Shown piece by piece: positions 1 through 64,000 of a stretch of DNA of 64,000 nucleotides. A model generated the notes under the pieces. The model did not search any database and was not told where the DNA came from. It saw only the letters and a list, made by a program, of their open reading frames with translations. The number at the start of each line of letters is the position of its first letter. The first letter of the stretch is position 1. Both the position numbers and the translations under genes were made by a program. This DNA comes from Thermoanaerobaculia bacterium (GTDB lineage: Bacteria; Acidobacteriota; Thermoanaerobaculia; UBA5066): the NCBI GenBank assembly GCA_022071945.1, contig JAJVIN010000013.1:1-64000 (forward strand). The letters are read 5' to 3'.

Positions 1-963
1 GCCCGTGCCGCCACCGCCACCCGTGCCGCCTCCACCCGTGCCGCCTCCACCGGAGGCTCCTGACTTCACCTCGATGGTGGTGGCGTCGATTGAACCGTCC
101 GGCCGGGACGGACCCTTCACCTCGACCGTCGCGCCGACGGCGACTGGTCCGTTCTCCTGATCGATGACGGTGGACGCGGTGACGTGAACGGTTCTTCCCG
201 AGACGACCCAGTCCCCGACGAGTCCGCTCGCGGGGAGCGCGGAGACGATGCCCGTGTAGCTCGGGTCCGTGCCCCCGCCGCCGGCGCCTCCGCCTGTTCC
301 GCCACCACCGCCAGAACCGCTACCACCGCCTGATCCACCACCGCCACCCGTCCCGCCACCGCCGCCCGACGCGGGCGTCTTTACCTCGATGATCGTGGCG
401 TCCACGGTGCCGTCCGACCGCTCGGTTCCCGTCACCTCGACCGAGGCTCCCGCGACGGCCGGCCCGAGTTCTTGCTCAACCACGGTCGCGGCGGTGACGT
501 GGACGGTCTTGCCGCCGACGACCCAGTCCCCTATGAAGGTGCCGGAAGGGATCGTGGTGATGACGCCGAGAAAGCTGGTCGGCCCGCCACCGCCACCGGT
601 GCCTCCGCCCCCTGTGGCCGGGGACTGGACCTCGATCCGAGTGGCGTCGAAGGAGCCGTCCTGGCGGGACGTCCCGCGAACCTCGACGTAGGCGCCCACG
701 CTCGCGGCCCCGATCTCCTCCTTCAGGACAGTCGACCCCGTGGCGTGGACGGTCCTGCCGCTGACACGCCATTCGCCCGCAATCCCGGAGGGCCGGGCTT
801 CAACCGTCCCGTGAATGCTTGTTTCGCCCGACCCGCCACCACTGCCTTCCAGCCGCGACGAGGCGAGAGAGAGCCCAACCAAGGTGAGAAACAGGAGAGG
901 AACGGCGAGAGCGCGGAGTTTGCGGAAATCAGAAGCCGAAGTGGTACTCATTTGACTGGTCAT
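1..963 (-). CDS. Secreted glycine-linker protein with DUF5666-like repeats (partial, C-terminus outside window)
   Basis: An open frame of 321 codons runs from ATG at 963 off the left edge without a stop. A GAGG motif sits 7 bases before this ATG; a second in-frame ATG at 951 is the alternative start. Residues about 16-36 form one hydrophobic segment, so the product is probably exported or anchored. Three homologous repeats of about 65 residues follow (about 48-112, 129-194, 233-298), each ending in a DGx(I/V/F)DAT-IEV pattern typical of DUF5666-like small beta domains. They are joined by linkers made almost only of glycine with some Thr and Ser. Repeats 2 and 3 are most alike. A further repeat probably lies outside the window. 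The molecular function is unknown; an extracellular or binding role is only inference. Confidence 0.8.
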   Translation of the reverse strand, partial: MTSQMSTTSASDFRKLRALAVPLLFLTLVGLSLASSRLEGSGGGSGETSIHGTVEARPSGIAGEWRVSGRTVHATGSTVLKEEIGAASVGAYVEVRGTSRQDGSFDATRIEVQSPATGGGGTGGGGGPTSFLGVITTIPSGTFIGDWVVGGKTVHVTAATVVEQELGPAVAGASVEVTGTERSDGTVDATIIEVKTPASGGGGGTGGGGGSGGGSGSGGGGGTGGGAGGGGTDPSYTGIVSALPASGLVGDWVVSGRTVHVTASTVIDQENGPVAVGATVEVKGPSRPDGSIDATTIEVKSGASGGGGTGGGGTGGGGGTG

Positions 964-1001
964 TAATTTACCTCAGCCGGGAGTGAATGCATCCAACGGT
1001 G

Positions 1002-1015
1002 GTGACGCGGGTCAC
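1002..1015. promoter_or_regulatory. Inverted repeat GTGAC-N4-GTCAC between divergent genes
   Basis: A perfect 5-bp inverted repeat with a GCGG spacer lies in the 182-base gap between the two divergent first genes. It could be an operator for either. No convincing -35/-10 pair was seen beside it. Confidence 0.25.
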
Positions 1016-1145
1016 GCGCTGCCTCGTTCTCGTGCCTGGTCCCCCGGCTAGCCCGAGGTCTGACCTGCCTCGGTCGCGTGTTTTCCCCCGCCGCGGTAGA
1101 CCGGCAGGTGGCGGGGCAGGAGGGAGGAATAGACTAGAGAGCGCA

Positions 1146-2018
1146 ATGTCCGAGAGCGCGGGCTCTCCCGCTTCCCCGCACGGCACCTTTCCGGCCCGGA
1201 CCCTTGCTCACCTTCAAGTCGTGGACGGCGTGGTCTGGGCCCTGCTCCTCTCTCTGGCCGGTCTCGTCCTGATCGGCACGCTGATGGAGACCGACTTCGG
1301 CTCCGGCCCGGATCTGCTGCAGCTCCTCTTCACGACGCTCGTCGTCCTGATCCCGGCCGCGTTCACGGTGGGACATGCCCTCGCGGCTCGAGGCCTCTAC
1401 ACCGGCCGTCCGAGCGGAAAGCGTCTCCTCTCGCTCTTCGCCTGGGTCGGACTCGTGCGGGTCCCGTTCGGCACGGTTTCTTCCATCCTGACACTCGCCG
1501 CCCTTCGCGCGGATCGAAGGGCCGCCGCCACCGGAGAGCCCGCGACTGGACAGTCGCCGGGGAAGAAGATCGCGGTCTTTTGGGGTCTCTGGCAGGCCGA
1601 GATCGTCCTCTTCATCTGTTTCCTCGTCGTGGTGAACACGATGGGGGCCGTCTCCGCGAGCCGGAGCAAACGCACGATGTCGGACATGCGTTCGATCGCC
1701 ACGGCGATCGAGGCGTACGGGGTCGACTACGACGTCTATCCGAAGGCCCGCTCGATTACGGAACTGTCTTCCTCGCTCTCGCCCCTCTACATCAAGCAGA
1801 TCCCGCCGCGTGACGGCTGGGGGCGCGACTTCCGTTACGAGACGAGTGACGACCAGAAGTCCTACGTCCTCGTTTCCGCCGGCAAGGACGGCAAGTTCGA
1901 GCAGCCGGGAGTCTGGGGCTATCCGGAGGGGCCGACGAATGACGACGGTCTCGACATCGTCTATCAGGACGGGCGGTTCATCCGGTACGTCGGGCACGTC
2001 CACAGTCCGGACGAGTGA
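1146..2018 (+). CDS. Polytopic membrane protein with C-terminal pseudopilin (GspG-like) domain
   Basis: The predicted 290-residue protein starts at ATG 1146. An earlier in-frame ATG at 987 would add 53 Arg/Pro-rich residues that look non-coding, so the later start is preferred. The N-terminal half has several hydrophobic segments (about residues 28-47, 55-75, and one before residue 165). The last membrane helix runs into a motif like the pilin backbone (MRSIATAIEAYGVDYDVYP) and then a domain with WG-x-x-FRYE and DDI patterns seen in the C-terminal part of GspG-type type II secretion pseudopilins. No prepilin peptidase site (G-F-T-L-I-E type) is visible at the N-terminus, so it is probably not processed like a pilin. 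Its role is unknown. It is divergent from the repeat protein at 1-963 and convergent with the response regulator. Confidence 0.7.
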   Translation: MSESAGSPASPHGTFPARTLAHLQVVDGVVWALLLSLAGLVLIGTLMETDFGSGPDLLQLLFTTLVVLIPAAFTVGHALAARGLYTGRPSGKRLLSLFAWVGLVRVPFGTVSSILTLAALRADRRAAATGEPATGQSPGKKIAVFWGLWQAEIVLFICFLVVVNTMGAVSASRSKRTMSDMRSIATAIEAYGVDYDVYPKARSITELSSSLSPLYIKQIPPRDGWGRDFRYETSDDQKSYVLVSAGKDGKFEQPGVWGYPEGPTNDDGLDIVYQDGRFIRYVGHVHSPDE

Positions 2019-2079
2019 AGGACCGGCTCGCCCGGCCTGGCTCTTCCCGATCGAACCCCGTGCCCCGAGACCTGCGGTC

Positions 2080-3438
2080 TCACGGCAGGAGCTTGTAATC
2101 GTTGAGCTTCCGGTAGAGGTTGCGCTCGCTGATTCCCAGGATCCGCGCGGCATTTCCCCGGTGCCCCCCGGCGGCCTCGAGGGTCCTCTGGATGTGCTCT
2201 CGTTCCACTTCTTCCAGGGTCTGGAGGCGTAAGGGGGCATCCGGTCGCTGGGGCGCGGTGGCGGAGACACGAAGGCTGGCCGGAAGGTGCTCGGGCAGGA
2301 TCTCTCCGCCCTCGCAGAGGACCATGGCGGCCTCGATGACGTGCTGGAGTTCGCGCACATTGCCGGGCCACGCGTGGCTCCGGAGGATCTCCGCGGCCGC
2401 CGGGGAGACCCGTCGTTCGGCGCCCAGCCGTTCCCCCATCCTCGCGAGAAAGTGTCCGGCGAGGAGATCGACGTCCTGCCGCCTCTCCCGGAGCGGCGGC
2501 AGGAGGATCTCGATTGTCCGCAGGCGGTAGAAGAGATCCTCCCGGAAGAGTCCCTGCCGCACCATGCTCGAGAGGTCGCGGTTTGTCGCGGCGATGAAGC
2601 GAACGTCCACGCGGATCTCGGACGTGCCGCCGACGTGCCGGAAGGTGGACGTATCGAGAACGCGCAGGAGCTTGACCTGCGTCGCCTGGCTGACCTCGCC
2701 GATCTCGTCCAGGAAGATGGTGCCCCCGTTCGCGACCTCGAAGAGACCGGGCTTTGCCCTCTCCGCCCCGGTGAACGCCCCACGCTCGTGGCCGAAGAGT
2801 TCGCTCTGAAGGAGGCTTTCCTGCAGGGCGGCGCACTCGACGGTCACGAAAGGCTTGCCGTGGCGCGGACTCCGCGCGTGCAGGAGCTTCGCGACCATCT
2901 CCTTGCCCGTTCCCGTCTCCCCCGAGATCAGGACGGCCGAGTGGCTGGGTGCCGCCCGCTCGATCAGGTGAAGGACCTTCCGGAAAGCGGGGCTGTCTCC
3001 CACGAAGCAGTACCCGAGATCCGGAATCGTGAGCCCGCGCTCCATGAGTCTCGCGTGCTGACGCAGGGACTGACGCTCGAGCGCTCGCTGGATCCTCACC
3101 TCCAGCTCGTCCAGGGGGCAGGGCATCGCGATGAAGTCGAAGGCTCCCTTGCGCACGGACTCGATCGCGGTGTCGATCGTGCCGTGGCCGCTCAGCATGA
3201 TCACTTCGCTCGCGGGGTTCTGTTCCCTGAGCACCTTCAGGACCTCGAGCCCGTCCACGTCCGGGAGGCGGAGATCGAGCAGGACGACGGCGGGATCGAG
3301 CCGGGCCGCGCTCCGGATCGCCTCCTGTCCCGTTCCCGCCGGCGTCACCTCGAAGCCGGAGCGCGACAACTCCATCGTCAGGACACGGCGGAAAACCTCA
3401 TCGTCGTCGACGAGGAGGACCGTGGCAGCGGGTTTCAG
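2080..3438 (-). CDS. Sigma54-dependent NtrC-family response regulator, likely CTG start
   Basis: A 452-residue activator with receiver, AAA+ and Fis-type helix-turn-helix domains. The receiver has the acidic pair in VDDDE (11-13) and phospho-acceptor Asp55. The conserved lysine near residue 105 (usual TKP) is methionine here (IAMPCPLDEL). The AAA+ domain has Walker A GETGTGKE, the sigma54-contact loop GAFTGA and Walker B GTIFLDEIGE. The C-terminus carries GNAARILGISERNLYRKL as DNA-recognition helices. The first ATG (3375) would cut off the first receiver strand and the acidic pocket. The frame extends to CTG at 3438, preceded by GGAGGT with 9-base spacing and overlapping the kinase stop as CTGA, so CTG is the likely start. 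It is co-transcribed with the kinase and probably binds the sites at 5361-5394. Confidence 0.9.
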   Translation of the reverse strand: MKPAATVLLVDDDEVFRRVLTMELSRSGFEVTPAGTGQEAIRSAARLDPAVVLLDLRLPDVDGLEVLKVLREQNPASEVIMLSGHGTIDTAIESVRKGAFDFIAMPCPLDELEVRIQRALERQSLRQHARLMERGLTIPDLGYCFVGDSPAFRKVLHLIERAAPSHSAVLISGETGTGKEMVAKLLHARSPRHGKPFVTVECAALQESLLQSELFGHERGAFTGAERAKPGLFEVANGGTIFLDEIGEVSQATQVKLLRVLDTSTFRHVGGTSEIRVDVRFIAATNRDLSSMVRQGLFREDLFYRLRTIEILLPPLRERRQDVDLLAGHFLARMGERLGAERRVSPAAAEILRSHAWPGNVRELQHVIEAAMVLCEGGEILPEHLPASLRVSATAPQRPDAPLRLQTLEEVEREHIQRTLEAAGGHRGNAARILGISERNLYRKLNDYKLLP

Positions 3439-5309
3439 GATGGCGCCACCTCCGGAAGAGTCCCCGTGACGGAAGGCAGCAGGACCTCGAAGACGGACCC
3501 GCCCTCCGGACGGCCTTGCACCTTGATGTCACCGCCCCAGCGGCGAATGAAGTTCAGCGAGAGGAACAAGCCGAGTCCCGTTCCCCCTTCTCGTGAGCTG
3601 CAGAAGGGCTCGAAGAGCTTCTCCTTGATCTCGGGCGGGATCCCGCACCCACTGTCCGTCACGCGGATCGCGACCGGGTCCCCGTCCTCCACGGAGATCG
3701 AGATCCCGCTTCCTCGACTGCTTGCCTGGATCGCATTCAGGAGGAGATTGAGCAGAACGTGCTGGAGCCCGGCCTCGTTGACCCGGACGCGGACGTTGAC
3801 CTCCACGGGCTCGACCGTAACCGTCACTCCCTGGGCTCGCGCCGTCGGCTCGACGAGGCGCGCCACTGCCGCCAAGGCCGGCTCGACGTCCACCATGTTT
3901 CCGGGTGAGCCCTTGCCGCTCGAGAGCCTCAGGAAGTTCTGCGTCACGCCGCGGCATCGGAGAAGCTGGTCCCGGGCGATCGCGGCGCTCTCGGAAACCC
4001 TGTCCCAGCCGGCCGTGTCCCGCCGGGCGGGCTGTGCATCCCTCAGGATGCCCTCCACGCACGCCAGCGTCGTCGCGAGCGGTGTGTTCAGCTCGTGAGA
4101 GAAGCCAGCGGCGAGGAAACCGAGAGAGGCCAGCCGGTGAGACTCCGCCAGCTGGGCCTCCGCGGCCCGGCGGGCCGAGATGTCGCGCCAGACCTCCACG
4201 ACGTACTGAACCGAGCCGCTCGCGCCGCGGATGGGCGACGCGTGGACTTCCTCCCACGCCACTTCGCCCCGCACCGTCCGGCGTTCGTGGATCCTCACCT
4301 GTCTCGCCCCGGACTGGAGGCACGAGAGGGCCGGGCAGTCGGTCGTGTTGCACATCCCGGCCGTGGAGTTGAGGCACGAGACGCCGAGCACGGCGGATCG
4401 GTACCGCCCGGTCCGCTGCAGGAAGGCTTCATTGGCCGCGATGACCTTCCTCTCCGCGTCGAGCACGACGATTCCGTCGTCGATCGAGTTGATCACTGTC
4501 TCGAGCCTCTCGCCCTGCTGCCGGACTTCACTGACGAGGTTGCCGAGGGAATCCGCCATCGAGTTGAACTCCCGCGCGAGCCAGTCGATCGTGTCGAAAC
4601 CGGCCGCGGGTACACGGCGCTCGAAATCCCCCGCGGCGATCAGCCTCGCCGTCGTCTCGAATCTCTTGAGCCGCCCGATGACGACCAGCCGGACGACGCC
4701 TCCGATCGTGCCCGTCAGAACCAGCGCCAGGAGCCCCGTTCCCGCCAGCATCCAGCTGATGTCGCGGTTCATCGCCGTCCGGATGCTGCCGGCGTCCACA
4801 TCCACGATCAGGACGCCGTTGATCGAGTGACGCGCCTCGTGACAGCGATGACAGGCTTCCCTGTTCCGAATCGGGATCACCGTGCGGAGCAACGCCCCCT
4901 CGCGGGTCTCCAGCACGCGGCTCGAGCTCCTCTTCTCGCGGGGCTGACCGTGGCAGGACTGACAGGTGGGGGAGGAGATCGCCATCCGCGATCCGACGGA
5001 CTCCGGCCTGCTCGAGTACTGGACGCGCCCGCTCCTGTCGAGAAGGAGCACGTTGTCGACTCCGGCCTGCTTCCCGAAGCCCTCGATCATCCGCGAGATC
5101 AGGCTCCGGTCGTTCTCCATCATCTGGTGCTCCAGGGCCGTCCTGATCAGCTCCCCCTGCGAGAGGGCAGTCTCTCTCGCCGTCGCGATAAGGGATTCGA
5201 AGTGGTGGTGCGAGTAGATGTAGGCCCCCGCGGCGCACGCGGCTGCCACGGCGACCGAAACGCCAACGGCGAGCCCAGCTGTCATGCTGGTCAGTCGAAA
5301 CTCGATCAC
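3435..5309 (-). CDS. Periplasmic c-type heme-binding sensor histidine kinase
   Basis: From GTG 5309 the protein has 624 residues; upstream in-frame codons encode a basic, non-membrane sequence and cross the operator region, so they are probably untranslated. TM1 is about residues 9-31. The periplasmic region 32-185 contains two CXXCH heme c attachment motifs (CQSCH 116-120, CHRCH 153-157). TM2 is about 186-208, followed by HAMP (208-262), a PAS domain (about 268-375) with a Cys-rich segment (C312, C320, C325, C330), HisKA with the H-box at His405 (GFSHELNTPL) and HATPase_c (N525, DSGCGIP, GGTGLGL). The kinase probably reads redox state or a heme ligand in the periplasm and phosphorylates the co-encoded sigma54 activator. 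It diverges from a cytochrome/NrfCD-like operon, its likely target. Confidence 0.93.
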   Translation of the reverse strand: MIEFRLTSMTAGLAVGVSVAVAAACAAGAYIYSHHHFESLIATARETALSQGELIRTALEHQMMENDRSLISRMIEGFGKQAGVDNVLLLDRSGRVQYSSRPESVGSRMAISSPTCQSCHGQPREKRSSSRVLETREGALLRTVIPIRNREACHRCHEARHSINGVLIVDVDAGSIRTAMNRDISWMLAGTGLLALVLTGTIGGVVRLVVIGRLKRFETTARLIAAGDFERRVPAAGFDTIDWLAREFNSMADSLGNLVSEVRQQGERLETVINSIDDGIVVLDAERKVIAANEAFLQRTGRYRSAVLGVSCLNSTAGMCNTTDCPALSCLQSGARQVRIHERRTVRGEVAWEEVHASPIRGASGSVQYVVEVWRDISARRAAEAQLAESHRLASLGFLAAGFSHELNTPLATTLACVEGILRDAQPARRDTAGWDRVSESAAIARDQLLRCRGVTQNFLRLSSGKGSPGNMVDVEPALAAVARLVEPTARAQGVTVTVEPVEVNVRVRVNEAGLQHVLLNLLLNAIQASSRGSGISISVEDGDPVAIRVTDSGCGIPPEIKEKLFEPFCSSREGGTGLGLFLSLNFIRRWGGDIKVQGRPEGGSVFEVLLPSVTGTLPEVAPS

Positions 5310-5356
5310 GGGATGCCTGCCGCGGATCCTGCTGCAAGCTCCCTCCGGGGTCAATG

Positions 5357-5394
5357 CTCCTGACAATTTGTCAGGAGATTCTGACAGGCTGCCA
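5357..5394. promoter_or_regulatory. Tandem upstream activator sites TGACA-N3-TG(T/C)CA
   Basis: A perfect inverted repeat has arms CTCCTGACA (5357-5365) and TGTCAGGAG (5369-5377) around ATT. A second, weaker copy follows: TGACA (5382-5386), GGC, TGCCA (5390-5394). The two dyad centres, 5367 and 5388, are 21 bp apart, two helical turns, as expected for cooperating activator dimers. They lie about 80-115 bp upstream of the -24/-12 promoter at 5475 and about 50-85 bp upstream of the kinase start. Assignment to the sigma54 activator at 2080-3438 is inference from position. Confidence 0.7.
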
Positions 5395-5474
5395 GGCCCG
5401 CCCGTCTTCCGCCGGCCCCGCGTAAGGCCGCGTAAACCACTCTTTACAGGCGTCTTGCCGCCACGCCGTTCACC

Positions 5475-5490
5475 TGGCACGGGAGCTGCT
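5475..5490 (+). promoter_or_regulatory. Sigma54 (-24/-12) promoter of the cytochrome/NrfCD-like operon
   Basis: The sequence TGGCACG-GGAG-CTGCT matches the sigma54 consensus TGGCACG-N4-TTGCW at all but one consensus position (C for the first T of TTGC). The invariant GG (5476-5477) and GC (5488-5489) have the required 12-base spacing. Transcription would start near 5501, about 34 bases before the ATG at 5535. The next gene upstream on the other strand encodes a sigma54 activator. Confidence 0.8.
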
Positions 5491-5534
5491 CCAGGGAGAG
5501 CAGATTTCAACTACGAAGCAGAAGGAGACCCCCC

Positions 5535-5843
5535 ATGTTGATGCTCTTGACGATCGTTTTCATCAGTCTCGCCGCGGTGGCATTCATGGTCCTGGTGCTC
5601 TTCGGAATCTCTCCCGAGAATCAGAAGGGAAACGCCGCGGAAGCGAGGACCGCGAGTCCGGCGTCCCGGTTTTTCGCCAGCGAATCCGCCGGTCCCGCCC
5701 CGAGCCAGGACGTTCCCGTCGAGGTCCTTCTCAGCCAGATTCAGAGGCACGTGCGGCTGGAGAAGGCAGCGGCGGAGTCGTTCGTCCAGGGGCCCAACGC
5801 CGAATCGCTCCGTTCCCGCACGGCCTCTCCCCTGGCGAACTGA
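5535..5843 (+). CDS. Small single-span membrane protein, first gene of the redox operon
   Basis: This 102-residue protein begins with one strong transmembrane segment (residues 2-24), then a polar Ala/Ser-rich region with a short amphipathic stretch (VEVLLSQIQRHVRLEKAAAESF). A GAAGGAG ribosome site stands 9 bases before the ATG. It is the first gene behind the sigma54 promoter and lies 15 bases before the cyclic-nucleotide-binding gene. No family was recognised. It could be an accessory or assembly subunit of the membrane complex encoded downstream. Confidence 0.75.
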   Translation: MLMLLTIVFISLAAVAFMVLVLFGISPENQKGNAAEARTASPASRFFASESAGPAPSQDVPVEVLLSQIQRHVRLEKAAAESFVQGPNAESLRSRTASPLAN

Positions 5844-5858
5844 GCGCGGGGCGGCCCG

Positions 5859-6329
5859 ATGAGATCTCCCCAATCTGACTTGCTGCAGGGGCTCTCCGAG
5901 AACGAGGCGGCGCTCGTGATGGCGACGGCGGAGCCGGTGTCGCTTGCGACCGGCGCCGTCCTCTTCCAGCTCGGCGGCGAGGCCGAGCGGCTCTACCTCG
6001 TCGTTCGCGGCCAGATCGATCTGTTGATCCCGATCCGGATCCGCGACCGCGACGAGGACGTCCTGCTCGAGGAGAAGCGCCCCGGTGAGACCCTCGGGTG
6101 GTCGGGTCTCGTGCCCCCTCACCGCTTCACCCTCAAGGCCACCGCTCCGGTCGACACGGAACTCCTGGCCTTTCCCAGGAAGAAGCTCGAGGAACTCTTC
6201 GCGGCCGAGCCCGCTATCGGCCACGCCGTCACCCGCAATGTCGCGGCCGTCATCGGGCACCGCCTCCAGATCTTCCAGGCCATGTGGCTTCGTGAGGTCC
6301 AGAGGATGGTCGAGACCCGCCACGCCTGA
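5859..6329 (+). CDS. Cyclic-nucleotide-binding-domain protein without DNA-binding domain
   Basis: The 156-residue protein consists of one Crp/cNMP-type beta barrel: GAVLFQLGGEAERLYLVVRG near residues 32-51 and PGETLGWSGLV near 75-85 are the usual signatures (LF..G......L..G and the PGE...G phosphate-cassette region). No helix-turn-helix follows, and the tail is a helix (VIGHRLQIFQAMWLREVQRM). Stand-alone CNB proteins often act as ligand sensors or adaptor subunits. The canonical R of the cAMP phosphate cassette is not obvious, so the ligand may differ. Its place inside a respiratory operon, 17 bases before the cytochrome gene, suggests a regulatory or structural role for the complex. That is inference. 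Confidence 0.85.
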   Translation: MRSPQSDLLQGLSENEAALVMATAEPVSLATGAVLFQLGGEAERLYLVVRGQIDLLIPIRIRDRDEDVLLEEKRPGETLGWSGLVPPHRFTLKATAPVDTELLAFPRKKLEELFAAEPAIGHAVTRNVAAVIGHRLQIFQAMWLREVQRMVETRHA

Positions 6330-6346
6330 ACGCCGGTGCAAGCGAG

Positions 6347-6871
6347 ATGAGAATCGCCTTCCTCGTCCTGTTCTTGCCGGTGGCGCTCCTCCCGCTTTCC
6401 GCCGCGTCACCTTCCGCGAAGAAGGCGGAGGAACGGCCCGAGGTGCCTCCCCCTCCCTTCACGGACGGCATCTTCCCGTGCTCGGGGTGCCACGCCACGA
6501 TGGAGGTGAACCCGAAGCGCCGCGCTCTTACGGAGTTCCACGACGACATCGTGTTGAGACACGACGAGGAGCACCGGTGGTGTCTCGACTGCCACGACGC
6601 CAAGGACCGGGACTCTCTCCACTCGGCCAGCGGGGAGCTGATCCCGTTCTCGGAGTCGTACCGGCTGTGCGGACAGTGCCACGGCGAGAAGTTCAGGGAC
6701 TGGAAGGCGGGCGTGCACGGGCGCCGGTCCGGCGACTGGAACGGCCACAAGACGTACCTCCTGTGCGCCCACTGTCACAACCCTCATCAGCCTCGGTTCC
6801 GTCCGCTGGCGCCGAAGCCGCCGCCCAGGCCGCCACAACGCCCAGGATCGACGAAGGGAGGTTCGCGATGA
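6347..6871 (+). CDS. Periplasmic tetraheme cytochrome c
   Basis: A Sec-type signal peptide (residues 1-20, cleavage likely after an Ala-Ala) precedes a 174-residue protein with four CXXCH heme c motifs: CSGCH 45-49, CLDCH 79-83, CGQCH 108-112 and CAHCH 140-144. Extra histidines (H65, H71, H76, H124, H147) can act as distal ligands. The C-terminus is a Pro-rich tail. The gene overlaps the next by ATGA, so the two are translationally coupled. With the following ferredoxin and NrfD-like genes it resembles NrfBCD-, Hmc- or Dsr(J)OP-type modules that move electrons between the quinone pool and periplasmic carriers. No catalytic reductase subunit is encoded here. Confidence 0.93.
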   Translation: MRIAFLVLFLPVALLPLSAASPSAKKAEERPEVPPPPFTDGIFPCSGCHATMEVNPKRRALTEFHDDIVLRHDEEHRWCLDCHDAKDRDSLHSASGELIPFSESYRLCGQCHGEKFRDWKAGVHGRRSGDWNGHKTYLLCAHCHNPHQPRFRPLAPKPPPRPPQRPGSTKGGSR

Positions 6872-7749
6872 ACCAGGGTCCGGAACAGGCGGACGGACTC
6901 TCCCGCCGGCAGGTCATGGCGGGGGCGGCCGGTGCCGCGGCCGCAATGATCCTGACGTCCTGCGGTCCCAAGAGTCTCCACGAAGTCCCGAAGGACCGCC
7001 TCCTCTCACTCGTGGCGGAGATGGAGAAGACGTACAAGGAGAAACTCGGAGCCGATATCAAGGTCGGAACCGAGCCGGCCCTGCCGGGCGTGGAGTTCGC
7101 CTATGCGCTCGACATCTCACGGTGTGTGGGCTGCCGGCGCTGCGTCTATGCCTGCGTCGAGGAGAACAACCAGTCGCGGGACCCCCAGATCCACTGGATC
7201 AAGGTCCTCTCGATGGAAAAGGAGAAGGGCGTCGACTTCGCCCACGCCGGCGCCTACTACGACCCGAAGGAAGTTCCCGAGGACGGGCACTTCTACGTGC
7301 CCGTCGCGTGCCAGCAGTGCCGCAATGCTCCCTGCACGAAGGTCTGCCCGACGGGGGCCACGTGGACCGAGCGCGACGGGATCGTCGTCATCGACTACGA
7401 CTGGTGCATCGGATGCCGCTACTGCATGGCGGCGTGCCCCTACGGGGCGCGGCACTTCAACTGGACGACGCCGGGTCTTCCCACCGCCGAGATCAACAAG
7501 AACACCCACTACATCGGCAACCGGCCGCGCCCGTCAGGCGTCGTCGAGAAGTGCACGTTCTGCATCCAGCGGACGCGCAACGGCCGCTATCCCGCGTGTG
7601 TGGAGGTCTGCCCCGCGGGAGCCAGGAAGTTCGGGAACCTCCTCGATCCTGGCAGCGAGATCCGGTACATCATCGAGCACAAGCGCGTCCTCGTTCTGAA
7701 AGAAGATCTCAACACGCTCCCCAAGTTCTTCTACTTCTACGCGACGTGA
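6868..7749 (+). CDS. Tat-exported four-[4Fe-4S] ferredoxin (NrfC/DsrO/HmcB-like)
   Basis: ATG 6868 overlaps the cytochrome stop as ATGA and gives 293 residues. An earlier in-frame start would run antisense-like through the cytochrome gene. The N-terminus has a twin-arginine signal (SRRQVM, Arg13-Arg14), then a hydrophobic stretch ending in a lipobox-like LTSC (Cys32), so it may be a Tat-exported lipoprotein. Four cysteine clusters follow: CVGCRRCVYAC, CQQCRNAPCTKVCP, CIGCRYCMAACP and a split fourth set CTFC...CVEVCP. This arrangement is standard for electron-transfer subunits that pair with NrfD-type membrane proteins. The partner gene starts 8 bases after the stop. Confidence 0.93.
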   Translation: MNQGPEQADGLSRRQVMAGAAGAAAAMILTSCGPKSLHEVPKDRLLSLVAEMEKTYKEKLGADIKVGTEPALPGVEFAYALDISRCVGCRRCVYACVEENNQSRDPQIHWIKVLSMEKEKGVDFAHAGAYYDPKEVPEDGHFYVPVACQQCRNAPCTKVCPTGATWTERDGIVVIDYDWCIGCRYCMAACPYGARHFNWTTPGLPTAEINKNTHYIGNRPRPSGVVEKCTFCIQRTRNGRYPACVEVCPAGARKFGNLLDPGSEIRYIIEHKRVLVLKEDLNTLPKFFYFYAT

Positions 7750-7756
7750 GGCTTCC

Positions 7757-9001
7757 GTGAGTTTCATCCACCTCTTCTCCCGCTTCACATGGGGAAGCGT
7801 CCGGCTCGTGACGCGCGGAAACCGCCTCTACTGGACCTGGATCGTCTTCCTCCTGGCCCTGATCGTGTGGGGCCTCTTCGCCTTCGCGGAGCAGGTCCGG
7901 GGTGGTCTCGTCGTGACGGCCATGCGGGACCAGGTGAGCTGGGCCTTCTACATCGGCAACTTCACGTTTCTCGTCGGGGTCGCGGCCGCGGCCGTCATCC
8001 TCGTGATACCGGCCTACGTGTACGACTGGAAACCGATCCGGCACATCGTCGTCTACGGGGAGCTTCTGGCCGTCAGCGCCATCGTCATGTGCCTCCTGTT
8101 CGTCCTCGTCGACATCGGCCGGCCCGACCGGTTCTGGCACCTCCTGCCGCCAGTCGGATATCTGAACTTCCCCGATTCGATCCTCGCCTGGGACGTCCTC
8201 GTTCTCAACATCTACTTCCTCGTGAACTTCCTCGTCGTCACCCACATCCTCTACAGGGCGTTCACGGGCCGCGCGTACGAAAAACGCCTGGTCATCCCCC
8301 TGGTTCTCTTCTCCATCCCGATGGCTGTCGGCATTCACACCGTGACGGCGTTTCTCTACAACGGACTGGCCGCCCGCCCGTACTGGAACGCCTCGATCCT
8401 GGCACCCCAGTTCCTGGCCTCGGCCTTCTGTTCCGGTCCCGCGATTCTGCTGTTTCTCCTCCAGCTCCTGAGGCACTTCACCCGCTTCGAGATTCCCGAC
8501 GAGGCGATCTGGAAGATCGCCGAGCTGATGGCCTATGCCATGTTCCTGAACCTCTTCTTGCACGGGGCGGAGGCGTTCAAGGAGTACTACTCGGGCACCG
8601 AGCACCTGCTCTACACGCGCTACTGGTACCAGGGACTCGGCGAGCACCGGACCCTCGTCCCGTTCGCGTGGACGGCGGTGATCCTGAACCTCGTCTCGTT
8701 CGCGCTCTTCATCGTGCCGGCGGCGCGGCGCAACCCGGTCACCCTCAATCTGGGGTGCCTGGCCACCTACGCGGGCGTCTACATCGAGAAGGGGATGGGC
8801 TTGATCATCCCGGGCCTCACGCCCGACTCGCTGGGCGAGATCTACCAGTACTACCCGACGATGATCGAACTCCGCGTGGCGGCAGGCATCTTCGCCACGG
8901 GCTTCCTGCTCTTCACCCTGATGCTCAAGGTCGCCGTGCCCATCTCACTCGGCGAATTCCGGTTGAATGGAGCGCCCGTCCCCCTGTCGGATCCACACTG
9001 A
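7757..9001 (+). CDS. NrfD/DsrP-type quinol-interacting membrane subunit
   Basis: A 414-residue integral membrane protein starting at GTG 7757, with about nine or ten hydrophobic helices spread over the whole length. Family patterns of polysulfide reductase NrfD proteins are visible: W-x-FYIGNFTFLVGVAAAAV near residues 62-80, DIGRPDRFWHLL near 118-130 and GTEHLLYTRYWYQG near 282-296. Such subunits exchange electrons between menaquinol or ubiquinol and a four-cluster ferredoxin. It is the last gene of the operon driven from 5475 and closely follows its ferredoxin partner. The lack of a molybdopterin or heme catalytic subunit leaves the acceptor open. Confidence 0.92.
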   Translation: MSFIHLFSRFTWGSVRLVTRGNRLYWTWIVFLLALIVWGLFAFAEQVRGGLVVTAMRDQVSWAFYIGNFTFLVGVAAAAVILVIPAYVYDWKPIRHIVVYGELLAVSAIVMCLLFVLVDIGRPDRFWHLLPPVGYLNFPDSILAWDVLVLNIYFLVNFLVVTHILYRAFTGRAYEKRLVIPLVLFSIPMAVGIHTVTAFLYNGLAARPYWNASILAPQFLASAFCSGPAILLFLLQLLRHFTRFEIPDEAIWKIAELMAYAMFLNLFLHGAEAFKEYYSGTEHLLYTRYWYQGLGEHRTLVPFAWTAVILNLVSFALFIVPAARRNPVTLNLGCLATYAGVYIEKGMGLIIPGLTPDSLGEIYQYYPTMIELRVAAGIFATGFLLFTLMLKVAVPISLGEFRLNGAPVPLSDPH

Positions 9002-9058
9002 CGACATTCACCCGGCGGGGAGTCCCGTCGGACGGTGAGAGCCGCCCGGGTTCTTCTC

Positions 9059-10900
9059 TCACTCCGGAATGAACTCGCCCGCGTAGCTCCGCACGAGCTT
9101 GTTCGCCAGGACGTGGAACCGGCGGAGCTTCTGGACCCTCTCCCTGGGGATGAGGCCGATCGGCAGGTAGACGATCTGCTTGCCGAGCCGTGACGCGAAC
9201 CTCCGCATGTAGCGGGGCGGCGGGCGGCGCGCCATGTAGACGACGCGAGGCTCGGGTGCGTAGTCGAGCGCGGCCGCGAGGAGAACGTCGGGCGCTGAGT
9301 CGAGCCCGTCGTAGTCCGGGTCGTGCCAGACGTCGTAGAGCCTTCCGGGCGGCATCGTCATCAGGAACCCGCCGTACTGGCAGCGGCTGATGCCGGGTCC
9401 CACCTTCTCCGCGTCCATCGGCGTCGCGTAGAACGCCATGTCCGATTCCTGTCCGTGCTCTCCCATCCACGTCACGCGCCACGGATACCGGCTTTCCTCC
9501 TCGTCGAAGATGACGACGACGGAGGAAAGCCCGCCGTGCACGCGCCGCTCCTCGAAGACGTAGAGCCTGTTTTCGTGGAGCTTGCGGAACGTCTCGCGGA
9601 TGTCGATTCCATCGAGGAGGCTGACGGTCATCGGGAAGACCCGGCGTGATTCCTCCGACAGGCGGTTGAGGGCCTGGAAGCGGAGCTTGTTTCCGAACGA
9701 CTCGACCTTGATGTCCTCGGGCGGGTGGCTGCAGATGGAGTCGCCGAACTTGAAACGGTCCCACTCTCCCTTCCGCTTCTCCTTTGGCCGTCTCCGGATC
9801 GGAAGCCGCCTCAGCCTTTCTTCCTTGCCCGGGAAGCGGCGGCGGAAGTGAACGGTCTTGCCATTCAGCAGCATCTCGTCGCGAGAGAGAGTGATGAGGG
9901 GAAGCGAGTGCGACCGGTCGGGCCAGGGCCACTCGGAGCCCAGATCCCAGACGTACCACGCGAAGTCGTCATCCACGGCGCCGCGAGCTGCCACGATCAG
10001 CTCGTAGAAGGCGGGCGTCAGGACGTTTTCCATCAGCGCCAGGTTTCGCGAGTACACCCTCATGACCTCGAGCTGACGCCGGGTCACCTCGGTCCGCTGC
10101 TCCTCCTCGTAGCGCTCGGCGGCCCTGCGCAGGAGCCCATCGAGGACTCTCTGGCTGTCGGTCTCTTCATCGAATGTCATCGCCCGGCCGGCCTGGCGGG
10201 CCCGCTCGAACGAGGCGGAGACGAAGGCGATCTCGCTCATCACCTCGCGCGCCGACTCTTCGCTGATCGCCGCCAGAGTCACCCCCTCGCGTCTGACCCT
10301 CGTGAAGGGCTCCGCGAGCGGTTCCTCCAGCGCGGCGAGGATCCCGCGCACGTGCGAGGCCCCGCCCACCCACAGGACGCTTTTGCCTTCCGTGTCGAGG
10401 CGGTCGAGGTGATAGGCCATCGCCCTCTCGCGCAGGATGTCTCGCTCCTCTTCCGACGGAGGAAACGCCCGGAGCACCGCATCCAGAAAGCTGCTGGCGG
10501 AGAGCCGAGTCAAGGCCCACGCGTCGGGGACAGAGTCTCCCCGGAGCGGGTAAGAGCCATCGTCGCGGTCCGAAAAGACGAGCTCCTTGCCGTTCTCGAG
10601 CGCCAGCCGTCCCGCCTCGACCATCGCCTCGTGCGGCTCGACGAGGAGGTAGACCGTGTGGCCGCCCTCCGGGTAGAGGATCACCGAGAGCCGTGGCAGC
10701 CGGACGAGGGCCTGACGGAACGCAGCCTCGATCGTGCGGGGCAGCTCGAGAACGACCGAGTCGGGCCGGAGCGCAAAGAACGCCTTGCGGACGAGGACCG
10801 CGAACTCCAGGGTCTGGTGGAACGTCGGAAGCAGAAACACCCGCTCGCGGGCTTTCACGATGCCGAGCTCGGTGTCCGGGGGCGGGTAGGGCGGGAACAC
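9059..10900 (-). CDS. Uncharacterised 613-residue protein, N-terminus TraB/DUF5682-like; MoxR partner
   Basis: The start is GTG 10900, two bases after the stop of the MoxR-type ATPase gene, so the pair is translationally coupled. The frame stays open upstream into the ATPase gene, but that part is antisense-frame noise. The N-terminal 200 residues have a pattern reminiscent of TraB/ChaN or DUF5682 proteins: VFLLPTFHQTLE, then RPDSVVLELP, then GKELVFSD and a glycine turn LWVGGASHVRGIL. The second half (residues 330-613) is Arg-rich and unrecognised, ending in a domain with VVYMARRPPPRYM. No membrane segment or signal peptide is visible. MoxR ATPases usually act on VWA partners; here this protein replaces one. 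Function is not known. Confidence 0.75.
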   Translation of the reverse strand: MFPPYPPPDTELGIVKARERVFLLPTFHQTLEFAVLVRKAFFALRPDSVVLELPRTIEAAFRQALVRLPRLSVILYPEGGHTVYLLVEPHEAMVEAGRLALENGKELVFSDRDDGSYPLRGDSVPDAWALTRLSASSFLDAVLRAFPPSEEERDILRERAMAYHLDRLDTEGKSVLWVGGASHVRGILAALEEPLAEPFTRVRREGVTLAAISEESAREVMSEIAFVSASFERARQAGRAMTFDEETDSQRVLDGLLRRAAERYEEEQRTEVTRRQLEVMRVYSRNLALMENVLTPAFYELIVAARGAVDDDFAWYVWDLGSEWPWPDRSHSLPLITLSRDEMLLNGKTVHFRRRFPGKEERLRRLPIRRRPKEKRKGEWDRFKFGDSICSHPPEDIKVESFGNKLRFQALNRLSEESRRVFPMTVSLLDGIDIRETFRKLHENRLYVFEERRVHGGLSSVVVIFDEEESRYPWRVTWMGEHGQESDMAFYATPMDAEKVGPGISRCQYGGFLMTMPPGRLYDVWHDPDYDGLDSAPDVLLAAALDYAPEPRVVYMARRPPPRYMRRFASRLGKQIVYLPIGLIPRERVQKLRRFHVLANKLVRSYAGEFIPE

Positions 10901-10902
10901 GG

Positions 10903-11790
10903 TCAGGGAACCGGCCGGAACCGGGTCGGTCCCGGCGGCGGCTCCTCCCTCGCGAGGTAGCTCATCGCGTCCTCGCCCAGGACGGACTTCACCGCCTCCG
11001 TGAGCCGCGCCTGAAGAGACGCGGAGGGGAACTCCTTGCGGGAGGGGTCGTCCAGGGAGAGGCGCTTGAGCGCGTAGCGGGCGATGTTGATTCCATCCCT
11101 GACTGTGTAGACCTCGTCGGCCGCGTGGGCGCGCGCCAGGAACCTCACGACGAACCTCAGGAGCTCCTCCGGTGCGAACGGGAGGTTGTTGGAGAGGATC
11201 TCGAACTCCTCGTCCTCGTCTGGGAAGTCCACCAGGATCTGCGGCGTCAGCCGCGAGTGGATGTAGTCCGGCAGCTCGAATGTCGAGGCGTCGTCGTTCA
11301 TCGTCGTGACGAAGCGAAACTCCGGATGCGCTCGAACCTTGATGCCCGCAACGATCGACTCGACCGTGCGGCGGGCATCGAGGAGCGGAGCCAGAGAGGC
11401 CCAGGATTTCTCGCTCATCCTGTTCCCCTCGTCGAGGACGGCGACGCCGCCCTTCAACATCGCCGTCACGATGCTCGACGCCACGTACCGGATCCTCCCT
11501 TCGCCCGCCAGGACCGGCGTGATGATCAGGTCCTCTGGCCTCGTGTCGAGAGTCGCCTGGAAGATGTAGACCGGCCGGCCGAGCCGTTTCGCGGCGGCGT
11601 AGGCGAGTGTCGTCTTGCCGACTCCGGGCTTCCCGATCAGTCGTGGGTTGAGCGGGAGGTCTCGCGGCTCGACCACGAGCCAGGCCGCCAGGAGCTGACG
11701 GACGAGCTCTTCGCGGCCGGTCCATTCCATCGGGAGATCGTCGGGGTGCGCCAGAGTGATCTCGACGCCCTCGATCCGGACAGTTTCCAT
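10903..11790 (-). CDS. MoxR-type AAA+ ATPase
   Basis: A 295-residue AAA+ protein. Walker A is GKPGVGKTT (residues 53-61), Walker B is VAVLDEGN, and the sensor-type segment FRFVTTMNDD follows. Ahead of Walker A sits the MoxR-like ligand-detecting start (WTGREELVRQLLAAWLV). The lid domain at the C-terminus is present (LLRFVVRFLARAHAADE). MoxR proteins are chaperone-like ATPases that usually remodel VWA-containing partners or metal enzymes. This one is coupled to the unrelated protein encoded at 9059-10900, two bases downstream. No VWA protein is encoded in the window. Confidence 0.88.
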   Translation of the reverse strand: METVRIEGVEITLAHPDDLPMEWTGREELVRQLLAAWLVVEPRDLPLNPRLIGKPGVGKTTLAYAAAKRLGRPVYIFQATLDTRPEDLIITPVLAGEGRIRYVASSIVTAMLKGGVAVLDEGNRMSEKSWASLAPLLDARRTVESIVAGIKVRAHPEFRFVTTMNDDASTFELPDYIHSRLTPQILVDFPDEDEEFEILSNNLPFAPEELLRFVVRFLARAHAADEVYTVRDGINIARYALKRLSLDDPSRKEFPSASLQARLTEAVKSVLGEDAMSYLAREEPPPGPTRFRPVP

Positions 11791-11857
11791 TCCCGGATTC
11801 TAGCGGCCGGTCACTCTGGAGCCGGGAAGTCGCCGGCGGGGTCCGCCTTTACCGGAT

Positions 11858-12193
11858 CTACTTCTCTCCGAGAAGGGCTCGCAGTGCTTCCTCGTTGAAC
11901 CCGACGAGGAGGGTCTTGCCGTTCCTGACCATCGGCGCCCTGAAATTTCCGGTCGGGCCGCGCAGATCGCCGGGCGAGGCCTCCGCGGCCTTCAGTTCGA
12001 CCGTCTTTTTTCCCTTGGCCACGATCACCCTCGACACCGAGGCGAGGAGCGCCTTGGCGTCCTCGTCCGTGATGGGCTGTGAGCGGGACGCGCGGGATTC
12101 CTTGGGAGTGACCTCGAGATCCGTGAGCACCGCACGGGTGCGTTCGCAGCTCGTTCACCCCACGCGGTAGTAGTAGAAGTCCGCCTTGGCCAT
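11858..12193 (-). CDS. Spx/ArsC-type thioredoxin-fold selenoprotein (in-frame TGA = Sec13)
   Basis: Reading from ATG 12193 through an in-frame TGA (12155-12157) gives 111 residues of one continuous thioredoxin-fold protein. A GAGGAGG ribosome site lies just before the ATG. The N-terminus YYYRVG-U-TSCERTRAVL aligns with the Spx/ArsC active-site region, where the TGA replaces the redox cysteine of a CTSC motif. The resolving Cys is Cys16. Downstream, RAPMVRNGK (cis-Pro87) and LLVGFNEEALRALLG match the conserved C-terminal half of the family. Only 12 residues precede the TGA and the reading frame is kept on both sides, so a frameshift is not needed. A SECIS-like hairpin stands 13 bases after the TGA. 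Alternatives are a nonsense mutation or a sequencing error (TGC to TGA). SelA/SelB/tRNA-Sec genes are not in the window. Confidence 0.82.
12127..12141 (-). promoter_or_regulatory. Putative bacterial SECIS apical stem-loop
   Basis: On the mRNA strand GCACC-CGUGC-GGUGC forms five Watson-Crick pairs closing a 5-base loop whose second base is G. The stem starts 13 bases, and the loop 18 bases, after the TGA. Bacterial SECIS elements are known to lie inside the reading frame just after UGA, with a small apical loop carrying G at its first or second position. A lower stem can extend by further pairs with an internal loop. Confidence 0.6.
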
Positions 12194-12243
12194 GGGGCCC
12201 TCCTCGCCGGGCCGGCTCTGGCGCCGCCCGCATCCGGGTCCGT

Positions 12244-13662
12244 CTAGGGAGAGGTGACGTACTCCCTGAGGACCCGGTCCATTCTCTCAACACCCTCGAT
12301 GAAGTAAACGAGGTTGATCCGCTCGTTCGGATTGTGGACCCGCGTGGCGTCGTAGTAGTTGATGTTGAAGGGGGAGAAACCGTACGCCCTGTACCCGTGA
12401 TCACGCAGGAAAGCCGAACTGGTGTACGCCCCGGTGAGAACGTACGTACCGACTGGGGCCGCCTCGTGGTCTTGCTCGAGGACTCGCAGAAGCGTCTGGA
12501 AGCCGCGGCCCGTCGTCGGTGAGGCCTTGCTGTCCCTGGTCAAGAGCCTCCTCTCGTGGACGAGTTCCCTTTCGTCCAGCCAGCCGCGGAGCGTGTCATC
12601 GGCGGCCGCAATCGAACTGCCGGGCAGAGTTGCCCAGACCGCCCGCATCTCCCAAGAACCCGTCGCGCCCTGCTTCGGGGCCGTGTGGTAGAGCGCGTCC
12701 CTCAGAAACGACTGCAGGATGGACGGCAGGTTCTGCGTCAGAGGATCGTTCATGAGAAAGCGGTTCGGGTCGCGGGCCACCGCGCTGAAGAGGTAGCTCC
12801 GGCCCGAGCTGATGAAGTTCAGGAACTCCTGGATCTCGGGGACGACTCGTCTCGGGAGCCCCTTGTCCTGTTCATCGAGAAACGCAGCGAAATCCCTCAG
12901 CGGCTGCTCCTCTTTCGCGAAGATGTCGTAGCTCGCGTAGCCCTTCTGGAGAATCTCGATGCCGAATCGCTCGACGTCGGAGGTGAGGACCTCGTTCACG
13001 CCTCCCTCGTTGTAGGCGTCCGTGACCCCGTCGAGAAGGTCGGGCCGGTTCTTGACGATCCACTCCAGGCCGATCTCGTGGTTGAACGTCTCCTCCGCCG
13101 GTTCGGCGACGTAGACGACGTCTCGCAGCGGGACGAGCCCGGCTCTCTTCAGCGAGACCATCGCGTAAAACTGCGCGATCCCGAGGCTCTTGATGTCGAT
13201 GGCCCCGCGGCCATAGAGGTAGAAGGTGTCCTGTCGCCTGCCTCGCTCGCCGCCGAAGGGTTCGTAGGCCCAGTCCGTACGAGGCCCCGCCGGGACCACG
13301 TCCGTGTGGTGGAGCAGGAGAAGGGAGTCCTGCCGCGATCGTCCGGAGAGCCTCGCGACGAGGATGGGGCGCTCGGGGTCGGGGCCCGTGATCTCGTAAG
13401 GGATCCCCTCGCAGTCGAAAAGCCGTGCCAGGAACTCGACGGCCTTTCTCGTATGACCCGGAGGATTGCTCGTGTCGATGCGGAGGTACTCGGTGAGGAG
13501 AGCCGTTGCCTCGTGCGACTCGGCGGCCTTGATGTCAAGCTTGCGGATGAAGATCTTCGGGGCCAGCCGCTGAACCAGGAGGGGCCCGCTGAGAACGAGC
13601 GCGGCCAGGACGGTGGCCGTGCCGTAGAGGGCGAGGCGGCGCTTTGTGTTACGGCTCAGCAC
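12244..13662 (-). CDS. Membrane-anchored M20-family metallopeptidase
   Basis: A 472-residue protein with one N-terminal transmembrane segment (about residues 8-31), then an M20/M28-type di-zinc peptidase domain. Metal ligands and catalytic residues are visible: LLLLHHTDVVPAG (His and Asp), GRGAIDIKS (Asp), VAEPAEETF (general base and ligand Glu) and a late Asp/His region near YDATRVHNPNERI. The anchor suggests periplasmic peptide or N-acyl amino-acid hydrolysis. The gene lies 50 bases before the selenoprotein and about 97 bases after the YfhO-like gene on the same strand. Substrate cannot be told from sequence. Confidence 0.9.
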   Translation of the reverse strand: MLSRNTKRRLALYGTATVLAALVLSGPLLVQRLAPKIFIRKLDIKAAESHEATALLTEYLRIDTSNPPGHTRKAVEFLARLFDCEGIPYEITGPDPERPILVARLSGRSRQDSLLLLHHTDVVPAGPRTDWAYEPFGGERGRRQDTFYLYGRGAIDIKSLGIAQFYAMVSLKRAGLVPLRDVVYVAEPAEETFNHEIGLEWIVKNRPDLLDGVTDAYNEGGVNEVLTSDVERFGIEILQKGYASYDIFAKEEQPLRDFAAFLDEQDKGLPRRVVPEIQEFLNFISSGRSYLFSAVARDPNRFLMNDPLTQNLPSILQSFLRDALYHTAPKQGATGSWEMRAVWATLPGSSIAAADDTLRGWLDERELVHERRLLTRDSKASPTTGRGFQTLLRVLEQDHEAAPVGTYVLTGAYTSSAFLRDHGYRAYGFSPFNINYYDATRVHNPNERINLVYFIEGVERMDRVLREYVTSP

Positions 13663-13759
13663 GGGGAAGCATGAACTCCAGCTCGGATCGAGCGCGATGG
13701 GAAGACCGTGCCCAGACAGCGGCCCGACGCGGCCGGGATTCGACCCCTCACCATCGCCG

Positions 13760-15895
13760 CTACTTTACCCCAGCAGACCCAGAGAACCGGGGGCGTCCGG
13801 TCGCGAGCAAGCCGGCGAGGACCAGGCCGGCCAATCCGAGAACCAAGGCGGCCTTGATGCCCGAGGTGGAGGGCCGGAACAGCAGCCGGTGTTTCCCCGG
13901 CGGGACGAAGGCGCCCGCGAACCCGAAGTCCATCCCTGAAACCTCGAGCTCACCCCCGTCCAGGAAGGCCTCCTCGACGGCCGGGCGCAGCCTGAAGAGC
14001 ATGAGGTAGGCGGGCTCGGGGCCCTTCACCTCGACCTCGAGGAAGAGGCCGTCCGCCCTGTCCTCGAGATTCAGGACGCGTCCCTCGCTCACCGCGACGG
14101 GGCCTCTGGGGCTGCCTTCCACGTACGCCGTCAGGGGGTTTACGCCGTCATTCAGGAACCGCTGAAAGAGGGCCATTCCATCCGGGTCCCGATCCACCTG
14201 GGACGCAAACCGGAACGGCGGCAGAGCTGATTCCACGGGCGTCATCGTGGGCCGGAAGAGGCCAGGCGCCCTCTCGACCGTCCTGCAAACCGCCGTGGCG
14301 CCCACGAGCCGGACCAACCGGCCGGCGATCGGGTCCTGGGCGGGGACGGCCTTCTGCAAGAGCCGCGTCCACTCGAAGACCGGCGCGGGAAGAGTCAGGT
14401 CGTAGTCGAGCTCGAAGATGTATCCGCGGCCGAAAAGGGAGGCGAAAGCCGGCTGAACCGTCGCCCGGCCCCACCAGGCCGACTTCTCGAGGTTCTGAAT
14501 GTCGAAGATGGGGAGCGGAGCATGAGCATCATGGTGGTAGATCCTCGGCCGGAGGCTGTCTCCCTCGGCTCGCGGGACCGAGGCGAGCACGGGAGGCTCG
14601 ATGGTCAAGACACTCGCTGGAGCCATGCCGAGAAGGCCGCGGGCAAAACCGCCCTTTTCCAGGACCGTCGCCGCCACCACGCTGGCGGCTATGAGGGTCC
14701 GGGTCCGAGCGGAAACCCGCCGGGCCAGCAACCCGAGCCCCATGAGGGCGAGCCAGAAGAGGCCGAAACTCGCCAGGACGAAGTGCTTCTCCGCAAAACG
14801 CATCGCCTTGAGGGGCGGAAAAACAGCGCAGGCAAGACCGAAGAACGGAGTGGCGGAGCCAATGGCGAGGAGGAAGCCCACGGCCACGAGGAGAACCGGT
14901 ATGACGGCGCGCGCGCGGCCGAGGAGGAGGCCCACGAGAACGAGGGCCCATCCAGCGATTCCGGGAGTCAGGGAGGGGAAATAGGGGTAATCCTCGACCT
15001 TGTCGGACAAGGAGTTCGTCCAGTCGGTGACCAGCCCGTCTCCGAACAACTCCGTCCACCGGACCTTCGGGAGTGCTGCCTTGGATGCGAAAGTGGTGTT
15101 CGTGCCGCCTCCCGGACCCCGGACGCTCTCCCGGGCGGTCTCGTAGCTCCCGACGAGAACCGGAGCCGCGATCATCGCCGCGAGAATCCCCGCGCCGGCG
15201 AGAGCCAGGAGCGATGCCATCGGCCGGATTGATGGCCCTTCCCCCTTCAGGCGGAAAAGGATGTGCTGGAGGCCGATGCAGAACCCGATCACGACGCCGT
15301 AGAGCGCCCACTCCGGGAGCGCCGTCAGCAAGAGAAGAGCGCCCACGCCCGCCGCCGCCGCCAGCCGCCGGGGGCGCGCCGGTTCGAGCAGCAGGGAGTG
15401 CGTGACGAAAGCCAGCCACGGGAGAAGGGCCGCGGCCGAATACGAGCTCAGGAATCCAACCATCGAGATCGTCACCCCTGACAGGGCCCAGAGCACGGCC
15501 CCGGCAGAGGCTTGCTGCCGGGACAACTCGAACGAACGCCCGAGCCGGTAGGCTCCGGTCACGGCGATGACGAGATGGAGGAGAAACCAGGCGCGCGTGG
15601 CCGCTGCGAGCGGGAGAGCCAGAAACAAGGCAATGCCGGGATAGAAGCTCCCCGCGCCGGGCGCGGCGAAGAGGGGGACGCCTCCCCAGCGGTATCGGTC
15701 GATCCAGGGAACCTGACCGGCCGAGACGGCTTCCACGAAGGCCTTCTTCAGCGGGAGGAAGTAGTGAATCATGTCCCGGGCCGACGGGACGAGAGAGGAC
15801 GAGAAGAGGGGCTGGTAGACGGCCAGAAGGACGAGAAGACTCGCGAAAACCCAGAGGCGCCGTTCCTCCCAGCCGGCCGCGGGCTTCTCGTTCAC
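13760..15895 (-). CDS. YfhO-like polytopic membrane protein (copy 2)
   Basis: GTG 15895 overlaps the stop of the preceding gene as GTGA, giving 711 residues; a longer frame reaching back inside that gene is not credible. The N-terminal two thirds hold about 11-13 hydrophobic helices. The start (LFSSSLVPSARDMIHYFLPLKKAFVEAVSAGQVPWIDRYRWGG is the region, residues about 28-70) has the D-x-x-x-Y-F-L-P ... G-x-x-P-x-W/I-D pattern of YfhO-like proteins, relatives of GT-C glycosyltransferases. The last 230 residues form a soluble, probably periplasmic domain ending in a helix plus R-x-x-F. YfhO in Bacillus is linked to teichoic acid glycosylation; here the role is probably envelope glycan decoration. 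Confidence 0.85.
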   Translation of the reverse strand: MNEKPAAGWEERRLWVFASLLVLLAVYQPLFSSSLVPSARDMIHYFLPLKKAFVEAVSAGQVPWIDRYRWGGVPLFAAPGAGSFYPGIALFLALPLAAATRAWFLLHLVIAVTGAYRLGRSFELSRQQASAGAVLWALSGVTISMVGFLSSYSAAALLPWLAFVTHSLLLEPARPRRLAAAAGVGALLLLTALPEWALYGVVIGFCIGLQHILFRLKGEGPSIRPMASLLALAGAGILAAMIAAPVLVGSYETARESVRGPGGGTNTTFASKAALPKVRWTELFGDGLVTDWTNSLSDKVEDYPYFPSLTPGIAGWALVLVGLLLGRARAVIPVLLVAVGFLLAIGSATPFFGLACAVFPPLKAMRFAEKHFVLASFGLFWLALMGLGLLARRVSARTRTLIAASVVAATVLEKGGFARGLLGMAPASVLTIEPPVLASVPRAEGDSLRPRIYHHDAHAPLPIFDIQNLEKSAWWGRATVQPAFASLFGRGYIFELDYDLTLPAPVFEWTRLLQKAVPAQDPIAGRLVRLVGATAVCRTVERAPGLFRPTMTPVESALPPFRFASQVDRDPDGMALFQRFLNDGVNPLTAYVEGSPRGPVAVSEGRVLNLEDRADGLFLEVEVKGPEPAYLMLFRLRPAVEEAFLDGGELEVSGMDFGFAGAFVPPGKHRLLFRPSTSGIKAALVLGLAGLVLAGLLATGRPRFSGSAGVK

Positions 15896-18216
15896 GCCGT
15901 TCCCTCCCCTGTTCGAAGAGTGAGGAAGAGGGCCGCGAGCAGAGCGCCGGCGGCCGTGACGATCGACACGGCGGTCCCGCGGAGAATCGAGGGGTTGACG
16001 TACTCGATCGTCACGGCTCCCGTTCCGGGCGGCAGCTCGACCGCGCTGAGGAAACCGTCGGCCCTCAGAAGCGGCAGCGGCTTGCCCCCCCACGTGACCT
16101 TCCAGCTCGGGTCGTGGGTCCGGGCGATCTTCAGAATCGCTCCGGCGTGACCCGTCGAGACGGTGAGCTGCTGACGGCTCGCCGTTCGCTTCAGGATCCG
16201 GATGCCCCCCGGCTCCCCGGGCCGGCTGGCGAGTTCCGGAGTTCCCTTCCCCTCGATCACGGCATCTGCCTCCTCGCCCGCGAGAGATCCGAAGTCCGAA
16301 GCCGTAAAACCTTGAACGAACCGGGAGGATCTCGCCAGCGAGAACTCGGGGCGCGTCCCCGACAGCCGCACGATGCGATCCCCTCCGAAGCGCGCCACCT
16401 CGCGCGTCCCGGGAAGGAGGGGCTCCGTGAGGGGAACCCGGGCGGCGCTCACGTTGGCCCGCTCGAGAAGCCGGACCTTGGACTCGGACCAAGGCGTTCT
16501 CGCCAGGTAGCGGGCGAAGGCCACGGAGGCGGCGGGCGTCATCCGGTCGATGTCGTTCTCGCCCGCGTAGCGGACCCCGAAGACCGCCCCGGTGATGGGG
16601 CGCAGCGGATCGAAGCCCGCTGACTCCCGGGCTCGTCTCACCGCCACCTCCGCGACATTGGCCGCCTCGTCGTAAAAGCGGCCTCGACCCATCTCTTCGA
16701 CGACGGCCTGGACGTGAGAGGGGACCTTGCGGAACAGATCAGCCGGAGCGGCCGGACACGAATCGTGGGTCCGCCTCACCCCGTCGATCAGAAAGACCGC
16801 CGCCAAAACCAGCACCGCCACCTCCTGCCGGACGTCGCCCGTCCTCCACATCCGCGACAGTACCCAGCAGAGGATCAGCGTCAAGAGCGCCAGGAGAAGG
16901 GGAAGGAAGAGGACGGATCGCAGGGAAGGGCTCCCCACGGGTTCCGCCGCGAGTCCCGCTGCCGCAAGAGCCCGTCCCAGCACCCCGGGAACGGCCAGAA
17001 GCGAGGCGGTGAGGAGGAAAAAGAACCCTCCCGTCGCGAGGAAGACGGGACGAGTGGCTTTGATGGCCGCCTGGAGATCCTCGCGGAACTGGTCGAACCC
17101 GATCGCCGTGGCCGCGGAGAGGAAGAGCGTCGCCGTGATCCACCACTTCTCCGGGTACCGGATCACTCTCACGAACTCGGCCGCGCTCGCGTAGCCCGGA
17201 ACGAACCTCCCGAAGGAGAAGAGAGCGGTCGCTCCCGCAAGAAGGAGGGCCGATTTCCCGGCGCCGGATCGCCAGGCCGCTCCGAGACACAGGAGGGGAA
17301 GAAGCCCCGGGGCGAGATCGTAGAAATAGGGGTTCTTCGCATCGAACGTCCCGGCCCCCCAGTACTCCTCGTCCGTCTCGGCGAATGGATCACCCGTCAA
17401 GCGTGGCTCGAGGAGGGTCAGGATGCGCGCGGGCCTCACGGACCAGTAGAGCGCGCCCTCTTCGGGACGCATGCTCTCCTGCCGGGCGGAGCGCGAAAGC
17501 TCCGAGACCGCCGGCAAGAGCTGCACCATTCCGGTTCCCGCCGCGCAGACCGCCAGAAGCCCCCACGAGGCCGCGCGGTGGAGGGTGTCTCGACGGTCCC
17601 TCCAGAGAGTGAGAAGGACGACGAGCGTGACGCCTCCCGCGCCGGTGGCCGCGATGACGGGTTCCCCGCCGAGGAACGAGAGGCCGATGAGGACTCCCGA
17701 GAGAAGGAAGCGTCCGAGGACGGTCCGCCGGCCGCATCCGGGCGGTACCGCCGCCGCGGCGAGGGCCAGGGGCAGCGGAATGGTGGAGGCGAGCGTCGTG
17801 AACAGGATGGGAAGCGTCTGAAAGACGCCCGAGAAAAGGAACGCCATCGACCCCCACAGACAGGCCGTGCTCGACAGGCGAAGCCAGCGCAGGGAGAGGA
17901 AGACGGAAAGCAGCAGGAGTGCGATGTGCAGCAGAACGAGTTGCGACGGGGTGAGGACGGCGAGGAGAAACGAGAGGGGCCAGAAGGCCCCCGCGTTGGG
18001 GTTGGCGGCCAGCGCCCGGCCGTTGGAGGCGAAGTCGTTCCAGAAGGGGAACTCGCCACTTCTGAGGAGCCCGGACGAGATCTCTCGGAGCGGCAAGAAG
18101 AAGTACCCCGCGTCGCGAAAGACGAAGATCCCGCCCAGAAGGAACGAGGAGTACTTCAGGGCGGAGAGAAGGAAGAGAGCGGCCAGGCAGAGGGCTGTGG
18201 TCTTCGAGAGCCGCAC
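15892..18216 (-). CDS. YfhO-like polytopic membrane protein (copy 1)
   Basis: A 774-residue protein from GTG 18216. The first periplasmic loop has the family pattern GGIFVFRDAGYFFLPLREI followed by GEFPFWNDFASNGRALAANPNAGAFWPL (residues about 28-82), where the Asp and the P-x-W are typical of YfhO-like GT-C folds. About 12 hydrophobic helices follow, then a soluble domain (about 530-745) and a last helix. It overlaps the next YfhO-like gene by four bases. The two are paralogues but differ strongly in sequence, so they may act on different acceptors or together. Confidence 0.87.
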   Translation of the reverse strand: MRLSKTTALCLAALFLLSALKYSSFLLGGIFVFRDAGYFFLPLREISSGLLRSGEFPFWNDFASNGRALAANPNAGAFWPLSFLLAVLTPSQLVLLHIALLLLSVFLSLRWLRLSSTACLWGSMAFLFSGVFQTLPILFTTLASTIPLPLALAAAAVPPGCGRRTVLGRFLLSGVLIGLSFLGGEPVIAATGAGGVTLVVLLTLWRDRRDTLHRAASWGLLAVCAAGTGMVQLLPAVSELSRSARQESMRPEEGALYWSVRPARILTLLEPRLTGDPFAETDEEYWGAGTFDAKNPYFYDLAPGLLPLLCLGAAWRSGAGKSALLLAGATALFSFGRFVPGYASAAEFVRVIRYPEKWWITATLFLSAATAIGFDQFREDLQAAIKATRPVFLATGGFFFLLTASLLAVPGVLGRALAAAGLAAEPVGSPSLRSVLFLPLLLALLTLILCWVLSRMWRTGDVRQEVAVLVLAAVFLIDGVRRTHDSCPAAPADLFRKVPSHVQAVVEEMGRGRFYDEAANVAEVAVRRARESAGFDPLRPITGAVFGVRYAGENDIDRMTPAASVAFARYLARTPWSESKVRLLERANVSAARVPLTEPLLPGTREVARFGGDRIVRLSGTRPEFSLARSSRFVQGFTASDFGSLAGEEADAVIEGKGTPELASRPGEPGGIRILKRTASRQQLTVSTGHAGAILKIARTHDPSWKVTWGGKPLPLLRADGFLSAVELPPGTGAVTIEYVNPSILRGTAVSIVTAAGALLAALFLTLRTGEGTA

Positions 18217-18232
18217 GGCCGCCTTCCGCCGC

Positions 18233-19636
18233 TCAGACCTTGCGGGCCAGGACCACCAGCGAGAGTCCGAAGGAGAGCTTCTTCCCGGCCTCCTGACGCA
18301 GGAAAGGCATGATGAGCTTGAAGAGCCCGAGCTGTCCCTTCGGCAAGACCTTGCGCCTCAGGAGCTTCGAGTTCAACCACCACCCGAACACGCCGGGACG
18401 GTTGATGTACCGGATCTCGTCGACGAGAAACCCGGCCCCTTCCACGATCTTCCTCAGGGTCTCCATCGAGTAGCGCCGGTAGTGCCTCAGATAGATGTCC
18501 AGGGTCCCGTAGATCCCTGGGAGAGCAGGCACGATCAGAGCGACACGGCCCCCTTCGGGCAGGATGCTGGCGAAGTCCTTCAGTGTGCCCGCATCGTCCT
18601 CGATGTGCTCGAGGACGTTCATCGAGACGATCGTGTCGATCCCCTCGTCTTGCAGCGCCTTCCTTTCGGCGTCGGTGATCGGGAACTTGTACGAGGCGAT
18701 CCGGACGTTCTCCTTGTTCTCGAACTTGGTCTTCAGCTCTCTCAAGTAGTGAGGTTCGATGTCGGAAGCGACGACCTTCTCGGCCCCCAGGAAGAACTTG
18801 GTCTGGTTGCCGACGCCGGAGCCGACCTCCAGGATTCTCTTGCCGATGAAGCGCTCGATCTGGCTGTGCAGCCAGGCGTTGTACGGCGCGAGCTTCGAGA
18901 GGCGCCGGAGCGTGATGGCGCCGACGTCGTCCTTCGGGGCCTCCCAGCGGAAGTACTTCAGGATGACCCAGACTGCCTGGAAGGCGTCCTTCAGGCCGAT
19001 CTTCTTGCCTTCCTCGTAGGTGCGGCCATGGTACGAGATCGGGACCTCGTAGATGCGGGCGCGCATCCGCGAAACCTTGCACGTGATCTCGGGCTCGATT
19101 CCGAACCGTTTCGACTCGAGATCGAGGCGATGGGCGACCTCGCGCGTCATCACCTTGTAGCAGGTCTCCATGTCCGTCAGGTTGAGGTTGGTGAAGACGT
19201 TGGACATGAGGGTCAACATCTGGTTCCCGACCGTGTGCCAGAAGTAGAGGACCCTGTGCCCGCCGGGCGTCCCGAGGAAGCGAGAGCCGTAGACCACATC
19301 CGCGTGCCCATCGAGGATCGGCTTGAGGAGAATCGGGTACTCGTCGGGGTCGTACTCGAGGTCGGCGTCCTGGATGATGACGAGGTCCCCGGATGCGGCC
19401 CTCATCCCCGTCCAGACGGCGGCCCCCTTCCCCATGTTGCGAGGCTGGAAGATGGCCCTGACCCCGCTCGTGCCGTCCATTTCGCGCAGGATCTCGCGGG
19501 TTCTGTCCTTCGAGCCGTCGTCGACGACGATGAGCTCTTTTTCGATGGGACCGAGGTTGACCGCCAGAACCTTCGCCACGATCTGCCGCAGCGTCTTCTC
19601 TTCGTTGTAGGCGGGCATCACGATCGACAGTTTCAT
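18233..19636 (-). CDS. GT2 glycosyltransferase fused to SAM-dependent methyltransferase
   Basis: A 467-residue bifunctional protein. Residues 1-235 are a GT-A family 2 transferase of the dolichyl/undecaprenyl-phosphate sugar synthase type: [23 protein letters not shown], the metal-binding DADLEYDP and GSRFLG. Residues about 265-440 are a class I methyltransferase: [16 protein letters not shown] (motif I), VASDIEPHY, and [13 protein letters not shown] (motif for UbiE-like enzymes). Two functions in one chain suggest that lipid-linked sugar is made and then methylated, or that the methyltransferase acts on the same glycan. No membrane helices are present apart from weak C-terminal hydrophobicity. 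It sits 22 bases after the GT39-like gene. Confidence 0.9.
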
Positions 19637-19658
19637 GATGTGAGGCGCTTTCTTTGGT

Positions 19659-21395
19659 TCATCGAGGGATCCGGTAGATCCGGATCGAGTATCCCACGCG
19701 GCCCACGGCCTCGCCCCGCTGCCTGATCACGGCGCGCAGGAGCGCGTATCCCCGGGCCGCCTCGAACTTCTGGTTGAACACCATGAACTCCGGCGCGACT
19801 CGCTCGATGAACGAAGAGACCGCGTAGATCCCGGGGGGAATCTCCCGGGCGATCTCGGGGGCGAAGTCCTGGCTCTTCGGAAAGGCCGAGGGGACGAGCC
19901 CGCCGCCGAAGTAGGCAATCGTGACCTCTTCCTCGCGGATTCCGAGCCTCGTGAGCTCGGGCCGCAGGCGCAGGAGGTCCTGCCCCCAGTCGAGGTTCGA
20001 GTCGTTCAGCCAGTACTCGCCCTGGCCGGGGCCTCCCGAGAGGACGTTGAAGAACGAGAACTCGTGGGGGTGAATCGCGAACGTCTCGACGGCCTGCAGG
20101 GCACCGAGAGCGAAGCAGAGGGCCGCCGCCTTCTCCCGGGTGAGGTTCCGCCAGATCAGGATCACCGCGCTCACCAGGAGAAGGGGAGTCGCCGGGAGCA
20201 TGTGCCGGATCCCGATGTTGTAAGACGCTCCGATGCCCGACAGGTAGAGGAAGGCCGCAGGAAAAAGAAGTCCCACCTCGAAAAACGCCGGGTTCGTCCT
20301 CCTGATGAGCGAGAGGAGAAGGGCGGAGACGAGAAGCACCAGGAACGCCGCGGAGCTCTTCACGGCGAACGCCACGAAGAAGTAGTCCCAGAATCCGTCG
20401 ACGGAGGTCTCTCCCCGGAGGTAGTTGACGTTGCCGCCGAGCCGGTTCTGAACGGCGATCCCCTTCAGCCCCGCCAGGTAGTGCCCGGCCTCGGGGAGGA
20501 GCCTCGAGATCCTCACGACGGTCTCGGTCTCCGCCGCGGGAGTCCCCCGGGACTTCAGGAAGAGCTCGGCGGCGCGGGCAGCCTTCTCCGCGTCCATGTT
20601 TCGCATGCAGACGTGGTACGCGGCCAGGAGCACGATCCCGGCCACGGTACCGGCGAGGATCAGACCTCCGAGGTGGCGGAGCGGCTTTGAAGGGGGCAGA
20701 TCCGGTTCATCCCGGGCGTCCCGCCGCTCTTTCAGGATGAACAGAAGGACGAGCGCGAGGGTCAGGGGCGCCAGGAGCACGGCCGAGAATTTCGCCGCGA
20801 GTGAGAGACCCATCGAAATCCCCGTCGCGGCCCACAGGAGCCAGGAGCGGCGCTTCAAAGCGAAGAGCGCGAGGGTGATGGTGACGAAGTACCCGAGCGT
20901 CGCGGCGGCGTCGGTGTGAAGGACTCCGGCGTGAGCCACGAGGTTGGGCTCGAAGGCGAGAAAGAGAGCGGCCGCGACGCCAGCCAGGGGACCGGCAAAG
21001 TGACGGACCACGACGGCTCCGGCGGCCACGAGCAGAAAGAGAAGGAACGGAAAGGGCCTCCGCGCGGCCGCGAAGAGAGCTTCGGGGGGAATCGAGTTCT
21101 CGTACGAGAACGCCCGCGGCATCTCGGCCGTCTTGAAGGAGAAGGGCTCGGGGAGCCTCGGGGCCCTCGCTCCGGCCTTTTCCATCGAGACGCCCGCGAG
21201 GAGCTTCATGAGCGGCGGGTGCTCGAGGTTGGCCCAGTACGTCCCCGAGATCGCGTACTCGGCGGCCGCCAGGGCGTGAAATGGCTCGTCCATCGTCGCG
21301 CTGTCGAGACGGGAGTGGTCGTAAACGAGAAACGTCCCGAGGGCCGCAATAAGGATGACGGCCGGCCAGAACATCCGTTCTTTGACAAAACCCAT
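19659..21395 (-). CDS. GT39/PMT-family (ArnT-like) membrane glycosyltransferase
   Basis: From ATG 21395 the protein has 578 residues; longer upstream frames overlap the divergent promoter and gene and are rejected. The first periplasmic loop holds [21 protein letters not shown] and EHPPLMKL (about residues 31-62), the DE-x-x-H ... HPP-x-x-K signature of GT-C family 39/83 enzymes that use polyprenyl-phosphate sugars. About 10 hydrophobic helices follow, then a soluble tail with [10 protein letters not shown], a motif common in PMT-like bacterial proteins. It begins the minus-strand run ending at 9059 and diverges from the STT3-like gene at 21420 with only 24 bases between. Confidence 0.88.
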
Positions 21396-21419
21396 TGGCG
21401 TGAGTGTACTTGCGGGGTC

Positions 21420-23348
21420 TTGCTCTTGGAGCCCGCCACGATCCGGTCCCGGCTGAGAACGCCCCTGGCCATCGGGGCGGTCTTCGTCCTCGCTCTGTCC
21501 CTGAGGCTCCTTTCGGCTCCGAAGGCGATGGAAGGGGGTATCCGGCTCCTTTCGCCGGACTGCTACGGCCACCTGAGGCGCTCGGCCTATGTGGCCGAGA
21601 ACTTCCCCAAGGTGCCCTTCTTCGATCCGTACCTGAATCACCCGGACGGCGCGGTCTTCATCTGGCCGCCGTTCTTCGACCTCGTGTCGGGAGGGGCCGC
21701 ACGCCTCCTCTTCGGTCCAGACCCCGGTCTTTCCGGCACCCTGGCGACGATCGCGGCCGTGCCGCCTTTCCTGGGAGCTTTTCACCCCGTCCTCCTGTTT
21801 CTGGCCGTCTTGCCCCTTCTCGGCCGGAGGCGGGCGATCCTGGCCGCGCTTCTTTACGCCCTGACTCCGGTCGCGGTGATCTGGAGCTGCTTTGGCCACG
21901 CGGATCACCACGTGGCCGAGGTGCTGAGCCTTCTGGCCTTTCTCGCGGCCTTCGTCAGGGCTGTTCTGGCCAGCGGCCGCCGGGCGCTCTTCTGGGCGGT
22001 CGTCGCGGCGGCTCTTCTGGCCGGGACTCTCATGACCTGGCAGGGCGCGGTCTTCGTGGTGGCGCTCGCGGTTCCCTCCGCGCTCTTCATGCCGCCCGAA
22101 AGGGCCGCCGTCTTCGGGGTCGCGGCGGCCGGTTTCGCGGGCGCTGGAACCTGGCTCGCCCTCGGCGGAGAAACGGTGCCGTTCTCCTTCATTTCCTTCG
22201 GGTGGTTCCAGCCACTCGTGGTCGCCGGGGCCGCGGCGGCTCTCTGTCTCTGGTCCGCATGGAAGGGTCCCCCGGGCACGCCACGGGTCCTGTCGCTGGC
22301 CGCGGCGGCTCTTCTCGTGACGATCCTGGCGCCCAACGTCGAACGGCTGTTCGGCGCCGTGCTTCGGGGCGGAGCGTTCCTGGCGGCCTCACAGGTCGGG
22401 TCCGGGGGTGACGACTTCGCGGACGGCGGCTACCTTTCCTACCCTTCCGACTTCCTGGCGACGGTTGCCGAGGCCAAGCCGCTCCTCGACACGCCGATCG
22501 AAACGAGCGCCAAGAGAGCCCTTTCCGAGTTGAACCCGGGACTCCTCTTCCTTCCCGTGGCTCTCGTCCTCTGGGCGCTCCCGGGCGTGAGGCAACGGGC
22601 CCCTCGGATTCGAGGGAGATGGGTCTTGGTGATCTTCGGGCTGGCGCTTCTTCTCATGGCCTTCGGGCAGCGAAGAAACGTCTATTACCTCGCGATCTTC
22701 ACGGCGATCGCGCTCGCCGAGGCAACCGCGCGCCTCGAGGTTCGCGTCCCTCGATTCGGTCGGGTGGCCGGGGCTCTGTGTGCCGCGGGGCTGGTCGTGG
22801 GGGTGGGCTGGGGGTCGCTCCGGAGGGTCTCTACGTACTCCGAGGTGCCGGGCCGCGACCTCTTCTGGACCATCGAGGCTCTCCAGAAGCTCGATCCACC
22901 TGGACGGGTGCCCTGGAAAGAGCCAAGGCCCCGGCCCGGTGAGGTGCCCGGGGTCTTCTGCCCGTGGTCGATGGGGCACTTCGTCACGGCCCTGGCCCAG
23001 CGTCCGGCGGCGGCGGATCCGAACACCTACGGGTGGCGGCGCCAGTGCCGCCTCTACTCGTCTCCGACCGATGAGGAGGCACGGCAGATCCTGATGTCCA
23101 CGAAGGTCCGGTATCTCGTCACGATGAACCTCCGCCCGATCCTCCCCGAGTACGCGCGTGCCGCCGGGAGAGACGAGTCCCTGCGGCCCGAGGAGATGTT
23201 CGCGATCCGGATACACGAGTCAGAATCGAGGACGCCCGTGCCCTTCCTCGAGCTCGCCCTCGATTCCCGGACGGCCTACCGCCTCAGGAACGGCCGGCTG
23301 GTCCCCGCCTACAGAATCTGGCGTGTGACCGGGCCTGGCGCCCCTTAA
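21420..23348 (+). CDS. STT3/AglB-like oligosaccharyltransferase-type membrane protein
   Basis: A protein of about 642 residues. The start is uncertain: TTG 21420 or TTG 21426 fit, both close behind the GGGG-containing leader; no ATG is near. The first loop has SPDCYGHLRRSAYVAENFPKVPFFDPYLNHPDG (residues about 42-74, a DxD-like and P-x-x-D site). WSCFGHADHHVAEVLS near 152 resembles the G-x-x-DHH-x-x-E motif of archaeal/bacterial STT3 proteins. A soluble domain after 11-13 helices holds CPWSMGHFVTALAQRP in place of the classic WWDYG. These features point to an STT3-type glycan transferase, but the acceptor (protein or lipid) is unclear. Confidence 0.78.
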   Translation: MLLEPATIRSRLRTPLAIGAVFVLALSLRLLSAPKAMEGGIRLLSPDCYGHLRRSAYVAENFPKVPFFDPYLNHPDGAVFIWPPFFDLVSGGAARLLFGPDPGLSGTLATIAAVPPFLGAFHPVLLFLAVLPLLGRRRAILAALLYALTPVAVIWSCFGHADHHVAEVLSLLAFLAAFVRAVLASGRRALFWAVVAAALLAGTLMTWQGAVFVVALAVPSALFMPPERAAVFGVAAAGFAGAGTWLALGGETVPFSFISFGWFQPLVVAGAAAALCLWSAWKGPPGTPRVLSLAAAALLVTILAPNVERLFGAVLRGGAFLAASQVGSGGDDFADGGYLSYPSDFLATVAEAKPLLDTPIETSAKRALSELNPGLLFLPVALVLWALPGVRQRAPRIRGRWVLVIFGLALLLMAFGQRRNVYYLAIFTAIALAEATARLEVRVPRFGRVAGALCAAGLVVGVGWGSLRRVSTYSEVPGRDLFWTIEALQKLDPPGRVPWKEPRPRPGEVPGVFCPWSMGHFVTALAQRPAAADPNTYGWRRQCRLYSSPTDEEARQILMSTKVRYLVTMNLRPILPEYARAAGRDESLRPEEMFAIRIHESESRTPVPFLELALDSRTAYRLRNGRLVPAYRIWRVTGPGAP

Positions 23349-23361
23349 ACTCGCCCCGGCC

Positions 23362-25686
23362 GTGCCCGAAACCAATCTGACGCCTGCATCCCTCAGAACG
23401 CCGACTCCGTCGCTTCTGAAGACGCCGCTCGCCCTGGGGCTTCTCGTGGCGCTTCTGGCCGTCCTCGGGACCCTGCACGCGGATCTCCTGACGGGATCGA
23501 ACGTCCCCTTCTACAGGGACATCGGGACGACGCAGCGGCCGGCCCGGGAGCTCTTCGAGAAACTCGGTTCGTCGTCCATCAGCCCCCACCTCTCCTTCGG
23601 CCAGCCCTATCTCGGGAACCCGAATTTCGTTCTTGCCTATCCGTTTCCGAAGAGTCCCCGGTTCCTCGGCGCGCACCTGGTCTTGCACGTTGCCATCGCC
23701 TTGGCCGGAATGACGCTCGTTCTCCTCCGGTTCGTGCGGAATGCCGAGGCCGCTGTCTTCGGAGGGGCGGCGTGGGCCTTCTCCGGGTACGTCTTCTCGT
23801 GCACGGCCTTCGTCAATGCGATCACCACGGTGGCGTGGATCCCGTGGGTGGTGCTTGCCGTCCTGGCCGCGCCCGAGGCCGCTGGCCTGAGACAGTGGGT
23901 TCTGTCGCTGGGAGGAACCGCGGTCACAATCGCGCTCCTTGTCACGGCGGGCGAGCCGGCGCTCGGCGTCCTGGGACTCGGGATCGCCTTCATCTCCGCG
24001 CTCTTTCTCGACCCGGAACGGGTGAGGAACCGGCTCGCCGTCTTCTTCGGGGGGGGATTGCTCGCGGCGCTTCTGACCGCGCCCTGGCTCCTGGCCGTCC
24101 TGCGGTCGACCACCTATTCCTCACGGAGGCTACGCGGCTTCTCCTGGACCGAGTTCGCGGCGGCTGGGTTCCACCCGGGACGTCTTCTCGAAACGCCCTT
24201 TCCCTTTCTTTTCGGCGATCCGTCTCGTCTCGTCTCGGGCGGATTCTGGGGATTCAGTGTCACGCAGGGGAACCCGCCGTACCTGACGTCGCTCCATTTT
24301 GGCGTCCTCGCCCTGGTGTTGGCCGCCGTCTTCGTGATCTCCCCGCGCCGCGCCGAGGCGAAGGTCTGGATCGGGATGGCCGCCGCTGCCTTCGTGGCGT
24401 CCCTGACTCCCTGGATCCCCGGCGCGAGCACGGTCTACGGGGCGTTCCCGTTCCTCCACTCGCTCCGCTACCCGATCAAGGCCATGCTCGTCGTGACGTT
24501 CTGCCTGGCCGTCCTTTCGGCCTTCGGAGCCGACCGGCTCCTCATGCAGGACACCCTGTACCGCTTCCGCAAGAGGGCTTCCTGGAGTCTCGCGTTTCTG
24601 GCGCTCTGCTTTGCCCTTTTGGCTGTCTGGGCGCGGCTTCGGCCGGAAGGTGTTTCGAGGATCCTGAGGCTCTCGTGGGACGACAGCTGGGTGTCTCGGC
24701 CTTCGGTCGTTCTCGACCCTGTCGTCCAGAGGTTTCCCGCGCAGGCCGCGCTCGTGGCCGGCCTCCTCCTCTTCCTCAGCTGGTCGCTCCGTCACTCTCC
24801 CGCAAATGCCCCGTCGCGCGTCGCCCTCTTGGTTCTGGCCGGTCTCGAGCTCTCAATCGCGACGTTCCGCATCATCCCGAGAGTCCCCGCGGAGTGGTAC
24901 GCCACGCCGTCGCCGCTTGTTCAAAGAGCGGCGTCGCTGGGAGGGCGGACATTCGAGCGGACCGCGAAGGACATCGACGCCGTGAGACGGGGTGTCTTCG
25001 GAAAGGCGCCGGCTGACAGCATTGCCTCGGTGACGCTCGCCCAGATCCTCCAGGGCTGGGCGCAGTCGGGCGCGCCTCACGGGATCCTCTACGCCTACGA
25101 TCAGGATCCCGATGGAAGCTACTCGCTTCTCGACCGGATGGCTCGCGACATGCTTCTGTCCAGGAGGTGGGATCAGAGGCTCAAGTGGCTCCGGTCGGCA
25201 GGGGTGAGCGGCATCATCGCCCACGATGTTCCGGAGGGTCTGCCGGGGCTCGAGCTCGTCATCCGGGAGGATCGCGTGGGCATCCCGACGGCTCTCTACA
25301 GAGTGGAGGGGTGGCTGCCTGGAGTCCGCCGCGTGCCGGCCGTTTTCGGGAGCGGCTCGGTCACGGAGGCTGTCCGGATCTTCGAGTCGGAGGACTTCGA
25401 CCCGGAGTTCATGGCCGTGGTCTCGGGCACGCCACCGGCGGCGGTGCCCGGTCTCGGGAAGGATCCGGAGGCGTCGGCCGCGATCGTGGAGGAGAGGCCC
25501 GACTCGATGATCGTGAAGACGGCCGGGAGCCGCCCGGGACTCCTTCACATCGCCCGGACGTATACCCCGTCGGTGAACGCGACGGTGAACGGTCAACCGG
25601 CGGAGGTCAGGCTGACCAACCTCCACCTCACGGGCGTCGTCGTCCCAGCGGGAACGTCGACGGCCGTGATCTCCTTCGTCCCGTGA
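23362..25686 (+). CDS. YfhO-like polytopic membrane protein (copy 3)
   Basis: A 774-residue protein from GTG 23362, 13 bases after the STT3-like gene. The first loop has GSNVPFYRDIGTTQRPARELFEKLGS and LSFGQPYLGNPNFVLAYPFP (residues about 46-95), the YfhO-type pattern of D...P.G.P....P. About 12 helices follow, then a soluble domain (residues about 510-740). Its C-terminus HIARTYTPSVNATVNGQPAEVRL resembles the corresponding part of copy 1 (HIARTHDPSWKVTWGGKPL as seen there), which supports paralogy. Probable role in envelope glycan assembly, by analogy. Confidence 0.86.
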   Translation: MPETNLTPASLRTPTPSLLKTPLALGLLVALLAVLGTLHADLLTGSNVPFYRDIGTTQRPARELFEKLGSSSISPHLSFGQPYLGNPNFVLAYPFPKSPRFLGAHLVLHVAIALAGMTLVLLRFVRNAEAAVFGGAAWAFSGYVFSCTAFVNAITTVAWIPWVVLAVLAAPEAAGLRQWVLSLGGTAVTIALLVTAGEPALGVLGLGIAFISALFLDPERVRNRLAVFFGGGLLAALLTAPWLLAVLRSTTYSSRRLRGFSWTEFAAAGFHPGRLLETPFPFLFGDPSRLVSGGFWGFSVTQGNPPYLTSLHFGVLALVLAAVFVISPRRAEAKVWIGMAAAAFVASLTPWIPGASTVYGAFPFLHSLRYPIKAMLVVTFCLAVLSAFGADRLLMQDTLYRFRKRASWSLAFLALCFALLAVWARLRPEGVSRILRLSWDDSWVSRPSVVLDPVVQRFPAQAALVAGLLLFLSWSLRHSPANAPSRVALLVLAGLELSIATFRIIPRVPAEWYATPSPLVQRAASLGGRTFERTAKDIDAVRRGVFGKAPADSIASVTLAQILQGWAQSGAPHGILYAYDQDPDGSYSLLDRMARDMLLSRRWDQRLKWLRSAGVSGIIAHDVPEGLPGLELVIREDRVGIPTALYRVEGWLPGVRRVPAVFGSGSVTEAVRIFESEDFDPEFMAVVSGTPPAAVPGLGKDPEASAAIVEERPDSMIVKTAGSRPGLLHIARTYTPSVNATVNGQPAEVRLTNLHLTGVVVPAGTSTAVISFVP

Positions 25687-25711
25687 AGGCCTTCACCCGG
25701 TGAAGGCCTTC
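25683..25711. repeat. 14-bp palindrome and duplicated GTGAAGGCCTTC at a gene junction
   Basis: GTGAAGGCCTTCAC (25683-25696) is a perfect palindrome that overlaps the stop of the YfhO-like gene. The 12-mer GTGAAGGCCTTC is repeated at 25700-25711, where it supplies the GTG start and first codons of the next gene. It may be a translation-controlling hairpin or a small duplication that created the start. Confidence 0.6.
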
Positions 25712-26620
25712 TACTCCCCGCTCTTCCCGCTCAACCTGCCGCCGGACCACCGGTTCCCGATGCGGAAGTACTCGCGGCTTCGGGAGGTCTTGCTCGAGGA
25801 TGGGATCGTCCAGAGCGGCGACATGATCGAGGCCCCGCTGGTGGAGCGGGAAGACCTGTGCCGCGTCCACGACCCGGCCTACGTCGAACGCGTGGAGAAA
25901 GGCGGGTTGAGCGACCGGGAGCTCCGGAGGCTGGGATTCCCGTGGTCCGTGGAGCTCGCCACTCGGGCCCGGGCGTCGGTCGGTGCCTCGGTCGCCGCGG
26001 CCCAGACGGCCCTTTTTGAGGGACTCGGCGTCAACCTGGCCGGCGGAACGCATCACGCCGGCCGCGACTATGGGTCGGGGTACTGCGTGTTCAACGATTT
26101 TGCCGTGACGGCGCGAAGCCTCCTGGCCCGGGGCCTCTCAGAGAAGATCCTGATCCTCGACCTCGATGTCCACCAGGGGGACGGGACGGCCCTCCTCCTC
26201 GCGTCCGAACCGGCCGTCTTCACGGCGTCGATTCACGGCAAGGACAACTTCCCGTTCAGGAAGGCGGTCAGCTGTCTCGATGTGGCGCTCCCGGCGGGAG
26301 CGGGCGACGGCGAGTACCTCGATGCGCTGGAGCGCGTCCTTCGTGAGGTCCGGGAGCGTTTCGGCGAGCCCGGCATCGTCCTCTATCTCGCGGGCGCCGA
26401 CCCGCACGAGGACGATCGCTTCGGACGGATGAAGCTCACGCTCTCGGGCCTGAGAAGGCGCGACGAGCGCGTCATGCGAGAGTTCGCGCCGAAAACGCCC
26501 ATGGTCGTCGCGATGGGGGGCGGCTACGGCCGGAGTGTGGAAACGGTGGCCCGAATCCACGCGACCACGGTCGGCGTCGCCGCGCGCGCCTACGACGAAG
26601 GCGGTCGTCCGGATTGCTAG
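25700..26620 (+). CDS. Histone-deacetylase-superfamily (acetoin utilisation-like) hydrolase
   Basis: A 306-residue enzyme of the arginase/deacetylase fold starting at GTG 25700. Family residues are present: HDPAYV near 58, the catalytic His pair in GGTHHAGRDYG (H118, H119), zinc ligands in LDLDVHQGDGT (D156, H158), a third acidic ligand in LAGADPHEDDRFG and the closing GGGYG. The family removes acyl groups from amines such as acetylpolyamines or acetyl-lysine. It follows the YfhO-like gene by 13 bases on the same strand; the next gene is 120 bases downstream. Substrate is unknown. An acetylpolyamine substrate would fit the speA gene elsewhere in the window, but this is weak inference. Confidence 0.9.
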   Translation: MKAFYSPLFPLNLPPDHRFPMRKYSRLREVLLEDGIVQSGDMIEAPLVEREDLCRVHDPAYVERVEKGGLSDRELRRLGFPWSVELATRARASVGASVAAAQTALFEGLGVNLAGGTHHAGRDYGSGYCVFNDFAVTARSLLARGLSEKILILDLDVHQGDGTALLLASEPAVFTASIHGKDNFPFRKAVSCLDVALPAGAGDGEYLDALERVLREVRERFGEPGIVLYLAGADPHEDDRFGRMKLTLSGLRRRDERVMREFAPKTPMVVAMGGGYGRSVETVARIHATTVGVAARAYDEGGRPDC

Positions 26621-26740
26621 GTCGCCTTCTTCGGAGCGATCGCGGGTGTGCCCATGGGATGATTCTGAGTGAGCGGGATTCGGGGCAGGCGACGCTCAGC
26701 TGCTCGCTCGATCCTCACAGAACCGCCGGAGGCACACTCG

Positions 26741-28234
26741 ATGGATCCTCTCGAAGAGCATTTCAAACCGTTCCGCGCAAACATCGCCGGGATCGATCAG
26801 ACGTTCGCGTCGGCGTACGGCGAGAAGCGGCTGGTTTACGCGGACTGGACGGCGAGCGGCCGGCTCTACTCGCCGATCGAGGAGAAGATCCACCGGGACC
26901 TCGGGCCTTTCGTCGGCAACACCCACTCCGAGTCGAGTGTCACCGGGACCTCGATGACGCGGGCCTACCATCTCGCCCACCAGCTCATCAAGAGACACGT
27001 GAACGCGGGGCCCAACGACGCCCTGCTCTTCGTCGGCGCCGGGATGACGTCGGCCATCAACAAGCTCCAGCGGATCCTGGGGCTCAGGGTGCCGGAGCAG
27101 CTGCGTCCCTACCTGCGCATTCCCGACGAGGTCCGTCCGGTCGTCTTCGTCACCCACATGGAGCACCACTCCAACCAGACGACGTGGTACGAGACGATCG
27201 CCGATGTCCACGTCATCAAGCCGACGAGGAGCGGTCGCGTGGATCTCGACGACCTGTCGGACCTCCTGGAAAGGAACCGGCACCGCCCCGTGAAGATCGG
27301 GTCGTTCACGGCGTGCTCGAACGTGACCGGCATCCCGACCCCGTACCGTTCCATGGCGCGGCTGATGCACGCCCACGGAGGCCTCTGCTTCGTCGACTTC
27401 GCGGCGTCGGCTCCCTATGTCGCGATCGACATGCATCCGGCGGACCGCGAGGAGAGGCTCGACGCGATCACGTTCTCTCCCCACAAGTTCCTGGGCGGGC
27501 CCGGAAGTCCAGGCGTCCTCATCTTCGATTCCAGCCTCTACACGCTGAAGTCGCCGGACCAGCCAGGCGGCGGCACGGTCCTCTGGACGAATCCGTGGGG
27601 GAAGTACGCCTTCATCCCGGACGTCGAGGCCCGCGAGGATGGCGGCACGCCCGCGTTTCTGCAGGCCATCAAGGCCGCGCTGGCGGTTCAGCTCAAGGAA
27701 CAGATGGGGCTCGATGAGATCCGCAAGCGCGAGGAAAGACTCGTGTCCCGCCTCTTCGCGGGGCTCAGGAGCATCCCGAATCTCCACATCCTGGCGGAAG
27801 GCATCGAGGATCGGCTCGGGATCTTCTCGTTCTACCTCGATGGGGTTCACTACAACCTGGCGGTGAAGCTCCTCAACGACCGGTTCGGGATCCAGGTCCG
27901 GGGCGGCTGCTCGTGCGCGGGAACCTACGGCCACTACCTCCTGCACGTCGACCAGTACCAGTCGAAGCGAATCACGGACGAGATCGACGCCGGAAACCTC
28001 TCGCACAAACCGGGATGGGTCCGCCTGTCGGTCCACCCGACGATGCTCGATGACGAAGTCGAGTTCGCCATCGATGCGGTCAGACAGGTGCAGGCGCACG
28101 CTGCCGAGTGGAGCCGCGACTACCGCCACGACCCCCAGACGAACGAGTTCCGGCACGTCTCCGGAGATGACCCCATGAGAAACCGCGTGGAATCCTGGTT
28201 TCTGTCGCCCAGGGAGAGCCTCCTGACGGCCTGA
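26741..28234 (+). CDS. SufS/CsdA-like class V PLP enzyme (aminotransferase/cysteine desulfurase)
   Basis: ATG 26741 has GGAGG 8 bases upstream and gives 497 residues. The fold-type I PLP core is clear: HSNQTTW near 146, the Asp of CFVDFAASAP, the PLP lysine in FSPHKFLGGPG and a late cysteine in RGGCSCAGTYGHYLL that could be the active-site Cys of a cysteine desulfurase. At 497 residues it is longer than SufS (about 400), with an extension between the lysine and cysteine and a C-terminal tail. No SUF or ISC scaffold gene is nearby, so sulfur trafficking for Fe-S assembly is not supported; it may be a stand-alone lyase or aminotransferase. Its start is not coupled to the deacetylase-like gene. 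Confidence 0.87.
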   Translation: MDPLEEHFKPFRANIAGIDQTFASAYGEKRLVYADWTASGRLYSPIEEKIHRDLGPFVGNTHSESSVTGTSMTRAYHLAHQLIKRHVNAGPNDALLFVGAGMTSAINKLQRILGLRVPEQLRPYLRIPDEVRPVVFVTHMEHHSNQTTWYETIADVHVIKPTRSGRVDLDDLSDLLERNRHRPVKIGSFTACSNVTGIPTPYRSMARLMHAHGGLCFVDFAASAPYVAIDMHPADREERLDAITFSPHKFLGGPGSPGVLIFDSSLYTLKSPDQPGGGTVLWTNPWGKYAFIPDVEAREDGGTPAFLQAIKAALAVQLKEQMGLDEIRKREERLVSRLFAGLRSIPNLHILAEGIEDRLGIFSFYLDGVHYNLAVKLLNDRFGIQVRGGCSCAGTYGHYLLHVDQYQSKRITDEIDAGNLSHKPGWVRLSVHPTMLDDEVEFAIDAVRQVQAHAAEWSRDYRHDPQTNEFRHVSGDDPMRNRVESWFLSPRESLLTA

Positions 28235-28241
28235 GCTGGAT

Positions 28242-29159
28242 CTATCGCCCGGCGGCCACCGGCGTCGCCCGGCCGCGAATCGTCGTGAAGGTGAGCTCGC
28301 GGCAGGGGAGCGACGCGGCCGGCAAACCGGCGGCGGCCTGTCCCAGGGTCAGGAACTCGACTCCTGCCGCCTTCCAGGCGGCAACGTGTTCGAAAAAGAG
28401 CGGCCCGAGGGCCTTGCCCCCCTCGATCTCGGTGTGGATCGAGTGGACGTGGAGCTGGGGGGGCCCGAGGACGAGGTCGCGAAAAAACCCGGTCGTCTTC
28501 GGCCGGTTGGCGCCGGCGAACTCGTCCCAGCCGGCGGCTTCGTCCAGAGTCGGAAGAGTGGACGGGAGCTCGATGATGGACGAGGGGCTCCCGTCTCTCC
28601 GCATGGGCCGAAAGGGGGACCCGCCGCGGGTGTGAGAGGTGACCCGGATCCCGTTTTCTTCCTCGATCTCCATGCTGGCTGCCGTGGCTGTCCAGCCGGG
28701 GGCGGCGGAGACGGTGGCGCGAAAGCCGAAGATCTCGGCGAACCGTTCGTGCGTTCTCCGCACGGTCCGCGAGATCTCGTCGCGCTCCATCCGGGGGAGG
28801 CGGTCGTGCCAGTCGACGTGGTCCCAGGCGTGGATGCCGCATTCGTGTCCGGCGGCGTGGGCCTCACGCATCCGGGCGACCGCCTCGGGCTTCGTCCCGA
28901 TGTCGGGAGCGGGCAAGAGTGTTCCGTAGAGCATCGTCTTGATGCCGTAGGAGGCGGCGGGGCTGGCCCGGAGGACCTTCTTGACGAAGCCCTTCCGGAA
29001 GACGCGCTTGACCGCCTTGCCCGTGTTGTCGGGTCCGAGCGAGAAGAAGAAGGTCGTGACGATTCCGTGGCGAGCGAAGAGATCGAGGAGGCGGGGGACG
29101 CCGTCGAGCGTCCCCTGATAAGTGTCGACGTCGACCTTCAGGACGAGTTGCTGAGCCAA
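28242..29159 (-). CDS. arnD: ArnD-like polysaccharide deacetylase (4-deoxy-4-formamido-L-Ara-P-Und deformylase)
   Basis: A 305-residue NodB-type deacetylase. The N-terminus LVLKVDVDTYQGTLDGVPRL carries the catalytic Asp pair, and ECGIHAWDHVDWHDRL holds the metal-binding His motif typical of ArnD. Length and order match ArnD, which removes the formyl group from undecaprenyl-phosphate-linked 4-formamido-arabinose so that the positively charged sugar can be moved to lipid A. It is the last gene of a minus-strand operon with arnC, and both halves of arnA. The start is 9 bases after the preceding stop. Confidence 0.9.
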   Translation of the reverse strand: MAQQLVLKVDVDTYQGTLDGVPRLLDLFARHGIVTTFFFSLGPDNTGKAVKRVFRKGFVKKVLRASPAASYGIKTMLYGTLLPAPDIGTKPEAVARMREAHAAGHECGIHAWDHVDWHDRLPRMERDEISRTVRRTHERFAEIFGFRATVSAAPGWTATAASMEIEEENGIRVTSHTRGGSPFRPMRRDGSPSSIIELPSTLPTLDEAAGWDEFAGANRPKTTGFFRDLVLGPPQLHVHSIHTEIEGGKALGPLFFEHVAAWKAAGVEFLTLGQAAAGLPAASLPCRELTFTTIRGRATPVAAGR

Positions 29160-29168
29160 CGGGGACGA

Positions 29169-30200
29169 CTAGACCTCCGCGACCTTGCGTTTCTTCAGGT
29201 AGTAGTCCAGGGTCTTCTTCAGCCCGGTCTTGAAATCGGTCTTCGGGCTCCACCCGAGGCACCTCTGGGCTTTCTTGATGGAAGGAACCCGGGTCGTGAT
29301 GTCCTGGTAGCCGGCGCCGTAGTACTCGTCGGCGGAGACCTCGATGATCTCCGCGTTCTTGGCCAGCGGGGCGAACTTCGGGTAGGTCCCGACGGCCTCG
29401 ATCAGGTTCTGGGCCAGCTCCTTGATCGAGAGGTCCGCGCCGGGGTTGCCGATGTTGAAGATCTGGGAATCGGCGCATCCCTTCTCGTTCTCGAGGATCT
29501 TCATCAGGCCGTCGATTCCGTCCTCGATGTAGGTGAAGCAGCGCCGCTGGCTTCCGCCGTCGACGAGCTTGATGGGCACGCCGTAGAGGATGTTGTGGAG
29601 GAACTGGGTCAGGACGCGGCTCGATCCCTCTTTAGGGGCGTCGATGTTGTCGAGGTGCGGGCCGTACCAGTTGAAGGGGCGAAACAGGGTGAACCTCAGG
29701 CCCGCGGACGCTCCCATCGCGAAGATCACCCGGTCGAGCAATTGCTTGGAAGCCGAATAGATCCAGCGCTGCTTCTGGATCGGTCCGTAGACGAGGGGTG
29801 AGGTGTCCTCGTCGAACTCCCTGTCCGGGCACATGCCGTAGACCTCGGAGGTCGAGGGGAAGACGACGCGCTTGCCGTACTTGGCCGCCATCTTCACGAT
29901 GCGGAGGTTCTCCTCGAAGTCGAGCTCGAAGACCGAGAGGGGGTTCTTCACGTAGGTGGCGGGCGTCGCGATCGCCACGAGCGGCAGGACGACGTCACAT
30001 TTCTTGACGTGGTACTCGATCCACTCCTTGTTGATGGCGATGTCGCCCTCGAGGAAGCGGAACCGCTGATCCGGCAGGAACTCCTCGATCCGGTCACTGC
30101 CGACGTCGAGGCCGAAGACTTCCCAGCCGGTCGTGGTGAGGATGCGGCGGGTCAGGGCATTCCCGATGAAGCCGTTGACGCCCAGGATGAGGACGCGCAT
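29169..30200 (-). CDS. ArnA dehydrogenase-half (UDP-glucuronate decarboxylase-type SDR)
   Basis: A 343-residue extended short-chain dehydrogenase with Rossmann motif [20 protein letters not shown] and the catalytic [10 protein letters not shown] (Tyr-x3-Lys). [11 protein letters not shown] and [12 protein letters not shown] are typical of the ArnA C-terminal domain that oxidises and decarboxylates UDP-glucuronate to the 4-keto pentose. In enterobacteria this domain is fused to the formyltransferase; here it is a separate gene, 12 bases after the formyltransferase gene. The PLP transaminase ArnB expected next in the pathway is not seen. Confidence 0.91.
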
Positions 30201-30212
30201 GGATGTGCCTTT

Positions 30213-31133
30213 CTATTCCCGCCCCTGCTGGGCAACCCATGCGCGGAACTGGGCCGCGTTCATGGGCGGATACCCCTGCGGCTGGGCCGCGAGGATCTCG
30301 ACGGGGCGGTCATCGCCGCAGTAGACGATGACGGAGCCCTCCGTCGGTTCGACCTTGCCGGGGAACGTATCGTGCCCCCCGTAGGCCCCGAGACGGGTCT
30401 TGATGATGATGACCTTGGATCCAAAGAGGTCCGTGAAGGCGCCCGGCCAGGGCGGTGCGACGGCCCGGACGAGGTTGTGAACGTCCTGGGCCTTCTGGGA
30501 CCAGTCGATGAGCCCGTCCTCCGGCTTGCGGCCTCCGAAGTAGCTCCCCTTCGAGATGTCGAGCGGGCGGCGCGGAGCGGTTCCGGCCTTCAGGTACGGC
30601 CAGGCCCGCGAGAGGACGGCGACGGCCGCCTCGCCCACTCTCCTCGAGACGGTGAGGGCGTCGTCGTCGGGTCCGATCGGGACCGCGACCTGATCGACGA
30701 CGTCGCCGGCGTCGGGCTTCTCGGCCATGTAGTGGAGCGTCGCCCCCGTCTGCTTCTCGCCTTTCAGGATCGCCCAGTTGATGGGAGAACGGCCGCGGTA
30801 GTGGGGCAAGAGCGAGCCGTGCATGTTGAGGGCGCCCCGCGTCGCCTGGGAAAGGAGACGCATCGGGATCATCTTTCGAAAGTAGAACGAGAAGAAGAAA
30901 TCTGGGGCTGCGGCCTTCATCCGCTCCGTCTCGAGGGGGTCGTCCAGCGACTCGACGAGAAGACAGGGCACGCCCCGCGCGCGGGCCAGGTCAGCGAGAG
31001 ACTCCCACCATCGGACCTCGTTCGGGCTGTCGGCGTGGGTGTAGATGAGACGGACCGGCTCGCCCGCGTCCAGGAGCCACTTCGTGCAGCGGAATCCGAC
31101 GTCACTGTATCCGGCCACCACAATGCCGCTCAT
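30213..31133 (-). CDS. ArnA formyltransferase-half
   Basis: ATG 31133 overlaps the stop of arnC as ATGA, giving 306 residues. The 10-formyl-tetrahydrofolate transferase fold is recognised by LNMHGSLLPHYRGRSPINWAIL, with the catalytic Asn-His and the SLLP-x-RG motif, and GATLHYM with DAGDVV downstream. ArnA_N adds a formyl group to UDP-4-amino-arabinose. The gene is separated from the dehydrogenase half, as in some bacteria outside the Enterobacterales. Longer frames upstream of 31133 run into arnC antisense context and are not used. Confidence 0.9.
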   Translation of the reverse strand: MSGIVVAGYSDVGFRCTKWLLDAGEPVRLIYTHADSPNEVRWWESLADLARARGVPCLLVESLDDPLETERMKAAAPDFFFSFYFRKMIPMRLLSQATRGALNMHGSLLPHYRGRSPINWAILKGEKQTGATLHYMAEKPDAGDVVDQVAVPIGPDDDALTVSRRVGEAAVAVLSRAWPYLKAGTAPRRPLDISKGSYFGGRKPEDGLIDWSQKAQDVHNLVRAVAPPWPGAFTDLFGSKVIIIKTRLGAYGGHDTFPGKVEPTEGSVIVYCGDDRPVEILAAQPQGYPPMNAAQFRAWVAQQGRE

Positions 31134-32098
31134 CGAGCACTCCCTTCGTTCCCGTAGACCTGCCGGATGAGGAACCTGGGCCTCCCCCTGACCTGCTGAT
31201 AAATCCGTCCGACGTACTCCCCGACGACGCCGATTCCCGCCATCACGACACCCAGGACCGCGAAGGCCAGGGCGAAGAGCGTGAAGACGCCCTCGGCCTC
31301 CGACTGTCTCAGAAAGACGAACCGGCGCAGGAGGAGGTAGATGCCGAAGCCAAACCCGCCCGCCGCGGTGACGAACCCCAGGAGCGTGAAGAGTTGCAGC
31401 GGCACGATCGAGAACCCCGTCATCAGATCGAAGTTCAGCCGGATCAGCTTGTAAAGCGAGTACTTCGAGCGTCCCTCGTGTCGTTCCTCGTGGGCGACGC
31501 TGATCTCGACGGGGCGCCGCGCATACATCTGGGCGAGCGCGGGGATGAAGGTCGAGACCTCGTCGGAGGCCGACATCACGTCGACGACATCGCGGTGATA
31601 GCCGCGGAGCATGCACCCGTAGTCGTTGAGCTTCATCCCGGTGATGAGGGCCGTGGTCCGGTTGACGAGACGCGAGGCGGCCTTCCGGAAAATGTTGTCC
31701 TGACGCTTGGCCCGGATCGTCCCGACGACGTCGTGGCCCTCGTCGAGCTTGGCGACGAGCTTGGGGATCTCTTCCGGGGGGTTCTGCAGGTCGGCGTCGA
31801 GGGTGATGACGTACTCGCCGTCGATCACCGTGAAGGCGGCCATGATCGCCATGTGCTGGCCCGCGTTGCGCATCAGCTCGACGACCTTCACCTTGCCCGG
31901 ATACTTGCGCGCGTCTTCCCGCAGGATGAGGAGGGACCGGTCGCGCGAGCCGTCATCGGCGAAGACCACCTCGTAGGGCCGGTCGAGACCGTCCAGGACG
32001 GGCAAAAGCCTCGGGAGCAGGGTGGGGAGGTTCCCTTCCTCGTTGAAAACGGGGATGACGATCGAGACCTTGCGCGGGACGATGGCGGCGCTCGTCAC
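31130..32098 (-). CDS. arnC: ArnC-like undecaprenyl-phosphate 4-formamido-arabinose transferase
   Basis: From GTG 32098 the product has 322 residues, the usual ArnC length. GT2 motifs are seen: SIVIPVFNEEGNL, FADDGSRDRS, LDADLQNPPEE and the GT2 acceptor region (YGCMLRGYHR). Two C-terminal transmembrane helices (about residues 230-255 and 265-295) anchor it, and the tail VGEYVGRIYQQVRGRPRFLI is typical of the ArnC/GtrB group. It opens the arn operon. A related function such as another Und-P-sugar synthase is possible, but arnD and both arnA halves downstream support the arn role. Confidence 0.9.
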   Translation of the reverse strand: MTSAAIVPRKVSIVIPVFNEEGNLPTLLPRLLPVLDGLDRPYEVVFADDGSRDRSLLILREDARKYPGKVKVVELMRNAGQHMAIMAAFTVIDGEYVITLDADLQNPPEEIPKLVAKLDEGHDVVGTIRAKRQDNIFRKAASRLVNRTTALITGMKLNDYGCMLRGYHRDVVDVMSASDEVSTFIPALAQMYARRPVEISVAHEERHEGRSKYSLYKLIRLNFDLMTGFSIVPLQLFTLLGFVTAAGGFGFGIYLLLRRFVFLRQSEAEGVFTLFALAFAVLGVVMAGIGVVGEYVGRIYQQVRGRPRFLIRQVYGNEGSAR

Positions 32099-32333
32099 GG
32101 ACAGAATTCTACAGGCGGGTCGAGAAACGGTGCCTTTGGGCGCTCCGAGTGGAGAAAACCGGGCGATGGCGGAAACCACGAGCCCCGCGCGGAACTCCCG
32201 TCCGTCGCTCCGCCGGGAGGTCCATGACCCGCGGCGGGGTTTGTCCGTGACATCCGGAAGATCCCGGGACGGACTCGCTCGGGCGGAACTCGGGTACACT
32301 GAAAATGCCGGGTTGGTGCAGCTCACCGTGTCG

Positions 32334-33122
32334 ATGGCTCTCTTCTGCTTGGTCCTTTCAAGAGCGGTACCGATTCTGTTCGGCGCCTCGATGTGCATGG
32401 TCGCGGCGCGGTTTCTGCACGATTTCCTTTTCCCGCGACGCCCGCTTTTCGCCCGAATGGTCTTCGCGGCCGTCTTGGTTGCCGGAGTCCTCCTCTCTGT
32501 TCCCTTCTTGATGGGTTCATGGCATCTCCTGCTGGCGGAGTACGCGTTCGAGAACCACCGCTGGGACCAGGCACAGAGGCGCTATGGTGAGTTCGCCACG
32601 CTGCGAGGATCACCTTCTCCAAGAGCCACGCGGCAATGGGCATACTCGCTCATGAATCTCCGCCGCTGGCAAGACGCGGAGACGGTCATGCTGTCTTCGA
32701 TCAGCCGGTCTGCCGGGGGAACCTCCAGAGTCGCGCCGGAGATCGTGCTGGTTTTGGGCATCTGTCGTTATTACAGGGGCAAGCTGGATTCAGCCGAGTC
32801 GACGCTCGGAATGCTGGCTGACTCGCGGACGAGATCGATGCGTGAGTACTTCCTGGGCCGAATCGCGGAGACTCGTGGTCTCGCATCTGCCCTGCCGCTA
32901 TACGAGTCGAGCCTGAGGCACAATCCCAATTTCTTCCCGTCGGCATATCAGGCCGCGAGGCTCCAGATTCTGCTCCATGGCCGTGTACGGGACGCCGGGC
33001 AGCTGGCGCCCTTCGTGAACCGCAATGGAGCATCCTCGGAGGCCGCACAGAATCTGGTGAACGCAATCGAACTTGGCCGTCCGCTGCCGCCCATGGAGTT
33101 CTATGTCGTTCACGAGGATTGA
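32334..33122 (+). CDS. Membrane-anchored TPR-like hypothetical protein
   Basis: ATG 32334 gives about 262 residues; GTG 32316 or TTG 32313 in frame are alternatives. Two hydrophobic segments (about residues 1-22 and 40-62) lie at the N-terminus. The rest is made of helical pairs with TPR-like spacing (LLAEYAFENHRWDQAQRRYGEF, WAYSLMNLRRWQDAETVML), consistent with a protein-interaction scaffold at the membrane. A weak TACACT box lies at 32295-32300, without a convincing -35. The end overlaps the PAP2-type gene by 20 bases. The GC content is a bit lower than in neighbouring genes. No family was identified. Confidence 0.6.
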   Translation: MALFCLVLSRAVPILFGASMCMVAARFLHDFLFPRRPLFARMVFAAVLVAGVLLSVPFLMGSWHLLLAEYAFENHRWDQAQRRYGEFATLRGSPSPRATRQWAYSLMNLRRWQDAETVMLSSISRSAGGTSRVAPEIVLVLGICRYYRGKLDSAESTLGMLADSRTRSMREYFLGRIAETRGLASALPLYESSLRHNPNFFPSAYQAARLQILLHGRVRDAGQLAPFVNRNGASSEAAQNLVNAIELGRPLPPMEFYVVHED

Positions 33123-34077
33123 GGTTCGGGCGGAGGATGTCCTGGCATTCGTGGCAGCCGCCGGACTTGCCATGATCGCCGGCGGCGGGGCCTTCATTTC
33201 GAAACTCACATTGTCGGAAGACCAAATGTGGGAGCTCTCCTTCATCCTCGCTCCGGCCGCGGTTCTGACCTTCGTCGCCTCTGTTCGCTACTCCTTCGGC
33301 AGAAAGGCCGACGGCACGCGAGGCGGCGCGGGAGAGGTCTTCAGGGTGCTCCGGGACTGGCTCCCGTTCCTGCTCTTTCTTCTCATCTACTCCGCCTTCC
33401 GTCAGACTCTGTGGTCATCTGTGTTGGGTCCAGACAAGGACTCCCTGCTTCTCGAGATCGACCGAACGCTCTTTCCCGAGACACCGGCCGTCTTGCTTCA
33501 GCGGTTTCTAGACCCGGTCCTGACGGACGTTCTGGCGGTCTGCTATTTCCTGCATCTCATCCTGCCACCCATCCTGGCTGGGCTGCTGTATCGAACAAAC
33601 AAGACGATCTTTCGGCGTTTCCTGCTCTCCGTACTCGTTTGTGGAGTCCTGGGTGCGGCAGGCTACGCCCTCGTTCCCGCGGTCGGGCCGGGCGTCGCTT
33701 TTCCACAGCTGTTTCGAGACCGGCTCGAAGGCACGCTCCATGACCCGCTGATAGGGATGATGGATGCGGCCCGTGCTCCCAGGGATGTCTTCCCGAGTCT
33801 CCACGTGGCGATCTCCGCAATCGTCCTCTGGTACGCGGGCAAGCATCGCAGACTCTTGTTTTGGACGTTCTTCCCACTCGTACTGGGAAACTGGGTCGCC
33901 ACGCTCTATCTTCGGTATCACTACTTCATCGACTTGGTCGCGGGCTACCTGACCGCACTCCTGGCCGTCGTCATCGCGTCCTGGCTCCTGGAGACCGAAA
34001 AGAGGCTCGGCCTCGGGCCTCGGACGGCTGAGCGGAGCGAGTTCGCGTCCAGCGGGAGCGGAATCGGGCTCGGCTGA
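33103..34077 (+). CDS. PAP2-superfamily (inositol-phosphorylceramide synthase-like) membrane protein
   Basis: ATG 33103 with GGAG four bases before it gives 324 residues and overlaps the previous gene by 20 bases. Seven or so hydrophobic helices cover the protein. The PAP2-type C2/C3 motifs are FPSLHVAISAIVL and RYHYFIDLVAG, with the conserved His and Asp pair for phosphate transfer or removal; the first motif (KxxxxxxRP) is not clear. The family includes lipid phosphatases and phosphosphingolipid synthases. In a glycan region it could recycle undecaprenyl pyrophosphate or transfer a phospho-head group. The exact substrate is open. Confidence 0.82.
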   Translation: MSFTRIEVRAEDVLAFVAAAGLAMIAGGGAFISKLTLSEDQMWELSFILAPAAVLTFVASVRYSFGRKADGTRGGAGEVFRVLRDWLPFLLFLLIYSAFRQTLWSSVLGPDKDSLLLEIDRTLFPETPAVLLQRFLDPVLTDVLAVCYFLHLILPPILAGLLYRTNKTIFRRFLLSVLVCGVLGAAGYALVPAVGPGVAFPQLFRDRLEGTLHDPLIGMMDAARAPRDVFPSLHVAISAIVLWYAGKHRRLLFWTFFPLVLGNWVATLYLRYHYFIDLVAGYLTALLAVVIASWLLETEKRLGLGPRTAERSEFASSGSGIGLG

Positions 34078-34141
34078 CGCTGATTGCGTCCGAGACTCTT
34101 CTGTCGATGGAACGAACGCGCGCGGGTTTCCGTGGCCTGGA

Positions 34142-36583
34142 TCAAGGCGCGACGGGGGTGGGTCTGGCCGCCTCTCTCAGGAACTTGATGTTGATGGGAA
34201 CGGTGTCGGTTCTCTGCGCGTTTTGTGGTGGCGTGGCGTACTCCAAGTAGCGATTCTCATCCGTGTTGAGGACGAAGCTCTCACGGGAAAGAACCCGGTC
34301 GACCTCCTCGGGGCTGAGCAGACGGGTCTGCCTCACTCGGAGAAGCTCGGCGGGAACGGCACCTGGCGCAACTGGCGCGAATCCAAGTGCCGCGGAGGCG
34401 CTCACGATGCGGCCGAGCCCCTCTCGAGTGGCCGCCTGGGGCTGCTGTGACGCGACCACGACCCCCTGGCTTCCGATGAACCAGAGACTCACGTACGGAA
34501 ACACGGAACGAACCGTTCCGATGACGGAGAGAAGGCTCCGGGGGGAGATGTGATGAAGTTGTACCCATTGCTGGAGGACCCCGCCCGGCCTCAACCGCCT
34601 CTGGGCCTGTTCGTAGAACTGGCGGCTGTAGAGGTTCGTTGCACCGGAAAACCAGATCGACGAGATCTCTACCGTGATCAAGTCATAGGAGAGAGGGGAG
34701 AGAAAGAGCAAGTTCCGTCCATCTTCGACATAGAGGTGCACGCCAGGCCTGGAGAGGACGTTGCCGTTGATCTCACCGAACCACTGTCGAGCGGCATGGA
34801 CGATTCCGGGCGCGATTTCGGCGACATCGACATTCACAAACTCGAGCGCTTCCGCCACATAGGCCGACCGCCCCGTACCCAGGCCGACGACGAGGGCGCG
34901 GTCGAAGTTTGAACAGAAGAGCGCGGGAACGATTGTGATACCCGTCTGAGCCGCCATTTCTCCGGTGTTGTTGCCCTGGAACTTGCCATTGGTCAAGAGG
35001 GTTCGGCGTTCTCCGGAGGCGTCAGTGTCTGAGACAACGGTTGTGATTCCGCCATAGCTGTCCTCGTGGAAGAAGACGAGCTTTGTCTGAACGGACACGT
35101 GCTGGGGCCGGAAGTAGACGTGCTCGCCTGAAGTCAGGGCGCGGAGATCCCAGGGCCGGTGTCCTGCTCCAATGACGACGGCTGCGGCTGCGATCGCTCC
35201 GGTCGCGAAGCGTACTCTGCGATTCTGGCTCCGCATGCCGACCGCGCACCCCGCGAGAGCATAGGCGAGGGTGACGAGCACGAGGAGGAGTTCGGTCCCG
35301 GCGGCCGGAATAAGGAAGTAAGCGGTCGAGAGGGCTCCGAGAATGCACCCGACGGCATTGACGGCGCCCAGAAATCCCGCCACTCGATCGGGCTGCCGGC
35401 GTGGAAAGATGCTCAGGCGGAACAACATTGGGTAGACGATTCCCAGAATGATGCCGGCGGGCAGAATCTGAATCGCCGCTTGCACCCAGCGAGCGGCTTC
35501 GGCTTTCCAGAAAGTGTCGATCCAGGGCCCGATCTTGCTGAAGGATCCCGGGATATGCGGCCACCGCGAATGAGAGAGGGAGAGCGCGATCGAAGCTGCG
35601 AGAAAGAAGATCGCAACCCATGCAGGATCCAGGGACTCTGCCTTCTTCCGAAAGCCGGAAGCGAATGTCCCCCCTAGAGCAAGCCCGAGAAGCACGGTTG
35701 CGAGCATCGTCGCGAATGAGTAGACGCTGTTGCCGATGACGGCTGTGAGGAGGTGCGTCCAGATCACTTCGAGGCTGAACAGGAGGAAGCCAGACAGCCA
35801 GCAGACGGCGATGAGGAGGACGGGGATGTCGGGCGTTTCGTCGTTCGGCGCCGTCCCCAGCGGGACTCTCGCCGCTTCTCCCTCGACTGGCACTCGAACC
35901 CGTGACCGCCGGAGGAGCCAGATCCCGAGCCCTGCGGCCAGTGCGTCGAGGAGAATGACGCCGAGCAGCGTCGCGTGAACACCAACACGAGGGAAGAGAA
36001 CGTAGGGGCCGACGACTGCCGCCAGGAAGGCGCCGGCGAGATTGAGAGTGTAGAAGACCGACATCCGCCTCGCCGTCTCGGGCAGCTTCGTCCTTTCCAG
36101 GGTGCCCACGATTGCCGGGAAGGACACTCCCATCGCGAAAGTGGGGGGAAAGAGCCAGATGACGGCTACAAGGCCCCGAAGTGCCTGCAGCGCCCAGAAG
36201 GATCCCCAGCCTGCCGATAGGAGCGGCGAGAACAGTCCGGGCAAGTCATCAAAGAAAAGCCAGAGCAGTGCCGCCCACACGGCCACGGCCACCTCTGCGA
36301 CGGCGTAAACGAGCAGCGGGGAGGCGCGTCGCATGCGGATGATGGGTTTGTACGCGGCCGAGCCCGCGGTCAAGCCGGCGAAGTAGACACTCAGGACGAC
36401 TGCGGCGGCGGGGGTACTGGCGCCCAGCAATGTTCCCAGCAGCTTCTCGAAGATCTGCTCGCACAGCAGGCCGCTCGCACCCGTCCCGAGAAAGACCGCT
36501 CCCAGAACAGGCATGACGAGCCTGCTGTCCCCGGCGCCTTGTGGTCCGGCCGGTTCTCCTGGCGACGATCCTGCGGGCGGCAC
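34142..36583 (-). CDS. Membrane-fused spermidine-synthase-like protein
   Basis: From GTG 36583 the product has 813 residues; ATG 36514 is an alternative. The first about 470 residues hold 12 to 14 hydrophobic helices arranged like MFS or DUF-type membrane domains. The last 300 residues are a spermidine synthase-like Rossmann domain: ALVVGLGTGRSAYVAEAL, DVAEIAPGIVHAARQWFGEINGNVL (typical VEiep pattern), YVEDGRNLLFL and YDLITVEISSIWFSGATNLYS. Such fusions exist in many bacteria and their substrate is not established. The putrescine Asp motif (D-x-x-D) of real SpeE is altered, so polyamine synthesis should not be assumed. Confidence 0.83.
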   Translation of the reverse strand: MPPAGSSPGEPAGPQGAGDSRLVMPVLGAVFLGTGASGLLCEQIFEKLLGTLLGASTPAAAVVLSVYFAGLTAGSAAYKPIIRMRRASPLLVYAVAEVAVAVWAALLWLFFDDLPGLFSPLLSAGWGSFWALQALRGLVAVIWLFPPTFAMGVSFPAIVGTLERTKLPETARRMSVFYTLNLAGAFLAAVVGPYVLFPRVGVHATLLGVILLDALAAGLGIWLLRRSRVRVPVEGEAARVPLGTAPNDETPDIPVLLIAVCWLSGFLLFSLEVIWTHLLTAVIGNSVYSFATMLATVLLGLALGGTFASGFRKKAESLDPAWVAIFFLAASIALSLSHSRWPHIPGSFSKIGPWIDTFWKAEAARWVQAAIQILPAGIILGIVYPMLFRLSIFPRRQPDRVAGFLGAVNAVGCILGALSTAYFLIPAAGTELLLVLVTLAYALAGCAVGMRSQNRRVRFATGAIAAAAVVIGAGHRPWDLRALTSGEHVYFRPQHVSVQTKLVFFHEDSYGGITTVVSDTDASGERRTLLTNGKFQGNNTGEMAAQTGITIVPALFCSNFDRALVVGLGTGRSAYVAEALEFVNVDVAEIAPGIVHAARQWFGEINGNVLSRPGVHLYVEDGRNLLFLSPLSYDLITVEISSIWFSGATNLYSRQFYEQAQRRLRPGGVLQQWVQLHHISPRSLLSVIGTVRSVFPYVSLWFIGSQGVVVASQQPQAATREGLGRIVSASAALGFAPVAPGAVPAELLRVRQTRLLSPEEVDRVLSRESFVLNTDENRYLEYATPPQNAQRTDTVPINIKFLREAARPTPVAP

Positions 36584-36589
36584 GGGGTG

Positions 36590-36618
36590 ATCATCAGGGC
36601 TAGCCGCTCTCTTGACAA
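36590..36618 (-). promoter_or_regulatory. Candidate sigma70 promoter for the spermidine-synthase-like gene
   Basis: Minus strand: TTGTCA (36618-36613), 17-base spacer, GATGAT (36595-36590). Transcription would start close to the GTG at 36583, so the mRNA would be nearly leaderless or ATG 36514 is used instead. It lies in the 266-base gap 36584-36849, in which I see no gene. Confidence 0.35.
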
Positions 36619-36849
36619 GGTTGCGCAGCTAACGACGGAGTGGGCAGAGAGCCTCTCCCTTGGAGCCTGCCCGCTCATGGAGCGATTCCGATAACGGTGA
36701 GGAGTCGAGACGACAGGCGGTGCCGGGAATCGCAATCAGAGCCGCGAGAGGCTCCTGACAACCCGGCGAGACGAGACCGCCGCCAACTCCTCTGGGTCGG
36801 GAATCAGCGGCATGGAGGACCGGTCGCTGCCTCCGGCGGCTTCAGGAAG

Positions 36850-38586
36850 TCATCTGACCACCCCGCCAGGTGCCCGGTTCGACAAGAGGTAGTGCTTCCC
36901 GTTCAGCGTCCGGGCGAGCAGGTGGATCGGGGTTTCTGACAGAGGCGGCTTGCCGAAGCTCGGGATGTGGGCCTTGTGAACGATGACGAAGACCCGGCTT
37001 TCTCCGTTCCACATCCCCGCGAAGGCCGCGGGAGTGGGGACGAGTGAGGGGTCCTTCGTTCTCGCTTGGCCGAAGTTGAGTTCGTGCCACTCGAGGCCCA
37101 CGACCGGCGTGGGGCGCTTCAAGTAGAACGGGATCGCCTGAACGTAGTGGCCCTTCTGCATCAGGATGTCGCCCGGTGAGAGCTCCTTCTGAAGTGTCGT
37201 GACCAGGGGCCAGGGAGTGATGGCCTGGGCGACCCGGGGAAAGCTCCAGAGCGCTCCGCAGAGGAAGGCGAGCCAGGGCACGATCACGGCGAGGGCGACC
37301 TCACCCCTGCGTGCCGGCCGGAGCGAGGCGGTGAAGCTCCAGAGCGCGCCGGCGGTCAGCGCGGCCAGGATGAGGATGCCGGGTTTCAGAAGTCCGAACT
37401 GATCGACGTAGCCCGCCGCGAAACCGTAGACGAGAGCTCCGGACGAAAGGGCACCAAACGTCATCCCGAGAAGCCACCGCTCCGTCTTGAAGGAGGCGCC
37501 CGCCCGCCTCGCGCGCTCGATCCCGAGCGCGAGGAGGATCGCGACCGCCGGCCACACCGGCAGGATGTACGGGATCAGCTTCGACTTCGAGGCCGAGAAG
37601 AACATGAAGATCAGGAGGAAGAAGACCCAGAGAAAGCCCTCCGTGGCCTGATCACGCCACGCCCGGAGCGTGCGGCCCGGCCACGAATGGGTGAGACGAA
37701 AAAGAAAGGGCGTCCAGGGCAGAAGCCCCCCGATGAGGACCGCGACGAAATAGAGCGGGTGGCCTCCCCGCCGGTGCTCGCTCTTGAAGAACCGGTTGAA
37801 GTGCTCGTTGACGAAGTAGAAGTCGAGGAAGTCCTTCTCCTTCATCGCAAGGAGCACGTGCCACGGGACCGTGAGCGCGAGGAAAACGAACAGTGGCCCT
37901 GGCGAGAAGAGCTTTGGCAAGATCCGGTACCGTCCCGTGATGACGACCCAGACGAGGATCGCCCCGCCCGGCAGAACGATGCCGATCAGGCCCTTGGACA
38001 TCACCGCGGCCGCGCAGGCGATGTGGAGTCCGTAAAGGGCCAGCCTTGCCTTCCGCTTGTCTCCCGATGGTTCGGCCTCCGCGAAGGCGGCGAAGGCGAA
38101 TCCGGCCGCCGAAAGAGCGAGGGAAACGAGCGGGTCGATGACGGTGATCCGGGCCATCGCAAAGGCCAGGATCGACGTGGCGGCGATCAGCCCGGCAAGA
38201 AGCCCCACTCTCGCTCCCCAACGGCGCCGCGCGAAGACAAAGGCCATGAGCGCCATCCCGATGACGGACAGCTTCGATGGAACGCGGGAGGCGAACTCAC
38301 TCTGGCCGAAGACCTTGAAGGAGAGTGCCACGGACCAGTAGTGGAGCGGCGGCTTCTCGAAGTAGAGGAGCCCGTTCAGCCGGGGCGTGATGAAGTCGCC
38401 CGTCGCGAGCATCTCCCTGGGAATCTCCGAGTAGCGCCCTTCGTCCGGTTCGAACAGAGGGATCCGCCCCGGCTCGACGAGGATGAGCAGGAGAGAGAGG
38501 ACGAAGAGGATGACCCACGATCTCGGAGGGGCGGCCTCCAGGGTTCCCGAGAGCCGGTCCTCCCGGCTCGGGCGCTTCACTTCCAT
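36850..38586 (-). CDS. ArnT-like GT39/83 membrane glycosyltransferase
   Basis: ATG 38586 lies in a 10-base overlap with the ABC ATPase stop and gives 578 residues. The first periplasmic loop EPDEGRYSEIPREMLATGDFITPRLNG and YFEKPPLHYWS (residues about 43-82) holds the D-E-x-R-Y ... KPP-x-x-Y motif that defines ArnT (4-amino-4-deoxy-L-arabinose lipid A transferase). About 11 helices follow, then a soluble domain. With ArnA, ArnC and ArnD coded elsewhere in the window it could complete the pathway, though other Und-P-sugars are possible because the family is broad. It is translationally coupled to the O-antigen type exporter. Confidence 0.87.
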   Translation of the reverse strand: MEVKRPSREDRLSGTLEAAPPRSWVILFVLSLLLILVEPGRIPLFEPDEGRYSEIPREMLATGDFITPRLNGLLYFEKPPLHYWSVALSFKVFGQSEFASRVPSKLSVIGMALMAFVFARRRWGARVGLLAGLIAATSILAFAMARITVIDPLVSLALSAAGFAFAAFAEAEPSGDKRKARLALYGLHIACAAAVMSKGLIGIVLPGGAILVWVVITGRYRILPKLFSPGPLFVFLALTVPWHVLLAMKEKDFLDFYFVNEHFNRFFKSEHRRGGHPLYFVAVLIGGLLPWTPFLFRLTHSWPGRTLRAWRDQATEGFLWVFFLLIFMFFSASKSKLIPYILPVWPAVAILLALGIERARRAGASFKTERWLLGMTFGALSSGALVYGFAAGYVDQFGLLKPGILILAALTAGALWSFTASLRPARRGEVALAVIVPWLAFLCGALWSFPRVAQAITPWPLVTTLQKELSPGDILMQKGHYVQAIPFYLKRPTPVVGLEWHELNFGQARTKDPSLVPTPAAFAGMWNGESRVFVIVHKAHIPSFGKPPLSETPIHLLARTLNGKHYLLSNRAPGGVVR

Positions 38587-39905
38587 CGAACGGCTCCAAG
38601 AAAGTTCCAGTTTCGGTCGGGACAGTAGACGCCCGCGTCTTGCCTCGGTGAGTCCATCCGGAAGCGGCAGGCGCCCCGCCAGTAATCGTAGGGCGTCCCC
38701 CGGCGAGAGTGGATCGCGACGTCGACGAGGTAGGTGCCCGCACCGAGCGTACACGCGGGAAGCGTGATGTGCACCTTCGCCGGACCGTCGAAGCGCTCGG
38801 GCATGAATCCGTCGATGTCGGTGTTGGTGCCGTGGATGCAGAAGTCCTCGGTCGTGAAGAGTCCGATCCCGAAAACGAAATCATCGAGAGGCCGCTGGGG
38901 TGAGCCCTCGATTTCGATCGTCAGGGTCTCGCCGGTCTGGAAGGCATACCGTTCGGCTCCCGTCCGGTCGAGGACCCGGCACGCGGTGATGATGGCCGAG
39001 CGATCGCCCCAGCGGCGCGGCTTTTCCTCGGCCGTGGGGGTTTCCGGAGCGGCTGGGGAGGAGGCTTCGGACGGGATCTCCACCGGGGCCGCCGAGGCCT
39101 GGCGCAGCTCTTCCTGGTTGACGGCCTGGACCGCCGCGAGCCGCTCGCCCTCCTGCGCGGAGACGTCGAGGCGGTAGCTCGAGAGGATCTCGCGGGCGTC
39201 GCCGATCCCCTTCACTTTTCCCTTTTCGAGGTAGAGGACCCGGTCGCAGAGCTCCTCGACGAGGGCGAGCGAGTGGGTGACGAAGAAGATCGTCTTCCCA
39301 CGCGCGGAGAACTCCCGGATCGTGTCGAGGCACCGGTGGGCGAACGCCTCGTCCCCGACGGCCAAGACCTCGTCGACGACGAGGATCGAGGGGTCCGTGT
39401 GGATCGCGACCGCGAACCCGAGCCTCACGTACATCCCGGACGAGTACGTCTTGACGGGCTGATCGATGAACTCGGAGAGGCCGGAGAACTCGATGATCGA
39501 CGGCAGCTTCTTCTCGATCTCCTTGCGCGTCAGCCCGAGCATGATCCCGTTGATGACGACGTTCTCCCGCCCGGAGATCTCGGGGTGGAAGCCCGCGCCG
39601 AGCTCGATGAGGGCCGAGACCTTCCCGTTGACCGCGAGAGAGCCCGAGTTGGGCTTCAGGATGCCCGCGACGAGCTTCAGAAGCGTCGACTTGCCGGAGC
39701 CGTTGGCTCCGACCACCCCGAACGTCTCGCCGGGCTCGACCGAAAACGAGACGTCCTCGAGCGCGGCGACCACCTCGCCCGGCGAGAGCGCGCGAGAAAA
39801 ACCGAGCCCCAGGAAGGCCGACTTCAGGGTCCCGAAGGTCCGGGTTTGATTCCAGCGCCTGTAGTGTTTCGAGAGCGATCGGGCTTCGACAGCGGCAGCC
39901 GCCAT
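38577..39905 (-). CDS. Wzt-type polysaccharide ABC exporter ATPase with C-terminal carbohydrate-binding domain
   Basis: ATG 39905 shares one base with the stop of the permease gene, giving 442 residues. The ATPase part (1-245) has Walker A GANGSGKST, signature YSSGMYVRL and Walker B ILVVDEVLAVGD. Residues about 300-440 form a Wzt C-terminal beta-sandwich domain that recognises the glycan end (FVFGIGLFTTEDFCIHGTN and DGPAKVHITLP). A 50-residue Glu/Ala/Pro linker separates them. It powers export of O-antigen or other long polysaccharide across the inner membrane with the permease encoded just upstream on the same strand. Confidence 0.92.
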   Translation of the reverse strand: MAAAAVEARSLSKHYRRWNQTRTFGTLKSAFLGLGFSRALSPGEVVAALEDVSFSVEPGETFGVVGANGSGKSTLLKLVAGILKPNSGSLAVNGKVSALIELGAGFHPEISGRENVVINGIMLGLTRKEIEKKLPSIIEFSGLSEFIDQPVKTYSSGMYVRLGFAVAIHTDPSILVVDEVLAVGDEAFAHRCLDTIREFSARGKTIFFVTHSLALVEELCDRVLYLEKGKVKGIGDAREILSSYRLDVSAQEGERLAAVQAVNQEELRQASAAPVEIPSEASSPAAPETPTAEEKPRRWGDRSAIITACRVLDRTGAERYAFQTGETLTIEIEGSPQRPLDDFVFGIGLFTTEDFCIHGTNTDIDGFMPERFDGPAKVHITLPACTLGAGTYLVDVAIHSRRGTPYDYWRGACRFRMDSPRQDAGVYCPDRNWNFLGAVRWK

Positions 39906-40714
39906 CAGACAGCCTCCGCGAAGCTGTCCCGGATCCGGTCGAAGAACCCGTATCCGATGACGAACGTCACAAGGCACAGGGCCGTCAGGCGCAGCCAGTC
40001 GCCGGGCGAGATCCACCGCCCGAAAAAGAGCGCCTCCTGCCAGGAGGTGAAGAGCTTCGCCAGCGGGTTGAGCGAGAGAAGAACGGCGACCGGGTGATTC
40101 TTCAGGTCGCCGAGCGTGTAGAGAATCGGTGTCGCGAAAAAGAGGAGCGACAGGGCTGTCGCGAGGAGGTCCCTCACATCCCGGAAGTGGGCCGTCAGAC
40201 CGGCCAGAAAAAGCCCCAGACCGAGGAGGAAGATCCCCTCGAGGATGGCGAGCGGCACGGTCTGGACGATCGCCCACGAGAGCGGCCGGGCCGGGCCGAA
40301 GAGCCCGAGAGCGGCAGCCAGGAGCCCGCCGAAGAGAACCGGCAAGGCCAGGAGGAAGTGAGCCGTCTGCGAGAAGACGGCCACGAAGGGCAGGACTTCC
40401 GCCGGGAAGAGCACCTTCCTGAGCAGGGCGCCATGGGTCAAGAGCGACGACGCCGAGTCGGTCAGCGAGGCCGACAGCCAGTTCCAGGGCAAGAGGCCAC
40501 AGAACAGAAAGAGCGCGTACGGGCTGGTCGTCTCGGAGCGGTTCGGCAAGAGGAGCTGGAAGACGACCGAGTAGACGATCAGCATCAGGAGCGGGTTGAG
40601 AAGCGACCAGAAGTAACCGAGAACGCTGCCGCGGTACCGCGCCTTCAGCTCCCGCGTGGTCAGAACGCCCACGAGGGCCCGGTGGCGGTAGAGGTCAGCG
40701 AGGTTTCGAAGCAT
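39905..40714 (-). CDS. Wzm-type polysaccharide ABC exporter permease
   Basis: ATG 40714 with GGAG five bases upstream gives 269 residues; a TTG one codon earlier is less likely. Six hydrophobic helices form an ABC-2 type permease with the amphipathic start LADLYRHRALVGVLTTRELKARYRGSVLGYFWSLLNPLLML, of which the part KARYRGSVLGYFWSLLNP is a family hallmark. The gene shares a TGATG junction with the ATPase gene. Forms the channel with the Wzt-like ATPase. Diverges from the LolD-like gene over a 44-base gap. Confidence 0.9.
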   Translation of the reverse strand: MLRNLADLYRHRALVGVLTTRELKARYRGSVLGYFWSLLNPLLMLIVYSVVFQLLLPNRSETTSPYALFLFCGLLPWNWLSASLTDSASSLLTHGALLRKVLFPAEVLPFVAVFSQTAHFLLALPVLFGGLLAAALGLFGPARPLSWAIVQTVPLAILEGIFLLGLGLFLAGLTAHFRDVRDLLATALSLLFFATPILYTLGDLKNHPVAVLLSLNPLAKLFTSWQEALFFGRWISPGDWLRLTALCLVTFVIGYGFFDRIRDSFAEAV

Positions 40715-40758
40715 CAAGACTCCATCCTGGGCGAACGATCATACGTAGGAAGTGCGCC

Positions 40759-41445
40759 ATGGGGGCGCGAGTTCTCGTCGAAGGAGTTTCGAAGCGTTAC
40801 GGGGGGGATCCGTCCACTCCCCGGACCGAGGCTCTTCACGAGGTTTCCTTCGAGCTTCTTCCCGGCTCCTTCACCGCTCTCCTCGGACCTTCCGGCTGCG
40901 GGAAATCCACCCTGCTCAACCTCGTCGGGGCGCTCGACAAACCGACCTCTGGCAGGATTCTCGTGGACGGCCTGGACATCGTCTCGAGGAGCGAACCGGA
41001 GCGGGACACCTACCGGAGACGGACGGCCGCGACGATCTTCCAGTTCTTCAACCTGCTCTCGACGATGACGGTCGTCGAGAACGTCTCGCTGCCGCTCCTC
41101 CTGGATGGAGTTCCTCCTCGCCGCGCCGATGATGCGGCCCGGCAGACTCTCACGGAGGTCGGACTCGACGAGAAGCTCACGGCGTTCCCGTACCAGCTCT
41201 CGGGCGGGCAGATGCAGCGCGTCGCCATCGCCCGTGCCCTCGTCGTGAATCCGGCCCTGCTTCTTGCCGACGAGCCGACCGGGAATCTCGACTCCCGGAC
41301 CGGGAACCAGGTGCTCGATCTCATCGAGGAACTCGTCTCCGCCCGAGGCTTGACGGTCGTCATGGCCACGCACTCGGAGGCGGCGGCGGCCAGAGCAACG
41401 AGAGTCCTCCACCTGCTCGACGGCCGGCTCGTGGCGGCTTCTTGA
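40759..41445 (+). CDS. LolD/MacB-type ABC transporter ATPase (AttE-like)
   Basis: 228 residues, with Walker [11 protein letters not shown]-loop [12 protein letters not shown], signature [14 protein letters not shown] and Walker [13 protein letters not shown]; the NLD and H-loop ATHSEAAA are complete. It is the type that pairs with FtsX/MacB-like permeases, not with classical importers. TTGA overlap connects it to the permease gene. The set of ATPase, large permease and secreted CrtC/AttH protein resembles the attEFGH operon. In that family the protein pair is thought to shuttle lipids or lipoproteins, not to import. Confidence 0.92.
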
Positions 41446-44054
41446 CCCTTTATTGGGCGCTCTTTTCGGGGCTCGTCATCCGGCCCGCCCGGCGAGACCG
41501 TCTCCGGTTCCTTCTGACCATCGCCGGCATCGCGATCGGCGTGGCAACCGTGGCCGCCATCCGGCTCGCCAATGCCTCCGTCCTCTCCTCGTTCTCCAGC
41601 ACCGTGGACTTGGTTGCGGGCAGGGCGACGCTGACGATTCTGGCGGACGGCCCGGGAATCCCGGAGGATGTCCTGGGGCGGATCGCCTGGCTCGAGAGGA
41701 TCGGGGCGGCCACCGCTCCGGCCGTGTCGGAGATGGCGGCCGTGGCGGGGCCGGCGGGCGAGGTCGTGGAAGTTCTCGGGATCGACCCGATGTCGGATGC
41801 CGCCGTGCGGCCGTACGTGCTCGAAAGGGTCGAGGAGGGGCACGGCCCCGGGGTTTCGGGCGAGGAGACCCTCGCCACACTCTTCTCGCTCTTCCAGAAG
41901 GACACCCTTCTCTTGCCTGCGCCGCTTTCGGCCCGCCTGAAGGCCGGCCCCGGCGACACGGTCCGGCTCGTCGCCCAGGGCCAGGAGCGTTCCTTCCGCG
42001 TCGCCGGTGTCCTCGAGCCCTCGGGACCCGCCCGCGCGGCGTCGGGCGCGATCGTCTTCGCCGACATCGCGACGGTCCAGGAGGCGTTCGGCAAGACCGG
42101 GCGGATCGACCGGATCGACATCGTGACGCCCGAGGGAACGTCCCTTGCGGACCTCACGAGGCTTCAGGAAGAGATTGCGAGCTCCCTCCCGGCCGGGATC
42201 TCCGCCGGCAGGCCCGAGCGCCGCACCGAGACGGTGGACCGGATGGTGCGCGCCTTTCGGGTCAACCTCACGGCCCTCGGCCTCATCGCGCTCCTCGTCG
42301 GCGTTTCCTTCGTCTACAACACGCTTTCGATCTCGGTCCTCAGGCGCCGGACAGATATCGGCACCTTCCGCGCCCTCGGGGCATCTCGCGGTCAGGTCTT
42401 CTTGACCTTTCTCGCCGAGGGCGCCTTTCTCGGGGTCACGGGAGGGGCCCTGGGAATCGTTCTGGGAGTCGCCCTGGCTCGTCTCGCCCTCGCCATGGTC
42501 GGCGGTACCGTGACCGACTTCTACTCGCCGGCGGCCCGGACCGAACTGACCATCGACCCCTCGATCCTCGGCTTTGCCTTCCTGACGGGAGTCGCGGCAT
42601 CCGTGTTCTCGTCCCTGGCCCCGGCGCTCGAGGCGGCTGCCGTGCCGCCGGCGGCCGCGATGCGCCACGGGTCCGTAGAGGCGCTCCGCCGGAAGGGAAC
42701 GGTCCCGCTGGGGCTCGCGGGGGCCGCGAGCTTCGTGCTGGCTTTTCTCGCGACCCTGCCGGGGCCGGTCAACGGGCTCCCGGTCTTCGGCTTTCTGTCC
42801 GTGTTTCTCTCGGTCGCGGGGTCCTCGCTTCTCGCCCCGGCGGCCGTCACCACGGCTGCCCGTCTTCTCGAGGCCGTCGCCAGGAGAGTTCTCGGTCCCG
42901 TCGCGAGAATCGCCCGGGCGAACCTGTCGGGAAGCCTGTCACGAACGTCCGTCGCCGTCGCGGCCCTGGCGATGGGAATCGGGATGCTCGTCTCGGTCGC
43001 CGTCATGGTCGGGTCGTTTCGTGACACCGTGATTCTCTGGATCGACCAGACGCTCGCGGCCGATCTCTTCGTGACCCCGGCTTCGGGCCGGTCGAACGTC
43101 TCGTTCGGAAAGCTCCCGCAGGAGTTCGTGGACCGTGTCGCGTCGCTCCCTTCCGTGGCCGGCTGGGACGCGTTTCTCGGCTTTTCGGCGACCCGTGACG
43201 GAGTCCCCTTCACGGTCGGCTCGGGACGGCTCGATTTCATCGCCTCGCAAGGGAATCTCCCGCTCGTTTCGGGCGGGGATCCCCGGACCCTCGCGACGAC
43301 GGTTCGCCAGAAGCGAGAGGTCCTCGTTTCCGAGCCCTACGCGGTGAAGTTCGGCGTGAAAACAGGCGATGTGATCGCGGTTCCGGGCCCCCGCGGGGAC
43401 GTCACGGTCCGTGTCGGAGGCGTCTACGTCGACTATTCGAACGACCGGGGGACCGTCCTCTTCGACCGGGAGATGTTCTGCGAGCTCTTCGAGCTCGACG
43501 GAGCGGTGTCGGTGGCGATTCTGCTGAAGCCGGGGCTGACCCCGGAGGAGGGGATCCGGAAACTCCGCGAGGCCTTCGGAGAGCACTTCGCTGTCAGGAT
43601 CCGGACGAACTCGGCGCTGCGCGCGGACGCTCTCCGCCTCTTCGACAGGACCTTCGCCGTGACGTACGCCCTCGAGCTCGTGGCGATCACGGTCGCGGTG
43701 CTCGGCGTGTTCAACACGCTCCTCGCCCTCGTCATCGAGCGGCGGCGCGAGATCGCGCTTCTGCGGGTGCTCGGCGCCTCGGAGCGGCGCGTGAAGGAGG
43801 CCGTCGTCTTCGAGGCGGGCGTTATCGGCGCCCTCGGTGCCGGAATGGGCGCCGCCACGGGCGCCGTCATGTCGTTCGTCCTGATTCACGTCATCAACAA
43901 GCAGTCCTTCGGCTGGACGATTGCGACCCACGTCCCGTGGCTCTTCCTGACCGCCGCGACCCTCGTCGTCTTCGTGACGACACTCCTGGCCTCGTGGCAC
44001 CCGGCCCGGCTGGCCGCCGGCGTCGAGCCCGCGAGTGCCCTCCGAGAGGAATGA
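41442..44054 (+). CDS. FtsX/MacB-type double permease (AttFG-like)
   Basis: 870 residues from TTG 41442, overlapping the ATPase stop. The protein holds two FtsX domains in a row, each with a large periplasmic part between helices: domain one about residues 1-410, domain two about 420-870. Typical segments are the first-helix start [23 protein letters not shown] and [28 protein letters not shown]-like final parts (the core [15 protein letters not shown] is FtsX-typical). Two domains in one chain mean a single permease can act as the dimer. It probably extracts a lipidic substrate toward the periplasm with the secreted protein encoded downstream. Confidence 0.9.
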
Positions 44055-44055
44055 C

Positions 44056-45258
44056 ATGACTCAGAAACCATGGGAGACCAGCGCTCTCCCCGCGCCGGGG
44101 CGACGCCGTCCCGGCCGATTGGAGGAGAGAGCGCGGTGCCTTTCCTTCGTTTCTCTCCTGCTCCTGACGGCGATCACGTCTGTATCCGAGGCGGCGTCTC
44201 GCTTCCGTCCCCTGGACCCGAAGGAGCCGATCCGCTTCCCAAAAGACCACGGCGCTCACGATGACGCCAGGATCGAGTGGTGGTACGTCACGGGGCATCT
44301 CTCCTCCCCCTCGGGAGACCAGTTCGGGTATCAACTGACGTTCTTCCGGGCCGGCCTTCTGGATGAACCCGCTGGGTCCCGGTCCTCCCGCTGGGCCGCC
44401 CGCGACCTTCACCTCGCCCATTTCGCGCGGACCGATCTTGCGAAGAAGGAGTTCCGCTACGCGGAGAGAAGTCAGCGGAGCGGACCGGAAGCGGCTTTCG
44501 CCCGAGGGGAGACGCTCGACGTGGCCAATGGCGCCTGGAGGCTCCTCGAGCTGGGAGGCCGCTTCGTCCTCCTGGCCCGAGATGGGGCCGATGAGCTCTC
44601 CCTTCTCCTCGAGCCCGAGAAGCCGCCGGTCTTGCACGGCGAGAAGGGGTTGTCGCGAAAGGGTCCCGAGCCCGATGCCGTGAGCAAGTACGTGAGCTTC
44701 ACGCGCATGCGGACGACCGGCTGGCTGCGGACAGCCCGGGGCGTGTTCGCGGTCACCGGGAGCTCGTGGATGGACCACGAGTGGGGCTCTGGATCGATCG
44801 GGCGCGAGAGCGCCGGCTGGGACTGGTTCTCGATCCAGCTCGATGACGGACGAGAGGTCATGCTCTACCAGATCCGCGGGAAGGAGGGCGCTCCGACGAG
44901 ATTCACGTCGGGGACCCTCGTGGAAAAGGACGGCCGGACGCAGCCTCTTTTGGCGGACGATTTCACCGTGACCGTGCTCGACAGGTGGAAGAGCGAAAAG
45001 AGCGGTGCCATCTACCCGTCGAAGTGGCGCGTCGAGGTTCCGGGCGCCGGGCTCGAGATGGTGGTGACGCCCGTCCTGCCGGATCAGGAGCTGATCACGA
45101 ACCGGTCGACCTTCGTGACCTACTGGGAAGGCGCCTGCGAGGTGAAGTCCTCCGGGCAGAGGGCCGTTGTCCTGGGAAAGGCCTATGTCGAGATGACGGG
45201 GTATGCGGGAAAGGGAGCGCTCGGGATCCTCAGCGGCGCGGGAGGGGAGAAGAAATGA
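44056..45258 (+). CDS. CrtC/AttH-like secreted lipocalin-type protein
   Basis: ATG 44056 follows the permease stop by one base, with GAGAGGA five bases upstream; 400 residues. A signal-anchor-like segment (about residues 27-47) comes first. The rest is the two-domain beta-sandwich of the hydroxyneurosporene synthase/AttH family: IEWWYVTGHLSSPSG, SSWMDHEWGSG and the C-terminal YVEMTGYAGKGALG. Many members in such operons are not carotenoid enzymes. Here no carotenoid genes are nearby, so a lipid-binding role linked to the ABC pair is more likely. Product assignment beyond family is open. Confidence 0.86.
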   Translation: MTQKPWETSALPAPGRRRPGRLEERARCLSFVSLLLLTAITSVSEAASRFRPLDPKEPIRFPKDHGAHDDARIEWWYVTGHLSSPSGDQFGYQLTFFRAGLLDEPAGSRSSRWAARDLHLAHFARTDLAKKEFRYAERSQRSGPEAAFARGETLDVANGAWRLLELGGRFVLLARDGADELSLLLEPEKPPVLHGEKGLSRKGPEPDAVSKYVSFTRMRTTGWLRTARGVFAVTGSSWMDHEWGSGSIGRESAGWDWFSIQLDDGREVMLYQIRGKEGAPTRFTSGTLVEKDGRTQPLLADDFTVTVLDRWKSEKSGAIYPSKWRVEVPGAGLEMVVTPVLPDQELITNRSTFVTYWEGACEVKSSGQRAVVLGKAYVEMTGYAGKGALGILSGAGGEKK

Positions 45259-45283
45259 GGGAGATCGTCGAGCCGCCGCCTCC

Positions 45284-46798
45284 TCATCGAGCGCTCGCGC
45301 CTGCCAGGCGGCTCCTCTTCCTGCTGTAGGCGAAGTAGATGACGAGGCCGAGGGCGAGCCAGATGAAGAAGCGTTCCCACGTGTGGATGGGAAGGCCCGC
45401 CATGAGGAAGACGCACATGCCGATACCCAGGAGCGGGACGACGGGCACGAAGGGCACCCGGAAGCCGCGCGGCCGGTCCGGCTCGAGGTAACGGGAGACG
45501 AGGATTCCGGAACAGACGAGGACGAAGGCGAAGAGCGTCCCGATGTTCGTCAGCTCGATGACGACGTCGATGTTGGCGACGGCCGAGATGACGCCGACGA
45601 AGAGCCCGGTGAGGATCGTCGTTCTGTGGGGCGTCCGGTACCGCGGGTGGATCGCGGAGAACCAGGGGCCGAGGAGGCCGTCTCGGGACATGGACATCAA
45701 GATGCGGGGCTGACCGAGCTGGAAGACGAGGAGGACGGACGTCATAGCGATGACGGCTCCGAAGGAGAGGAGTCCGGCCGCCCAGTCTTGCTTGACGAAC
45801 GAGAGCGCCTCGGCGAGCGGGTCGGCGACTCCCGCCAGCTTCCCGTACGGGATCATTCCGGTCAGGACGAGACCGGCCGCCATGTAGAGCACGGTGCAGA
45901 CGAGAAGCGAACCCAGAATTCCTCTCGGCATGTCGCGGCCGGGGTTCTCGCACTCCTCGGCGACGGTCGAGACGGCATCGAAGCCGATGTAGGCGAAGAA
46001 GATGAGCGAGGCCCCCGTCCAGACACCCTTGAGTCCGCCCGGGAAGAAGGGCTGCCAGTGGGCGGGCTTGACGAAGGCGGCGCCGACCGCGATGAAGAAG
46101 AGGAGCGTCACGACCTTCAGGATCACCATGGCGTCGTTTGTGCGGGCGGACTCCTTGATGCCGATGACGAGAAGCCAGGTCACGACGGCGGTGATCAGAA
46201 ACGCCAGGAGGTTGAACACGACGGGGAGTCCGAGAACGACCGGGTGATGCAGGTAGGCCTGATACGCGACCTGAGCCTCGGGGGAGAGGGTCGCCCCCCC
46301 CTCGGCCACGGTCTTGGCCGCCAGGAGCGCCGAGCGGTAGTCGGTCGCCATCCAGGCCGGGATATCGACCCCGAATCCGAGGAGCAGCTGGCGGAAGTAG
46401 GCGGCCCAGGAAATCGCGACGGCGATGTTGCCGACCGCATACTCGAGGATGAGGTCCCAGCCGATGATCTAGGCCGGCAGCTCCCCGAGAGTCGCGTACG
46501 TGTAGGTGTAGGCGGAACCAGCGACGGGCACCATGCTGGCGAACTCCGCATAACAGAGAGCGCAGAAGCCGCAGGCGATTCCGGTGATCAGGATGGAAAC
46601 GACGACCCCTGGGCCGGCGGGCGCGCCGCTGGCGCCCGACGTGGCGCTGCCGAGAGTCGCGAAGATCCCGGCTCCGATGATGGCCCCGATCCCGAGGGCG
46701 ACGAGGTCGTAGACGGTCAGGGTCTTCTTGAGGGAATGCTCCTCGCTTGCGCCCTCGGCGAGGACCTCTTGAATGGACTTGCGGCGGAAGAGACTCAT
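45284..46798 (-). pseudogene. CAT-type amino-acid/polyamine permease, interrupted by in-frame TAG at codon 110
   Basis: The two halves share one reading frame over 505 codons, giving a protein of APC/CAT type if the TAG (46469-46471) is ignored. The start has GAIIGAGIFATLG near residue 40, and the region before and after the stop reads ...YATLGELPA-stop-IIGWDLILEYAVG, where tryptophan (TGG) is expected in the family. The change from TGG to TAG is a single base. 12-14 hydrophobic helices remain intact on both sides. No other frameshift or deletion is visible, so it may be a recent point inactivation, a suppressed amber codon or a sequence error. The gene lies nine bases downstream of the HAD gene. 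Confidence 0.85.
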
Positions 46799-46806
46799 GG
46801 CTGGCC

Positions 46807-47511
46807 TCAGGCTGACGCGGTCAGTCTCGCCGGGATCTCGGAAAGAGAGGTGATCGAATCGGGAAGGTCGCCGTTGACCTCGTGGCGGTCGAGAAGGAAC
46901 GCGGCCAGGCCAGCCAGCCGGGCTCCTTCGTAGTCCTCCTCCAGGGAGTCCCCCACGTGGAGCGCCTCCTCTGGCGCCACCGCGGCCCGGGTGAGAGCGG
47001 CCTCGAAGATCTTCGGCGAGGGCTTGGAGGAGCCGATCAGGGACGACACGACGACGTGGTCGAAATGCCGCGAGAGGTCGAGGCGGGCGAGAAGAGCGGG
47101 GAGGTTCGAGTCCCAGTTGCTGACGACGAGGAGCATGTAGCCCCGGGCCCGGAGCGTCTCCAGCACCTCCGGGACCTCCGGGAAGACCGACCAGTGCTGC
47201 GGTTTCTGAAAGTGCGAAACGAGGCCGTCGAACATTTCGTCCGGCATCTCCCCTCCGCCGAGTCGGGAGAAGGCCGAAGAGACGAACCAGCGCCAGAACT
47301 CCTTTTCACCCCCGAAGCCGTTCCAGGTGTCCTGCCCTTGCCGCCGCCTGTTGCGGACGTCTCTCCAGGTCTCCCGCAGGGCCGAACGGACGGCGGCCGG
47401 AGTGGCGGAGACCCCATGGGAGGCAAAGGCGGCTGCGTAGACCTCTTCCACGGGAGGGTCGCAGGACAAAAGGGTGTTGCCGGCGTCGAAGAAGATGGCC
47501 TTGATCGGCAT
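46807..47511 (-). CDS. HAD-superfamily (HDHD3/REG-2-like) phosphatase
   Basis: 234 residues from ATG 47511. Motif I is FFDAGNTLLS (Asp nucleophile replaced in the second position by Gly, giving DAGNT, as in HDHD3/REG-2-like members), motif II is VVSNWDSN, the lysine is in SKPSPKIFEAAL and motif III VGDSLEEDYEGARLAG holds the last Asp pair. The DxDxT-like second acid is missing, so phosphatase activity is likely but substrate and mechanism are uncertain. It lies between the SDR and the permease, all on one strand with gaps of 4 and 8 bases, so this may be one unit. Confidence 0.85.
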   Translation of the reverse strand: MPIKAIFFDAGNTLLSCDPPVEEVYAAAFASHGVSATPAAVRSALRETWRDVRNRRRQGQDTWNGFGGEKEFWRWFVSSAFSRLGGGEMPDEMFDGLVSHFQKPQHWSVFPEVPEVLETLRARGYMLLVVSNWDSNLPALLARLDLSRHFDHVVVSSLIGSSKPSPKIFEAALTRAAVAPEEALHVGDSLEEDYEGARLAGLAAFLLDRHEVNGDLPDSITSLSEIPARLTASA

Positions 47512-47515
47512 GGGC

Positions 47516-48307
47516 TCAGGGCATGACTTGGCCGCCGTCGATGACGATGGCTTGGCCGGTGAGGTTCCGCGCCTCATCGGAGGCGATGTAGGCAACGAGG
47601 GCGGCCACCTCCCTCGGATCCAGGACGGCCCCGAGCGGCGCCATGTTCCCGGCCTGGGAGAAGGCCTCGTCCTCCGAGACCCCGGTGGCCGCCGCCATAC
47701 GGCGGATGCCGGTCCGGGCGAGGTCTGTATCGACCCATCCCGGACACACCGAGTTGACCGTGATCTTGCGCGGTGCCAGTTCGAGGGCCAGGGATCGTGT
47801 GAGGCCGATGAGAGCGTGCTTGCTCGCCGAATAGGCGCTTTGCGAGGCGACGCCGAAGCGGCCGACGACGGACGAGATGTTGATGATCCGGCCGGAATCG
47901 GGCAGGAAGGGGAGGACGGCCCGGCAGGTGCGCCAGACTCCGGTGAGGTTGACCTCGATGATCTGGTGCCAGACGTCGTCGGAGCTGGGGTCTCCATCGA
48001 GGGGAGTCAGGCCGCCGATTCCGGCGTTGTTGACGAGGATGTCGATTCTGCGCTGGGGCCGGGCGGCGCGTTCCACCGCGGTCGCCACGGATGCGGGATC
48101 CGTGACGTCGAGAACGACGACCGTCGCGTGCCCCCCGGCTGCCTCGATCTCGGCGCGGACTCCATCGGCGTCTGCTTCCCTGCGAACGGCGCAGACGACG
48201 TGGGCTCCGTCTGCCGCCAGCCGCGATGCGATCGCCCGTCCGATTCCACGGGCGGCCCCGGTGACGAGGGCTTTGCTTCCCGAGAGCCTTGTGGGGGAGG
48301 TCGGCAT
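47516..48307 (-). CDS. Short-chain dehydrogenase/reductase (SDR)
   Basis: 263 residues with the classical SDR motif set: TGAARGIGRAIA (TGxxxGxG), NNAGIGG, catalytic Ser in NISSVVG, YSASKHALIG (YxxxK) and CPGWVDTDLA. An NAD(P) choice is suggested by the basic VRREAD after the second strand, pointing to NADPH. It may be a 3-hydroxyacyl or sugar/alcohol dehydrogenase, and context gives no clear hint. The gene is divergent from the VOC gene; the 270-base gap between them carries the promoter at 48379. Confidence 0.9.
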   Translation of the reverse strand: MPTSPTRLSGSKALVTGAARGIGRAIASRLAADGAHVVCAVRREADADGVRAEIEAAGGHATVVVLDVTDPASVATAVERAARPQRRIDILVNNAGIGGLTPLDGDPSSDDVWHQIIEVNLTGVWRTCRAVLPFLPDSGRIINISSVVGRFGVASQSAYSASKHALIGLTRSLALELAPRKITVNSVCPGWVDTDLARTGIRRMAAATGVSEDEAFSQAGNMAPLGAVLDPREVAALVAYIASDEARNLTGQAIVIDGGQVMP

Positions 48308-48378
48308 GAAGCCTCCGGTTCGAGGATTGGTGATGTAAAGGGCGGCGGTGCCGCCGGATCATCAAAGACGGAAAGTCG

Positions 48379-48407
48379 TTGAAAAGTCAACAGTTTTCTG
48401 GTAGCAT
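48379..48407 (+). promoter_or_regulatory. Candidate sigma70 promoter for the VOC gene
   Basis: TTGAAA (48379-48384), a 17-base spacer and TAGCAT (48402-48407) lie in the most AT-rich part of the gap. The ATG used at 48578 follows by about 165 bases, so a long leader would be present; there is no clear structure in it. The local GTTGA-AAAG-TCAAC inverted repeat overlaps the -35. Confidence 0.5.
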
Positions 48408-48577
48408 TCGTTTTCTAGTTTTTGGTTTGGCGTTCGCCAGGGGCGCCCTTGGTGCGCTCGGGAAGAGTTCTTTTTCAGACCACGAAGGCCCCCTGCCGGT
48501 CCGCTTCGCCGCGGCCCCGGCGGCCCCGGTTTCGGGTGCGTTTTGGGAAGACCGGCGGACGGGCCGTGGAGGATCGG

Positions 48578-49489
48578 ATGTTTCAGGCCATGCGGCGGGT
48601 TCAGATCGCCGCCAGCGACTTTTCGCGTTCTCGCCGGTTTTATGGCGAGACTCTCGGTCTCCCCGAGACTGGCGGTTTCGAGAAGGACTGGGTGGAGTTC
48701 TCTCTCGGCCCTGTCCGGCTGAAGGTCGTCCCGATGCGGCCCGGAGAAGTGGCATCCCGGAATCACGTGGCGATCGTTCTTTCCACGATGACGCTCGACA
48801 GGACCCTCTCGAGCCTGAAAGAGAGGGGAGTGACCGTCGCGCGGGCACCGGTCGAGGAGTTCACCGGCCGTTCGGCCGAGATTCTCGACCCGGACGGCTA
48901 CAGGGTCATCGTCTTCCAGCCCTCCGAGCTGCATCCCGACGAGGAGTGGGTCCCGATGTCTCGGGTGGAAGACCTCGTTCGCGAGCGGCTCGAGTCCGAG
49001 CGGTCGGCTCCTTCCCGGCGCAAGAGCGCGGTGTCTTCCGCGAAGGCGAAAGAGGCTGAGAAGAGGGAGAAGGAGCGCGAGCGGCTGAGGATTCAGAAGG
49101 AGCGGGAAGCCGAGAGGAAGAAGCGCGAGCGGGAACGGGCGCGGGCCCTCCTGGCGAAAGAGGCCGAGAAGAAGGCGAAGGAGCGCGAGCGGCTGAGGGT
49201 CCAGAAGGAGCGCGAGGCGGCTCGCGTAAAGGCCGAACGCGAGCGGGAACGGGCGCGCCTGGCCAAGGAAAAGGAACGGCAAGCCAAGGAGCGCGAGCGG
49301 CAGAAGGCCCTCAAGGAGAAGGAGGCGGCAAGAAAGAAGGCGGAGGCGCTGAAGAAAGCCGCCGTGTTGAAGAAGGCCGCCGCGAAGGAAAAGGCCAAGA
49401 AGAAGGCCCAGCCCAAGCCGAAAGCGAAGCCCGCCAGACCCAACGAAGCCCAGAGCTCGCCCCCTTCCGGGGAATCCGGGAACAACTGA
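48578..49489 (+). CDS. VOC (glyoxalase-like) domain fused to long charged helical tail
   Basis: ATG 48578 with GGAGG five bases upstream gives 303 residues; upstream frames lack such a site. Residues 1-120 form a single VOC fold (RVQIAASDFSRSRRFYGETLGLPETG, NHVAIVL, LDPDGYRVIVFQP). The remaining 150 residues are an Arg/Lys/Glu/Ala repeat-like sequence (blocks of ERERLR, QKEREA, ARLAKEKER) ending in a Lys/Pro/Ala tail. The pattern fits a single alpha helix or coiled coil of over 100 residues. Metal ligands H/E/H of glyoxalase are only partly seen (H54, E119 region). Function unknown; tail suggests tethering, RNA or nucleoid contact. Confidence 0.82.
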   Translation: MFQAMRRVQIAASDFSRSRRFYGETLGLPETGGFEKDWVEFSLGPVRLKVVPMRPGEVASRNHVAIVLSTMTLDRTLSSLKERGVTVARAPVEEFTGRSAEILDPDGYRVIVFQPSELHPDEEWVPMSRVEDLVRERLESERSAPSRRKSAVSSAKAKEAEKREKERERLRIQKEREAERKKRERERARALLAKEAEKKAKERERLRVQKEREAARVKAERERERARLAKEKERQAKERERQKALKEKEAARKKAEALKKAAVLKKAAAKEKAKKKAQPKPKAKPARPNEAQSSPPSGESGNN

Positions 49490-49630
49490 ACGGCCGGGTC
49501 GTCGGGCGCTTCGGGGCAGCCGGGGGTGGCCGCTCGTCGCGGAGCGTGCTCGGGCCGGAGGGGCCGGGTCCCGTCAGGAGAGAGCCAGCCGCGCGAGCCG
49601 GCGCGCCGTGACTCCTGCTAACCTCTTCTC

Positions 49631-50818
49631 ATGACGACCAGCCTGATCGACTATTGCCGGTCCGAAGTCGAGGCGCTTCACGCCTCCCGGACCTTCAAGC
49701 TGGAGCGTGTGCTCGAGGGACCCACCGGCGCCCGCGTGAGAGTGGACGGCCGGGACATCCTGATGCTCACGTCCAACAACTACCTCGGTTTCGCCAACCA
49801 CCCGCGCGTCGTCGCGGCCGCCAAGAAGGCGCTCGACCGCTGGGGGAACGGGCTCGGCTCCGTCCGCTTCATCTGCGGGACACAGGAGCTCCACAAGGAG
49901 CTCGAGGCCGCGATCTCGAAGTTCTTCGAGACCGAGGACACGATCCTCTACATGTCCTGCTGGAACGCGAACGAGGGGCTCTTCCAGCCTCTTCTGCAGG
50001 AGGAAGATGCCCTCCTGACCGATGGTTTGAATCACGCGTCGATCATCGACGGGGTCAGGCTCTGCAAGGCGAAGCGCTTCATCACGCCTCACAACGACCT
50101 GGCGGCGATCGAGAAAGCCCTGAAAGAGGCGCAGGCCTGCCGGCGGCGGCTGATGATCAGCGACGGGGTCTTCTCGATGGAGGGCGAGGTCGCCCCGCTC
50201 CCGGAGCTCGTCGACCTCTGCGCCCGCCACGACACGACCCTCGTCGTCGACGACTCCCATGCCACGGGAGTTCTCGGCGCAACCGGCCGCGGTTCGGCCG
50301 AGGAGACAGGTGTCTGGGGCAAGATCCCGATCTTCACGAGCACGCTGGGCAAGGCCATGGGTTCGGCGGCGGGCGGGTTCACGACGGGCCCGAAGCCCGT
50401 CATCGACCTCCTGCGGCAGAGGTCGCGGACGAGCCTCTTTTCCAACGCGCTCCCCCCCGCCGTCGCGGCCTCCTCGCTGGAGGCATTCCGGATGCTCCTG
50501 GAGGACCCGGCGCCGGTGCAGAAGCTCCGTCACAACACGCTCCTCTTCCGCCGGTTGATGACGGAGGCGGGGTTCAATATCTTGCCGGGGGTCCACCCCG
50601 TCGTCCCGGTGATCGTTGGCGACACGGCGAAGGCGCTAGCGATGTCGGCTGCCCTGTTCGAGAAGGGGGTCTACGTCTCCGGGTTCGGCTTCCCGGTGGT
50701 TCCGCAGGGACACGCCCGCCTGAGGTGTCAGATCTCGGCGGTCCACAGCGACGAGGACCTGCACGGGGCCGTCGACGCCTTCATCGCCGTGGGCAAGGAG
50801 TTCGAGGTCCTCGGCTGA
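49631..50818 (+). CDS. kbl: Glycine C-acetyltransferase (2-amino-3-ketobutyrate CoA ligase)-type enzyme
   Basis: 395 residues, ATG 49631. The PLP-type alpha-oxoamine synthase pattern is clear: SNNYLGFANHPRV, GSVRFICGTQELHKELE, DGVFSMEG, DDSHATGVLG and the PLP lysine in TSTLGKAMGSAAGG; C-terminus GFGFPVVPQGHARLRCQISAVHS. These motifs favour Kbl over BioF or serine palmitoyltransferase, and the length is typical. It would cleave 2-amino-3-ketobutyrate from threonine to glycine and acetyl-CoA. The usual partner threonine dehydrogenase (tdh) is not next to it. Confidence 0.87.
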   Translation: MTTSLIDYCRSEVEALHASRTFKLERVLEGPTGARVRVDGRDILMLTSNNYLGFANHPRVVAAAKKALDRWGNGLGSVRFICGTQELHKELEAAISKFFETEDTILYMSCWNANEGLFQPLLQEEDALLTDGLNHASIIDGVRLCKAKRFITPHNDLAAIEKALKEAQACRRRLMISDGVFSMEGEVAPLPELVDLCARHDTTLVVDDSHATGVLGATGRGSAEETGVWGKIPIFTSTLGKAMGSAAGGFTTGPKPVIDLLRQRSRTSLFSNALPPAVAASSLEAFRMLLEDPAPVQKLRHNTLLFRRLMTEAGFNILPGVHPVVPVIVGDTAKALAMSAALFEKGVYVSGFGFPVVPQGHARLRCQISAVHSDEDLHGAVDAFIAVGKEFEVLG

Positions 50819-50886
50819 GAGGTCGGGGGCGGTTTCACGTGTTCCCGGCTCCCGGGGGGGAGAAGGGTTAAGGAAGCGGCAGGGCC

Positions 50887-52116
50887 GTGCCTTTCGGACT
50901 CTCGACCCATGTTCTTCCGGCGTTCCTGGTCTTCTTGGGAACGTACGTCGTCCTGGCGATCGGAGGGTTCCCGGGCCTGAGGATCGACCGCCCGGGCGCG
51001 GCCATCATCGGGGCGATCCTGATGGTGGAGCTCGGCGTCGTGTCGCTCGACGCCGCGTATCAAGCGATCGACTACCGGACCATCATCTTGCTGTTCGGGA
51101 TGATGGTCTTGATCGCCCACCTCCGGATGGCCCGTTTCTTCCGGAGCCTGGTCCGTTGGGTGATCAGCAAGATCCACCATCCCGGCGTCCTGCTCGCGGC
51201 GATCGTCTACGTCAGCGGAATCCTGTCAGCGCTCTTTGTCAACGACACCATATGCCTCCTGCTGACGCCCGTTCTCATCGAGATGGCCCGCCGGAGGTCT
51301 CACGACCCGCTCCCCTACCTTCTGGCGCTCGCCACCGCGTCGAACATCGGTTCCGTCGCCACGATCACGGGGAACCCGCAGAACATGCTGATCGGGAGCC
51401 TGTCGCGGATCAGCTACCTCGACTTTCTCTCTCATCTCGGTCCGGTTGCCTTCGTGGGGCTGACGATCGACGCCGCTCTGATCTGGTTTCTCTTTCGCAA
51501 GGAGCTCCACCCCGGGCCCTCGGACCTCGCGGAGCCCGTGCCGCGCTCGGTGCACCGGATGATGATGGTGAAGGGATTGACGGTGGCCCTTCTCGTTCTG
51601 GGCGGGTTTCTCATGGGGCTCGAGCCCGCCCTCGTTTCGGCGGCGGGGGCCGCGGCCTTGCTCGTGACCCGCACCGTCAACCCGGAGAAGGTCTGGCGTG
51701 AGATCGACTGGGATCTCCTGATGCTCTTCGCGGGGCTCTTCATCGTCACCGCGGGCGTCGAGGCCTCGGGGCTGAACACCTGGTTCTTTGAGCTCCTCAG
51801 GCCGCTGGGGATCGAGACGGTCTGGGGGATGAGCGCGACTTCGGCCTTGCTCTCGAACCTGATCAGCAACGTTCCGGCCGTGATGCTCTTCGCCAAGACG
51901 GTGCCGCACATGCCGGATCCGAAATCGAGCTGGCTCGCCCTGGCGATGTCCTCGACGCTCGCGGGGAATCTGACGCTTCTCGGGTCGATCGCGAACCTCA
52001 TCGTCCTCGAGGGAGCGCGCCGGCGCGGGTTTTTCATCACCTTCGCCCAGTACCTGAAGGTGGGCTTGCCGGTCACGCTCCTGACGATGGCCTTCGGGAT
52101 CCTGTGGCTGTCGTAG
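50887..52116 (+). CDS. ArsB/NhaD/CitM-type anion or sodium transporter
   Basis: 409 residues from GTG 50887, about 68 bases after kbl. About 11 helices are seen. The ion-transporter superfamily signature is FVNDTICLLLTPVLIEMARR and NIGSVATITGNPQNMLIG, with a second repeat LISNVPAVMLFAKTV and ATLAGNLTLLGSIANLIV-like end (seen as TLAGNLTLLGSIANLIVLE). The N-D-T and GNP-N motifs are typical of ArsB/NhaD/YbiR relatives. Substrate (arsenite, sodium/proton, dicarboxylate) is not clear from sequence, and no arsenic genes accompany it. Confidence 0.83.
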   Translation: MPFGLSTHVLPAFLVFLGTYVVLAIGGFPGLRIDRPGAAIIGAILMVELGVVSLDAAYQAIDYRTIILLFGMMVLIAHLRMARFFRSLVRWVISKIHHPGVLLAAIVYVSGILSALFVNDTICLLLTPVLIEMARRRSHDPLPYLLALATASNIGSVATITGNPQNMLIGSLSRISYLDFLSHLGPVAFVGLTIDAALIWFLFRKELHPGPSDLAEPVPRSVHRMMMVKGLTVALLVLGGFLMGLEPALVSAAGAAALLVTRTVNPEKVWREIDWDLLMLFAGLFIVTAGVEASGLNTWFFELLRPLGIETVWGMSATSALLSNLISNVPAVMLFAKTVPHMPDPKSSWLALAMSSTLAGNLTLLGSIANLIVLEGARRRGFFITFAQYLKVGLPVTLLTMAFGILWLS

Positions 52117-52119
52117 CCC

Positions 52120-54057
52120 TCAGACGTCGAGGTAGGTGTAGTGGGCCAAGAGGACCTCGAAGTCCTTGGCGATCGCCTTGGCTTCCGCGTCCTTCATGGT
52201 GTCCTTCTCGAGGTTCTTCCTGAGCTGGCGCCAGACGCCCTCCATGATCTCGGACTTCTCGTAGTTCATGTAGGTCAGGACCCGCTCGCACGTCTCGCCG
52301 GGAAGGATGTCCTGGATGCGCGTCCGGCCATTCTCGTCGACGACGGCGAGGACCTCGTTGGCTTCTCCGAAGAGGTTGTGCAGGTCGCCCAGGACATCCT
52401 GGTAGGCCCCGACCAGGCAGAAGGCGAGATAGTAGGGCTGGTTCCTCTTGAAGTTGTGAAGGGGCAGCCACTCCTTGATGTCTCTGAGGTCGATGAACTT
52501 CTCGATCTTGCCGTCCGAGTCGCAGGTGATGTCGGCGAGGGTCCCGAACTCGCGCGGCTGTTCCCTCAACCTGTGAATCGGGAGCGTCGGGAAGAGCTGG
52601 TCGATGGCCCAGGAGTCGGGAATCGACTGGAAGACCGAGAAGTTCAGGACGTACTTGTCCGAGAGCATGGCCTCGAGGTCCTCGAACTCTTCCGGGACCT
52701 CCTTCAGGCTCTTCAGATGCCGCCGGATCCGGTCGCAGATGTTCCAGAACAGGATCTCGCCGGTCGAGCGGTCCTCGAGCGAGACGTAGCCGAGGTTGAA
52801 GAGCGTGAAGAGCTCTTCCTTGTACTGCAGGGCGTCGTGGTAGCTCTCGCGGACGTTCTTGGCGGTGATCCCCTTGAAGACGTCGTAGAGCTCGCGGACG
52901 ACGGTGTTCTCGTCTCCCGAGAGATGGACGGTCTTGTCTTGCTCGAGCCGGTCGGCAACGTCGACCACGTTGGTGACGAGGACGGAGTGGAAGGCCGTCA
53001 CGGCGCGTCCCGACTCGGTCACGAGCGTGGGGACCTGCACCTCCTCCTCCTCGCAGATCGTCTTGATGTTGTAGACGACGTCGTTGGCGTACTCCTGAAC
53101 CGTGTAGTTCATCGACGAGTCGAAGGCCGTCTTGCTGCCGTCGTAGTCGACGCCGAGGCCGCCGCCGAGATTCAGGTACTGGATCTCGACACCCGAGCGG
53201 TAGAGCTTGGCGTAGACCCGTCCGGCCTCCTTGATGGCGTCCTTGATCTTCCGGATGTCCGTGATCTGAGAGCCGATGTGGAAGTGGAGCATGACGAGGG
53301 AGTCGAGCATCTTGCGCGAACGCAGGATCTCGACCGTCTCGAGGATCTCAGTCGTCGTCAGCCCGAACTTGGCCGCCTCGCCGCCCGACTTGGCCCACTT
53401 GCCCGATCCCCGCGCGTAGAGCTTGCAGCGGGTGCCGATGAGGGGCTTGACTCCCTTCTTCTTCGCGACATCCAGGATCCGCTCGAGCTCCGAGATCTTC
53501 TCGAGGATGAGAATGACCCTCTTGCCCATCCGCATCCCGTTGAAGGCGAGGCGGATCAGGGCTTCGTCCTTGTAACCATTGACCGTCACGAGGCAATCGG
53601 GGCCGAGCTCGGAGCTGAGCGCCGCGATCAGCTCGGGCTTGCTGCCCGCCTCGAGCCCGTAACCGTATCGCCGCCCGGTCTCGTAGACCTCCTTGACGAC
53701 CACCTTCTTCTGGTTGACCTTGATCGGGAAGACGCCGCGATAGGCCCCGTCGTACTCGAACTCCTTGATGGCCTTGATGAAGGCCTCGTTCAGCTCGCGG
53801 ACCGAGGAGTGCAGGATCTGCGGGAATCGGATGACGAGAGGCGTGCCGATTCCTCGCTGGGCGACGTCGTCCACGACCGCCTTGAGCTCGATCGCCCGGT
53901 GCGCCTCGCGGGTCGGGTGGACGAGGAGGGTTCCCTCGTCGGAGATCGAGAAGTATCCCTTGCCCCAGTTCTCGATTCCGTAGAGTTCTTCGGCTCCCGC
54001 GTACTTCTCGGGAAGGCGCTTGGAGGCCTTGGCGGACTTCTTGTGTTGTTTGGACAT
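52120..54057 (-). CDS. speA: Biosynthetic arginine decarboxylase
   Basis: 645 residues, nearly the length of E. coli SpeA. N-terminal WGKGYFSISDEG, the PLP lysine segment GVFPIKVNQKKVVVKEV, GLEAGSKPELIAAL, HFHIGSQ, LNLGGGLGVDYDGSKT and TESGRAV are the fold-type III arginine decarboxylase motifs. It makes agmatine from arginine for polyamine synthesis. Only four bases separate it from the convergent transporter gene. Agmatinase is not seen nearby. The Lys-rich first 20 residues are unusual but upstream of the recognisable domain. Confidence 0.95.
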   Translation of the reverse strand: MSKQHKKSAKASKRLPEKYAGAEELYGIENWGKGYFSISDEGTLLVHPTREAHRAIELKAVVDDVAQRGIGTPLVIRFPQILHSSVRELNEAFIKAIKEFEYDGAYRGVFPIKVNQKKVVVKEVYETGRRYGYGLEAGSKPELIAALSSELGPDCLVTVNGYKDEALIRLAFNGMRMGKRVILILEKISELERILDVAKKKGVKPLIGTRCKLYARGSGKWAKSGGEAAKFGLTTTEILETVEILRSRKMLDSLVMLHFHIGSQITDIRKIKDAIKEAGRVYAKLYRSGVEIQYLNLGGGLGVDYDGSKTAFDSSMNYTVQEYANDVVYNIKTICEEEEVQVPTLVTESGRAVTAFHSVLVTNVVDVADRLEQDKTVHLSGDENTVVRELYDVFKGITAKNVRESYHDALQYKEELFTLFNLGYVSLEDRSTGEILFWNICDRIRRHLKSLKEVPEEFEDLEAMLSDKYVLNFSVFQSIPDSWAIDQLFPTLPIHRLREQPREFGTLADITCDSDGKIEKFIDLRDIKEWLPLHNFKRNQPYYLAFCLVGAYQDVLGDLHNLFGEANEVLAVVDENGRTRIQDILPGETCERVLTYMNYEKSEIMEGVWRQLRKNLEKDTMKDAEAKAIAKDFEVLLAHYTYLDV

Positions 54058-54200
54058 CGACCGCGAAGTGTACGAAAGGAACGCCTCATCCGTTCCGGCT
54101 TTTGGATGGAAAGTCGAGATTTAACTCAAGAGACCTCCTGTCCGGCTGATTTCGGAAAGACCGGGTAACACAACGGTCTGCAAATCCGTAAACTTCGCCC

Positions 54201-55160
54201 GTGGCTGAGCTCTTTCCCCCCATCGAACCGTTTCGCTCTTTCCGCCTGAAGGTTTCTCCCGTTCACGAGCTCCACGTGGAAGAGAGCGGCAACCCGCAAG
54301 GTGTCCCGGCGGTCCTGTTGCACGGGGGGCCCGGCGCCGGTATCGCCCCCCTTCACCGGCGCTTCTTCGATCCGGGCCACTGGCGTGTCGTCCTTTTCGA
54401 TCAGCGCGGGTCGGGCAAGAGCACCCCGCTCGGAGAGCTCTTCGAGAACGAGACGGGTTACCTCATAGAGGACATGGAGCGGATCCGGGAACACCTCGGC
54501 ATCGAGAAATGGCTCGTCTTCGGTGGTTCGTGGGGGTCGACGCTCGCCATTGCCTACGCCGAGAAGCACCCCGAGCGGGTCACCGGCCTCATCCTTCGCG
54601 GGATCTTCCTCGGACGGCGGAGCGAGGTCCTCTGGACGATGGGGGGCGGGGCCGAGCGGATCCTGCCCGACGGCTTCAGGAAGTTCATCTCGATCCTCTC
54701 GGAAGAGGAAAGAAAGGACGTCCTCGGAAGCTACCGCCGGCGCCTCCTCTCGACCGACCGGGCGACCGTCGTGGAGGCCGCGCTCCACTGGAATCGCTGG
54801 GAAGACCTGGGCTCGTATCTTCTTCCGCCCCCCGATCCCGACTCCTACACCGATGAAGAACTGGAGGCCGAGGTCGCTCTGGCGCGGATCGAGTGCCACT
54901 ACTTCTCCAACTCGGCGTTTCTCGCGACGGATGACCAGCTCCTCCGGGATGTCGACAGGCTCCGGAAGATACCCGGCGTGATCATTCAGGCACGGTACGA
55001 CTTGGTCTGCCCGATGACGTCCGCCTGGGAGCTCCACGAGGCGTGGCCCGAGGCCCGGTTCCGGATGGTCTCTCCCGCCGGGCACTCGGCGGGAGAGCCG
55101 ATCGTCGCCAGCGCCCTCGTCGAGGAGACGGAGCGATTCCGGACGGAAGCGGCGCTCTGA
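54201..55160 (+). CDS. pip: Proline iminopeptidase (alpha/beta hydrolase)
   Basis: GTG 54201 gives 319 residues. The S33-family motifs are VLLHGGPGAGI (oxyanion hole), FDQRGSGKSTP, the nucleophile elbow GGSWGSTLAIAYA and the late Asp of IIQARYDLVCPM and His of PAGHSAGEP. The order fits Pip-type prolyl aminopeptidases, which take N-terminal proline off peptides. The length is near the usual 310-320. A 140-base gap separates it from speA. TadA follows after 34 bases on the same strand. Confidence 0.92.
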   Translation: MAELFPPIEPFRSFRLKVSPVHELHVEESGNPQGVPAVLLHGGPGAGIAPLHRRFFDPGHWRVVLFDQRGSGKSTPLGELFENETGYLIEDMERIREHLGIEKWLVFGGSWGSTLAIAYAEKHPERVTGLILRGIFLGRRSEVLWTMGGGAERILPDGFRKFISILSEEERKDVLGSYRRRLLSTDRATVVEAALHWNRWEDLGSYLLPPPDPDSYTDEELEAEVALARIECHYFSNSAFLATDDQLLRDVDRLRKIPGVIIQARYDLVCPMTSAWELHEAWPEARFRMVSPAGHSAGEPIVASALVEETERFRTEAAL

Positions 55161-55194
55161 ACGCCGGGGGCCGGGCCGTCGCGGGGTCCGCGCG

Positions 55195-55668
55195 ATGAGG
55201 GCGAGCGAGCCCGCGAGCGACGAGTTCTGGATGCGGGAGGCCCTCAGGGCGGCAAGACGGGCGCCCCGGCATGACGATGTTCCCGTCGGGGCCGTCATCG
55301 TCCGGGAGGGGGCCGTCCTGGCGCGGGCCCACAACAGGCGCGAGGCCGATCAGGACCCGGCCGCCCACGCCGAGCTGATCGCCATCCGGAGGGCGGCCAG
55401 GAAGCTCGGGTCCTGGAGGCTCGAGGGCTGCACGCTCTACGTGACTCTCGAGCCTTGCGCCCAGTGTGCCGGGACGATCGTCCTGGCGAGGGTTCCCCGG
55501 GTCGTGTTCGGGGCGGCCGACCCCAAGGCGGGGTTCGCGGGGTCGCTCGGCGATCTCTGCCGGGACCCCCGTTTGAATCACCGCGCCAGGATCACCTCCG
55601 GCGTCCTCTCGGACGCCTGCGGAGAGATCCTGAGGGCGTTCTTCCGTGAAAAGCGCGCCAAGCGCTGA
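55195..55668 (+). CDS. tadA: tRNA adenosine(34) deaminase
   Basis: 157 residues. Zinc ligands and catalytic residues are H58-A-E60 (the HAE motif) and PCAQC (Cys88, Cys91). The N-terminal EFWMREALRAARRAPRHDDVPVGAVIV and C-terminal FRE-KR ends match TadA. It turns adenosine 34 of tRNA-Arg(ACG) into inosine. A tRNA-Ser gene lies 5 bases downstream on the other strand. Confidence 0.94.
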   Translation: MRASEPASDEFWMREALRAARRAPRHDDVPVGAVIVREGAVLARAHNRREADQDPAAHAELIAIRRAARKLGSWRLEGCTLYVTLEPCAQCAGTIVLARVPRVVFGAADPKAGFAGSLGDLCRDPRLNHRARITSGVLSDACGEILRAFFREKRAKR

Positions 55669-55673
55669 GAGAG

Positions 55674-55763
55674 TGGCGGACAGGGTGGGATTCGAACCCA
55701 CGGTAGCCTTTCGACTACACACGGCTTCCAACCGTGCTCCTTAAACCACTCGGACACCTGTCC
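55674..55763 (-). tRNA. tRNA-Ser (GGA)
   Basis: Cloverleaf with acceptor GGACAGG/CCTGTCC, anticodon loop TTGGAAG (anticodon GGA), a long variable arm (typical class II serine tRNA) and T arm GTGGG-TTCGAAT-CCCAC. The 3' CCA is encoded. Confidence 0.97.
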
Positions 55764-55890
55764 GGAGCCGCGTAAGACTGCCGAAGGAACGTCCGTTCGT
55801 CAAGCGCGAATTCGAGTTGGGGGTTCTGGCCCGATGTTTGCTTGGTTGGAAAAGCGCGTCTTCGCTCACTTCCCGGCGATGGAGGTCGAC

Positions 55891-56364
55891 ATGACACCGG
55901 CGAGACTCACCTTCCTGATGGGATCCCTCGTGGCGGCTGCCTTCTCTATCGGTCTTGCGGGAGAAGGGGCCGGAACCGGGGCGTTTTACGAGAAGAGCGT
56001 GGACCCGCCGCGCGAAACGAAGGTCCCCGTCGGGATCGATCACCGGAAGGGGAGCATTCTCTGGCTCGAGTCCCACTACGAGCCGAACGCCAAGGACGTT
56101 GCCCGGGCGAAGGAGAAAGACCCCACGGACAAGAAGTGGATGCTCCTGAGGTTCACCTACCGAAACGATGACTACGTCTCCTACAAGGTGAATCTCCAGG
56201 CGGTGGCGCTGGACGAGAACGGGGCCGTGATCGCCGAGGGGGGGCGGAGGTCGAGCATGGATGCCCGCAAACAGGAAGACACGATCAGCTTTCCGCTCCA
56301 CGTGAGGACGCTCGACTGGCCGAAAGTGGCGAGGGTCAAGATTCTGGCGACCTTCCTGAACTGA
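55891..56364 (+). CDS. Secreted hypothetical protein
   Basis: ATG 55891 lies four bases after GGAGGT; earlier in-frame ATGs (55834, 55879) lack such a site. 157 residues with a signal peptide-like N-terminus (residues 5-25, ending GLAGEG). The mature part is mixed beta (ILWLESHYEPNA, WMLLRFTYRNDDYVSYKVNLQAVALDENG) and resembles a small beta sandwich of the DUF type found in lipoproteins. No lipobox Cys. No family recognised. Lies between two tRNA-Ser genes. Confidence 0.7.
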   Translation: MTPARLTFLMGSLVAAAFSIGLAGEGAGTGAFYEKSVDPPRETKVPVGIDHRKGSILWLESHYEPNAKDVARAKEKDPTDKKWMLLRFTYRNDDYVSYKVNLQAVALDENGAVIAEGGRRSSMDARKQEDTISFPLHVRTLDWPKVARVKILATFLN

Positions 56365-56370
56365 CACCGC

Positions 56371-56399
56371 TTCCCGTGGAGAAGGCCCCGCGCTATACT
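56371..56399 (+). promoter_or_regulatory. Candidate promoter before tRNA-Ser/SRP RNA
   Basis: TTCCCG (56371-56376), 17-base spacer, strong TATACT (56394-56399). It would start transcription about 50 bases before the tRNA gene. The -35 is weak. Confidence 0.4.
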
Positions 56400-56454
56400 C
56401 CTGCGCTCCGCCTAGAACGCCCCGGAGTCAGGGAGGCGGGATTGTCGGAAGTCC

Positions 56455-56544
56455 GGTGAGGTGCTGGAGTGGTTGATCAGGCCGGTCTCGAAAACCGGTG
56501 TACCCGAAAGGGTACCGTGGGTTCGAATCCCACCCTCACCGCCA
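56455..56544 (+). tRNA. tRNA-Ser (CGA)
   Basis: Acceptor GGTGAGG/CCTCACC, anticodon stem CCGGT/ACCGG with loop CTCGAAA (anticodon CGA), long variable arm GTACCCGAAAGGGTAC, T arm GTGGG-TTCGAAT-CCCAC; CCA encoded at 56542-56544. Confidence 0.97.
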
Positions 56545-56608
56545 GGTTATCCAGGGTCAGCGGGGAGAAGTCCCCGGGATCCTGAAACTCAAAGACAGGG
56601 GCTGATCA

Positions 56609-56740
56609 CGGGCTCCCGGAGGAGTCCGGGCTCCGCGCGACGTTCCTCCTCGAACCGTGTCAGGTCCGGAAGGAAGCAGCACTCAGAGGGTCAGGCCGTG
56701 TGCCGCGGGTCGCCCGGACTCCTCGGGGAGCCCGACGTTT
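56609..56740 (+). ncRNA. ffs: Bacterial small signal recognition particle RNA (4.5S type)
   Basis: The conserved domain IV signature is present near 56660-56690 (GTCAGGTCCGGAAGGAAGCA). The 5' and 3' ends fold into one long hairpin: CGGGCTCCC...GAGTCCGGGC at 56609-56631 pairs with GCCCGGACTC...GGGAGCCCG ending near 56734, followed by a short T-run, which would serve as end. It lies between tRNA-Ser and dnaX, the classic bacterial order. Confidence 0.95.
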
Positions 56741-56745
56741 TCTAG

Positions 56746-58470
56746 ATGAGCATTTCCGCCTACATCCCGCTGGCCCGCAAGTGGCGCCCTCACTCGTTCG
56801 GCGACGTCGTCGGGCAAGAGGAGATCGTCCGGGCTCTCACGAGCGGCATCGAGTCGAACCGGCTGGCCGCTGCCTACCTTTTCGCCGGACCTCGCGGCGT
56901 GGGGAAGACGACGTCGGCCCGACTGCTCGCGGCCGCGATCAACTGCCACTCGGCCGGCCGGCCCGTCTCGAACCCGTGCGGCGTCTGTGCGTCGTGCCAG
57001 GAGGTCTTCGAGGGGCGGTCGATGGACGCGCTGGAAATCGACGGGGCGACGCACGGCAAGGTCGACCAGGCCCGGGACCTCATCGAGATGGTGGCCTTCG
57101 CCCCCGCCCGGGACCGCAAGCGCATCATCATCATCGACGAGGTCCACGCGATCTCGTCGGCGGCCTTCCAGGCGCTCCTGAAAACCCTCGAGGAGCCTCC
57201 CCCCCACGCGGTCTTCATCCTCGCGACGACCGAGCGGCACAAGATCCCGGCGACGATCCTCTCTCGGTGTCAGCGGTTCGACTTCAGGCGCCTGACCGAC
57301 TCCGAGGTGGCGGCGCGTCTCATTGACATCGCGCGCCGGGAGGGATTCCGGATCGAGGGAGAAGACGAGAAGCGGCCCGGCGAGCCCTGGATCGAGAAGC
57401 CCGCCATCGAGGCCCTCGCGGCCGCCGCCACGGGAAGCTTGCGCGATGGGCTTTCCCTCCTCGACCAGGTGGCGGTGCGCGGGGAAGGAGAAGTGACCGC
57501 CCCCGACGTCGCCGCCCTCCTCGGGACCCCGGATCTGAGCGCGTTGGCGGCGCTCGTTTCCCTGCTCCTGGCGGGGGATCGGGCCCGTCTTCTCCTTCGC
57601 CTGGCCGAGCTCGAGAGCACCGGCATCGATCCGCGGGCCGCCCTTCGGGACCTCGTCGGCCTGGCCCGGACGCTCCTCCGTATCGCCGCGGGCCTTCCCG
57701 CGCCGGGCCGGGCCCTCGTCTCCGATTCCGCGAGAGTCGAGCTCGAGCGGCTCGCCCGCCAGACTTCCTATCCCTCGCTGCTGAGGCTCCTGACGCTTCT
57801 GTCGGAAGCGGAGCCCTTCCTGCGCCGTTCGGATAATCCAGCGCTCGCCTTCGAGCTGACGCTGCTGAAGCTCGCCGAGTTGCCGCGGCTGACGGCGATC
57901 GAGGATCTCCTGTCGGGACGGGCCGCCTTGCCGGCACCCGTCGCCAGCGCCGGGACCTCGTCCCTGGCCCTTCCAGCCGATAAGGACACGAACGCCAGTC
58001 CGGCCGGACCGGTCCAGGCCTTCACGGGGCTGGCCCCGCTCGAGCTCGAACCCGTTCCGCCCGCGGATCCAGCGGCCAGCTACCGGGCCGAGATCGAGAA
58101 GCGCCACGCTCACCTGGCGGCGGCGCTGGAGGAAGTCTCGATCCGCGTGGAGGGGAAGAACCTCCGCCTGTTCCTCGATCCGCCGAATCCCGTCCTCGAG
58201 CGGCGGCTCCTGGAGCCGGCGATGCGCAAGGTCCTGGACGATGCGGCCCTGGCGATCCTGGGCAAGGGGTTCCGGATTCAGGTGGAGAGCGCGGAGCCCG
58301 CGGCCGGCGATCTGAAATCCGAGGCGAAGAATTCCGATCCGGCCTCGCTCGAGAAGGAGCACCTCCGCCGCCTCGCCGAGAAGGACGAGCGAGTCCAGAA
58401 GATCCTCGACCTGTTCGACGGCGAGATCCTCGAGGTCCGCCGCGACCTTCCCAAGCCCGAGCAGAAGTGA
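56746..58470 (+). CDS. dnaX: DNA polymerase III subunit gamma/tau
   Basis: 574 residues. AAA+ clamp-loader motifs: Walker A GPRGVGKTT (48-56), zinc ligands Cys67, Cys78, Cys81, Cys84, Walker B IIIIDEVH (127-134), sensor I ATTERHKIPATILSRCQRFDF and GSLRDGLSLLDQ. The rest is a tau-like tail ending in EKDERVQKILDLFDGEILEVRRDL, seen in several non-proteobacterial DnaX proteins. A ribosomal frameshift A-run for a gamma form was not seen. It starts six bases after the SRP RNA end and its stop overlaps recR. Confidence 0.96.
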   Translation: MSISAYIPLARKWRPHSFGDVVGQEEIVRALTSGIESNRLAAAYLFAGPRGVGKTTSARLLAAAINCHSAGRPVSNPCGVCASCQEVFEGRSMDALEIDGATHGKVDQARDLIEMVAFAPARDRKRIIIIDEVHAISSAAFQALLKTLEEPPPHAVFILATTERHKIPATILSRCQRFDFRRLTDSEVAARLIDIARREGFRIEGEDEKRPGEPWIEKPAIEALAAAATGSLRDGLSLLDQVAVRGEGEVTAPDVAALLGTPDLSALAALVSLLLAGDRARLLLRLAELESTGIDPRAALRDLVGLARTLLRIAAGLPAPGRALVSDSARVELERLARQTSYPSLLRLLTLLSEAEPFLRRSDNPALAFELTLLKLAELPRLTAIEDLLSGRAALPAPVASAGTSSLALPADKDTNASPAGPVQAFTGLAPLELEPVPPADPAASYRAEIEKRHAHLAAALEEVSIRVEGKNLRLFLDPPNPVLERRLLEPAMRKVLDDAALAILGKGFRIQVESAEPAAGDLKSEAKNSDPASLEKEHLRRLAEKDERVQKILDLFDGEILEVRRDLPKPEQK

Positions 58471-59066
58471 TGCCGCCAGCTTCGTTCGCAAGGCTCCTCG
58501 TGGAGCTCGAGCGCCTGCCCGGAATCGGCCCGAAGAGCGCCCGGCGGATCGCTCATCACCTGCTCGCGGTCTCCGCGGAGGAATCGGAGCGCCTGGTCTC
58601 GGCCCTTCAGTCCGCCCGCGCAAACCTTTCGTTTTGCTCGGTGTGCCACGCGATGACCGAGACCGATCCGTGCGAGATCTGCACGGACCCGGCCCGGGAC
58701 GAACATCTGATCGCCGTCGTCGAAAACCCGCCGGACGTCGAGGTCCTGGAAAGAACCCGGGAATTCAGAGGCCGCTACCACGTGCTCGGCGGCGCTCTGG
58801 CGCCCCTGCGCGGAATCGGCCCGGACGACCTCTCGGTCGGGAGTCTTCTGGAAAGGCTCCGAGATGCTCCGGTGGTCACCGAGGTCGTGATCGCCACGAA
58901 TCCGAACGTCGAGGGAGAAGCCACGGCCCTCTACCTGGCCAAGAAGCTGAAGGAAAGGGGCGTTCGGGTCACTCGCCTGGCCTTTGGTCTTCCTGTGGGG
59001 GCCGCTCTGGAGTACGCTGACGACATCACCCTGGCACGGTCTCTCGCTGGAAGGCGAGAGATTTGA
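58470..59066 (+). CDS. recR: Recombination mediator RecR
   Basis: ATG 58470 shares one base with the dnaX stop and gives 198 residues. The helix-hairpin-helix region LPGIGPKSARRIAHHLL, the zinc site C56-x2-C59...C68-x2-C71 and the Toprim domain (VVENPPDVEVLERT onward) with the late GHRYHVLGG-type segment (GRYHVLGGALAPL here) are complete. It works in RecFOR recombinational repair. The ybaB gene that usually sits between dnaX and recR is absent here. Confidence 0.96.
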   Translation: MPPASFARLLVELERLPGIGPKSARRIAHHLLAVSAEESERLVSALQSARANLSFCSVCHAMTETDPCEICTDPARDEHLIAVVENPPDVEVLERTREFRGRYHVLGGALAPLRGIGPDDLSVGSLLERLRDAPVVTEVVIATNPNVEGEATALYLAKKLKERGVRVTRLAFGLPVGAALEYADDITLARSLAGRREI

Positions 59067-59112
59067 GGAAAATGCGAAAGGTTCGGTTAGACTACGCTGG
59101 CCCTAAAGAGCT

Positions 59113-59601
59113 ATGAGTAATTTCCTGCTGTTCGACGAAGAGTTTCATCAGATCAAGGAAGTCATCGGCCGCCTGAGGACCGACTCTCAGGCGAAGGTCG
59201 TTTTCATCGTCGATAAGAACGGGCAGCAGATTGCAGCTCAGGGAGATCTGGAAGCGCTGGATACGACCTCGCTCGCCTCTCTGACGGCCGGTAACGTGGC
59301 TGCCACGGACGGCCTCGCCAAACTGATTGGCGAGAAAGAGTTTCCGGTCCTCTTCCATGAGGGCCAGCGAGACAACGTCTACATCTCCATCGTCGACCAG
59401 CGGGTCATCCTGGTCGTGATCTTCGACGAGCGTTCGTCCCTCGGTCTCGTGAGGCTCAGGGTGCGAAAGGCCACGCAGGATCTCGAGCGGATCTTCCAGG
59501 CGATCCAGAAGAAGGTGGAAGCGGAGAAGGAAAAAGGCGACTTCGATTCACCGTTCGCCGAGATCACGGATGACGACATCGACAGCCTCTTTCGCGAGTG
59601 A
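59113..59601 (+). CDS. mglB: Roadblock/LC7-domain GTPase regulator MglB-like
   Basis: 162 residues. One Roadblock/LC7 domain (VVFIVDKNGQQIAAQGDLEALD, SLTAGNVAATDGLAKLIGE, VYISIVDQRVILVVIFDERSSLGLVRLRV). The C-terminal helix and acidic tail (EITDDDIDSLFRE) are typical of MglB, the GTPase-activating partner of MglA. It lies 80 bases before the MglA gene. In Myxococcus the pair sets cell polarity and gliding direction. A weak TTGAGG-19-TAGACT promoter (59062-59092) may drive it separately from recR. Confidence 0.93.
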   Translation: MSNFLLFDEEFHQIKEVIGRLRTDSQAKVVFIVDKNGQQIAAQGDLEALDTTSLASLTAGNVAATDGLAKLIGEKEFPVLFHEGQRDNVYISIVDQRVILVVIFDERSSLGLVRLRVRKATQDLERIFQAIQKKVEAEKEKGDFDSPFAEITDDDIDSLFRE

Positions 59602-59681
59602 GGAAGAGGGCGCGTGACCTCGGGGGGACGGGTGGGAAGTGAGTTCTTTTCGGGATGGAATGACCTGAGGGTGCCGACGCG

Positions 59682-60266
59682 ATGACGTTCATCAACTACG
59701 CCGCGCGCGAGATCAACTGCAAGATCGTCTACTACGGCCCCGGCCTCTGCGGGAAGACGACCAACCTGCAGTACATCTATGACCGCACGAACCCTTCCGC
59801 CAAGGGGAAGCTGATCTCGCTGGCGACCGAGACGGACCGGACTCTCTTTTTCGACTTCCTGCCGCTCGATCTCGGAACCGTCAGGGGCTTCAAGACCCGG
59901 TTCCACCTCTACACGGTCCCGGGCCAGGTCTTCTACGACGCGAGCCGGAAGCTGATCCTCAAGGGCGTCGACGGGGTCGTCTTCGTGGCGGACTCGCAGG
60001 AGGCGCGCATGGACGCCAACGTCGAGTCGCTCCAGAACCTCGAACGCAACCTCCAGGAACACGGATTCGATCTGGCCACCATCCCGTATGTGCTCCAGTT
60101 GAACAAACGTGACCTCCCGACGGCCGTCGCCGCCGAGGAGATGTACCGCCAGCTCAACTACAAGGGTGAGCCGACGTTCGAGGCTTGCGCCCCGCAGGGC
60201 GTGGGCGTGTTCGACACACTCAAGGCCGTTGCCAAGCAGGTTCTCATGGAGCTTCGCAAGAAGTAG
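59682..60266 (+). CDS. mglA: Ras-like GTPase MglA
   Basis: 194 residues. P-loop GPGLCGKTT (19-27), [15 protein letters not shown] (the PGQ switch replacing DxxG, an MglA mark), [11 protein letters not shown] and LNKRDLP (NKxD). Length equals Myxococcus MglA (195). Controls polarity with MglB. A strong terminator follows. The neighbour on the other strand is a receiver-like protein. Confidence 0.95.
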
Positions 60267-60297
60267 TCGGACCGGAGCCTGCCGGGACCGAAAAGAG

Positions 60298-60325
60298 AAG
60301 GCCGGGGACGTCCCCGGCCTTTTTT
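60298..60325 (+). terminator. Intrinsic terminator after mglA
   Basis: A perfect dyad (arms AAGGCCGGGGAC and GTCCCCGGCCTT, 60298-60321) is followed by more T residues to 60325, and the A-run upstream makes it work on both strands. It ends mglBA; the gene on the other strand ends at 60353. Confidence 0.9.
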
Positions 60326-60352
60326 CATCATGGACGAGAAGCCGCGGCCCGC

Positions 60353-60760
60353 CTACTCGTCCGGGAGCTCGTGTTCCTCCTCCGGAACGGTTCGGACGGC
60401 CCCCGGCATCGCGTGAGCCATGACGAGATCGGTCAACTCCTCGGCAAAGGCCGAGCGGGGGAGGATCTGATCGCACCCGGACTGCAGCGCCTTTTCCTTC
60501 AGGTCCTTCCGGACGTGCTCGAAGAACCCGATGATGGGGATTGCGGCCTGGCTCTTCTTGAAGGCGGCGATCCAGGCGAACGGCGGCTTGCGGAGCGAGA
60601 GATCGGCGATGACCAGGCACAGAGCCGGATCAGGCGCGACGCCGTTGAGCTGCTCCGGATCGGAGGCGAAGACAGCCTGCGCCTCGGCGGTTTTCACCGC
60701 GAAATCGATCTTTGACCTCCAGAACAGGTCGTCGACGAGAACGAGGACAGTCTTTTTCAT
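60353..60760 (-). CDS. Degenerate response-regulator receiver protein
   Basis: 135 residues. The N-terminus KTVLVLVDDLFWRSKID has an Asp pair (D10, D11), the phospho-acceptor position is Asp53 (VIADLSLR), but the conserved C-terminal lysine is replaced by Arg (LPRSAF). The fold follows the receiver pattern (CDQILPRSAFAEELTDLV). A single domain without output, next to mglBA, it may be a signalling relay for polarity or a non-phosphorylated pseudoreceiver. The stop is 28 bases beyond the mglA terminator. Confidence 0.75.
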   Translation of the reverse strand: MKKTVLVLVDDLFWRSKIDFAVKTAEAQAVFASDPEQLNGVAPDPALCLVIADLSLRKPPFAWIAAFKKSQAAIPIIGFFEHVRKDLKEKALQSGCDQILPRSAFAEELTDLVMAHAMPGAVRTVPEEEHELPDE

Positions 60761-60867
60761 GAATCACTCCCCATCTGAAGGGACACCGTGCACAGGAATG
60801 AGCCGGTCCCATGGAGTATACGCCCCTCGAACTCCCAGCGCCTCGAATCCACGGCCGATTGTCAGAA

Positions 60868-60897
60868 GAGAAAGGCGCCGCGATTTCTCGCGGCGCC
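60868..60897 (-). terminator. Intrinsic terminator after the OPT transporter
   Basis: On the minus strand GGCGCCGCGA-GAAA-TCGCGGCGCC (10-bp stem, GNRA-type tetraloop) is followed by TTTCTCTTC. It follows the OPT stop codon by about 29 bases. Confidence 0.85.
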
Positions 60898-60925
60898 CGC
60901 CCTGTCGAAAAGGGGGATCGTCTCG

Positions 60926-62974
60926 TTACATGACGGCGGTCGGCGGGGCGGGCTCGTCCGCCGCGCCCGCCTTCCCGAGCGGGACGAAGATCAGGTAGAT
61001 CGCCAGGAGAACGACGACCGGGATCGCGAGCCAGGGAGCGAGGTCGCCGAAGAAGTCCAGCTGCGGGAACTTGTTGTCGGAGCGGAAGGCCACCACGCCG
61101 GCGACGACGAGTCCCACGAGCGCCTCGCCCGCGATCAGCCCGGAGGCCGCCAGGACCCCCGCGTTCTCCACTCGCGCCTTCTGCGCCGCGTTGTAGTCGC
61201 GCTTGGCCGCCAGCTTGTCGACGATGCCGCGGACCAGCCCGCCGATGAAGATCGCGAACGTCGTCTCCAGCGGGAGGTACATGCCGACCGAGAAGAGCAT
61301 CGGACTCTTGACCTTGATGAGAATCAGCGAGATCCCCATCGCGATCCCGACGACGACGAGGGGCCACGCCATCTCGCCACCCACGATTCCCTGGGAAAGA
61401 GCCGCCATCAGGCCCGCCTGCGGCGCCGGAAGGTTCTTCCCGCCGAAGCCCCCGACTCCAGGGTTGGAGGCGAGGTCGGACGTGTGCAGAAGGTAGAGCG
61501 GGAAGAACATCACGAGGCCGGCGACGATGACTCCGAGGACGTCGCCGATCTGCATCTTCCAGGGGGTTCCGCCCAGGATGTGTCCGACCTTCAGATCCTG
61601 CAGCATCTCGCCGGCAACGGCGGAGGAGACGCAGACGACCGCCGCGACGCCGAGGACGGCCGCGACACCCTCCGCGCCCTTGACCCCCACGATCACCATC
61701 GTCAGGGCCGCCACGATCGTCGTCGCGAGCGTCAGGCCGGAGATCGGGTTGTTCGACGACCCGATGAGGCCGACGAGATTTCCCGAGACCGCCGCGAAGA
61801 AAAACCCGGTCACGAGCATCACGATGGCGGCCAGGATCGCGCCCCCGATGACGTTCGTGAAGTAGAAGTAGAGCGCGATCATCAGGACGAACACCGCGGC
61901 GATGCCGAGGAGGACGACCTTGAAGGAGAGGTCCTTCTCCGTCCTCTCGGTTGCCTCGGCGGCTGCCGCCGACTTCTTCACGTCGGCAATGCCGCGCTTG
62001 ATGCCGCCGATCAAGTTCTTCCTCATCTTCCAGAGCGTGAAGCAGGCGCCGACGAGCATGCCGCCGACGGCGATCGGCCGGACGATGTAGCGGTAGAGGT
62101 GTCCGGCCAGCCCCGCCCAGTTCTGGACACCGTCCGCGCTCGTGTACTTGTCGATCATGACCGGACCGAGGAAGAAGACGAGCAGGGGGACGAAGAGGCC
62201 CCAGGCGAGGAGTCCACCCGCGAAGTTCAGCGCGCCGAGCTCGGGACCGATGATGTACCCGACACCCAGGTAAGCCGGCGTGGCCGCGGGGGCGGACATG
62301 GTCGTGATGCCGCCGGCGGCGACCTGATTGGCGTCCTTCGTCAGGCCGAGCCTCACGAAGCTCTCCTTCCACTTGCCGACGTTGAGCGGGAAGTCGTTGG
62401 AGGCGCGGAAGATCCCCGCATCGCCCAGGAGCTTGATGAGGGCGCCCACTCCCATCGCCTTGAAGAGCTGGATGGCGGCGTCCGCGCCGCGCTGGCCGGC
62501 CTTGTGGATCTCGGCCGCCGCGACCGACTCGGGGAACGGCAGACCCTTGTCCTCGACCATGACGCGCCTCAGGATCGTCACGAAGAGGATTCCGAGGAGT
62601 CCCCCGAGGATCATCAGCGCCGTGGCCGTGGCGTATTCCTTCATGTCGAAGGGTTTGCCGAACTTCCACATGTCGAGGATCACGAACGCCGGGATCGTGA
62701 AGATCGCTCCGGCCGCGACCGACTCGCCGATGGAGCCGACCGTTCGAGCGAAGTTCTCCTCGAGCAGCGAGCCCTTGACGATTCTGAGGACGGCCATGCC
62801 GATGACGGCGGCGGGGTACGTCGCCGCGATCGTCATCCCGGCCTTCAGGCCGAGATAGGCGTTGGCGGCCCCGAGAATGACGCTCATCAGCAGGCCGAGG
62901 ATCAAGGCGCGCAGCGTGAACTCGCTCATCGTCGAGCTTGCCGGCACGAAGGGCTGAAACGGTTTCTCACTCAT
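60926..62974 (-). CDS. OPT-family oligopeptide transporter
   Basis: 682 residues with about 15-16 hydrophobic helices. The N-terminus FTLRALILGLLMSVILGAANAYLGLKAGMTIAATYPAAVIGM and the mid-protein motif NNPISGLTLATTI are OPT hallmarks. The PAATPAYLGVGYIIGPELGALNFAGG region also matches bacterial OPTs. It imports peptides or metal-chelates with proton coupling. A GNRA-loop terminator follows. Upstream, 62975-63120 holds no gene. Confidence 0.92.
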   Translation of the reverse strand: MSEKPFQPFVPASSTMSEFTLRALILGLLMSVILGAANAYLGLKAGMTIAATYPAAVIGMAVLRIVKGSLLEENFARTVGSIGESVAAGAIFTIPAFVILDMWKFGKPFDMKEYATATALMILGGLLGILFVTILRRVMVEDKGLPFPESVAAAEIHKAGQRGADAAIQLFKAMGVGALIKLLGDAGIFRASNDFPLNVGKWKESFVRLGLTKDANQVAAGGITTMSAPAATPAYLGVGYIIGPELGALNFAGGLLAWGLFVPLLVFFLGPVMIDKYTSADGVQNWAGLAGHLYRYIVRPIAVGGMLVGACFTLWKMRKNLIGGIKRGIADVKKSAAAAEATERTEKDLSFKVVLLGIAAVFVLMIALYFYFTNVIGGAILAAIVMLVTGFFFAAVSGNLVGLIGSSNNPISGLTLATTIVAALTMVIVGVKGAEGVAAVLGVAAVVCVSSAVAGEMLQDLKVGHILGGTPWKMQIGDVLGVIVAGLVMFFPLYLLHTSDLASNPGVGGFGGKNLPAPQAGLMAALSQGIVGGEMAWPLVVVGIAMGISLILIKVKSPMLFSVGMYLPLETTFAIFIGGLVRGIVDKLAAKRDYNAAQKARVENAGVLAASGLIAGEALVGLVVAGVVAFRSDNKFPQLDFFGDLAPWLAIPVVVLLAIYLIFVPLGKAGAADEPAPPTAVM

Positions 62975-63120
62975 TCACGGGGTTCCTCTCTTGCCGTGAT
63001 CAGGATGGAACGAGGACTGTGGGGCGACGGGCATCCGGAGCGGGATTCTACACGCCGCATTCGCGCAAAAGCCGCGTAGAAGAGCCTCGAAACCTGCCTT
63101 TCTCCTTCGGGGGCCGCTCT

Positions 63121-63822
63121 TCACGAGGGATCGTTTCGAGAGCTCTGGAAGACCGGAAGAAGGGTCGGCTCGAGCCTGCGGTAGAGCTCCGCCGTGGCCT
63201 CGATGTCGCGCCGGCAGTACGCGGCGATCTCCAGGATCCGCCCCTCCCGGTACGCCTTTCCCACCGTGTAGCCGTGCATCTCCTGGCTCTTCGGCGACGG
63301 GACGCCGAAAGCCTCGCACGCCACGTGGAGGCTGGGCCTCTGAAGGGTCGCCCCGAAGAACGTGAGCACCTCGAGGAGATCGACGTGGTCCTCGACCCGG
63401 TAGCGGTATCCGCTCAGGTTACGCGAGGGGCGAAGGCCGAGGACCGCGCTCCTGATCGCGAGAAACGGGCCATCGAAAGAGCGGCCGTTGAACGTCACGA
63501 CCCGCTGGTACCGCTTCAGATCCCGCCAGAAACTCTCCAGCATCTCCTTCTCGGACGTCCCGACCATCTCGAAGGATCCGTCTTCCGTCTTGTGTTCCTG
63601 CCGTCCTCCATCCCTCTCGTAAAAGACCCTCCCCATGCCCGAATCGGGGTTCAGCATTCCGATCGCGATGACGCGGGAGGCGTAGGGAGACAGCGACCTC
63701 CACTCCTTCTTCTTTCTGTACTCCTCGCCCCGCGCTCCCCGGGTCAACCACTCGCGAACGCCGGGTTCGAGGTCGAGCCATGGCAAGGCTGCGGTCTCGA
63801 TGTCGAAGACGACCGTTGCCAC
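63121..63822 (-). CDS. DnaQ/PolB-type 3'-5' exonuclease-like protein
   Basis: GTG 63822 shares one base with the previous stop and gives 233 residues; longer frames add a Pro/Arg-rich region and are rejected. RNase H-fold exonuclease motifs are FDIETAALPW (DxE), FNGRSFDGPFL (second Asp) and YCRRDIEATAELYRRL (YxxxD-type motif III). The catalytic Asp/Glu set DEDD is complete. The protein belongs to predicted PolB-related 3'-5' exonucleases. It could degrade or proofread nucleic acids. Its upstream neighbour is only partly in the window. Confidence 0.85.
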   Translation of the reverse strand: MATVVFDIETAALPWLDLEPGVREWLTRGARGEEYRKKKEWRSLSPYASRVIAIGMLNPDSGMGRVFYERDGGRQEHKTEDGSFEMVGTSEKEMLESFWRDLKRYQRVVTFNGRSFDGPFLAIRSAVLGLRPSRNLSGYRYRVEDHVDLLEVLTFFGATLQRPSLHVACEAFGVPSPKSQEMHGYTVGKAYREGRILEIAAYCRRDIEATAELYRRLEPTLLPVFQSSRNDPS

Positions 63823-64000
63823 TACGGCACCGGAGGGGACTGGGGGGCGGGCGTTCCGGCCGGGACGGGGGCGAGCGTCGACACCGCCGGGACCCTCAGG
63901 ATCGGAACGGCCGGCGCGGGGGGCGGGATCGCTCCGAGCTCCCGGGCGAGCCACGCGACGGTCTCGGCGGCGGCCTCCTGGTGCTTCTCGAGAAGGGTCC
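63822..64000 (-). CDS. Partial CDS (C-terminal 58 residues), Pro/Ala-rich tail
   Basis: An open frame enters from the right edge and ends at TAG 63822-63824, overlapping the GTG of the exonuclease gene by one base, which supports real coding. The visible part has a short helix (EKHQEAAAETVAWLARELG) and then a Pro/Ala/Val-rich tail. Product unknown. Confidence 0.55.
   Translation of the reverse strand, partial: TLLEKHQEAAAETVAWLARELGAIPPPAPAVPILRVPAVSTLAPVPAGTPAPQSPPVP

Follow-up and report, generated by a model that had tools for sequence, protein, structure and literature searches.

The window, that is, the whole stretch of 64,000 nucleotides that was analyzed, carries on its minus strand a short gene whose frame is interrupted only once, by an in-frame TGA (Table 1). 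Direct reading from the ATG to the TAG gives the translation MAKADFYYYRVG-U-TSC...LLGEK*, in which a U-T-S-C motif opens with the TGA. Under the standard code, ORF calling recovered only a frame of 90 residues that starts with GTG after the TGA (11858-12130). The initial annotation, made from the sequence of this stretch, had described a frame that is coding on both sides of the TGA, a TGA in the place of the first Cys of a CTSC-like motif, a ribosome site before the ATG, and a standard gene call reduced to the 90-residue fragment. All of these observations were confirmed, the motif and the ribosome site by direct reading, the frame by direct reading together with the alignment of homologues across the TGA, and the truncated call by ORF calling.

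Table 1. Features of the selenoprotein locus and its neighbors (positions are those of the window)
Feature	Position	Strand	Remarks
Predicted selenoprotein gene	11858..12193	-	111 aa, ArsC/Spx-like thioredoxin fold, motif U13-T-S-C16; ATG at 12193, stop TAG at 11858
In-frame TGA, predicted to be read as selenocysteine	12155..12157	-	residue 13; codon conserved in relatives
SECIS-like hairpin	12127..12141	-	GCACC/CGTGC/GGTGC, G second in loop; begins 13 nt after the TGA
Shine-Dalgarno region	12197..12205	-	GAGGAGGG, 4-5 nt 5' of the ATG; read directly
M20-family peptidase gene	12244..13662	-	upstream, same strand
AAA_5 (MoxR-like) ATPase gene	10903..11790	-	downstream, same strand, 67 nt after the stop

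The upstream peptidase gene was not seen as a conserved neighbor in the loci of relatives, and the downstream ATPase gene also adjoins the selenoprotein gene in part of the loci from the same bacterial family. In the relatives' loci that were compared, no partner gene was conserved beyond close relatives, and the selenoprotein gene stands alone. In one related clade (L076, L078-L081, L083-L088), the gene adjoins a Lon-type protease-like gene, as judged by reading the sequence. Elsewhere in the window, on the plus strand at 6085-9001, there are frames resembling a ferredoxin-type subunit and an NrfD-type membrane subunit; by the same kind of reading, they look like parts of an alternative complex III or a related oxidoreductase.

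Conservation of the frame and of the TGA codon

Homologues of the protein, 30-57% identical to it and belonging to many phyla, can be aligned through the TGA over residues 1 to about 109, which indicates that the frame running through this codon is more than a chance event. Most of the homologous genes open at an aligned ATG or GTG, and a ribosome site rich in purines often precedes it. The protein was found in 36 of 101 related genomes, in every case with a single TGA within the matched region (36/36), and in all 30 loci taken from these genomes the aligned codon was TGA. When a single genome of each species was scanned, 35 loci were obtained, and the family thus spans Acidobacteriota, Planctomycetota, Pseudomonadota, Myxococcota, Rokubacteria, Melainabacteria and others. 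Among the 33 homologues from these phyla with the codon resolved, it was TGA in 31 and TGC in two (L024 and L043); this count excludes L057, which matches only 3' of the site, and L058, a distant Cys relative. Hence, at residue 13, where the initial annotation had proposed comparing homologues for Cys versus Sec, one or the other was present. Ten columns were invariant in an alignment of 44 sequences: Y8, R10, U/C13, G61, G79, G82, P87, G92, V97 and G98. No relative of the protein was found in the viral contigs searched.

A variation of the motif was observed in a Singulisphaera MAG (L056, 3001-3348), where the Sec is kept and the second Cys is replaced (UTTV). The wider family therefore does not strictly depend on the U-x-x-C pair, and this sequence may represent a one-selenol variant.

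The recurrence of the codon bears directly on the possibility that translation is restricted to the downstream fragment, the TGA being a genuine stop, an error of sequencing or the mark of a pseudogene. A mechanically called GTG ORF of 90 residues does exist 3' of the TGA, as this explanation would need; however, independent genomes share this TGA, which rules out an error of sequencing, the peptide 5' of the TGA is conserved, and the active site lies at the TGA itself. We consider this explanation very improbable.

Selenocysteine machinery and the exchange of Sec for Cys

The initial annotation had proposed a search of the genome for selA, selB, selD and tRNA-Sec, and all four were found in the source genome (6.17 Mb in 69 contigs, 96% complete). 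The tRNA-Sec, with anticodon TCA, scored 64 bits, above the gathering score of 47, and ARAGORN agreed with this identification; selA and selD matched with 433 and 399 bits, respectively, and for selB the GTPase part and a C-terminal match were located within one frame of 642 aa. With this machinery in place, the TGA recurrent, and Sec or Cys at the site in the homologues, the selenoprotein reading was supported. None of the three results that the initial annotation had listed as contrary to it (lack of Sec machinery, a TGC misread as TGA, homologues devoid of Cys or Sec at the site) appeared.

Two further genes were noted during this search. The source genome has a second selD-like gene (L019, G000:C37:45501-46466) with one TGA inside the match, possibly encoding a Sec-containing SelD. 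Within the window, a tRNA gene on the plus strand (56455-56544) scored 48.7 with the Rfam tRNA-Sec model, whose gathering score is 47; ARAGORN reads it as a tRNA-Ser with anticodon CGA, and as a tRNA-Sec it was rejected as a false positive of the Rfam model.

The presence of the full Sec machinery also argues against a genome-wide reassignment of TGA to an ordinary amino acid, a reading for which no supporting evidence was found. In related genomes, many genes of this same family terminate with TGA as a normal stop; the code is therefore not reassigned, and the probability of this reading is practically negligible. Given the TGA in 36/36 genomes and its use as a terminator in many of the homologous genes, an alternative code, a sequencing error and a pseudogene were all rejected.

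SelA exceeded the cut-off in 14 of the 15 Sec-form genomes tested, which belong to many phyla; the fifteenth, the MAG that contains L049, gave only weak and partial selA matches. Inside the class of the window, selA occurs in 98 of 101 genomes, and since it is nearly universal there its co-occurrence with the gene says nothing and was discarded as evidence. The literature collection consulted contained nothing on Sec in Thermoanaerobaculia. In the tree, the two Cys forms are placed in different clades, each amid Sec forms. One of them, L043, belongs to the Obscuribacterales and comes from a genome with no selA match, while the Obscuribacterales genome of L044 combines the Sec form with selA; this pair constitutes a natural test of the benefit of Sec. 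The genome of the other Cys form, L024, does have selA.

The hairpin downstream of the TGA

The initial annotation had pointed out a 5-bp hairpin with a G in the second loop position, 13 nt after the TGA, and direct reading bore this out. The bSECIS model considers loops of 3-9 nt, stems of 4-16 bp, a G in the first two loop positions, a distance of 16-37 nt from the UGA and an MFE of at most -7.5 (PMC13188914). The window hairpin lies within these limits, with a loop of 5 nt, a stem of 5 bp, the G in second position, a spacing of 18 nt and an MFE of -7.8 kcal/mol, the last barely past the limit of -7.5. When the hairpin was folded alone and compared with shuffled sequence, the difference was not significant (z -0.61), and randomization of synonymous codons did not yield a significant result either (p 0.19). 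The folding check suggested in the initial annotation was therefore satisfactory with regard to the bSECIS limits and failed to give single-sequence significance; the support for the hairpin comes from the relatives. Randomizing synonymous codons in each of 53 sequences gave a mean z of -1.24 with a consistent direction, and p was below 0.05 in only 8 of the 53.

In the clade of the window (clade A, 21 sequences), the five stem pairs (+14..18/+24..28) are invariant. At the silent sites of the stem, the Arg codon was CGC in 17/17 cases, the Thr codon ACC in 21/21 and the Val codon GTG in 21/21, against frequencies of 0.55, 0.50 and 0.30 for these codons elsewhere in the same genes, a comparison in which kinship is ignored. 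The other main group, also of 21 sequences, shows a 7-bp stem (+16..22/+29..35) and a loop that in most of them opens with AGUU. In this group 97% of the stem cells pair, versus 20-37% after one side has been shifted by 1-3 nt, and in a third set of seven sequences, with a register one nucleotide shorter, the pairing is 92%; these percentages lean towards structure because the sets were picked by eye after the folds had been seen. Covariation was observed in the other main group at the pair 18-33, where GC, CG, AT and TA all occur; a silent position of an Ala codon here faces the third position of a codon for Asp or Glu. Four planctomycete-type sequences that keep the TGA (L037, L046, L051 and L055) were left out of the sets because neither hairpin register fits them. 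Regarding the Cys forms, no stem of at least 5 pairs was found in L024, and in L043 the aligned hairpin is degraded, with other out-of-register pairing possible.

According to the predicted folds, the SECIS loop of the Acidobacteriota clade lies about 4 nt closer to the TGA than in the rest of the family, a mildly new point. The occurrence of two registers within one family bears on how a SECIS element moves under protein constraint.

Family, fold and predicted role

With Cys written in place of Sec, the protein scored 88.7 bits with NF041106 (ArsC_rel_Se_1, 'ArsC family (seleno)protein'), above the curated cut-off of 85; in a six-frame DNA search the window gene reached 80.9 bits against the same cut-off. 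Considering all of the above, we assign a probability of about 93% to the reading that 11858-12193 is a real gene, encoding a predicted selenoprotein that belongs to this known ArsC-related family. As a recoded selenoprotein gene it is well supported, and ordinary gene calling truncates it and hides its active site.

A profile built from the 44 homologues matched Spx best among known structures (E 7e-10). The AlphaFold2 model of the protein (pLDDT 92, pTM 0.83) also had Spx as its best fold match (Z 10.4, rmsd 2.2 Å over 88 residues), followed by ArsC-like proteins and NrdH/glutaredoxins. The Spx/ArsC fold proposed in the initial annotation was thus right by both sequence profile and predicted structure. 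Starting from what was computed here, namely a conserved frame, the Sec machinery of the genome, the exchange of Sec for Cys, a hairpin that is conserved and covaries, the match to the family and the predicted fold, we infer the incorporation of Sec, a redox cycle and the kind of substrate as follows. SelB would recognize the hairpin just 3' of the UGA and deliver Sec-tRNA(Sec), whereby the UGA would be read as Sec13. Sec13 and Cys16, located where helix 1 of the thioredoxin fold begins, would constitute a U-x-x-C redox pair, with C16 as the resolving partner of U13. This pair would most likely cycle between the reduced selenol/thiol and the selenylsulfide, and the cycle would reduce a disulfide or another oxidized substrate.

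The similarity with Spx raises the possibility that the protein is a transcription regulator similar to Spx, its U-x-x-C pair being a rapid redox switch that acts on RNA polymerase. The protein resembles Spx of B. subtilis (PDB 1z3e, 3gfk, 3ihq) in its fold (Z about 10, 25% identity) and in the position of the C-x-x-C motif, since in the profile alignment U13 and C16 align with C10 and C13 of Spx, with Sec in the place of Cys10. However, the same alignment has a gap of four residues over TEDG, the alpha-CTD loop that includes Gly52; the protein stops at about residue 116 of Spx and lacks the C-terminal tail; and Arg92 of Spx corresponds to Ala86, a position occupied by Ala in 43 of the 44 homologues and preceded by an Arg at 85. 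Gly52 of Spx is a contact with RNA polymerase. We regard a regulator of this kind as quite unlikely.

U13 occupies the position of the catalytic Cys of ArsC, in which Arg94 is the Arg of the R-P motif. A selenium-dependent arsenate reductase is suggested by the name and fold of the ArsC family, by the ArsC structures among the top matches, and by the UxxS arsenate reductase selenoproteins known from the Sargasso Sea (PMC1088965), which share with the window protein the ArsC superfamily and a Sec in first position of the active site. In contrast to those proteins, the motif here is UxxC and the R-P arginine is absent; this catalytic Arg of the classical glutaredoxin-coupled ArsC arsenate reductase is replaced by Ala86, and the Arg is found one position earlier. 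Moreover, a family scan of the neighbors in the window found no adjoining arsenic gene. An arsenate reductase therefore appears unlikely. Because the TEDG loop is missing in the profile alignment and the Arg that stands before the conserved proline in Spx and ArsC is Ala here, we favor as the likeliest role, with fair confidence, that of a general Sec-dependent thiol-disulfide oxidoreductase.

The family itself is already described, a point that the initial annotation had overlooked, and the window gene is an ordinary further member of it. In a 2026 review of prokaryotic selenoproteins, NF041106 is listed as 'Arsenate reductase-like protein', with a UxxC motif and as a high-confidence prediction; the functions of nearly all computationally found families are there considered largely uncharacterized (PMC13188914). 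The earlier study cited for NF041106 in the table of that review is probably the GOS selenoproteome of 2008, which reported 'Arsenate reductase 2' (cd03032), a selenoprotein of the UxxC ArsC/Spx type (PMC2398784); by description only, the window protein is of the same type. Like other NF041106 members, it has a similar length, a UxxC site (UTSC in this case) and exchange of Sec for Cys. In contrast to the rest of the family, its clade forms a separate deep branch in the tree, and the DNA matches of this clade fall mostly under the cut-off in the six-frame search. This divergent Acidobacteriota clade, the two SECIS registers in one family and the Obscuribacterales Sec/Cys pair are mildly new points. 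It is conceivable, although we hold it only tentatively, that the Acidobacteriota clade is a distinct Sec-dependent reductase subfamily with a substrate of its own and a hairpin that moved within the coding sequence; if so, the conflict between peptide and RNA constraints would have been solved in two ways within NF041106.
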